Positions 1-32,129 of a DNA stretch of 32,129 nucleotides are shown one piece after another. Source of the DNA: a virus. The notes beneath the pieces are model-generated. The model was not told the DNA's origin. It was given only the letters and a program-made list of their open reading frames with translations, and did not search any database. Location: IMG/VR virus record IMGVR_UViG_3300042398_000302, positions 1 to 32,129 of that record. One strand, 5' to 3'. The number at the start of each line of letters is the position of its first letter. Positions within the stretch are counted from its first letter, which is position 1. The position numbers and the translations under genes are program-made.

Positions 1-838
1 TTTTCAATGTATACTGGAACTGCTCGTATCCAACTCTATTTGTGAGATATGTAGTATTTGTTACATAGCTATTCTGATGCCAGATTAATTCTGGAGAATA
101 TGTAGAGGCTAGTGTGTCTCCAATCTTCAGGTCTTCAACTTGTATATTTCCAAGACCAAAATCGTAAAGAGATGCTATACTAGATTGTGTACCAAGATTC
201 GTGACCAATGGATTGGATGCCAACTGTGGGAACACTCTGTGTCGTCCGTAAACTCGAGCAACAGGTTGATACTTTTTCATGCTGTTGGACTGACCACCCA
301 AACTATAAGTTGGAGAGGATGCCACACCAACACCAGAGGATGGTTGTGCTACACTTGGAGGTGGAATGAGAGCATTCAAAGCCATCATGCCTACCATGGA
401 AATTCCCATAGCAACAACTTGACCTGCAATTGCAGATGTGCCTACAGCAGCACTCGTGCCTAAAGCTGACATGCCACCAAGACTTCCACCTACCAAAGCA
501 GGTGCGACATACCAAGCAGCAACTACAACTGCGATTGTTAGGACAGCTGCGAGGACGTTCTTTCCACCACCACCGCCACCACCCTGTGGTACAAGGGTCA
601 GGAGGATGCTGTCTTGCTCTTGAATCCAAAAGTTCTCTGGTTCATTGATCTTCATGCCATGGTTGAATGCCACGACATAGTCACGCATCTCAACTGGGAT
701 TGCCCTGTCAACTAATTCTTGAATGGTCTCACCAGGAACTGCTACAACTGAAAGCTCGTGAGCTCCACTAGGAGTCAACAATCTAGCCAATTGCTTTTGC
801 TGTGTATTAGGTCTATCTAACACTTCTAATTCATCCAT
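1..838 (-). CDS. J-like tail tip / host-specificity protein, 3' part cut off by the window edge
   Basis: The frame starts at the ATG at 838-836 and stays open to base 1, giving 279 codons. Residues 25-85 look like a ubiquitin-like beta-grasp segment of the kind found in lambda gpI. A run of seven glycines follows (86-92), then hydrophobic stretches at about 94-118 and 136-158. From about residue 190 the sequence resembles the start of lambda J-type central tip proteins, with YGRHRVFPQLA and then YDFGLGNIQVEDLKIGDT. J-family proteins form the distal tail hub and contact the host receptor. The start overlaps the NlpC gene stop by 8 nt (ATGGATGA), with GGGAG upstream. No separate gpI gene lies between the K-like and J-like genes, so I infer an I-J fusion. 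The receptor-binding end is outside the window. Confidence 0.82.
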   Translation of the reverse strand, partial: MDELEVLDRPNTQQKQLARLLTPSGAHELSVVAVPGETIQELVDRAIPVEMRDYVVAFNHGMKINEPENFWIQEQDSILLTLVPQGGGGGGGKNVLAAVLTIAVVVAAWYVAPALVGGSLGGMSALGTSAAVGTSAIAGQVVAMGISMVGMMALNALIPPPSVAQPSSGVGVASSPTYSLGGQSNSMKKYQPVARVYGRHRVFPQLASNPLVTNLGTQSSIASLYDFGLGNIQVEDLKIGDTLASTYSPELIWHQNSYVTNTTYLTNRVGYEQFQYTLK

Positions 839-1223
839 ACCTAAATACTCCCGTTAGACGATGCTTCCAATTAACATGTGTAAGATCCTCGATACAGGAC
901 ATACGACCTTTTAGACTATGTAGAAATTCTGAATCATTCAACATGATACCACAATGGATTTCATAACCCATGATTCGAAATGTGACGATGTCACCGTGAC
1001 GAGGAGTCTCTACCTTTAGCCACTTGTCTCCTAGACCATGCTTTGCCGAGTCTATAGCCAACTTAGCGACTGCCTCATTGTCTAGCTCAGAATACATGTA
1101 TGTAGGTAATAATTTATTTAGTTCATTCTTAGAGTACATCTTACAGATGCCATAGCAATCCGCACCTTCAAGACTTTCTCCGCCTATTACATATGGTATA
1201 CCAATATATTGTTCGGTGCTCAT
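831..1223 (-). CDS. NlpC/P60-family tail tip peptidase (lambda gpK-like)
   Basis: This 130-residue protein has the NlpC/P60 cysteine peptidase pattern. The nucleophile is in GADCYG (Cys23), the histidine in GYEIHCGIML (His90), and a possible third polar residue is His102 in EFLHS. In lambda-like tails the NlpC/P60 domain belongs to gpK, a tail-tip assembly protein thought to cut peptidoglycan crosslinks during DNA entry. Lambda gpK also has an N-terminal JAMM domain; this protein is only the NlpC part. Its position just before the J-like gene, with an 8-nt overlap, agrees with gpK. A hairpin at 1254-1274 separates it from the preceding tail gene. Confidence 0.85.
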   Translation of the reverse strand: MSTEQYIGIPYVIGGESLEGADCYGICKMYSKNELNKLLPTYMYSELDNEAVAKLAIDSAKHGLGDKWLKVETPRHGDIVTFRIMGYEIHCGIMLNDSEFLHSLKGRMSCIEDLTHVNWKHRLTGVFRYG

Positions 1224-1253
1224 CCGATACCCTTTCTTGTAAATAATTTACCA

Positions 1254-1274
1254 TAACCCTCTCGTGAAGGGTTA
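1254..1274 (-). terminator. Hairpin between DUF1833-like and NlpC genes
   Basis: The two arms TAACCCT and AGGGTTA pair perfectly over 7 bp around a 7-nt loop. The hairpin lies in the 58-nt gap between the DUF1833-like stop (1282) and the NlpC start (1223). No T-run follows, so it may be a weak terminator, an attenuator or an RNA-processing site. The plus-strand loop CTCGTGA matches the loop region of the hairpin after the tail tube gene (CTCGTGAGA). Confidence 0.45.
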
Positions 1275-1281
1275 CAGTCAA

Positions 1282-1743
1282 TCATCTAAACATACCTGGG
1301 TAATGTACAGGGTCGTACACTTCACTAGGGAATGCACTGGACATCACATTTACAACTTCGAGTTGCCCAGTTATAGTTAATGCATCGTAAGTCACAGAGC
1401 GAAGCTTTAGAAAATCTAAACGCTTCTCTACTATGTCTGGATACGCACTGCTTACTAACTCCACTTTTAATTCGGGAGGAGTCAATTCACTCCTGATTGC
1501 TTCGATAATTTCATTTGATATGTTTGAGATCTTCAAACTGATCTTTGGAAGAGTTTCACCGTCATCAGAAGGTAGAGCTAGTTGAAAAGGAAACGGCAAG
1601 TACTCTATACCTTGACTCGTCACTGGCTCGTTGTTGTTAACTAAATACAAAGGAGGTTTGCCCTTTGCATATATAGTCAGCAAGAAGAACCATGCGACTG
1701 GAGAACTTGTATCCTGTATCGCACTGATATTCTGACTGTACAT
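1282..1743 (-). CDS. DUF1833-like tail tip protein (lambda gpL position)
   Basis: This is a 153-residue protein. I chose the ATG at 1743-1741 (MYSQNISAIQ) because it overlaps the upstream stop as TAATG and has GGAG nine bases upstream. The frame also allows ATGs at 1758 and 1776, inside the upstream gene. The C-terminus ends FPSEVYDPVHYPGMFR, a form I associate with DUF1833 phage proteins. The gene lies between the tape measure/M-like genes and the NlpC gene, where lambda has gpL, so a tail-tip assembly role is inferred. No catalytic motif or membrane segment is seen. Confidence 0.65.
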   Translation of the reverse strand: MYSQNISAIQDTSSPVAWFFLLTIYAKGKPPLYLVNNNEPVTSQGIEYLPFPFQLALPSDDGETLPKISLKISNISNEIIEAIRSELTPPELKVELVSSAYPDIVEKRLDFLKLRSVTYDALTITGQLEVVNVMSSAFPSEVYDPVHYPGMFR

Positions 1744-2114
1744 TATAGAGTGCTCCATTCGGGCATCTGCTCCCATTTCATACTTGCAGCGAACACATTA
1801 GAATCTATCCACTGTATAGTAGGAAACTGCGAACAGCGAACTACCATCTCTTTACCATCTATAGGTCTCTTAATCCTAGTTGGAATAGAGCCACCTCGTT
1901 GGTCGACTCTAAACCAGTTAAGAAAGTCCTCGTACTGCTCTGCTTTTAGATTGACCTTAGAATCTATATTCATGATCAAGCCTGTGGTGCGTCGCCTAAC
2001 TTTGATAGACATATCTTCCATCTGACTTCTAATTGTATTAGAAAGAAAGGTCTCGCTCCACTCAGCCATACAACCATCAATGGATGCTGGTCTTTGTGCT
2101 ATAGTAATTGTCAT
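1743..2114 (-). CDS. Minor tail protein downstream of tape measure (lambda gpM position)
   Basis: This 123-residue soluble protein follows the tape measure gene by 14 nt and shares one base with the next gene's start (TAATG). Its C-terminal half has aromatic and basic patches, including NWFRVDQRGGSIPTRIKRP and later SMKWEQMPEW, and looks like a compact beta-rich fold. I do not recognise a named family with certainty. In lambda the gene directly after the tape measure is gpM, which joins the tail tip below the tape measure, and that role is inferred here from order alone. Confidence 0.55.
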   Translation of the reverse strand: MTITIAQRPASIDGCMAEWSETFLSNTIRSQMEDMSIKVRRRTTGLIMNIDSKVNLKAEQYEDFLNWFRVDQRGGSIPTRIKRPIDGKEMVVRCSQFPTIQWIDSNVFAASMKWEQMPEWSTL

Positions 2115-2128
2115 GTTGTTCCTTACAG

Positions 2129-4702
2129 TTATGCCGCAGCTCTATTAAGACCGTAAGCAGATTTCATAGATTTGTCCATTTGTCCAGTACCAAACATGTC
2201 CTTAACTTTCTTTTCGATAAGAATGTCAACACTCTTCATACCATCAGCATTTGTGTTCTCAGTAGCAGTCACTTCTACAGCAGCATTGTTGTAGATATTA
2301 ACTGTAGTTGGTGCAGACGACACACCAAGTTTACCATCGGAACCACGCTTCAGAGGCATGATAGCTTCTGCGCCAGCTTCTCCCAAGACTCCTAAACGTC
2401 CAAATGTTCCACCCTTCGCAAACTTGAAGAGAGTAGGACTGTTGTACACGCCATGTGCCAGACCAGTACCATTCTCGAATGAACCACCCTTAGCAAATGG
2501 GTTTAGCAACTCTGGACCAGCATCTGTTGCAAGACCTCCTTTTAAGAAACTCTGGAAGGATTTGACAAGTGGTGCCATGATTAACATCTGCATCATGATC
2601 TTAGCCAAGTCTTTGATGACGGATGTAGCGAAGTCAGTGAACGAGAACTTTGCCTTGCCTAAGTTATCTATAAAGTTATTGACAGCATTGTTAGCATTAG
2701 ATGCAATGGAATTAGTGATACTCTCACCTAATTTCTGCATATCTGAATCTACACCTTGGATGTTGTCCCGCATCTTCTCCCATGTCTCTGGAGTGATGCG
2801 ACCTTCTGCTAGAGCCTTGTCTATTAACGCCAACTTGATAGGCATCTCTTCGAGTTGTTTGTTCGCATTGTATATAGCGATCTCAATCTCTGCGAAAGGT
2901 GTCTGATCATAACTGCCGAGTTGAGCATAATACTCTTTAGCTGAGATCTGTCCTAGTGCAAACTGATCATTGAGTTCTGATAGAGCTTCCGCATTGATCT
3001 TCATTTGCTTTTGAAAGTTCTCACTTGCCTCTCTAACCTGGAACACTCCTTTAGAAGTGGTAGCAGATTGCATCTTATTGAGAATCTCTTCGTATGCTTT
3101 AGTATAGATTTCAAGTTGAATAGGATCAGTAGTTTCCTTCATCTTCCTCTGCAAAGCATCTAACTGTTGCATAACACTTTTTAGAGTGCCACCAACCTCT
3201 TGACTAGTAAGTCCTTTCAACCACTCTTGGAATGGTGATCCTTCCGATGCGGTCTTCTGTAACTTTTTAAGTTCGTCGTTCAAAGCCTTGAGAGCTCTTG
3301 GATCTTTCTCTGCTGCTATAAGCTCATTCAAAGCTGCTATCTTCTTGTTAAGAAGCTTAGCATCGTCTGCAGCTTCTTTCATCTTAGATATGAACTCTTG
3401 AATCTTCTTGTCTTGAATCGCAAGTCTATCTCGCTCTCCAGCACCCTCTGCAAGAACGTCTCCCTGTCTGGCTAACCTTTTCTTAGTGTCGATCAGTTTC
3501 TTGGTGATTTTATCAATCTTGTCTTCTAGTGGTTTTGTGTCGTTCCCTAAGAACTTTGCGAATGATAATTGAAGTTGTACAAGATACAAATCGGCTTCTT
3601 GAATCCCAATAATAATCTTATCCCAGAACAGTGCCATAGCCGACAGAGCCACGAGAATAGCGCCCCAACCAGTTGCTGCTGAGAATAAAGTAGCAGCGAT
3701 TGTAGCTCCTCTGATAGCTGGAATCAATTGCGAAACTAACTTAACAGCAACCAAAGTTACAACGACTGCTAAAGCCCCAAGACTGTCTGACATATCAAGA
3801 ACGTTGTTAAGGAATGTCTGGAACAGCTTCTGAACTTCTTGTAGAGCTGCTGCCATTTTCTCGTTTAACAAGAACTTTTCAGATATCGCAATCTGAAACT
3901 TCTGCCAACTGATAGCCATTCGATTGAGAACCTGCTCCATTTTCACAGGCATTTTCTCAAACGCAGCATCCCATTTATCTTTTGTTCCAATAAAAGCATC
4001 TACGAGTACCTCAGTAGTCACCTTACCCTGAGTAGCAAGTGCTCTCAACTCGGAAACCGTTCCTTGGCTGGCAAGTCCTACTTCTTTTAAATATTTTGAT
4101 ATTTCGATAGCAATTGCTGGTTGTCTTTCTAACAGAGACACCAACTCGTCACCTCTCAGTGCACCAGCTCCAAGAGCTTGAGAGAACTGGAAGACAGCGC
4201 CAGAAGCTTCATTGACAGAACTGGTTACAGCTCCGATCTTCAAGAACGTCTCTGCTACCTGTGCAATTTCTTTATTACTATAACCCAAAGCAACTAAACT
4301 TGTTGACATTCGTCGAACAGCGTTAGTAGCCTCTGGTAGTTTTATGCCAATTTCATCGGCAATCATATAAATTCTAGTTACCATGTCAGCAGCAGATTCT
4401 GCAGATCCCATCAACTCAGTGAAAGATGCTCTTAAGGCTATCAGATCTTCACGAGGTTTTACAAATCCTTGGAAAGCACCTACAACTGCTTTCACTATTC
4501 CTACTGCATTTCTTAATCCTTCTAATGAAGCATTAAAATTCTTTATTGCTCCTTGTATGCCACCAAACTGTCTTTCAACATCTTTTGAAACTCGTCCAAA
4601 ATTGTTTAGCGAAGTCGTGGCTGATGCCATGCCTTTCTCAAAAGCAGCTGTTTGTGCTTCAAGCGTGACGACTAGTGCACCTATGTCTTGTGAACCTGCC
4701 AT
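2129..4702 (-). CDS. Tail tape measure protein
   Basis: This 857-residue protein sets tail length and is ejected during infection. Residues about 85-265 match the tape-measure domain pattern, with LRASFTELMGSAESAAD, GALRGDELVSLLERQP and a segment ending near MAISWQKFQ. Residues about 308-367 are strongly hydrophobic. The middle (about 370-600) is Lys/Glu-rich and likely helical. The C-terminus carries the lambda gpH-like signature GEAGAEAIMPLKRG, preceded by FAKGG repeats. A strong ribosome site (AAGGAG) precedes the ATG, three bases after the gp10-like stop. At the usual 1.5 angstrom per residue, this length suggests a tail of roughly 130 nm. Confidence 0.93.
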   Translation of the reverse strand: MAGSQDIGALVVTLEAQTAAFEKGMASATTSLNNFGRVSKDVERQFGGIQGAIKNFNASLEGLRNAVGIVKAVVGAFQGFVKPREDLIALRASFTELMGSAESAADMVTRIYMIADEIGIKLPEATNAVRRMSTSLVALGYSNKEIAQVAETFLKIGAVTSSVNEASGAVFQFSQALGAGALRGDELVSLLERQPAIAIEISKYLKEVGLASQGTVSELRALATQGKVTTEVLVDAFIGTKDKWDAAFEKMPVKMEQVLNRMAISWQKFQIAISEKFLLNEKMAAALQEVQKLFQTFLNNVLDMSDSLGALAVVVTLVAVKLVSQLIPAIRGATIAATLFSAATGWGAILVALSAMALFWDKIIIGIQEADLYLVQLQLSFAKFLGNDTKPLEDKIDKITKKLIDTKKRLARQGDVLAEGAGERDRLAIQDKKIQEFISKMKEAADDAKLLNKKIAALNELIAAEKDPRALKALNDELKKLQKTASEGSPFQEWLKGLTSQEVGGTLKSVMQQLDALQRKMKETTDPIQLEIYTKAYEEILNKMQSATTSKGVFQVREASENFQKQMKINAEALSELNDQFALGQISAKEYYAQLGSYDQTPFAEIEIAIYNANKQLEEMPIKLALIDKALAEGRITPETWEKMRDNIQGVDSDMQKLGESITNSIASNANNAVNNFIDNLGKAKFSFTDFATSVIKDLAKIMMQMLIMAPLVKSFQSFLKGGLATDAGPELLNPFAKGGSFENGTGLAHGVYNSPTLFKFAKGGTFGRLGVLGEAGAEAIMPLKRGSDGKLGVSSAPTTVNIYNNAAVEVTATENTNADGMKSVDILIEKKVKDMFGTGQMDKSMKSAYGLNRAAA

Positions 4703-4705
4703 TTG

Positions 4706-5170
4706 TTATCTCCTTCTGCTATAACCACCACGGATGGCCATGCGACCTAACTCTTTGTATAGTTCGATCTTCATCCCAGATATAACTAGGTCGGCAATCT
4801 CACGCTTGCGACTTAACCAGGTCTTTTCAATGCCAGTACCTTCCGAATTAAAACTCGGAGTTCCTCTAACCTGTGTTCCGTCTTTTCTTTTGTAGGCTTT
4901 CCTGCCCACGTCCAATACTTTATAGTAACTTCGGTTGTTCAATCCAACCTTTACTTTGTTGTTACCTTGATACTTCATAGTAATAGACTTTCGCAAAAGA
5001 CCCTTTTCACCCTTAGGTGCGGCTCTTCGCATGTATGTTCGTAAACGAGAGCCAGCTTTCCTGACTCCCGCTCTTACTACTCTTCTTTCGACTACCTCTG
5101 GTGCTTTTGCCATCAAAGCAAGAAGTTCTTCAAGTCCTTCGAGTTTGTATATCTCTTTTTGGTCGCTCAT
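4706..5170 (-). CDS. HK97 gp10-like tail completion protein (unusual position)
   Basis: This is a basic, 154-residue protein. The N-terminal part (LEGLEELLALMAKAPEVVERRVVRAG, a helix), followed by AAPKGEKGLLRKSI and then VGLNNRSYYKVLDVGRKAY, resembles the HK97 gp10 family of tail completion/neck proteins. In HK97-like genomes such genes usually sit among the connector genes upstream of the tail tube. Here it lies between the chaperones and the tape measure, overlapping the chaperone extension stop by 4 nt (ATGA). It ends in SRRR, and its final codons supply the tape measure's ribosome site. A tail terminator-like gene is already present at 6535-6930, so its exact role is open. Confidence 0.6.
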   Translation of the reverse strand: MSDQKEIYKLEGLEELLALMAKAPEVVERRVVRAGVRKAGSRLRTYMRRAAPKGEKGLLRKSITMKYQGNNKVKVGLNNRSYYKVLDVGRKAYKRKDGTQVRGTPSFNSEGTGIEKTWLSRKREIADLVISGMKIELYKELGRMAIRGGYSRRR

Positions 5171-5636
5171 CCTGTCAAACCTTTCACTAAGTTGTCTGGA
5201 TTGTCAAGAAGATTCTTCTTGCCACCAAGTTTTCGAGTCTGTTCTTCCTCGCGTGCTTTTCGAATAAAGTATAGATTCCAATTAGAGTATTCAGTAATTG
5301 GCATGTTATCTTTAAGTTCGTACACAGGGACATGAAGATTCTCTGCTAGAATATGGAGACCATACTCGTAGTCGTTTAGAGCTTTCCCTGTTCGTTGCCC
5401 AAGCCAGCGACTTCAATAACTTCCTGCATAAGTGTCATGTATTCGCTAAGACCTAATTCTAAGATCCCGTCTCCAAGAGGAGTTCCATCAGCTTTAAAGA
5501 TCGAACCCTTTACCAGTCCCATTTGGAATCCTTTAGGATCTTTCTCCATCAAATCTAGAATAGGAAATAAAATTCCAACTGTAGGCTCTTTGATTGTGTA
5601 TGTACCGCTTTCAAGTGTAATTTGTTTTGTTTTCAT
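5167..5636 (-). CDS. Tail assembly chaperone G-T fusion made by -1 frameshift
   Basis: Two frames are joined by a programmed -1 shift. The upstream G-type frame runs from 5636 to a TAA at 5376-5378 and is 86 residues long. Its last codons are CAG GGA AAG CTC TAA, placing the lambda-type heptamer G GGA AAG in correct phase at 5388-5382. Shifting back one base continues for 71 codons to a TGA at 5167, giving a 156-residue fusion. The extension contains MPITEYSNWNLYF, like the T domains of other siphoviruses, and ends in LTG. The stop overlaps the next gene as ATGA. G and GT chaperones bind the tape measure and recruit tail tube subunits; their placement between tube and tape measure genes fits. 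Confidence 0.88.
5376..5636 (-). CDS. Tail assembly chaperone, short (G-like) form
   Basis: This is the 86-residue product made when the ribosome does not shift frame. It begins MKTKQITLESGTYTIKEPTV and ends GLGNEQGKL. It is small and acidic, typical of lambda gpG-like chaperones. Its start has a modest ribosome site (GGTGAG) just upstream. The 235-base hairpin-rich gap before it separates it from the tail tube gene, which suits a chaperone needed at far lower levels than the tube. Confidence 0.85.
   Translation of the reverse strand: MKTKQITLESGTYTIKEPTVGILFPILDLMEKDPKGFQMGLVKGSIFKADGTPLGDGILELGLSEYMTLMQEVIEVAGLGNEQGKL
5382..5388 (-). promoter_or_regulatory. Programmed -1 frameshift site GGGAAAG
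   Basis: On the minus strand the heptamer GGGAAAG fits X XXY YYZ in the reading frame of the short chaperone, two codons before its stop. It is identical to the slippery site of lambda G/GT. After the slip the frame is open for 71 codons and yields a T-like domain. Confidence 0.9.
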
Positions 5637-5871
5637 GTCTCACCATTTAAGAAGCTCACCAATAAAAGACAACGGAAGAGATGGGTGAGCAACACCTCTT
5701 GTCGACCGCGAGGTCTATCCGTGCCAAAATGAACTTACAGGAATCCTCATAGGATCACTGCAAGGTTTAGATCTAATTTGCGAACCCCTGTCTAACCTTA
5801 TACAGCAAAGGCTTTGAGGGTCCTCTAAAGATCTACTCTAAGGCACTCGTGAGAATGCCCTAGATAGATTC
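5637..5871 (-). other. 235-base hairpin-rich intergenic region between tail tube and chaperone genes
   Basis: No coding frame is credible here. Several inverted repeats are visible: 5838-5863 (11-bp stem, listed separately); 5762-5799 (AAGGTTTAGA with TCTAACCTT, nine pairs with one bulged base, 19-nt loop); 5743-5755 (ATCCT/AGGAT); 5704-5715 (GACC/GGTC); and a short one near 5815-5830 around GAGG/CCTC. On the minus strand the loop of the second contains GGGGTTCGC, which recalls a tRNA T-loop, but no cloverleaf forms around it. The likely role is termination or mRNA processing after the tail tube gene. Confidence 0.55.
5838..5863 (-). terminator. Hairpin after the tail tube gene (twin of 26704-26729)
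   Basis: The stem has 11 pairs around a 4-base loop. It pairs fully only as minus-strand RNA, where two positions are G-U; on the plus strand they would be C-A mismatches. It starts 9 bases after the tube stop and is nearly identical to the hairpin after the capsid gene. An outer ATCTA/TAGAT stem (5831-5835 with 5865-5869) can extend it. There is no clear T-run, so it may act as a 3'-end stabiliser or processing element rather than a simple terminator. Confidence 0.6.
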
Positions 5872-6522
5872 TTAGAACAAGTGTTTAGGTTTGCTACCTA
5901 AAGTGGCTGTTCCATTGAAACCAATCGCGCCATCAAGTGGCAAATCCCAAGTCATCTGACTTACGATAATTGGAGCAATGATGTGGCCATTGTCTGGTAA
6001 CTCGATACGAATCCAACGAGTTAGACCATCTTCAGCTGCGTCTAGTAAAGCTGGGTAGTCTTCTGCTGTGATATCCACATAACCACCAAAGGTCAGTGTA
6101 CCAGCTTGAACTACAACTGATGGAATAGATGCTGTTGGATCGCAATAGGTTCCGACAGAAACAGTACCAGGTGTGTCAGAGTTAACAGCCAGTGCATTCA
6201 AGCACAGGCAAGTTACATCGCTGAATACCTTAGTAGTACCAGTGACAGTTGCTGGAACAGTCTCACCAGTAGTGTCGGCACCAATCAGTTCGATCTCAGT
6301 AGCACTGGTGTTAGCACCAGCTACGAAAGTCTTACCGTCTAGAGTTGAAGAACCAGTACCTTCTACAGTTACTAGGTCACCAGCTTTAGCTGTGTTTGCG
6401 GATGTGATGATAGTTGGTTTTCCAGCAGTAATGTCAGTGATCGTGCCAGCTGTATATGATGTCTCATTTGCGGCAGGACCAGTCATGCAGATTTTTACGC
6501 CTTTTGACGATTTTGCACTCAT
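5872..6522 (-). CDS. Major tail protein (tail tube) with inserted beta domain
   Basis: This 216-residue protein builds the tail tube. Evidence is its position between the tail terminator and the G/GT chaperones, and its tube-like C-terminal half, with LTFGGYVDITAEDYPALLDAAEDG and QMTWDLPLDGAIGFNGTATL. Residues about 26-100 look like an inserted beta module: ITDITAGKPTIIT, then AGDLVTVEGTG, LDGKTFV and EIELIGADTTG. That pattern recurs in phage virion proteins and resembles small FCCH-type beta-barrel repeats, so I read it as a surface decoration on the tube. Structured RNA follows the stop. Confidence 0.82.
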   Translation of the reverse strand: MSAKSSKGVKICMTGPAANETSYTAGTITDITAGKPTIITSANTAKAGDLVTVEGTGSSTLDGKTFVAGANTSATEIELIGADTTGETVPATVTGTTKVFSDVTCLCLNALAVNSDTPGTVSVGTYCDPTASIPSVVVQAGTLTFGGYVDITAEDYPALLDAAEDGLTRWIRIELPDNGHIIAPIIVSQMTWDLPLDGAIGFNGTATLGSKPKHLF

Positions 6523-6534
6523 ATGTAATTCTCC

Positions 6535-6930
6535 TTAATTGAACAAGTACAGGTATTCAACTCCTACCGTAACTTGATAGTACTTATTAGCGTCACCACC
6601 AGAGAATTCTTCTGGTGCTTGATCGTTTAATAGTGTAATTTTCCCAGATGGGTCTTTGTTGGTCATAAATTTATTGACAATGTTGGTAGCATACTCCATA
6701 ACTTTATCGTCACCAGTCCCTGGTTGCCCAGATACTATGATGTCGATTACGCCATGTTCTTCCTGTTGATTACAGAATGTGTTAGACTCTGTATACTCAT
6801 GACTGAACTCGAGAGTACACCAATAGAGATCTTGAGGATCCTCTTCGATGTTAATAGTGTCGTAGTATGGAATTTCAGGATTATCTTGAATCCATGCGCG
6901 AGCCATATCTCGAACGTATTTTCTTGACAT
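6535..6930 (-). CDS. Tail terminator-like protein
   Basis: This 131-residue protein lies between the head closure and tail tube genes, the usual place for the tail terminator that caps the tube. Its pattern of an N-terminal helix (YVRDMARAWIQDN), a beta-rich middle (HGVIDIIVSGQPGTG), a helix (VMEYATNIVNKFM) and a C-terminal strand (YYQVTVGVEYLYLF) suits the gpU/terminator fold. Its ATG shares one base with the upstream stop (TAATG). The function rests on order and predicted secondary structure rather than a diagnostic motif. Confidence 0.7.
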   Translation of the reverse strand: MSRKYVRDMARAWIQDNPEIPYYDTINIEEDPQDLYWCTLEFSHEYTESNTFCNQQEEHGVIDIIVSGQPGTGDDKVMEYATNIVNKFMTNKDPSGKITLLNDQAPEEFSGGDANKYYQVTVGVEYLYLFN

Positions 6931-7268
6931 TATTTACCTCGCGTTGTAATCTTGAATCCAATCACAGTATCATTCAGACGAACAGGTGTTACAGTTTCAG
7001 CTATATACTTCTCGTCGTTGATTACGAAAGAGTCAAACTTTTCAGGAACAACCGAAGAAAAATCTCTAGCCTTCGCTGTGAGAGTCTTACCAGCGAGAGC
7101 GTATGCGTTGACATTTGGTTGATCTGTGTTACTCATTTTAGAGAAACCTACAGTAATCTTCTTTGTGGTCTGTGTTTTAGTATTCGTCCACACAGCCTGT
7201 ACACCCAACAAGTCAATAACGGTAATGAATGCTCCGTCTATTTGATTGTATACTGTGTTAGTTAGCAT
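6930..7268 (-). CDS. Head closure / head-tail joining protein
   Basis: This 112-residue protein is mostly beta, ending FVINDEKYIAETVTPVRL followed by GFKITTRGK. It lies between the adaptor and the tail terminator and overlaps the adaptor gene by 7 nt, as neck genes often do. Small beta proteins at this site in siphoviruses close the capsid neck after packaging (gpFII or HK97 gp7 class). The assignment comes from context and fold impression, and it could instead be another neck subunit. Confidence 0.6.
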   Translation of the reverse strand: MLTNTVYNQIDGAFITVIDLLGVQAVWTNTKTQTTKKITVGFSKMSNTDQPNVNAYALAGKTLTAKARDFSSVVPEKFDSFVINDEKYIAETVTPVRLNDTVIGFKITTRGK

Positions 7269-7873
7269 GAATGATCCTTATAAGAATTTAACAGATGGAA
7301 GTATGGACCATACTGACCCCATGCTGCTGTAAGTGCCGCACTAGCCGAAGTCGTAGTACCAGCATTGTTGAAAGACACCGTTCCTACATCTGGAATATTA
7401 ATACTCGAGATAGAACCTGTGTTCACAGCTGGAGCACTTGCACCACCAGTGCCAGACATTGCCTTATCTATAGATGCGTATGTAGCATCAAAGATTCCCC
7501 ACAGTGCTAATTCCAAATCCGCAGGGAATACTCGATAACCAGCAGTGTAGATTATTCTCAACTCTTCAGCACGATTATAACTCTTCAGTTCAATTCTACC
7601 CAATAGGTGATGGACTTTATACTCTGGGAAGTTTCCATCCGAGTCTATAATTTCTGTAACTTCTTCAATAGGATATCTTTTTAGTGAATACTTCTTACTG
7701 GTTTGGTAATAGAAATTAGCAACTTCATCTTGTACCCACACAAAATATCGATCACAGAAATTCTCTGCAATCGCTAATGCTGCGTTGATAGACCCAATGA
7801 TCTGAGGATCTTTGGATGTGTCATCAGGAGCGAGACCAACTCTAACTCGAGCAGATTTTAAATCAAAACTCAT
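7262..7873 (-). CDS. Head-tail adaptor (gp6-like connector)
   Basis: This 203-residue protein has the layout of HK97 gp6-type adaptors. N-terminal helices (SARVRVGLAPDDTS, then IIGSINAALAIAENFCDRYF) precede a beta hairpin region (SLKRYPIEEVTEIIDSDGN) and the segment ELRIIYTAGYRVFPADLELALWG, which is common in connector proteins. Adaptors form the ring beneath the portal. Residues after about 140 are rich in Ser, Gly, Ala and Thr and form an extra tail relative to typical short members. This gene opens the neck block, directly after the last fibre gene. Confidence 0.72.
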   Translation of the reverse strand: MSFDLKSARVRVGLAPDDTSKDPQIIGSINAALAIAENFCDRYFVWVQDEVANFYYQTSKKYSLKRYPIEEVTEIIDSDGNFPEYKVHHLLGRIELKSYNRAEELRIIYTAGYRVFPADLELALWGIFDATYASIDKAMSGTGGASAPAVNTGSISSINIPDVGTVSFNNAGTTTSASAALTAAWGQYGPYFHLLNSYKDHSC

Positions 7874-7882
7874 ATGCTCTCC

Positions 7883-8935
7883 TTATGGTGAATTGGCTGT
7901 GATATCGCCATTAGCGATTATAGTGTTGAATCGAACATCTGTATTTAATGTAGCTTTGGTTGGCATCGCATTCTCAAGTGCGACGACGCGAGCCACTAGA
8001 GAGTCGAACACTGCCTGAGTGATCTCACCAGGAGGACCCTGTGGACCTGTGGCTCCAGTTTCACCTTGAATTCCCTGTGGACCTGGCACTGTTGAGTCTG
8101 CACCAGTTGCACCTACAGGACCTTGCGGACCGACTTCTCCTTGAATACCTTGGATGCCTTGGTCGCCTTTTGGACCTTGGGCACCTGTTAGACCAATGTC
8201 ACCTTGCGGACCGACATCGCCTTTATCTCCTTTAGGACCTTGAGCACCTGTAGCACCAGTTTCACCAACAGGACCCTGTGGACCTACAACACCTTGTTCG
8301 CCCTGTGGACCAACAATCTTACCAGCATCCTCGAAAGCAGCTAGCGCATCATCCCAAACCCAAGCATGTTGAGTGTCTTCTAGGATATAGAGATCACCGT
8401 GCGTAGCAGTGGCTGGAAGATCGGCTTCGCTAGGAATCCGAGCAATAAATGTAATGCCCAATCCTGGGATACCCTGTGGACCTTGAGGACCAGTGGCACC
8501 GATTGGACCTTGAGGACCCATAGGACCTGGTACGATAGATGCGGCACCAGTTGCACCTTGGTCTCCCTTTGGACCTGTAGGACCTTGGACACCTTGTGGA
8601 CCCATTGGTCCGACTTCTCCAGCAGGACCAGCAGGACCTGTAGGACCCATTGGACCAACATCACCTTTTGGACCAGCGACAGGACCAGTGTTCTGCCACT
8701 CAACTCCATTCCAAACCCATAATTCACCATTGATCAACCAACCGTCACCAAACTCACCAGTAGGTGGGAGTTCTGACTGTGAATTGAGAGAGCCATTAAT
8801 AGTGAGACCAGTGCCAGGAGGACCGACAGGACCTTGAGGACCTTGGGGACCAACTGGACCAGGTTCACCCTGTGGACCAGCAGGACCTTGTGGTAAATTA
8901 TTTAAATCATTAAAATTGTCTGGATAACCTGACAT
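7883..8935 (-). CDS. Collagen-like fibre protein, 350 residues
   Basis: The protein begins [16 protein letters not shown] and soon enters long Gly-X-Y runs of the [13 protein letters not shown] type, expected to form a collagen-like triple helix. Two small globular modules interrupt the helix. One is around [19 protein letters not shown]. The other, at about 8310-8470, starts GLGITFIAR and contains [12 protein letters not shown]; it is shared with three other fibres here. The C-terminus is a short coiled coil ([15 protein letters not shown]) and about 25 more residues with no clear receptor-binding head. It probably is a short trimeric fibre or spike. It has a good ribosome site (GGAG), and the adaptor gene starts 9 bases after its stop. 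Confidence 0.8.
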
Positions 8936-9055
8936 AGACTTCTCCTATTCTGCGAGTGATGCCACATCGACAAACACTCAACGAGGCAGATTATAATTCT
9001 AGTATTAGGGACACTGCTAACTTTCGCTAACAGTGCCCTCTCAACATTTACTTCA
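8936..9055 (-). other. Gap between PKD giant and collagen fibre, with hairpin and possible -10
   Basis: No gene is seen. The gap holds the hairpin at 9007-9039 and, just downstream on the minus strand, a perfect TATAAT (8990-8995). No good -35 element stands at the right distance, so a promoter is only a weak possibility. Confidence 0.4.
9007..9039 (-). terminator. Strong hairpin after the PKD giant gene
   Basis: As minus-strand RNA the arms pair over 14 positions with one bulged base and close on a GAAA tetraloop. Two pairs are G-U and would be mismatches in plus-strand RNA, so the structure is specific to the coding direction. The sequence after it is A/T-rich but lacks a T-run. It is a likely terminator or processing hairpin between two fibre genes. 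Confidence 0.65.
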
Positions 9056-12000
9056 TTACACTGGTGCTGTTACAGTCACAGGTGCAGTTACAGGTTTACT
9101 CAACTCGTTTGGAGTGAAAGTAATTGTATACGTGCCAGCTGTGGTATAAGCATAAGTGCCAGTACCATCAGTTGTTGTTATCGAACCTTCTGGGACAGCA
9201 GGAACACCTGGCGTAATCACTGTAACGCCATCTTCTCCAAGAACTGGAGGAACTTCTGCTACAGCATCGCCAAATGTATACGTTCCACCACAAGCAATAT
9301 CAAGTGCCAATGAGACACTTAAATCTGTTGGTGTTGGAGTAATTACATATGGAATACTTGCGTGTGAGATAAACTCAACAGTTGCTTCATAGTTGTGATC
9401 GTCAGGAACATAGCGAATTGTGAATGTACCATCTCTACCGTAAGTATAAGTTCCTGTACCATCTGTGCTAACTAAAGAACCTTCTGGAACAGCTGGAACA
9501 GCAGGAACCTCTGGAACCTCAGGAGTGATAATCGTTACACCGTCTTCACCCAATACAGGAGGTTGATACGGAGTACCAGGAATCTCTGCAACAGGATCAC
9601 CAAAGTAATATACACCAGGCAATGCTGGCGAAGAAGCTAAGGTGGCTATGCGATCATCACGAGACGCAGTGATAGAGTACGTAGTGCGAGCAGGAGCGGT
9701 CACAGCTAAAGTGACAGGCTTGCTCAACTCGTTAGGCTCGAAAGTGATTGTGTAATCACCAGGACGAGGATAAGTATACTCTGCGATGCCATCAGTAGTC
9801 GTAACGACTCCCTCAGGAATTGCAGGAGCAGGTACAACATACCAATCGTTATCGCTAATCTGCTGAATGTTGCCAGTGTCAAGAACGTTCAACGCTAAAG
9901 TCGAAACAGCACCTGTAGCATCATCCGTAAAAGTCACTGTGTAAGTACCAGCAGCAGGATATGTGAACACACCAGTTGTGTCAACCGTTGCAGCAGGATC
10001 GCCGTATGAATAGGAGCCAGCAGAACGACCAGACTTAGTAGCTTTCAATTGACGAATCGATCGAGAACCTACTTTTACAACTGAACGAGAGAAAGCAGTT
10101 ACACCGTCATTAGTAAATGTGAACTTGTATGGAACAGGCTCAGGAGTTACGCCATCTGCACCTAGTGTAGCATCAGGTGTTGCGATAATGTGAGCTTTAT
10201 ACACACCAACAACCTCGGCAACTGCATCGCCCATTCTATACTGACCACCACATGTCGGAGACAGGCTTAGGGTTTTGTATAGGAAATATTCAGGAGATGA
10301 AATCACATAAGGAATACTTGTATGTGCAATAAAACTTGAAGTTGCTTCATAGTTATGATCGTCTGGTACGTAACGAATTGTATACGTGCCTTCACGAGGA
10401 TAGACATATGAACCAGTACCATCGGCAGATACAAGAGTACCCTCTGGAATAGCTGGAACAAGCGGAACAACATCAGTCAAGATTTCATCAGGACTTGTTT
10501 GTGCCACAGGATCAACATCAGGAACTATCAAAGACAGAGTCGATACAGCAGCTGTAGAGGTCTCTGTGAAAGTCACTGTATAAGTACCAGCAACAGTGTA
10601 GATCATCTGAGACGCACCGTTAGGTGTTGTACTAGTAGTTGCTTCGGCATCTCCAAAAGCATATACACCATCCACACCAGTATCAAAGATAAAAGTGAGT
10701 GGAACTGGATCGTAAGTAGGAGTAGCTGTGATATGTTTCTTGTAGGTTGCAGGAACTTCTGGTACTTCAGGTACAGAATCACCAAAGTAATATACACCAG
10801 GCAATGCTGGAGAAGAACTTAGTGTTGCTGTGCATTCATCCCGTGGAGTAGAGATTGTATATGTCGTACGTTCAATAGCACTTACAGCCAATGTGACAGG
10901 AAGACTCAACTCATTCGGGTAGAATGTGATTGTGTAATCACCAACGCGTGGGTAAGTATATGTAGCAATACCATCGGTAGTAGGAACATTACCAGCAGGA
11001 ATAGCAGGAACGACAGGAACATACGGCGTAAGCTCTTCTGCTGCACCAGTCTGAGCGACAGGAGCATCATCAACAATTAAAGATAGATTCGACACAACAC
11101 CTGTAGTGCCATCCGTAAAGGTGACAGCATAGGTGCCAGGACCAGGATAAGTGAACACAGCACCAGTGTCAACCGTTGGGACAGAGTCGCCATAGTTGTA
11201 CGAACCAGCAGGAGCATTCTCCACACTGAACGTCCACTTATACGGAACAGGCTCAGGAGTAACACCATCTGCACCAATAGTGGCGTCAGGTGTTGCAGTG
11301 ATCTTGTTCTTGTATGTCGCAGGTACTTCAGGAATCTCAGCAACAGCGTCGCCCATGTCATAATAACCACCACATGTAGGAGCAAGACTCAGAGCCTTGT
11401 ACATGAAATACTCAGGAGAGCTAATCACATATGGAACGCTTGTGTGAGCAATACATGTTGTAGTAGGATTATCATTACCGTCATCTGGAGCGTAGCGAAC
11501 TGTGTAAGTGCCTTCGCGAGGATAGAGATAAGTTCCCAAGCCATCAGTAGAAACTAATGTTCCCTCTGGAATAGCTGGAACAGCAGGAACTAGAGGTGTG
11601 ATCTCTTGGTTCGCACTCACTTGAGCAGCAGTGTCACCGTCGGCGACTATCAAACTCAAGTTGGAGACAGCTCCACCATCTGTATGCGTAAAGGATACTT
11701 CGTACGTTCCGACAGCAGGATATGTGAATGTGCCATTAGCATCAACTGTAGCAGCAGGATCGCCATACGACCACGTACCAGCAGCACCATCCTCGATAGC
11801 AAACGTCCACATATATGGAGTGCCAGGTGTGAATGTACCATCACCATTGTCTGTACGATTAGGTGTGGCTGTGATGTGTGGTTGATATGCAGCAGGAACC
11901 TCTGGAATCTCAGCAACACCATCACCGAAATAATAGGTGCCAGGCAAACCAGGAGAAGCAGTGAATGTACCAGTCATCTCGCTACGAGTGCAAGTTAGCG

Positions 12001-13144
12001 TGTAGAGAGTTGGCATAATAATGTTGACTGCGGCTGTGACAGCAGAGTTGCCATCATCAGGTGTGAAGGTGATTGTGAAGTCACCAGCACGAGGATAATT
12101 ATAAGTTGCGTTGCCAGATGCGTCACTAGTCACAGTGTGAGTAGGAACAGGTGGAACGTAAGGACTAATCTCTTCGATTGCGCCAGTCTGTGGTACAGTG
12201 TCACCGTCGGCAACAACTAAGCTCAAGTTCGAAACGACACCAGAGGTGCCATCAGTGAATGTCACTGCATAAGTGCCAGGACCGACATAAGTGAATACGC
12301 CAGTTGCATCTGTAGTTGCCTCAGCATTTCCGTATGTCCATGTACCAGCAGCACCACCTTCGATAGCGAAAGTGTACATGTATGGGACAGGTGTAGGATC
12401 TGGAGTAGCAGTAATACGATTCTTGTTTACAGCAGCTTGCTCGGCAATGCCATCACCCATGTCGTATACACCTGACATTGGAGGAGACACAGACAGATTA
12501 CACAAGTCGAAGCGAACGCTAGGACTGATAGTGTAACCTGTACGAGCGATTGCAGTGATCTCTGTAGTAGCTTCTGTCGACTCAGCATTGTCTGGATCGA
12601 AACGAACTGTGTATGTGCCAGGAACTGTATACTGATAGGTCGCTACTAAATTAGTAGTGTGAACTATACCACCAGGATAAGGAGGAACTTCAGGAACACC
12701 TGGCGTAATTTCAGTTACACCATCTTCACCCATTACAGGAGGAATTGCTGGGACACCTTCACGAGGATCGCCAAAGTAGAAAGTACCTTCATAGTTTGCA
12801 CGAGCAGACTGATCTAACAGAGTAGCAGTTGCCGTACAGTCCATGAATACCATAGATGCTGAGGCAGTGTAGTCACGACCAATTTCAAAATAGGCAATGA
12901 TTTCACCGTCGGCAGTAACGCGAGTCAGCGACCGAACAGAGTTCAAAGTTGCATCGTCACCTTGTCCGATCTTGTTCACGATGTCAGTCTCTAACTGGAC
13001 AACGCGAGCCTCGAGACTACCAATAGCTGCTGCGGCACTCTGAGCAATCCATGCGTAGCCATTCCAAATGTAAAGTGGACCACCGTCTGGTGCTTGATAC
13101 TCTTGAGCTAGCGTAGGATTAGTAGGAAAACTAAATGCGGTCAT
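9056..13144 (-). CDS. Giant PKD/Ig-like repeat virion protein (1362 residues)
   Basis: Residues 1-35 carry a module (FPTNPTLAQ, then YIWNGYAW) shared with the collar fibre upstream. A short coiled coil follows (SLEARVVQLETDIV). From about residue 110 to the end lie 13 PKD-like units. Each has a [YF][YSM]xGD-type motif (YYFGD, WSYGD, YDMGD) and a closing GTYTVTF-like strand. In the central part the order is GD, GD, GTY, GTY, showing a small unit nested within a larger one. No enzyme motif or membrane segment is seen. PKD and Ig-like domains on phage virions are thought to give weak binding to cell-surface glycans; that role is inferred. One inner unit near 10020-10090 has a basic insertion (VGSRSIRQLKATKSGRSAG). 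The ribosome site is AGAGGAGG. Confidence 0.82.
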   Translation of the reverse strand: MTAFSFPTNPTLAQEYQAPDGGPLYIWNGYAWIAQSAAAAIGSLEARVVQLETDIVNKIGQGDDATLNSVRSLTRVTADGEIIAYFEIGRDYTASASMVFMDCTATATLLDQSARANYEGTFYFGDPREGVPAIPPVMGEDGVTEITPGVPEVPPYPGGIVHTTNLVATYQYTVPGTYTVRFDPDNAESTEATTEITAIARTGYTISPSVRFDLCNLSVSPPMSGVYDMGDGIAEQAAVNKNRITATPDPTPVPYMYTFAIEGGAAGTWTYGNAEATTDATGVFTYVGPGTYAVTFTDGTSGVVSNLSLVVADGDTVPQTGAIEEISPYVPPVPTHTVTSDASGNATYNYPRAGDFTITFTPDDGNSAVTAAVNIIMPTLYTLTCTRSEMTGTFTASPGLPGTYYFGDGVAEIPEVPAAYQPHITATPNRTDNGDGTFTPGTPYMWTFAIEDGAAGTWSYGDPAATVDANGTFTYPAVGTYEVSFTHTDGGAVSNLSLIVADGDTAAQVSANQEITPLVPAVPAIPEGTLVSTDGLGTYLYPREGTYTVRYAPDDGNDNPTTTCIAHTSVPYVISSPEYFMYKALSLAPTCGGYYDMGDAVAEIPEVPATYKNKITATPDATIGADGVTPEPVPYKWTFSVENAPAGSYNYGDSVPTVDTGAVFTYPGPGTYAVTFTDGTTGVVSNLSLIVDDAPVAQTGAAEELTPYVPVVPAIPAGNVPTTDGIATYTYPRVGDYTITFYPNELSLPVTLAVSAIERTTYTISTPRDECTATLSSSPALPGVYYFGDSVPEVPEVPATYKKHITATPTYDPVPLTFIFDTGVDGVYAFGDAEATTSTTPNGASQMIYTVAGTYTVTFTETSTAAVSTLSLIVPDVDPVAQTSPDEILTDVVPLVPAIPEGTLVSADGTGSYVYPREGTYTIRYVPDDHNYEATSSFIAHTSIPYVISSPEYFLYKTLSLSPTCGGQYRMGDAVAEVVGVYKAHIIATPDATLGADGVTPEPVPYKFTFTNDGVTAFSRSVVKVGSRSIRQLKATKSGRSAGSYSYGDPAATVDTTGVFTYPAAGTYTVTFTDDATGAVSTLALNVLDTGNIQQISDNDWYVVPAPAIPEGVVTTTDGIAEYTYPRPGDYTITFEPNELSKPVTLAVTAPARTTYSITASRDDRIATLASSPALPGVYYFGDPVAEIPGTPYQPPVLGEDGVTIITPEVPEVPAVPAVPEGSLVSTDGTGTYTYGRDGTFTIRYVPDDHNYEATVEFISHASIPYVITPTPTDLSVSLALDIACGGTYTFGDAVAEVPPVLGEDGVTVITPGVPAVPEGSITTTDGTGTYAYTTAGTYTITFTPNELSKPVTAPVTVTAPV
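9066..12814 (-). repeat. Array of 8 outer and 5 nested PKD-like units
   Basis: Outer units alternate between a type introduced by YTIS...ALPGVYYFGD and a type introduced by PYVISSPEY...CGGYYDMGD. Inner units begin near HITATP, contain AGTWSYGDPAATVD and GTYTVTFTD, and end near SNLSLIVADGD. They occupy roughly 12150-12435, 11590-11880, 11000-11310, 10460-10745 and 9820-10190. The first outer unit and the last two outer units lack an insert and instead have a short PVLGEDGVT...ITPGVPAVPEG loop. Confidence 0.75.
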
Positions 13145-13178
13145 TATAGACCTCCTCTTTCAATTTTTTGTTTGTCAT
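13131..13178 (-). other. Possible 15-codon leader ORF overlapping the PKD giant start
   Basis: An ATG at 13178-13176 has AAGGA at good spacing and opens a frame MTNKKLKEEVYNDRI that ends in TAG after overlapping the giant gene's start by 14 bases in another frame. It could couple translation of the giant gene to the fibre gene before it. Such short frames also arise by chance. Confidence 0.2.
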
Positions 13179-13186
13179 ACTTATCC

Positions 13187-14647
13187 TTAAGCTATTTTAA
13201 CCGCGAGGCCAGTAATCGTGAGTACGTTAGAAGTAACTCCCACTGCTGGGAAATACCATTGCCTACCGAGCCAACGCCAAGTACCTGTAAGACTTGTTTC
13301 TGGAGTGCCACTTACATTTGGATTTAGCGCGGTACCAGCTCCCACCGTGTTTGAATAATCGGCTCCTGCTGGGTTTACAAATTCCTGGTTAGGACTAATT
13401 CTTCCACCGTAACCCAAAGGTATCGCAATCATCGCAATACAACCAATAGTGTCATATGTGGGAATTGGCATTCCGCTTTCGCCAGCAGGACCTTGAGGAC
13501 CAACTTCACCTTGGAGACCTTGAGGACCAGCAGGACCTGTTTCTCCTTGGGGTCCTTGTGGACCAGGGATAGTAGAGTCTGCACCTGTAGGACCAGCAGG
13601 ACCTGTTTCTCCCGGAGGACCAACTGGACCAACAGGACCTTGAGGACCATCTGTAATGTCGCCAGTTACCTTGATAATGTAAAGTAAAGAATAGTAAGGA
13701 GGTAAGTTGGCATTAGTGCCATCTACACCTGCGCTGTCAATTGTTATGCCTGTGGTTGCAGAGCTAGTTGGGAACACCAAACCAGTACTGCTGTTTAAGT
13801 CTCCACCACCGTTACCACCACCACCGTTTTGACCATAGGTTAAATGAACGTGTCCAGGATCGATAAGAGTATGATTGTGTGCAATTACACTCGCATTTGC
13901 ACTACCACCTACAGAGCCAATTGGATATGTTAATCCTGCTCCAATAACAAATTTATCGCGTAAGTCTGGACGACCTTCTGCACCATCACATGGCGCCCAA
14001 CCTAGCGGAACGCTTTCGACTGTTCCAGACCAGATTGCTATTGTGCCAATTGGAGTTCCACCAGGAGCAGGAGCACCTTGAGGACCTGGTACTGTTGAAT
14101 CTGCACCAGTGTCGCCTTTTTCACCTTGAGGACCTTGAGGACCAGTGGCACCTACAATCTTGCCAGCATTGTCCCAAACACTAGTAGTGCTGTTCCACAC
14201 ATGCGCAAAGCCAGTGTCGTCAGCAACATATACATCACCGTGAGTAGAAGACGCAGGTAGTTCAGCAGCAGTTGCCACTCTACCTACATAGCGTAAGCCA
14301 ATCCCTTGAGGACCGACCTCGCCTTGAATACCTTGTGGACCCTGTGGTCCAACGGGACCTGTGAGACCAACTGAAGAGGATGTGGAAGATACCCAAACAA
14401 GAGTACCATCTGTAGGATTTAGATACGCGATGAACAAAGCACCTGTATCGCTCTCATACCACTCTTCACCTTCAATTGTCGGAACAGGAGGTTCAACAGA
14501 GACAGAAAGAGAGGAAGCCCCTCCACCACCGCCACCTGCGGCTGGGAGAATGTCCCAACCATATCCATTAAATTTGTATAAGATTCCAGCACCAGCGTCA
14601 ACAACTTGTCCTAGCGTAGGATTTTGTGGAAATACTAAGTTTGCCAT
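13187..14647 (-). CDS. Collagen-like fibre with phage tail collar domain (486 residues)
   Basis: The N-terminus ([14 protein letters not shown], then YKFNGYGW) is a module shared with the PKD giant. Collagen-like GPQGP runs alternate with globular modules, including the [12 protein letters not shown]...HGDVYVADD module. The middle has a tail collar domain: [38 protein letters not shown], a HNHT...HVH histidine cluster and [14 protein letters not shown], as in T4 short-fibre gp12-like proteins. In such fibres the histidines can bind metal within the trimer. A second collagen run leads to a C-terminal head with [14 protein letters not shown] and [10 protein letters not shown], similar to the end of the next fibre upstream. 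It is probably a trimeric receptor-binding fibre. Confidence 0.85.
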
Positions 14648-14657
14648 GATTTATCCT

Positions 14658-15746
14658 TTAATCTGCGACCTTGATCGCCATGCCAGTAATGGAAGCTGTT
14701 GTTGATTGTGAGCTTGCGCCGTTTTCCCAAGTCCATCCATAGCTTGGTGAATGCCATGCCCATTGTCCTGTATACGAATCAATAGGGTTTCCTGTAATCC
14801 AACCAGGACCATAAGCACCTGTTCGAGCTATAGGACCTGCTGTGTTCAGAGAAATCTGCATACTTCCAGCTCCAAGAGCATACACTGTGCCAGTAGTAAC
14901 GGATCCAGCATTAGGACCGATCACCATATTGCATGGCACAACTGCTCCAATTGAATTCCAACCAACCGCAGCGCCAGCGCCAGCAGGACCTTGCGGACCG
15001 ACTTCACCTTGTGGACCTTGAGGACCTTGTGGGCCAACTGCACCATCAGCGCCAGCAGGACCTTGCGGACCTGGGACTGTTGAGTCTAAACCAGCAGGAC
15101 CTGCGGGACCTTGCGCACCGTCTAAGCCAGCAGGACCTTGAGGACCTGTTGCACCTACGATCTTACCAGCATCATCCCAAACACCTGTTGTACTATTCCA
15201 CACGTGTGCATTACCTGTATCATCAGAGATGTAAACATCACCGTGCGTTGCACCAGCAGGCAGAGCAGCGACAGTGGCTACTCGACCAACATAACGCAAG
15301 CCTATGCCTTGGGCACCAGCTTCACCTTGTGGACCTTGAGGACCTGGTACAGTTGAATCTGCACCAGTAGGACCTGCGGGACCGACTTCACCTTGAATTC
15401 CTTGCGGACCTTGCGGACCGACTTCACCTTGTGGACCACCAACAGCGTCTATCTGCGACACTGCGATCCAACACCCAACAAGAGTGTCTGGATTTACATA
15501 CCAAATATAAGAGCGACCGGAGTCGGTCTCAAACCACGTCTGACCCTCGGTAGGAGCGTCAGGAGGAGTAGGACTTGACACAACACCACTACCACCACTG
15601 TTTCCAGTGGCAGCAGTAGCTTGTATGGTACCGTCAGGAAATGCTAACGGACCGACTAATTGTGCGACATCATCAACCGCAAGTTCTCCTAGAGCCACGA
15701 CGTTTCCGTCTGCATCATATATTGCTTTTACTAATAGTGCTGTCAT
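14658..15746 (-). CDS. Collagen-like fibre with C-terminal head (362 residues)
   Basis: The N-terminus ([19 protein letters not shown] and [15 protein letters not shown]) matches the next gene upstream (15759-16781) and probably attaches the fibre. After a module with [11 protein letters not shown] and a YVNP segment come GPQGP runs split by the [12 protein letters not shown]...HGDVYISDD module. The C-terminal head (from about residue 255) begins [15 protein letters not shown], includes [15 protein letters not shown] and ends [11 protein letters not shown], resembling the end of the 13187-14647 fibre. This suggests duplication of a receptor-binding tip. A ribosome site (AAGGAG) precedes the ATG. 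Confidence 0.82.
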
Positions 15747-15758
15747 GGCTCAAACTCC

Positions 15759-16781
15759 TTAGATAAACTTGATAGGCTTTAATGTACCGTTTGTGTCATA
15801 AAATGCTAACGATTTGTTTGCAACTTCTTGAACAGCGTCTTGAACGTTTGTTGCTTTGATCGTTGTGTCAGCAGGAGTACCTACTACAGGTACAAATGAA
15901 ACATCAGCAGCAGTTACGTCTTTAATGGCGCCAGCAGTAGAGTCTTGCAACTCAATGATAGCAGCTTCCAGTTGATTCAACGAGCCTTGAACTTCAGCAG
16001 ACTTCAGAATTGGACCAACGCCATACGTACGAACTTGAACAGCAGCGTAGTCGCCATCTGTAGGAGTTACTGCACCAGAACGACCATTGAAAGCGTTTAC
16101 ATAGTTACGACCTTCGATGTTCTGAACTTGACCTTCGAGTAATCCTAATGCCATGTCGGCTTGATCCAAAGCAGCTTGAACGTCTTTGCCTTTTAGAATC
16201 TTATTACCGTTTGCATCGTAAGTGGTGCCAGCAGCAGTAGCAACGCGAGCAGAGTAAGGTAAATGAGTCCACTTAGCTGTGCCGTCGTTGTAGATCAACC
16301 AATCGCCAACTTCGACAGCCACACCAGCAGCATCACCGACAGTACGTTGACCAGCTGTATTGAAAATGTAGTAAGGAACAACTGCGCCACCAGCAGCAGG
16401 CTTTGCAGGATCTGCGGAATTGAAGCCTAATGTGCCAGAGAACTTAGTAGCACCTTGGATATTAGAAACTTGATTACCGATTGCAGCGAACGCGTCTTGA
16501 ACGTTAGAGGCACCAGCAACTAGCGGTGACAATACAACTTGGCTACCTGTGTAGTCGCCAGTTTGTGGTAGAACATTGCCTTTACGACCTGCGAAGCCAG
16601 TGACATTCTCTGAAGGAACGTATGCAGTAGTTTGTTGAGTTTTGTCTTGGAACTCTAAGGGACCAGGAACGATTGCGATATCGCCTTGGACGAGTTCGCC
16701 TAATCCAACGACTTTACCTTCTACGTCGCGGATTGGTTTGATTAGAATTGCTGATACTGTATTTTTTGGGGCGATTGCCAT
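15759..16781 (-). CDS. Tail fibre-like protein without collagen repeats (340 residues)
   Basis: The N-terminal segment (ILIKPIRDVEGKVVGLGEL and GPLEFQDKTQQTTA) is homologous to that of the 14658-15746 fibre. The body has repeats of the kind seen in phage fibre shafts: FAGRKGNVLPQTGDYTGSQV and FNGRSGAVTPTDGDYAAVQV, with ASNVQDAFAAIGNQV, KGKDVQAALDQADMAL and ATNVQDAVQEVAN. A central module contains VGDWLIYNDGTAKWTHLPYS. The last residues (LAFYDTNGTLKPIKFI) resemble the end of the next upstream gene. There is no enzymatic motif. Its role as an adaptor or shaft piece in the fibre complex is inferred from context. Confidence 0.75.
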   Translation of the reverse strand: MAIAPKNTVSAILIKPIRDVEGKVVGLGELVQGDIAIVPGPLEFQDKTQQTTAYVPSENVTGFAGRKGNVLPQTGDYTGSQVVLSPLVAGASNVQDAFAAIGNQVSNIQGATKFSGTLGFNSADPAKPAAGGAVVPYYIFNTAGQRTVGDAAGVAVEVGDWLIYNDGTAKWTHLPYSARVATAAGTTYDANGNKILKGKDVQAALDQADMALGLLEGQVQNIEGRNYVNAFNGRSGAVTPTDGDYAAVQVRTYGVGPILKSAEVQGSLNQLEAAIIELQDSTAGAIKDVTAADVSFVPVVGTPADTTIKATNVQDAVQEVANKSLAFYDTNGTLKPIKFI

Positions 16782-16790
16782 GTGAGCTCC

Positions 16791-17204
16791 TTAGGGATTG
16801 AGTGGGAATGCTGACGAAGATCCGTCTGTGTTGTAAAATGGGAATGTAGCAGTTACTGAGACTACTGTTGTATTAGGTTCGATGCCAGGCGATGCTGACA
16901 AACCAGGACCTAGTTCAACACTATCTGCAATAAATTTCTTAAGTGCTTCAGGCGAACCCTCTGGAATAGACCCACCGCCACTCCCAGGCTCACCCTGTGG
17001 ACCTTGCGGACCTACCAAACTCGCTAACCATTCTTCTTCTGTTCCAACGAAACCGTTGGCTACTGCTATGTCATATGCTGAAGCACCAGCAGGACCTTGC
17101 GGACCTGTGGCACCTATTGGACCTTGCGGACCTGCGGGACCCTGTGGACCTTCAGGACCAGGAGTCTCACGCATCATTCTATATGTGTCTGGAAAACCTG
17201 CCAT
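16791..17204 (-). CDS. Short collagen-like fibre protein (137 residues)
   Basis: The N-terminus (MAGFPDTYRMMRETPGPEG) leads into short GPQGP runs split by SAYDIAVANGFVGTEEEWLASL, a motif often found in phage fibre proteins. A Gly/Ser linker and a helix (SPEALKKFIADSVELG) follow, then a C-terminal segment with TATFPFYNTDGSSSAFPL, which resembles the C-terminus of the 15759-16781 product. A good ribosome site (AAAGGAG) is present. It is too short to be a full fibre and may be a minor or linking piece of the fibre complex. Confidence 0.75.
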   Translation of the reverse strand: MAGFPDTYRMMRETPGPEGPQGPAGPQGPIGATGPQGPAGASAYDIAVANGFVGTEEEWLASLVGPQGPQGEPGSGGGSIPEGSPEALKKFIADSVELGPGLSASPGIEPNTTVVSVTATFPFYNTDGSSSAFPLNP

Positions 17205-17215
17205 GATTTTCTCCT

Positions 17216-17620
17216 TTACGCTGTTACTGTGATAGTGTATGTGACGCCACCGAACTCTGGATGTTCTGCAGTGCCCAAGTCTTGACAGACGACTTCTTTA
17301 GTTCCGTAAGACTTATAGGCATGAACCATAACGTTTCCGCCATATCCACCACCTTCGTTTGACGTGCTAGGACCATCCCAATCCCAGTAATAAGTACCAG
17401 AACCACCTACAGCAGTAAATTCGAATTCGCGACTGTTACCAGTCTTACGCCATAAAATGTTAGACAGAGGACCACCAGCAGCAGGAACAAGGTAGATGTC
17501 TTTCCAGACACCTCCAATGTTCACTTTAGCTGATGTCACAGGTTTCCATGCGCCACCGATGTTTACTTTATCAGGAGTGCCTTTTTTCCAGGCACCTCCA
17601 ACTTGAACAGCTATGGTCAT
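17216..17620 (-). CDS. Small virion protein with WK repeats and a PKD-like domain
   Basis: This is a 134-residue protein. The first 45 residues hold three near repeats of about 15 residues (VQVGGAWKKG, VNIGGAWKPV, VNIGGVWKDI), a pattern found in some phage virion proteins. The rest looks like one PKD fold: FEFTAVGGSGTYYWDWDG, then HAYKSYGTKEVVCQD, and a last strand YTITVTA. This gives the aromatic-D-G and H-x-Y...G...V landmarks of PKD. It is translationally coupled to the giant fibre, whose stop overlaps its start (ATGA). It is likely a surface-exposed accessory or adhesion protein of the fibre complex. Confidence 0.7.
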   Translation of the reverse strand: MTIAVQVGGAWKKGTPDKVNIGGAWKPVTSAKVNIGGVWKDIYLVPAAGGPLSNILWRKTGNSREFEFTAVGGSGTYYWDWDGPSTSNEGGGYGGNVMVHAYKSYGTKEVVCQDLGTAEHPEFGGVTYTITVTA

Positions 17621-20600
17621 GGTGTATACCTCACTAACAATGCGCCTTCAGGATAATCTGCAGCAGCAGGTTCAGTAGCTCCGTCAGCGACAGAAACTAT
17701 AGTTGCACCACCTTTAGAGTCTACATACTGTTTAGTAGCAGCCTGTAACGCTGTAGTAGGGTCTGCAGGTAACACAACAGGTACCAGTGATGTATGCTCA
17801 GTGGAATCAAATTTAAACTTTTGAGAGCCACCTGTGTAAACACCGATACCATTCCCAACTTTTGACATGTAACCGCCACCATTACCAAACTGAATTCCAA
17901 TGCCAGTAGCAGGAGTAATCAGAGGTTTGTAGGCATAGATACCTGTACTACTTGCAGCCAACAAATCTGTGGCACCAAACCTAAACGACACGCCACCGTT
18001 ACCAGTGAACAGCGAGTAGGTATTAGTAAAGTTCATTACTGTGCCAACAGGCATAGTGATTGGACCTGTAAGTGTACCACCAGCTAGTGGAAGGTAAGCA
18101 CCAGATGCGCCACCACCTGCCGCTACTTTGTCATCGACATACTTCTTAGACGCAGCATGCTCATCTAATGTAGGAGCCGTGAGGATTCTAAGTGGAACTG
18201 TTGCAGCGACATAGTCTTCGTTGAAACCTAAGACAGATTTTGTGCCATAACGGAGAGCAGTGCTTTGCAAAACGGCTTGGAAATTAAATCCATTGTCCAT
18301 CATGAAAGCAACAGCACCATCGCCTTTGACGTTGATAGGGCCAGTCATGTCTCCACCAGATGTTGGTAGATAGCCAGTTGGCTTTCCAACATACAGGAAA
18401 CCGTCAGTGCCTAACGTCGCAGTGTTGTCTGCATCAGCAGAAACTGCAGTAGGACCTGCGGGACCTTGAGGACCCTCTGGACCAGTAGCACCAGCAGCAC
18501 CAGCTTCGCCTTGTGGACCTGTAGGACCAACGATAGGACCAGCATTCTCAAACGCAGCAGCACCGTCATCCCAAACCCAAGCATCACCAGTCGAGTCGAT
18601 AATGTACATATCGCCTTGAGTAGCAGTAGCTGGCAAATCTCCAACAGTCGCTACACGACCTTTGAATGTGATACCCAAACCAGGAATGCCTTGGTCACCT
18701 TGGTCGCCCTTAGGACCAACTTCGCCTTGAGGACCAGCAGGACCTACTTCGCCATCAGCACCAGCAGGACCGACAGGACCCACTTCACCTTGCGGACCAG
18801 TATTTCCGATGTCACCTTTAGCACCAACGTCGCCTTGTGGACCGAGGTCACCTTTAGGACCCATAGGACCTTCAGCACCATCTTTACCGTCTGCGCCAGC
18901 AGGACCTTGTAAACCAGGAATGCCTTGAACACCTTCAGGACCTTGCGGACCAACGTCTCCAGTGTCACCTTTAGGACCAGCGACACCATCAGCACCAGCC
19001 GCACCAGTGTCACCTTTAGGACCAGCAACACCATCAGCGCCAGCGGGACCTGTATCGCCTTTAGGACCTTGTGGACCTTCTGCGCCAGTGTCGCCTTTAG
19101 GACCGACTTCGCCTTGAATACCTTGAGAGCCTTGAGGACCTGTTTCACCCTGTGGACCTACGATCTGACCAATGTCAATATACTGAGCATCTGTCTCAGA
19201 CCATGTATAGGCATTACCATCCTGATCCACTACATATGTGTCACCTTGAGTGGCACCAGTTGGTAAGTCTGCGACTGTAGGTACGTGACCTTTGAGGTTG
19301 ATACCCATGCCAGCAGGACCTTGCGGACCAGTAGCACCAGCAGGACCTTCGGCACCATCAGCACCAGCAGGACCTTGGACACCAGTTTCACCAATAGGAC
19401 CTTGAGGACCTGCGGGACCAACTGCACCATCTTTACCGTTTGTGCCAGCAGGACCTTGAGGACCTGTAGGACCAGCGGGACCTGTGTCACCTTTGGGACC
19501 GATTGGACCACGAGGACCAGCAGGACCTTGAGGACCAACGCTACCTTCGCCACCACCGCCACCAACGCCACCACCGACAGCAGTAATCATGAGTTGCCAT
19601 GCTTCGCCAGATGCAACTACAGCGTTTGCACTTAGAAACTCTTGAGGTGCTATGCCATTTGAATCTGTCTTGGCTACGTATAAACCATACGAATATGAAA
19701 CTACATCACCACGAGTGTATCCACGATTAGAATTCCACAGACCTTTGAAGTCATTGATAGGTAATTCATATGTGTCGTACTGAGTGAGCCACTGCTTTGT
19801 AACCATGTCCTGAATCATAGAGATCACAGGGAGATCGAAAGAAACTCTTGAACCGTCGCTCTTGACAAATGTTATCTCTTCAGATTCGTAGTCATAATGA
19901 GCGTCTAAGATTTCTGCGGCATCTAAACCTTTCTCGCCTTGGAGACCTGTAGGACCCATGTCACCTTTAGCACCACGTTCACCACGTTTTACTAATAGGT
20001 TCCAATCAGGTGTTGTACCAGGTTCACCACTTGGCTCAGATTTGTTTGCTATCCAAGCAGACCCCGACGACGAGATGACGACATCGAGTCTGTCATAAGT
20101 TGTATCAGCATTCCAAGCCTTACGAAACTCAAAGCCACGAAGAACGAGGCTGTAAGCTGTACTAGCACCAGGAATACTATCGCTATCTCTATTGGCGACA
20201 TAATATCTTCCATCATGTTCGACCCATGAACCAGCTTTGATAACTGTATCAGGAGTCCATTGTTGAACTTTAGATCTATTAACATTCTCGATAGCTTCAT
20301 CGAGTCTGATAGATTTATTTTGTACTGAATCGATAAATTGGTCAATCTCAGAGAGCTTCTCAGTGAAAATAGCAGATGTAGTATCAGCTACTTCTTGAGC
20401 TACCTGTAGACCAGCTTCGATAGACTTAGTCTTAGAGAATTCAAGTTCAGATTGGAAAGTTTCCATGTAGGAATCAACACTTGCCATCTTCTCTTGGAAC
20501 TCTGAGTCTGCAGCTTCAATAGCCATGGACACTTGAGTGTTCACAGCTTCGGCTGTCTCAGCGAGAAACTCTTGGATTGTCTTTTGGATTTCTGTAGGAT

Positions 20601-21603
20601 CAACCTTCAGAGACTCAATGAGTTCAGAGTCAGACTTGAACTTGTCGTAGAATAGATCTACATCAAAGTCCGCACCGTCACGACCATCAGCACCCTTGAT
20701 CATGCCTAGGTCAACTGTTTGACCATCTGACATCTCAATCGTGAGTTCGCCAGTTTCGGTAATCTCAAATGCTTTGATCGATAATCCCTCAGGACCTACT
20801 TCTCCTTGTGGACCTTGTTCGCCTTGAGGACCAACACTACCGCTGGGACCTGTTTCACCTTGTGCTCCGATGAGGCTTTTGACAAATTCGACGTCCAGAA
20901 TAAGTGCTGATTTGACTTCGTCAACTGACACAGAATTTCCGTTATCACCTTTTTCTCCTTGAGGACCAACTTCGCCTTGTAGACCTTGTTCACCTACTAG
21001 AGATTTTGTGAAAGTTTCATTCTCGAGCAGAGCTTTTGTAACTTCTTCAACAGTAACCGAGTCTCCTCGCTCACCTTGTAATCCTTGGAGACCAACTTCA
21101 CCTTGTAAACCTTGGTCACCCTTATCGCCTTTAACGGCTTGCAGGAACTCCTCATTGGCTTTGAGCACAGCGATCAACTCTTCAGCTGAGACCGCTTCGC
21201 CATCCTTACCATCAACGCCAGGAGCTCCGTCTAAACCTTTCTCACCAGGAATCCCTTGCTCGCCTGCGGGACCTTGAGGACCCTTCACAGCTTCTAAGAA
21301 TTCTTGGTCAGCTATCAATGAAGCCATAGCTTCTTCGACAGTAACTGACTTACCATCTTGACCAGCAGGACCAACATCACCCTTCTCACCGACTACAGAT
21401 GAGATGAATGATGTGTCCTCTAACAATGCAGACTTGATTTCTTCCGCACTGAGTAATTTCTCAGACGTTTTACTGGCTAATGCTCTAACCAACTCGATGT
21501 CAGCGAACGCTTCATCAATCTTAGACTGAAGTTGAGCTTTCTGCTGATCACTGTAGTCTTTCAGGTTTGTAGCAACCAGAACTAAAGACTTTTCGATATC
21601 CAT
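17617..21603 (-). CDS. Giant collagen-like tail fibre (1328 residues)
   Basis: Residues 1-50 are helical. Residues 51-275 hold five repeats of about 45 residues, each a short helical spacer (such as VSAEELIAVLKANEEFLQAV) followed by a collagen-like run. A coiled-coil region follows (about 310-460). Then come three modules with W...Y..GD.V...G.YYVA patterns, reminiscent of small carbohydrate-binding modules (near VQQWTPDTVIKAGSW, KAWNADTTYDRLDVV and GLWNSNRGYTRGDVV). A long collagen region (about 680-1080) is broken by two HGD/QGD-type globular modules. The C-terminus resembles T4-type fibre repeats, with YLPTSGGDMTGPI, DEHAASKKYVDDKV, YLPLAGGTLTGPI and ALQAATKQYVDSK. It is probably the main long fibre and lies directly after the portal gene. 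Confidence 0.85.
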   Translation of the reverse strand: MDIEKSLVLVATNLKDYSDQQKAQLQSKIDEAFADIELVRALASKTSEKLLSAEEIKSALLEDTSFISSVVGEKGDVGPAGQDGKSVTVEEAMASLIADQEFLEAVKGPQGPAGEQGIPGEKGLDGAPGVDGKDGEAVSAEELIAVLKANEEFLQAVKGDKGDQGLQGEVGLQGLQGERGDSVTVEEVTKALLENETFTKSLVGEQGLQGEVGPQGEKGDNGNSVSVDEVKSALILDVEFVKSLIGAQGETGPSGSVGPQGEQGPQGEVGPEGLSIKAFEITETGELTIEMSDGQTVDLGMIKGADGRDGADFDVDLFYDKFKSDSELIESLKVDPTEIQKTIQEFLAETAEAVNTQVSMAIEAADSEFQEKMASVDSYMETFQSELEFSKTKSIEAGLQVAQEVADTTSAIFTEKLSEIDQFIDSVQNKSIRLDEAIENVNRSKVQQWTPDTVIKAGSWVEHDGRYYVANRDSDSIPGASTAYSLVLRGFEFRKAWNADTTYDRLDVVISSSGSAWIANKSEPSGEPGTTPDWNLLVKRGERGAKGDMGPTGLQGEKGLDAAEILDAHYDYESEEITFVKSDGSRVSFDLPVISMIQDMVTKQWLTQYDTYELPINDFKGLWNSNRGYTRGDVVSYSYGLYVAKTDSNGIAPQEFLSANAVVASGEAWQLMITAVGGGVGGGGGEGSVGPQGPAGPRGPIGPKGDTGPAGPTGPQGPAGTNGKDGAVGPAGPQGPIGETGVQGPAGADGAEGPAGATGPQGPAGMGINLKGHVPTVADLPTGATQGDTYVVDQDGNAYTWSETDAQYIDIGQIVGPQGETGPQGSQGIQGEVGPKGDTGAEGPQGPKGDTGPAGADGVAGPKGDTGAAGADGVAGPKGDTGDVGPQGPEGVQGIPGLQGPAGADGKDGAEGPMGPKGDLGPQGDVGAKGDIGNTGPQGEVGPVGPAGADGEVGPAGPQGEVGPKGDQGDQGIPGLGITFKGRVATVGDLPATATQGDMYIIDSTGDAWVWDDGAAAFENAGPIVGPTGPQGEAGAAGATGPEGPQGPAGPTAVSADADNTATLGTDGFLYVGKPTGYLPTSGGDMTGPINVKGDGAVAFMMDNGFNFQAVLQSTALRYGTKSVLGFNEDYVAATVPLRILTAPTLDEHAASKKYVDDKVAAGGGASGAYLPLAGGTLTGPITMPVGTVMNFTNTYSLFTGNGGVSFRFGATDLLAASSTGIYAYKPLITPATGIGIQFGNGGGYMSKVGNGIGVYTGGSQKFKFDSTEHTSLVPVVLPADPTTALQAATKQYVDSKGGATIVSVADGATEPAAADYPEGALLVRYTP
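20779..21453 (-). repeat. Five alternating helix/collagen repeats in the giant fibre
   Basis: Five units of about 45 residues each begin with a helical spacer of the form V(S/T)xEEhxxALxxxxxFhxxhhG and continue with a collagen-like Gly-X-Y run. Representative spacers are VTVEEAMASLIADQEFLEAV, VTVEEVTKALLENETFTKSL and VSVDEVKSALILDVEFVKSL. The regular alternation would give a fibre with evenly spaced hinges or knobs. Confidence 0.75.
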
Positions 21604-21666
21604 ATTTATTCCTTAACATTATCGAGGTGGCGAGCCATAACTATACTAACGCCTGTTATTCATACT

Positions 21667-23094
21667 TCATCTGAAGACCCCTTTCAACATGAGGTCTAAT
21701 GCTTCCATGTCAATTTTAGCTTTGACAGGTTCTTTAACTTCTTCTTCATTTGGTGTGACTGGTGCTGGTTCTTCTTCGGACATAGCAGCTAGATCTGCAT
21801 CTATAAGGTCGTTCTCACGAGCATTAGCATCTGCAGCAATTTGAGCACTTTGTTCCATAGGTTGAATCTGAGATTGGGAAACCAACTCATCAGCAATACC
21901 AGGAACTGGAGGCATGTACAATCTAGCACGAGCTTCGTTCGGCTTCATGATACCATTTATGACCAAGCTCTTCAGCATGTCAGCTTTGTTGGCAACGTCG
22001 GCACGAGCCAAGTCACCAATATCTAACACCATCTCATCATACTTTTGCAATCTGAACGTGTGTTCAAATGCCATCTCAATGATCATACACACAGAGAGTA
22101 AACCTGTGGTGCGCCATCCGTACAAGAGTTGTTCAAGATTGTTATAAGTAACACCGACATTCTCACCTAACATAATAGGAGGAATACCAAATGCTTTTGC
22201 AATGTCTTTTGTGGTAAAGCTCAAGAGCTGTACAACTTGACTTTCATTCGCAGAAACTGACACAGGTTGGAAACGTAATCCATTCGAAAGAATAGGAGTT
22301 TCACCTTGCTTCATCTTCTGTGACATTTCATTCCAACGGTCTCGTAGGCGATTAGCCTGTTCAGCAGTTAGAGAAGCATCCGTTGTAAGTACACCAGAAG
22401 GTTGACCCTTGTTGGTGTGGAATGCCTCTTGACCAGCACGTAGGATTGAACCCAAGCCAATAGAGTTGGCATATGCGTGCAACGGTGGAAGAGCACGTAA
22501 AGGATTGCGAGGATCTACTTCAAAGCGACCGTGAACAACATATCGCTGAGGAATGTACATCGCACCCTTGTCGTCAGTCCAATCTCTCCAAGCTTCTCCA
22601 AGATGCTTAGTAGCTTCGTTGAAGTTTATTTGGTAGAAGATCGTACCGTCTTCAGCTGCAACCATTTGAAAATCATTGAGAGGATGTAAAGTTTTACCTT
22701 CATTTCCATCTTCTACATAACATGCAAACTCACCTTTGGTAAGTAAACCATCAATGATGACTCCAACCATCTCAGCCCATGACATATAAATGTTAGGTCT
22801 AAAGATAATCTTAGCGAGATCTGTATCATCGAAAGTTTCGAGCCAAGCACCTTCCCTGTTCTGTTGAACGTGATATGCTGGGACAGCCATCAGTGCTCTC
22901 TTATAGAGACTGATTGCAGCAGCGACATCAGGATTGTATGCTTTGCTCACACCAGGTGTGTAACCTTGTTGGAACCAACCAGGAGTAAATGTACTTGGGA
23001 AGTAACCTTCACGAGTATCCCACCCACCACCTGCTGATAATTCCTTTTCTTTGTCGGAAGCGACGAATGTCTTGATTCTATTGAGTAGTCCCAT
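21667..23094 (-). CDS. Portal protein (HK97-type)
   Basis: This 475-residue protein matches the usual length and layout of HK97-family portals. The N-terminus is MGLLNRIKTFVASDKE; an early helix region has NPDVAAAISLYKRALMAVP; the middle includes HTNKGQPSGVLTTDASLTAEQANRL; the crown/stem region has SFTTKDIAKAFGIPPIMLG and GVTYNNLEQ. The portal forms the DNA entry ring and motor docking site. The C-terminus after about residue 390 is Glu/Pro-rich and likely flexible. It has a strong ribosome site (GAAGGAGG). It lies downstream of the protease and capsid genes rather than upstream, and the gene after it is a fibre rather than a neck gene. Confidence 0.9.
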   Translation of the reverse strand: MGLLNRIKTFVASDKEKELSAGGGWDTREGYFPSTFTPGWFQQGYTPGVSKAYNPDVAAAISLYKRALMAVPAYHVQQNREGAWLETFDDTDLAKIIFRPNIYMSWAEMVGVIIDGLLTKGEFACYVEDGNEGKTLHPLNDFQMVAAEDGTIFYQINFNEATKHLGEAWRDWTDDKGAMYIPQRYVVHGRFEVDPRNPLRALPPLHAYANSIGLGSILRAGQEAFHTNKGQPSGVLTTDASLTAEQANRLRDRWNEMSQKMKQGETPILSNGLRFQPVSVSANESQVVQLLSFTTKDIAKAFGIPPIMLGENVGVTYNNLEQLLYGWRTTGLLSVCMIIEMAFEHTFRLQKYDEMVLDIGDLARADVANKADMLKSLVINGIMKPNEARARLYMPPVPGIADELVSQSQIQPMEQSAQIAADANARENDLIDADLAAMSEEEPAPVTPNEEEVKEPVKAKIDMEALDLMLKGVFR

Positions 23095-23118
23095 AGGGAT
23101 TCCTCCTTCCGATTATAG

Positions 23119-23697
23119 TTATACTGTTGGTGCTGGCTCTTCAGGTGTTGGCTCTGGAGTTGGCTCTGGAGTTGGCTCTACAACAGCAGCAGGAGCAACT
23201 ACAGTAATTGAAGTAGTGGCATTCTTGTTACCGTCGGCTGGAACAAATGTTACAGTGTAGGTGCCAGCAGCAGCGAATGTGTGACCCATCTGACCATCAG
23301 CAGCATTGGCTACTGGTTTGCCATCGCCAAAGTTGTATGTACCAGCTTTGCCTGTCGGTGTAGCGTCGAAATGATATTTCATCTGATCTACTTCATCAAC
23401 ACGAGATGCGATAGTGTAGGTGATGGTCGTTGGTGCTGTAAAGCCACCGTCTACACCAGCAGGTGTGCGAACACCAACCGTTGCCACTGAGAAATCTGCA
23501 GAGCTCGGAGCTGTTACAGGTGCTGCTGTGTTGTCTGGTGTAGGTGCTATTGCGAAATTGGTGCCTACCAGATCTAGACCATTCTTAGCTGCGACAAAAG
23601 TTTTAGCTTGGGTGGCACTTAGACCAATAATATTACCTGCATGCCATACGTTACCTTTTTTATCGGTAACTGGCTTTAGTGTTAAAATTGCTTTCAT
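23119..23697 (-). CDS. PKD-domain protein next to portal (192 residues)
   Basis: The N-terminal part (MKAILTLKPVTDKKGNVWHAG and LSATQAKTFVAAKNGLDLV) looks like a small virion-attachment module. Residues about 85-170 form a PKD-like unit introduced by TYTIASRVDEVDQ, with GTYNFGDGKP, then MGHTFAAAGTYTVTFVPADG. The FGDG, H-T-F and G-x-Y-x-V landmarks are closer to classical PKD than the repeats in the 1362-residue protein, but the introduction and ending match its outer units. The C-terminus is a Pro/Glu/Thr linker (EPTPEPTPEPTPEEPAP). Its start follows the stop of the small gene as TAAATG. It may be a head or neck decoration; that is inference. Confidence 0.72.
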   Translation of the reverse strand: MKAILTLKPVTDKKGNVWHAGNIIGLSATQAKTFVAAKNGLDLVGTNFAIAPTPDNTAAPVTAPSSADFSVATVGVRTPAGVDGGFTAPTTITYTIASRVDEVDQMKYHFDATPTGKAGTYNFGDGKPVANAADGQMGHTFAAAGTYTVTFVPADGNKNATTSITVVAPAAVVEPTPEPTPEPTPEEPAPTV

Positions 23698-23865
23698 TTA
23701 TTCTTCTCCTTGATTGGAATTGGTTTCTTCATCTTCGTCTGCGTAAACTCCGCATCCAGATGAGACGATAGCGAGAGCTAAAGCTGGTGGAACAGTATAG
23801 AACTCATCAGCTAGAAACTTTTGATTTTGTAATGTAACGGACTTGCCGAGATAAACTTCACGCAT
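23698..23865 (-). CDS. Small protein of unknown function between nrdB and the PKD gene
   Basis: I prefer the ATG at 23865-23863, giving 55 residues (MREVYLGKSVTLQNQKFLAD and onward). It overlaps the nrdB stop by 8 bases and has GGGGAG upstream. A longer version starting at 23943 (81 residues) would run 86 bases into nrdB. The middle is hydrophobic (PPALALAIVSSGCGVYA), and the end is very acidic (DEDEETNSNQGEE). No family is recognised. Tight linkage on both sides suggests it is expressed with the portal-proximal genes. Confidence 0.6.
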   Translation of the reverse strand: MREVYLGKSVTLQNQKFLADEFYTVPPALALAIVSSGCGVYADEDEETNSNQGEE

Positions 23866-24856
23866 GTTGTGGAACAGCTCCCCAAACATCGCTCCAAGAA
23901 CCTGACAAGGCTCCTTTAGCATAGTCTGTAACTCGACCTTCAAAGAAGTTTCCGTGTACAGGTGCGTTGATCATCTCTTCTACCCATGGTAATGGATTCT
24001 TCTTGCGTTTGAAGATGCCCTTCAGTCCTAGAGAAATCAAGCGTCTGTCCGCAATGTAGCGAATATATTCTTTGACTTCTGCGGCTTTGAGATTCCTCAT
24101 ATCCATACCGTTGAATGATAAATCAATAAACTTATCCTCTAGTTCTACCATCTTCTCAGCGATAGAATAGATTTTAGATTTCAGCTCATCGTTCCAAATC
24201 TCAGGATTTTCTTTAATGTATTCTTTGAATAGTTTCATCATGTTCTCAGTGTGCATTGTCTCATCGACAATAGACCAAGTAATGATCTGTCCCATTCCCT
24301 TCATGAGTCCGTTGCGTGGAAAATTCAGCAACATGATAAATGAAGAGAACAACTGCATACCCTCAGTGAAAGCTGAGAATACAGCAATGTGCTCTGCATG
24401 TGATGCGACAGTACCATTCTTAGAGGAAATCTCGAGAACGTAATCGTGCTTGTCCTTCATCTCCTGATACTCTAGGAATTGATTGTAGGTGCTCTCAGGT
24501 AATCCGAGAGTTTCAATCAAATGAGAGTATGCGGCAATGTGTAGTGCTTCCCTAGCAGAGAACCCGAGCAACATCATTCGGACTTCTGGTTGTGGGAAGT
24601 ATGGAAGATAATTCTTCACATATGCACCAGCGACATCAATGTCACCCTGTGTGAAGAACCTGAAGATGTTCGTGAGGAACTGCTTCTCTTCTTTACTTAG
24701 TTTCTTCTTCCAGTCTTGCACGTCTTCTGCCATAGGGACTTCAGAGTGAAGCCAATGAGCTTGTTCGTGTTTCAACCAAGCGTCATAAGCCCATGGGAAT
24801 GAGAAAGGTTTAAAATATTGTCGCTCATCGGTTAATTTGAGATGGGGTTGTTTCAT
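23858..24856 (-). CDS. nrdB: Ribonucleotide reductase class I, small (radical) subunit
   Basis: NrdB carries the di-iron centre and tyrosyl radical that NrdA uses to make deoxyribonucleotides. Starting at the ATG at 24856 (332 residues), likely metal ligands are an Asp in QGDIDVAG (72 or 74), Glu103 and His106 in AREALHIAAY, Glu165 in AFTEGMQ, and Glu199 and His202 in VDETMHTE. Tyr110 stands where the radical tyrosine is expected. A longer GTG start four codons upstream is possible, but the ATG has GAAGG at good distance and lies one base after the nrdA stop. The subunit would supply dNTPs for phage replication. Placement inside the structural operon is unusual. Confidence 0.92.
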   Translation of the reverse strand: MKQPHLKLTDERQYFKPFSFPWAYDAWLKHEQAHWLHSEVPMAEDVQDWKKKLSKEEKQFLTNIFRFFTQGDIDVAGAYVKNYLPYFPQPEVRMMLLGFSAREALHIAAYSHLIETLGLPESTYNQFLEYQEMKDKHDYVLEISSKNGTVASHAEHIAVFSAFTEGMQLFSSFIMLLNFPRNGLMKGMGQIITWSIVDETMHTENMMKLFKEYIKENPEIWNDELKSKIYSIAEKMVELEDKFIDLSFNGMDMRNLKAAEVKEYIRYIADRRLISLGLKGIFKRKKNPLPWVEEMINAPVHGNFFEGRVTDYAKGALSGSWSDVWGAVPQHA

Positions 24857-24857
24857 G

Positions 24858-26657
24858 TTATCCTTCACAAGCTAGACATGTGTTTTCGTTATTAGTTAAT
24901 TCAGAAAGATCGATCTCTTTGATGATCTCTCGTTCAATACGTTTGGCTACTTTATCTGCCTTTGCAATCTTATCAGAACGACAGTAGTACATGGTCTTCA
25001 ATCCTGCTTTCCATGCTTGGAAGTGGACTGCGTGAATGTACTTTATGTGGGAGTCTGGTCTGAAGAACACATTGAGAGACTGGGCTTGGTCGATCCATTG
25101 TTGACGATCTGCAGCATGCTGAACCACCCAACGTTGGTCAATCTCCATTGATGTTTTATACACATCGCGGTCCCACTCTGACATCCAATCAAGATGCTGC
25201 ACAGAACCATCATTAGCAATAATACTCGACCATACTTCATCGGTCCAACCTTCCTTGTGATTCTTCGACTCTTCATCTATGACTTTTGATAGCCAACGAT
25301 TACGAGTGAAGTGTGAACCAGAGAGGGTGTCTTGCCGATATGCGTTAGCACGGTAGGGTTCGATTGATGGGGACGTATTGCCCATTAGAATCGAAGATGA
25401 TGCGTTAGGTGCAATAGCCATGAGATGACTGAAGCGTTGCCCTGTGCCTTTAGCATCTGGAGCTTCGCCACGTTCTTTGCCAAGTTCTAAGTTGGCTTTA
25501 TCTAAATTTGTTCTAATGTGTTCAAATATTTTCTTGTTGCGACCAATGGCTAATGGTGATTCCCAAGGAATGTTATTCTTCTGTAGGAAGGCATGCCAAC
25601 CTAAAGCACCAATACCGATAGAACGCTCGCGCATTGCAGAGAACTTAGCACGCTTGATAGTATCAGGAGCATTCTTGATGAAGTACTCTAGAACGTTATC
25701 TAGCATCTCTGCCACATCTCGTAGGAACAGTGGATCGTTCTTCCAAGAATCAAAGTATTCTAAGTTCAAAGAGGACAAGCAGCAAACTGCTGTGCGTTGT
25801 TCGTTCGTAGGTAGAATGATCTCTGAGCATAGATTAGACTGATGAACTTTTAGTCCCAAATCCTTCAAGTGTTGAGGGAGTTTGCGATTAGATTCGTCAA
25901 TGAAGTGAATGTATGGTTCGCCTGTGGTCATACGCAACTCTAACAATTTCTGCCAGAGTTCTTTAGCGGACACTGTGTCCATCACAGCTTTAGTGTGAGG
26001 GTCGACAAGGTTCCAAGAATCATCAAAGTTTCTGTCTAACATAGACTTCTCAATGATCTCCATGAATGCGTCTGGAATATTCACACCGTGGTGTAGATTC
26101 AAGGCACGAAGATTCTGATCTCCAGTAGGCTTGCGCATCTCTAGGAAGCTCAGAATATCTGGATGATCAATAGACAAGTATGCGGCATAAGAGCCTCTAC
26201 GAGTACGACCTTGACGATACGCTAGTGAGGATGCGTCATAAGTTTTCAGGTGTGACATGACTCCTGTGGATTTCTCACCAGAGGATCTAATACCGAAGCC
26301 AATACCCACACCACCTCCGAGCATGCTGAGCCAGTTCGTCTCAGACAAATTCTCTACCAATCCCTCAGCAGTGTCCTCAATGTAATTGAGAAAGCAGGAG
26401 ATGGGCATGCCATTCTTGCTGCGACCGAAGGATAAAATAGGAGTGGAATAGGATAGCCAATGTTTACTACTATATTCATATAAACGCTGTGCGTGCTCTG
26501 GGTTACTACTGAAAGTCTTGGACACGAACGCGAACCTCTCTTGAGGACTTTTCTCTTGTTCTGTCATGTAACTTTCTCTGAGACGAATCTTACCTAGCTC
26601 GTCAAACAAGCTGTCTCTAGAATAATCTACGAGGATATCGTGGACTGTGGGGGTCAT
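24858..26657 (-). CDS. nrdA: Ribonucleotide reductase class I, large (catalytic) subunit
   Basis: This 599-residue protein reduces ribonucleotides to deoxyribonucleotides together with NrdB. Active-site residues seen are Cys88 in MPISCFLN, Asn275/Cys277/Glu279 in NLCSEI, a cysteine at 292 or 293 in VCCLSSLN, the radical-transfer pair Tyr557/Tyr558 in TMYYCRSDK, and the C-terminal CLAC pair (594, 597) that passes electrons from thioredoxin or glutaredoxin. Only about 87 residues precede the first catalytic Cys, leaving no room for the ATP-cone of E. coli NrdA, so dATP shut-off is probably absent. The ribosome site is AGGAG. No intein is seen. A hairpin separates it from the capsid gene. Confidence 0.94.
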   Translation of the reverse strand: MTPTVHDILVDYSRDSLFDELGKIRLRESYMTEQEKSPQERFAFVSKTFSSNPEHAQRLYEYSSKHWLSYSTPILSFGRSKNGMPISCFLNYIEDTAEGLVENLSETNWLSMLGGGVGIGFGIRSSGEKSTGVMSHLKTYDASSLAYRQGRTRRGSYAAYLSIDHPDILSFLEMRKPTGDQNLRALNLHHGVNIPDAFMEIIEKSMLDRNFDDSWNLVDPHTKAVMDTVSAKELWQKLLELRMTTGEPYIHFIDESNRKLPQHLKDLGLKVHQSNLCSEIILPTNEQRTAVCCLSSLNLEYFDSWKNDPLFLRDVAEMLDNVLEYFIKNAPDTIKRAKFSAMRERSIGIGALGWHAFLQKNNIPWESPLAIGRNKKIFEHIRTNLDKANLELGKERGEAPDAKGTGQRFSHLMAIAPNASSSILMGNTSPSIEPYRANAYRQDTLSGSHFTRNRWLSKVIDEESKNHKEGWTDEVWSSIIANDGSVQHLDWMSEWDRDVYKTSMEIDQRWVVQHAADRQQWIDQAQSLNVFFRPDSHIKYIHAVHFQAWKAGLKTMYYCRSDKIAKADKVAKRIEREIIKEIDLSELTNNENTCLACEG

Positions 26658-26703
26658 CCTTACTCCTATATTAAATGTGATGCGGTTTGCTAATTAAAAT
26701 ACT

Positions 26704-26729
26704 CTAAGGCACTCGTTAGAATGCCCTAG
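26704..26729 (-). terminator. Hairpin after the major capsid gene (twin of 5838-5863)
   Basis: This has the same 11-bp stem as the hairpin after the tail tube gene; within a 36-base block (26701-26736 and 5835-5870) only one base differs, and it lies in the loop. On the minus strand it is followed by ATTTTAATT, a modest T-rich stretch, so partial termination between capsid and nrdA is plausible. Confidence 0.65.
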
Positions 26730-26770
26730 ATAGATTAACTAACTATAAAGTCAGTGAAATCAATTTGCGA

Positions 26771-28045
26771 TTAAACGCCAGCCAAACCGTCAACGATCTG
26801 AACTGAGCCACCACGGATGTCAGACCAACCAGTGTTGGTGATCATACGGATAGCTAACATGTCCTGTTGGAACATCGAAGCGTTCAATGCTGGGCCAGTT
26901 GCAGGAGCGTCGTCCATCTGGAGCGAAGCTGTATCGCTAACTGCGAAGCTTGGTGAACCCAAACCGAAGTAAACTTCAGCAGCGTCAACCAACATGATGC
27001 TGTCAGCAGGAGCAGCGTTCGATACCAATACATCCATACCCATGAAGCGACCAGAAGCCAACTCAGATTGGAATACGAAAGAACCAGTAGCAGACATGGT
27101 CATGCTCAAGCCGAGGTGAACAGCAGGAGTCATGATAGCAACAGGCTTGCTGGTGCGGTTCTGAGCAGACATTGCATTCAATGCTTGCTTCAAAGCAGCA
27201 ATAACTTCAGCTGTTGAAGGACCAGTTGCTGTGATTGGTGTAACACCGAACAACAGACCAGCAGGCGACAATGGAGTCGCAGCAGCGTCAGAGAATGCAA
27301 CAGAGTCTAACAGAGCAGCAGTATCACGGATGATAGCGTCGCGCAGGATTGGCTCGATAGCAGGAGTAGACTTGCGGAGGATCTCCGAAGTGGCTACAGT
27401 GATAACGCCCATTTTGCTTGACTTGATAGTCTTGCTACCGAATGAAGTTTTCTTCACAGGGATAGATTGACCTTCACCGATGAAAGCACCAGCCAATGCG
27501 GTTGTGGAACCAGCATAGAAAGGGATGATAACCTGGTTGCTACCGTCGAAAGACAAGCTTACGCCACCTTTAGCTGCCAACTGTGGCAACAAAGCAGCAG
27601 GACGGAGTAACTCGAGGAATGTGCCATAAGATTCACGAACGAGCTCTGATGCCCAACCAGCAACGTCTGTGCGAGCTTCTGGAGTAGCAGCTTTGGTTAC
27701 AGCGTATGTGCCAGACTCTTGACCATACAGTGCCTCAGCAGCAGCCAATTGGCTCATGCCTTCAACTTTAGCTTTCACAGCTACCAGAGCTTGCTTCTCG
27801 AAAGAATACTCATTGGCAGACTTGTTACGGATGAAAGCAGGAGCAGTCTTGGTGATCAACACTTGCTCAGCCTTCTCTAACGAACCGATCTTGGCTTGGT
27901 CTTCTTCGATTGACTTGGTCAATTGCTCGAGAGTCTCAGCGTCAACATCTTGACCTTCAGCAGCAGCTTGTGCTAAAGTTGCTAGTTCAGATTTCTTTGC
28001 TTCTACAGCAGATTTTGCTGCTTCAATTTTTGCGGAAATAGACAT
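26771..28045 (-). CDS. Major capsid protein (HK97 fold)
   Basis: This 424-residue protein is preceded directly by the prohead protease. Residues 1-65 are a charged, Ala-rich coiled coil (ISAKIEAAKSAVEAKKSEL and onward), the usual scaffolding delta domain removed by the protease; the cleavage site is not evident from sequence. The rest has the features of HK97-type capsids, such as LLRPAALLPQLAAKGGVSL, SSKMGVITVATSEILRKSTP and the C-terminal MLAIRMITNTGWSDIRGGSV. It self-assembles into the icosahedral head. A ribosome site (AAAGGA) is present and a structured RNA element follows the stop, as after the tail tube gene. Confidence 0.93.
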   Translation of the reverse strand: MSISAKIEAAKSAVEAKKSELATLAQAAAEGQDVDAETLEQLTKSIEEDQAKIGSLEKAEQVLITKTAPAFIRNKSANEYSFEKQALVAVKAKVEGMSQLAAAEALYGQESGTYAVTKAATPEARTDVAGWASELVRESYGTFLELLRPAALLPQLAAKGGVSLSFDGSNQVIIPFYAGSTTALAGAFIGEGQSIPVKKTSFGSKTIKSSKMGVITVATSEILRKSTPAIEPILRDAIIRDTAALLDSVAFSDAAATPLSPAGLLFGVTPITATGPSTAEVIAALKQALNAMSAQNRTSKPVAIMTPAVHLGLSMTMSATGSFVFQSELASGRFMGMDVLVSNAAPADSIMLVDAAEVYFGLGSPSFAVSDTASLQMDDAPATGPALNASMFQQDMLAIRMITNTGWSDIRGGSVQIVDGLAGV

Positions 28046-28054
28046 AATTATCCT

Positions 28055-28786
28055 TTATTTCTTTAATAGGCTCTTTGCCTTTTGATAGGCATTGAGTAAT
28101 TGTTCATCTTTAATCTTAACTTGTCCGAAGACGGAGTTAGGATTGTGCGGTTTGCTAGATTTATGACCAGCAGCTAGAAGTGTTTGAGCCTTTTCAAGCG
28201 CCACGGAAAGTGGTAGAGGTGTATCGTCGTCAACATCAATGTCGGAATCGACTCCGTCAACAGATACAAAGGTTTTAACTACATCATTACTAATGTCCAA
28301 GGATTTAGCTATCCTTATTGCGTTGGCATTCGCTGGCACGGATACGAGAGAAACCTCACGCAACACAGCCTTGTGAACAACCATGCCCTTCCGTGGGCGA
28401 CCTTGAGCGTCTTTCCTTTTCTCAAAGGATTTTACACCAAAGCCAACAGAAGTGGCGTTTAAAATTCCTGCTTCTACGAGTGCGTTAGCGTATTTGAGTA
28501 CGTCACTCACAGGAGGAGCAAGAGTTAAATCTGCAACAGTCTCATAGCCACCCTTTTGGCGACTGCGAGTCTGAATGTTTGACCAGCGTCCTACAGGTTG
28601 CTTGTGGTCGTGTTGAAGTAGAGCAATTGGGTTAGCTTCGAACTCGTCGAATTCCCAACCGTCTTGCTTGACAATATCCCCATCGCGATCTTCATCATCT
28701 GTAGAAATAATAAATCGATATGTTGGAGCTGCTGTACCTACAACCTGTTCAACAGGTGAGGTTAGAGCTTTGTTTACGATATCCAT
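28055..28786 (-). CDS. Prohead protease (HK97-type, U35/S78)
   Basis: This 243-residue serine protease matures the capsid. The family pattern is visible: a beta start (TYRFIISTDDEDRDGDIV), NPIALLQHDHKQPVGRW with the catalytic His (59 or 61), ATSVGFGVKSFEK with the nucleophile Ser113, and AVLREVSLVSVPANANA. Residues after about 165 form an extension ending in a Lys-rich segment (YQKAKSLLKK), probably removed or used to bind scaffold. The capsid gene starts nine bases after its stop. A strong ribosome site (AAGGAG) stands before the ATG. Confidence 0.92.
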   Translation of the reverse strand: MDIVNKALTSPVEQVVGTAAPTYRFIISTDDEDRDGDIVKQDGWEFDEFEANPIALLQHDHKQPVGRWSNIQTRSRQKGGYETVADLTLAPPVSDVLKYANALVEAGILNATSVGFGVKSFEKRKDAQGRPRKGMVVHKAVLREVSLVSVPANANAIRIAKSLDISNDVVKTFVSVDGVDSDIDVDDDTPLPLSVALEKAQTLLAAGHKSSKPHNPNSVFGQVKIKDEQLLNAYQKAKSLLKK

Positions 28787-28797
28787 TGATATCTCCT

Positions 28798-29421
28798 TTA
28801 TTTAACCTTAATTAGCATGTCCGAAGCGATGTTTAGATAGTGTGTCTCAACTTTGTCTATACCACCAGGAGGTTGCTCTTTCCATCCTACAGTGATTTGT
28901 CCAATAAATTCATTGGGATCTGGTGGAACGGAAACTCTACATGTCCAGTTGATACCTTTGGTTTTGTAGAAGTAGCCGATTTGCGATCTTGGAGTAGCGT
29001 ATTCCGAGCACGGAATCTCTCCTGCCATTAGTCTAATCACATCGCTATTGTTGTTACCGTTTTTATTAAAGAGCGCATTTGTAAGACCGTCGATTTCTTT
29101 TACTCGACCTTCTTTGGTGTAGACGCGAGCTACTGAGCGTTTACCAAGAATAGGGTCTACTTCAAGAATGGCGACTAAATCTACCTTTAGTGTAGTGAAT
29201 AAAAGCTTTGCAGCGTCGTCATATTTAGACGAATCCATCCTTGGTAGTTCTTGACTTTTCTGATAAGCGCCGATTAATAGAGCCTGATTTGCATACACAA
29301 AATAGCCAGTAAAAGCCAGTACAGCAAGCAGAACAACAACGCCGAGCTTAAATGGGCTATCAATATAAGATAGGACACCCAACAATGTGTCTTTTGCATT
29401 TGATTGCTCTATTTCTGCCAT
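28798..29421 (-). CDS. T4-type holin (gpT-like)
   Basis: This 207-residue protein has the layout of the T4 holin: a short cytoplasmic N-terminus with NAKDTLLGVLSYID, one membrane segment (about 27-44, LGVVVLLAVLAFTGYFVYA) and a large periplasmic domain. Early periplasmic residues include AYQKSQELP, comparable to the YKQSK segment of T4 gpT. The C-terminus (FIGQITVGWKEQ and then LNIASDMLI) also recalls T4 gpT. Two periplasmic cysteines (138 and 161) could form a disulfide, as in T4. It lies in a lysis cassette with no other holin candidate and overlaps the spanin gene by 13 nt. I see the resemblance by eye only. Confidence 0.72.
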   Translation of the reverse strand: MAEIEQSNAKDTLLGVLSYIDSPFKLGVVVLLAVLAFTGYFVYANQALLIGAYQKSQELPRMDSSKYDDAAKLLFTTLKVDLVAILEVDPILGKRSVARVYTKEGRVKEIDGLTNALFNKNGNNNSDVIRLMAGEIPCSEYATPRSQIGYFYKTKGINWTCRVSVPPDPNEFIGQITVGWKEQPPGGIDKVETHYLNIASDMLIKVK

Positions 29422-29645
29422 TTTGATAAGCCCTCGTGTCTACTGCGACAATCACCGTACTGGTTGATTACGTCTACAGTAAATTCGACCAGCTCACCTA
29501 GCGTTTTTACTTCGGATACCATTACAATTGGAGGGCAAGGTTGTGATAGATCACTTGGAGCCGTTTGCTGTATCAATTGCACTCTTGAGGATGCGCAGCC
29601 CATCAGGAGGAAGGGCACAGTTATAATCAGACTTTTTAGTTTCAT
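29409..29645 (-). CDS. Outer-membrane spanin lipoprotein (Rz1-like)
   Basis: This 78-residue lipoprotein has a signal peptide MKLKSLIITVPFLLMGC with a lipobox ending at Cys17; Ser at +2 favours the outer membrane. It starts inside the 3' end of the inner-membrane spanin gene in a different frame (95-base overlap) and extends beyond it, then overlaps the holin start. A proline-rich stretch (PSDLSQPCPPIV) follows, as in many Rz1 proteins. With the inner-membrane spanin it would fuse the inner and outer membranes in the last step of lysis. Confidence 0.85.
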   Translation of the reverse strand: MKLKSLIITVPFLLMGCASSRVQLIQQTAPSDLSQPCPPIVMVSEVKTLGELVEFTVDVINQYGDCRSRHEGLSKWQK

Positions 29646-29883
29646 TTCTCACCTCGACTGTAAGCTTCTTTTGTGAAGCTGTTGCGATATCTCGTTGTTG
29701 TTGATATGCTTCAGAGAGGAGTTTACCTTTCTTCTCTAAAGCTTCTTTCTCTTCTAGCACGCTAGTGACGATCTCAGCTTCACGCTGTAGCCAGTAGTTC
29801 TGCTCCATCTTCTTTCCGATATAGAAAGCAACTAACAGTGCGATGACAGCAGCAGCAATTTTAGCTCCTAGGATTGGGTTCAT
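29551..29883 (-). CDS. Inner-membrane spanin (Rz-like)
   Basis: This 110-residue protein has one N-terminal membrane segment (residues about 8-24, KIAAAVIALLVAFYIG), a charged periplasmic coiled coil (REAEIVTSVLEEKEALEKKG) and a C-terminal segment with YNCALPPDGLRILKSAI, typical of Rz. Its start overlaps the endolysin stop by 4 nt (ATGA) and its 3' end contains the start of the lipoprotein partner. The pair is diagnostic of phages of Gram-negative hosts. Confidence 0.87.
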   Translation of the reverse strand: MNPILGAKIAAAVIALLVAFYIGKKMEQNYWLQREAEIVTSVLEEKEALEKKGKLLSEAYQQQRDIATASQKKLTVEVRNETKKSDYNCALPPDGLRILKSAIDTANGSK

Positions 29884-30494
29884 GCGAACACCTCTAGAGC
29901 TTGCACGTAATGTGAAGATCTGTCGGCTAGTCCAAGATCACCACCATTGATTCTCTTGGTTACTAGTTTTACATCACTTGCGATTGAATTTAGATTGTTC
30001 TTGTTCCAAAACCAAGCTGCGGACAGAGCTGCGTATTGTGGCTCTGCTACTTGATCTGGATTGTCGATGATCGATGGTTCCCCGATGTCATTCGCAAAGG
30101 CAGTGTAATTCGACTTGCCTGTCAACTGAATGAAACCTCTTCCACGATATTTGAAGCCTTCACCAGATGCCTCGTCTCCATTGCCCATGCGATCTGCATA
30201 GACTTTGTTAGCGATTTTCTCTGGTTGGCGATGATAGGGTTCTGCAGAAGCTACGGTGGGGAAACGTTTTGGCCATGTGCCATGCAAACCTTGCGCTGAA
30301 TAATTCAAGTTCTCTACAGTGGCCTTGAACTTGCCAGATTCGTGCGCTGCTTGCGCTAGGAACATGGCTACTTGTTCTGGAGTAGAGATATTAAAACGCT
30401 CACATGCTGCGGCAAGTGAGTCGGATACTTTAGCAGCAGTAGCTGCGTCTGTTAAATGTGCGGCAACTAAGTTGTCGGCTGTAATTTGAGTCAT
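29880..30494 (-). CDS. Endolysin, GH19 chitinase-like muramidase
   Basis: This 204-residue protein has the GH19 fold signature common in phage endolysins: QAAHESGKFKATVENLNYSA with catalytic Glu52 and Glu61, then YADRMGNGDEASGEGFKYRGRGFIQLTG, whose two halves are family landmarks, and a C-terminal helical region with AALSAAWFWNKNNLNSIA. It cuts the glycan backbone of peptidoglycan. There is no signal peptide or binding domain, so it relies on the holin for release. It follows the terminator at 30519-30551; its start lies within a new transcript segment or read-through. Confidence 0.92.
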   Translation of the reverse strand: MTQITADNLVAAHLTDAATAAKVSDSLAAACERFNISTPEQVAMFLAQAAHESGKFKATVENLNYSAQGLHGTWPKRFPTVASAEPYHRQPEKIANKVYADRMGNGDEASGEGFKYRGRGFIQLTGKSNYTAFANDIGEPSIIDNPDQVAEPQYAALSAAWFWNKNNLNSIASDVKLVTKRINGGDLGLADRSSHYVQALEVFA

Positions 30495-30518
30495 ATTAAT
30501 CCTCGAGGGTTAGGATAG

Positions 30519-30551
30519 AAAACAGGAGGACAGTTTGTGGCCATCCTCCTG
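30519..30551 (-). terminator. Rho-independent terminator before the endolysin
   Basis: The arms CAGGAGGA and TCCTCCTG pair perfectly over 8 bp around a 13-base loop. On the minus strand TTTTCT follows at once. It lies in the 119-base gap after the 30614-31417 gene and before the lysis cassette. The stem also contains AGGAGG, a ribosome-site-like sequence, but no start codon follows at suitable distance. Confidence 0.85.
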
Positions 30552-30613
30552 AAATCTTATAGAGAATTCACTCCCCCAAGCTTCAACCCTACAGATTTTT
30601 CCATAGCACTAAC

Positions 30614-31417
30614 TTAGCGGATAGCTGTGTTAGCGTTAGAAGCACTGTTACCAGACATAGTACCAGAACCAATATTAATTTGGTCGTTGGTAGCACGCTG
30701 ATAAATCAAAGGAACTACACCATTCAATAGATTGGTGATTCCTTGGAGTTGAGCTTGTTGCTGAGCTTGTTGTTGCATTTGATTTACGTTCTGTGTAACG
30801 TTTACTTCAGTACCTAGAGCACGGTTAGATGCATCTAAGGTCATGAGCTTATCACGCAGAGCTTGTGCTTCATTCTGAGCGATTGCTTGTAGAATGATAG
30901 CATTACCTTGGGCTACTTGTGTAGACAAGTCCTTAGTAGCTAATAAGTTACTTGTAGAACCTGCCATAACAGTGTTGCCTAATTGGTTTAAACCTTGGCA
31001 AATCTGATTGCTTTGTTGTAGAATTGCGTTTTGAGTTTGTGAAGCAGTCAAAGGAATAGATCCTTGGATATCGCCTAACTTACTCAATACTTCAGTAGTA
31101 GCAATCTGGTTTACCACAGCGCCAGGACCTTCGCCACCGTTTCCACCCAACCAGCCACCGTTACGATTGCCGATGAGAGCACCGAATAGAAGTCCTGCCA
31201 GAAGACCACCACCGCCACCACCAAACCCAAAACCGTCCATGCCATAACCAAGGGCACCTCCAGAATGAGGTTTAAACACATTAGTAATTTCAGGTGTTTC
31301 ATACATATTCTTGTTTCCTTTTTCAAAATGCTCCCAGATAGAGTCAATTGACTTTTCGTGGGAAGCTAGTTTATCCATGACGTGCGCATACATCTGCTGT
31401 ACTGTTGCATCATCCAT
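30614..31417 (-). CDS. Gly/Gln-rich protein with hydrophobic glycine segment, function unknown
   Basis: I start this at the ATG at 31417-31415 (267 residues) because AAAGGAG stands 6 bases upstream; an upstream in-frame start at 31546 lies in the leader and has no ribosome site. Residues about 1-40 form a helix (DDATVQQMYAHVMDKLASHEKS). A glycine-rich hydrophobic stretch follows (GGGGGLLAGLLFGALIG), perhaps membrane-inserting. The rest is Gln/Asn-rich with helical repeats (SQTQNAILQQSNQICQGLNQL) and a MQQQAQQQAQLQG run. It may be a minor virion protein or a membrane-active protein. It is transcribed as its own unit, between a leader with repeats and a terminator. Confidence 0.75.
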   Translation of the reverse strand: MDDATVQQMYAHVMDKLASHEKSIDSIWEHFEKGNKNMYETPEITNVFKPHSGGALGYGMDGFGFGGGGGGLLAGLLFGALIGNRNGGWLGGNGGEGPGAVVNQIATTEVLSKLGDIQGSIPLTASQTQNAILQQSNQICQGLNQLGNTVMAGSTSNLLATKDLSTQVAQGNAIILQAIAQNEAQALRDKLMTLDASNRALGTEVNVTQNVNQMQQQAQQQAQLQGITNLLNGVVPLIYQRATNDQINIGSGTMSGNSASNANTAIR

Positions 31418-31488
31418 ACTATACTCCTTTCTGTTAATTAAGAATGTGAAACGCTCTTTTAAAGGAACGCTTCCTCTTCGTAACAAAA

Positions 31489-31561
31489 GGGGGTGTGAAC
31501 GGGATAGGGATTTTACTAGGTTTGGTGCATTTTGATTGGAATTCAATACTTGGGGGTGTGA
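31489..31561 (-). repeat. Direct repeat of TCACACCCCC in the leader of the 30614-31417 gene
   Basis: On the minus strand TCACACCCCC occurs at 31561-31552 and again at 31498-31489, 63 bases apart, within the 151-base non-coding stretch upstream of the gene. A related inverted copy, TCACTCCCCCAAG, lies on the plus strand at 30568-30580, beyond the gene's other end. These could be operator or promoter-associated sites. No convincing -35/-10 pair was found beside them. Confidence 0.5.
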
Positions 31562-31568
31562 TTATTTT

Positions 31569-32129
31569 TTATTTTAGTAACGGTATTTCTCCTTTAGTTA
31601 TAAACGATTGACGAACAGTTTCAAACTTTTCGTAGAGATCTGCAGGGATGACAGCTTCATCGATGTTTTTACGCATCATAGCTGCCATCTCTTCTAACTG
31701 AGAAATATCCCCGTTATAGTTAAATGTTTTAGTGACTTTCTTTGTGTCGTAAAAGTCCATAATAATATGGTAACGATCTTCATCAGAATCGTTGCGGATC
31801 TGGTGCCATTGGTTCACCCAAACAGCGTAAGCTTTACCAGCTTCCATGTGAAGTGTAGTGCCATTGCAGATAAACACACACTTGTCATTTGTGATCAGCG
31901 GAATGTGAAGTCGAGCCATGTATTCATCAGTGTCTGCGTCTCTGTGAACTAAAGACTTTGCTCTAGCTTTGAGACAGGTGACACGAACTCGTCTAGGAGT
32001 CAACCCTAGCTCAGTAATCTGGTCGATCACACGAGCAATTTCGCCTTGATAGGCTTGTGTAGGATTCTTGTGCTCCATAGAGTGGGCGATGTCAAAGAAC
32101 TTGAGAGCTTCATAGTTACTCTTACCCTT
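31569..32129 (-). CDS. Aspartyl/asparaginyl hydroxylase-like 2-oxoglutarate/Fe(II) oxygenase, 5' end cut by window edge
   Basis: The frame is open from the stop at 31569 to the right edge, 17 codons beyond the first ATG at 32078. That ATG lacks a ribosome site, so the real start is probably outside. Counting from that ATG, the iron-binding HxD is His45-Arg-Asp47 in SLVHRDADTD, and the distal His is His92 in WVNQWHQIRND. Arg102 in DEDRYHIIMDFYD is a candidate 2-oxoglutarate ligand. ARLHIPLITN and GKAYAVWVNQWH match the beta-hydroxylase domain pattern. Such enzymes hydroxylate Asp, Asn or other side chains. The target is unknown; collagen-like fibres encoded downstream are one candidate, by inference only. 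Confidence 0.75.
   Translation of the reverse strand, partial: KGKSNYEALKFFDIAHSMEHKNPTQAYQGEIARVIDQITELGLTPRRVRVTCLKARAKSLVHRDADTDEYMARLHIPLITNDKCVFICNGTTLHMEAGKAYAVWVNQWHQIRNDSDEDRYHIIMDFYDTKKVTKTFNYNGDISQLEEMAAMMRKNIDEAVIPADLYEKFETVRQSFITKGEIPLLK

Follow-up and report, generated by a model that had tools for sequence, protein, structure and literature searches.

A phage fibre-like protein in which complete PKD-like domains appear to be inserted in a loop of other PKD-like domains

How should a phage gene be read whose repeated PKD-like motifs do not simply alternate along the protein but come in nested order? The gene in question occupies window:9056-13144 on the (-) strand (the window being the whole stretch of viral DNA analysed here, 32,129 nucleotides in length), and its open reading frame encodes a 1362-aa, fibre-like PKD-array protein (Pfam PKD PF00801, E 1.1e-14). 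The initial annotation had counted 13 GD-type and 13 GTYT-type motifs and proposed that a small unit is nested in the same loop of five of eight outer repeats. Our motif scan returned the same numbers, in the order GD GT / (GD GD GT GT) x5 / GD GT / GD GT, that is, with five nested sets in the centre. When 13+13 symbols are ordered at random, only 0.04% of the orders are balanced with a depth of at most 2, a figure that serves as an illustration only, the homology evidence being far stronger.

The protein comprises eight outer PKD-like units, and the coding sequence stops after the eighth. As anticipated, the first and the last two, i.e., units 1 (12536..12874), 7 (9350..9679) and 8 (9059..9349), have a short loop and no inner unit; units 1 and 8 are members of the short-loop profile. 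Units 2 to 6 each hold a second, complete PKD-like unit in the loop that separates the GD turn from the GTYT hairpin, and all five inner units match, over their full length and at E 2e-27 or better, an inner HMM that was made from these same five units and homologues of them. Specifically, outer unit 2 (12005..12535), consisting of an N-half, the inner unit and a C-half, encloses residues 242-311 (12212..12421, E 2e-32); unit 3 (11432..12004; residues 6-196 of the structure model described below) encloses residues 422-500 (11645..11881, E 8e-37); unit 4 (10862..11431) residues 613-691 (11072..11308, E 6e-36); unit 5 (10310..10861) residues 803-874 (10523..10738, E 2e-27); and unit 6 (9680..10309) residues 984-1087 (9884..10195, E 2e-35), all on the (-) strand. 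Inner unit 6 contains an extra Arg/Lys-rich loop (about residues 1012-1042; 10019..10111, (-)). That this stretch might be out-of-frame sequence was ruled out by its conservation in two divergent homologues, L002 and L005, and it is therefore a real loop.

The outer units also fall into two alternating subtypes, as had been suspected, based on both core identities and a tree, although support is low at some forks of the latter. The cores of units 3, 5 and 7 share 55-73% identity among themselves and those of units 4 and 6 share 81%, compared to 30-38% between the two sets, while units 2 and 8 belong less tightly to the 4/6 type, with 45-56% identity to 4/6. The flanking sequences proposed to mark the opening and closing of the loop hold for part of the array. 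Units 3 and 4 have the entry flank AEIPEVPA exactly, and unit 5 has a closely similar one (PEVPEVPA), but the flank reads AEQAAVNK in unit 2 and AEVVGVYK in unit 6; likewise, the exit flank is VPAIPEG or VPAIPAG in units 3-5, but APAIPEG in unit 6, and this motif is missing from unit 2.

Both kinds of unit appear to belong to the PKD family, sharing the FGD turn and the GTYTV hairpin with the PKD domain (PF00801) of the collagenases ColG/ColH and of the archaeal surface-layer protein 1l0q, and giving profile and structure matches to it. The whole protein exceeds the Pfam cut-offs (PF00801, 54.6 bits vs. 23.5; PF18911, 27.2 vs. 27), and single units mostly fall under the curated PKD cut-off, the split outer units among them. 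The inner units scored individually reach 16-20 bits, and five of 15 match PKD at E <= 0.01. When the inner profile was searched alone against PDB sequences, as had been recommended, its matches up to E 0.1 were PKD domains (of collagenase, protease and other kinds) and 1l0q. The corresponding test of an outer unit with its inner unit removed went only part of the way: excision had a small effect on the Pfam PKD match, but outer units 3 and 4 still remained below the cut-off. A naturally guest-free outer unit 2, that of L002, scores 27.3 bits against PKD_4, just above the cut-off of 27. The short-loop outer profile gave only weak matches to PDB sequences, including collagenase PKD at E 0.3-0.4. 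Profile comparison (HHalign probability 97% for outer vs. inner), together with the predicted structures, shows that outer and inner units represent two homologous PKD-like domain types.

Two homologous sandwiches could, in principle, yield the order GD, GD, GTY, GTY by exchanging strands between neighbours in a simple tandem or strand-swapped array, and the motif order by itself is compatible with this. Several results point instead to the insertion of one complete sandwich in a loop of the other. The short-loop outer profile matches the long units as two halves that flank a full-length inner match. The structure prediction called for by the initial annotation, an AlphaFold model of units 3 and 4 built on an alignment of 11 related rows (pLDDT 83, with 60 to 83 across five models; pTM 0.46), also gives an insertion, with the split outer unit superposing on one PKD domain. 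At a pTM of 0.46 the relative domain orientations are unreliable, and the shape of the array, for which the initial annotation had suggested a branched, knobbed form, is therefore not fixed by the model. Within the model, the 193-residue span of outer unit 4 aligns to the single 84-residue PKD domain of 1l0q over 74 residues (2.3 Å, Z 8.6), and outer unit 3 aligns with 2c26 over 75 residues (2.2 Å). That is, outer spans of ~190 residues align to single sandwiches of 78-89 residues at 2.2-2.3 Å; about 71 residues of outer unit 4 are left without its guest and linker, and 70-74 are aligned. Predicted alone, inner unit 4 forms a full six-stranded sandwich (pLDDT 86, pTM 0.68) with strand boundaries nearly equal to those in the two-unit model, and it matches SGBP-B (7kv7) over 61 residues (Z 6.6, 2.0 Å); structural Z scores of 6-9 are in the range usual for common sandwich folds. 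In these models, outer unit 4 has the PKD beta-sandwich fold, discontinuous in sequence around a complete inserted sandwich. When the two-unit model was compared in full with the PDB by Foldseek, no match reached E <= 0.001, as expected for a multi-domain chain of uncertain orientation, and the inner model gave only weak matches to viral models, several of which were BIG2, decoration or major tail proteins.

The structural alignments report only the first and last residue of each range, which would formally allow an exchange of middle strands. Against such an exchange, the inner unit has a full strand set and is predicted to fold alone with nearly unchanged strand boundaries, and a related phage provides an outer unit that is complete by itself. 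Specifically, the ortholog of outer unit 2 in L002 lacks the inner domain (GDG^TVTSD, where ^ marks the empty site), a difference of 104 residues. Because such an empty site exists, strand exchange is disfavoured, and we regard it as very improbable. Hence, profiles, structure model, lone inner fold and orthologous sites together support, from sequence and modelling, the insertion of the inner PKD-like unit in one loop of the outer unit. The sites differ in both directions between the window and L002, with the L002 counterpart of unit 7 carrying an inner unit where the window has a short loop, and this comparison of orthologous sequences shows that a guest can be present or absent while the host unit remains intact.

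The guest together with an exit linker, Q[TVIS][SG], was found in all nested units (20/20) and in none with a short loop, and the pair occurs in two further phage proteins as well. In L015, an otherwise unrelated phage tail-tube protein, two guest units lie inside and the Q-T-S/G exit linker is retained; no outer unit is available there as a partner, which further argues against strand exchange. Tentatively, and with somewhat more doubt than confidence, we suggest that phages insert, copy and delete the inner PKD unit plus exit linker, as a transferable plug-in, in surface loops of different virion proteins. If so, the decoration of the particle could vary without disturbing the host fold. The hosts of such a plug-in would be outer PKD units, the tail-tube protein and the end of a collagen-like fibre.

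Alternatively, the nesting may be real and the guests purely mechanical, thickening, spacing or stiffening the fibre or pairing across neighbouring chains, with no ligand involved. Guests and hosts show the same dN/dS (0.09 for inner and outer units alike; 0.11 for the entire gene, in comparison with L004, a 95% identical homologue), all guests except guest 6 are acidic, with net charges from -4 to -7, no guest has an obvious binding site, and the inserted sandwich of the YSD1 tail protein provides an extra subunit contact (PMC8718954). However, the number of guests differs among related phages (five of eight units vs. seven of ten), as does their position; variable decoration therefore fits better than a fixed mechanical role, and we consider the latter rather unlikely. 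Judging from these dN/dS values, the gene is under purifying selection.

Residues 1-34 (13043..13144, (-)) form an N-terminal anchor motif, FPTNPTLAQ...YIWNGYAW, that also occurs in other phage fibre and tailspike-like proteins, including L031 (with a C-terminal chaperone-like motif, recognized by eye) and L033 (tailspike-like, 803 aa), and the neighbouring gene at window:13187-14647 begins with the same motif. Collagen-like tail fibre genes flank the PKD-array gene on both sides and tail genes follow downstream, which places it in a structural gene context. The fibre cluster itself has the portal gene on one side and the head-tail connector genes on the other, and could therefore belong to the head, neck or tail. 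This head/neck part of the cluster would suit a surface appendage for binding to the environment (mucus, particles, extracellular sugars) rather than a host-attachment fibre, as proposed for T4 Hoc, and the PKD/Ig-like head fibres Hoc and Sf14 gp20 have been proposed to bind the environment or host cells (PMC11821841, PMC13370021). Given the tail fibre neighbours and the anchor shared with tailspike-like and chaperone-ended fibres, we view such an appendage as possible yet doubtful.

We favor the hypothesis that the protein is probably a virion fibre, and likely an adhesin, with a stalk of outer PKD units and guest PKD modules inserted in five of the eight. The N-terminal anchor would fix it to the particle, and the string of outer beta-sandwiches would form the stalk. 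In five units a guest, i.e., a complete PKD-like sandwich plus exit linker, has taken the place of the loop that follows the GD turn. We infer that the guests would project sideways and bind ligands; together with the basic loop of guest 6, they might bind sugars or other surface ligands through many weak contacts along the fibre.

The closest precedent is provided by RTX adhesins (V. cholerae FrhA, MpIBP), in which single split Ig-like domains carry and project a ligand-binding domain (PMC10865825); in both cases a stalk beta-sandwich is interrupted by a complete domain, projected off axis in the adhesins and possibly here. The adhesin guests are, however, a different domain (PA14, sugar- or peptide-binding), whereas here PKD sits in PKD, and the precedents are single, as opposed to five to seven nestings per phage chain. 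A C-terminal RTX beta-roll and the setting of a secreted bacterial adhesin were not found (no RTX match in the Pfam scan), and the gene sits in a phage structural cluster, unlike those of RTX adhesins. ColH, the best PDB sequence match, has two PKD domains head-to-tail rather than nested. T4 Hoc is an adhesion-linked head fibre with PKD domains (PMC13370021, PMC11821841), and like Shigella phage Sf14 gp20 it combines a virion anchor with a small number of PKD/Ig-like domains (PMC11821841). Such fibres have one to three simple domains, and split hosts or two-subtype alternation are not described for them. The tail proteins of YSD1, lambda gpV and T5 pb6 likewise take up extra sandwich domains, inserted or terminal, and in the YSD1 tail-tube protein a beta-sandwich ('domain2') is inserted in the tail-protein fold (PMC8718954). 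The major tail protein case differs in having a tail-tube host fold and one inserted domain; L015 resembles YSD1 but carries two guests of the array's inner family.

The initial annotation's view of the arrangement as unfamiliar thus needs qualification: single split Ig-like domains and the YSD1 insertion are described, and nested PKD domains are what we did not find, either in the PDB or in a literature search on nested PKD or Ig-like domains in phages, where absence is weak evidence. Neither INPHARED (DNA and protein level) contained a relative of the array nor PHROGs a match to the 1362-aa protein, and when the nested-unit profile was run on genomes of bacteria and archaea, no match was confirmed. 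A domain-in-domain arrangement repeated along one chain is uncommon and suggests a modular means of adding extra binding knobs to a virus. Domain-in-domain scaffolds are usually single, and this family has sites with and without a guest, five to seven repeats, and the guest in a second, otherwise unrelated host fold. It is therefore a naturally occurring set of cases in which to ask how a beta-sandwich can take up a whole domain in one of its loops and remain unbroken, and how phages vary their surface. The guest boundaries, from ITATP to the Q-T-S/G linker, also provide a map for expressing single knobs. Finally, residues 42-60, LEARVVQLETDIVNKI (12965..13021, (-)), show a heptad-like pattern and may form a short coiled coil.

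The array protein is encoded by a single ORF (window:9056-13144, minus strand; 1362 aa) and begins with an anchor motif, FPTNPTLAQ..YIWNGYAW (residues 1-34), and a possible short coiled coil (residues 42-60), followed by eight outer PKD-like units, which start near residue 91 and extend to the C-terminus. A motif scan recovered the 13 GD and 13 GTYT-type motifs, with a non-alternating centre, that the initial annotation had counted, and gave the unit order short, five nested, short, short. That is, units 2-6 hold a second PKD-like unit (the inner unit, or guest) in the loop between the GD turn and the GTYT hairpin of the outer unit (the host). An outer HMM built from natural short-loop outer units only (window units 1, 7 and 8 and their counterparts in homologues) gave, against the full array protein, one full match to each of units 1, 7 and 8. 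Units 2-6 were matched in pieces (two or more partial matches per unit): the N-terminal piece starts at HMM position 1 and either stops short of the inner unit or extends into it, whereas the C-terminal piece follows the inner unit and reaches HMM position 97. A separate HMM made from inner units gave five full-length matches, filling exactly the gaps between the outer matches. The two profiles are related (HHalign probability 97%), and because the domains are related some N-terminal outer matches extend into the inner GTYT strand, a run-on that would be expected of a homologous guest and host. The split outer matches around full-length inner matches support the proposed insertion of a complete unit in the outer loop, and we regard the nesting alone, a PKD-like domain inside a PKD-like domain, as very likely.

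Structure prediction, initially proposed as a check, points the same way: the ~190-residue outer spans align on a single sandwich, and the inner unit is predicted to fold alone. The AlphaFold2 model of outer units 3 and 4 (386 residues, 11 rows) had a mean pLDDT of 83 and a pTM of 0.46. With VIA-align, model residues 194-386 superposed on the archaeal surface-layer protein 1l0q, at its PKD domain (304-387; 74 residues aligned at 2.3 A, Z 8.6). Residues 198-386 superposed on 7kv7 (70 residues at 2.3 A), and the other span, residues 1-193, on 2c26 (75 residues at 2.2 A). Since a 190-residue span fits one 78-89-residue sandwich over ~70-75 residues, more than 100 residues are skipped; VIA-align outputs the first and last aligned residues only, so the usage of the middle strands is deduced from the residue count, and about 71 outer residues are left once guest and linker are set aside. 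The inner unit of outer unit 4, modelled alone (pLDDT 86, pTM 0.68), showed strands at 3-11, 18-29, 37-40, 51-53, 59-66 and 72-78, with boundaries nearly identical to those in the two-unit model. Its top structural match was SGBP-B, a Bacteroides surface glycan-binding protein (Z 6.6, 2.0 A); the inner sequence profile matched collagenase, protease and other PKD domains and 1l0q in the PDB (up to E 0.1).

Homologues of the array protein in IMG/VR comprise L001 (identical), L004 (95%) and the partial L003 and L005. A further homologue, L002, is 1805 aa long and has ten outer units, of which seven are nested. Based on outer-core identities, L002 units 1, 2 and 5-10 are the counterparts of window units 1-8, L002 having one additional two-unit block. 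Window unit 2 holds a guest, whereas its L002 orthologue (core 74% identical) reads GVYDMGDGNTVTSDGSGNAVHSYTAGGDYTITF, with TVTSD almost directly after the GD turn vs. 104 residues there in the window. The reverse is seen for window unit 7: its loop is short, whereas L002 unit 9 (core 73% identical) holds a very divergent guest. Filled and empty sites thus occur at orthologous units in both directions and, therefore, host units are intact with or without a guest, which supports insertion rather than tandem sandwiches. Although the array protein is otherwise acidic, inner 6 has a loop rich in Arg and Lys, SRSVVKVGSRSIRQLKATKSGRSAG (window:10019-10111, minus strand); in L002 and L005 the charge of this loop is conserved and its length and sequence vary. 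L003 (L003:1-2829, plus strand) has a glycine-rich domain after the array in the same ORF, which the window protein lacks.

Profile searches revealed two further guest carriers: L019, a collagen-like fibre protein with three outer units at its end and a guest in the first, and L015, a major-tail-like protein (L015:145-1878, plus strand; 578 aa) with two tandem guest PKD units in one loop. Residues 1-138 and 336-523 of L015 aligned with MW202657 (Manatee Spring), a major tail protein that is uninterrupted; residues 139-335 fall between MW202657 residues 144 and 149 and comprise both guests, which the inner HMM matched at E 4e-19 and 8e-16. The same HMM gave no guest match in the control protein. 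A short exit linker containing Q[TVIS][SG] follows the guest in 20/20 nested units, as well as in L019 and after each of the L015 guests, and is absent from all short-loop units when the sequence strings are read. The last ~100 residues of the L002 array protein (L002:5938-11352) match almost perfectly the C-terminal end of the L019 protein (L019:3970-6297), a different collagen-like fibre of another phage, a likeness pointing to exchange of a C-terminal cap.

Along the chain, outer cores of two subtypes alternate, as previously claimed and now seen in the tree (some forks weakly supported) and the outer-core identities; hence, growth of the array was most likely by blocks of two units together with their guests. 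Purifying selection acts on the gene (dN/dS of 0.11 for the whole gene, window vs. L004), with values of 0.09 for guests and hosts and 0.16 for linkers.

The minus strand of this 32 kb virus record encodes an HK97-type major head protein and protease, a ribonucleotide reductase, a small PKD protein and the portal. The array gene is one of a cluster that otherwise consists of collagen-like fibre genes, and the strand further carries genes for a head-tail adaptor, an attachment protein, a tail terminator, the major tail protein and the tape measure, together with minor tail genes. The neighbour at 13187-14647 begins with the anchor motif of the array protein, which in other phages stands at the start of a tailspike-like protein and of one further fibre, the C-terminus of which resembles, by eye, an intramolecular chaperone. 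The L002 array protein begins with another anchor, MAILLKPIYD..GKVVALGEL, as in window:14658-15746, which is a neighbour of another type; the array has therefore been fused to more than one anchor. This second anchor type (...F.DGT.Q.TA) is common to window:14658-15746 and 15759-16781 (both minus strand) and the L002 array N-terminus.

This context supports an array protein fixed to the virion by its N-terminal anchor, and it is likely that the nested PKD-like domains are on a virion fibre. The outer PKDs would then form a stalk from which guests might project as side knobs, making many weak contacts with a surface, by analogy with Hoc, an example of a PKD-bearing phage surface protein (PMC13370021, PMC11821841), and with bacterial RTX adhesins, in which split Ig-like domains hold out ligand-binding domains (PMC10865825). 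We have likened the guests to the latter domains; on this analogy, a ligand-binding role has about an even chance of being correct, and a purely mechanical role for the guests is a serious rival to it. PKD arrays, PKD domains on phages, split Ig-like scaffolds and inserted sandwiches in tail proteins are each known separately; their combination, PKD-in-PKD in five to seven repeats, with filled and empty sites among relatives and a guest shared with a tail-tube protein, was not found in searchable papers, the PDB or phage genomes.

Elsewhere in the window, a 192-aa protein (window:23119-23697, minus strand), encoded between the portal and ribonucleotide reductase genes, contains one PKD domain (E 8e-7) as well as a PTPEPTPE tail, and is possibly a decoration protein. 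Genes for the small and large subunits of ribonucleotide reductase (window:23858-26657, minus strand) are located within the head gene cluster, between those for the major head protein and the portal.
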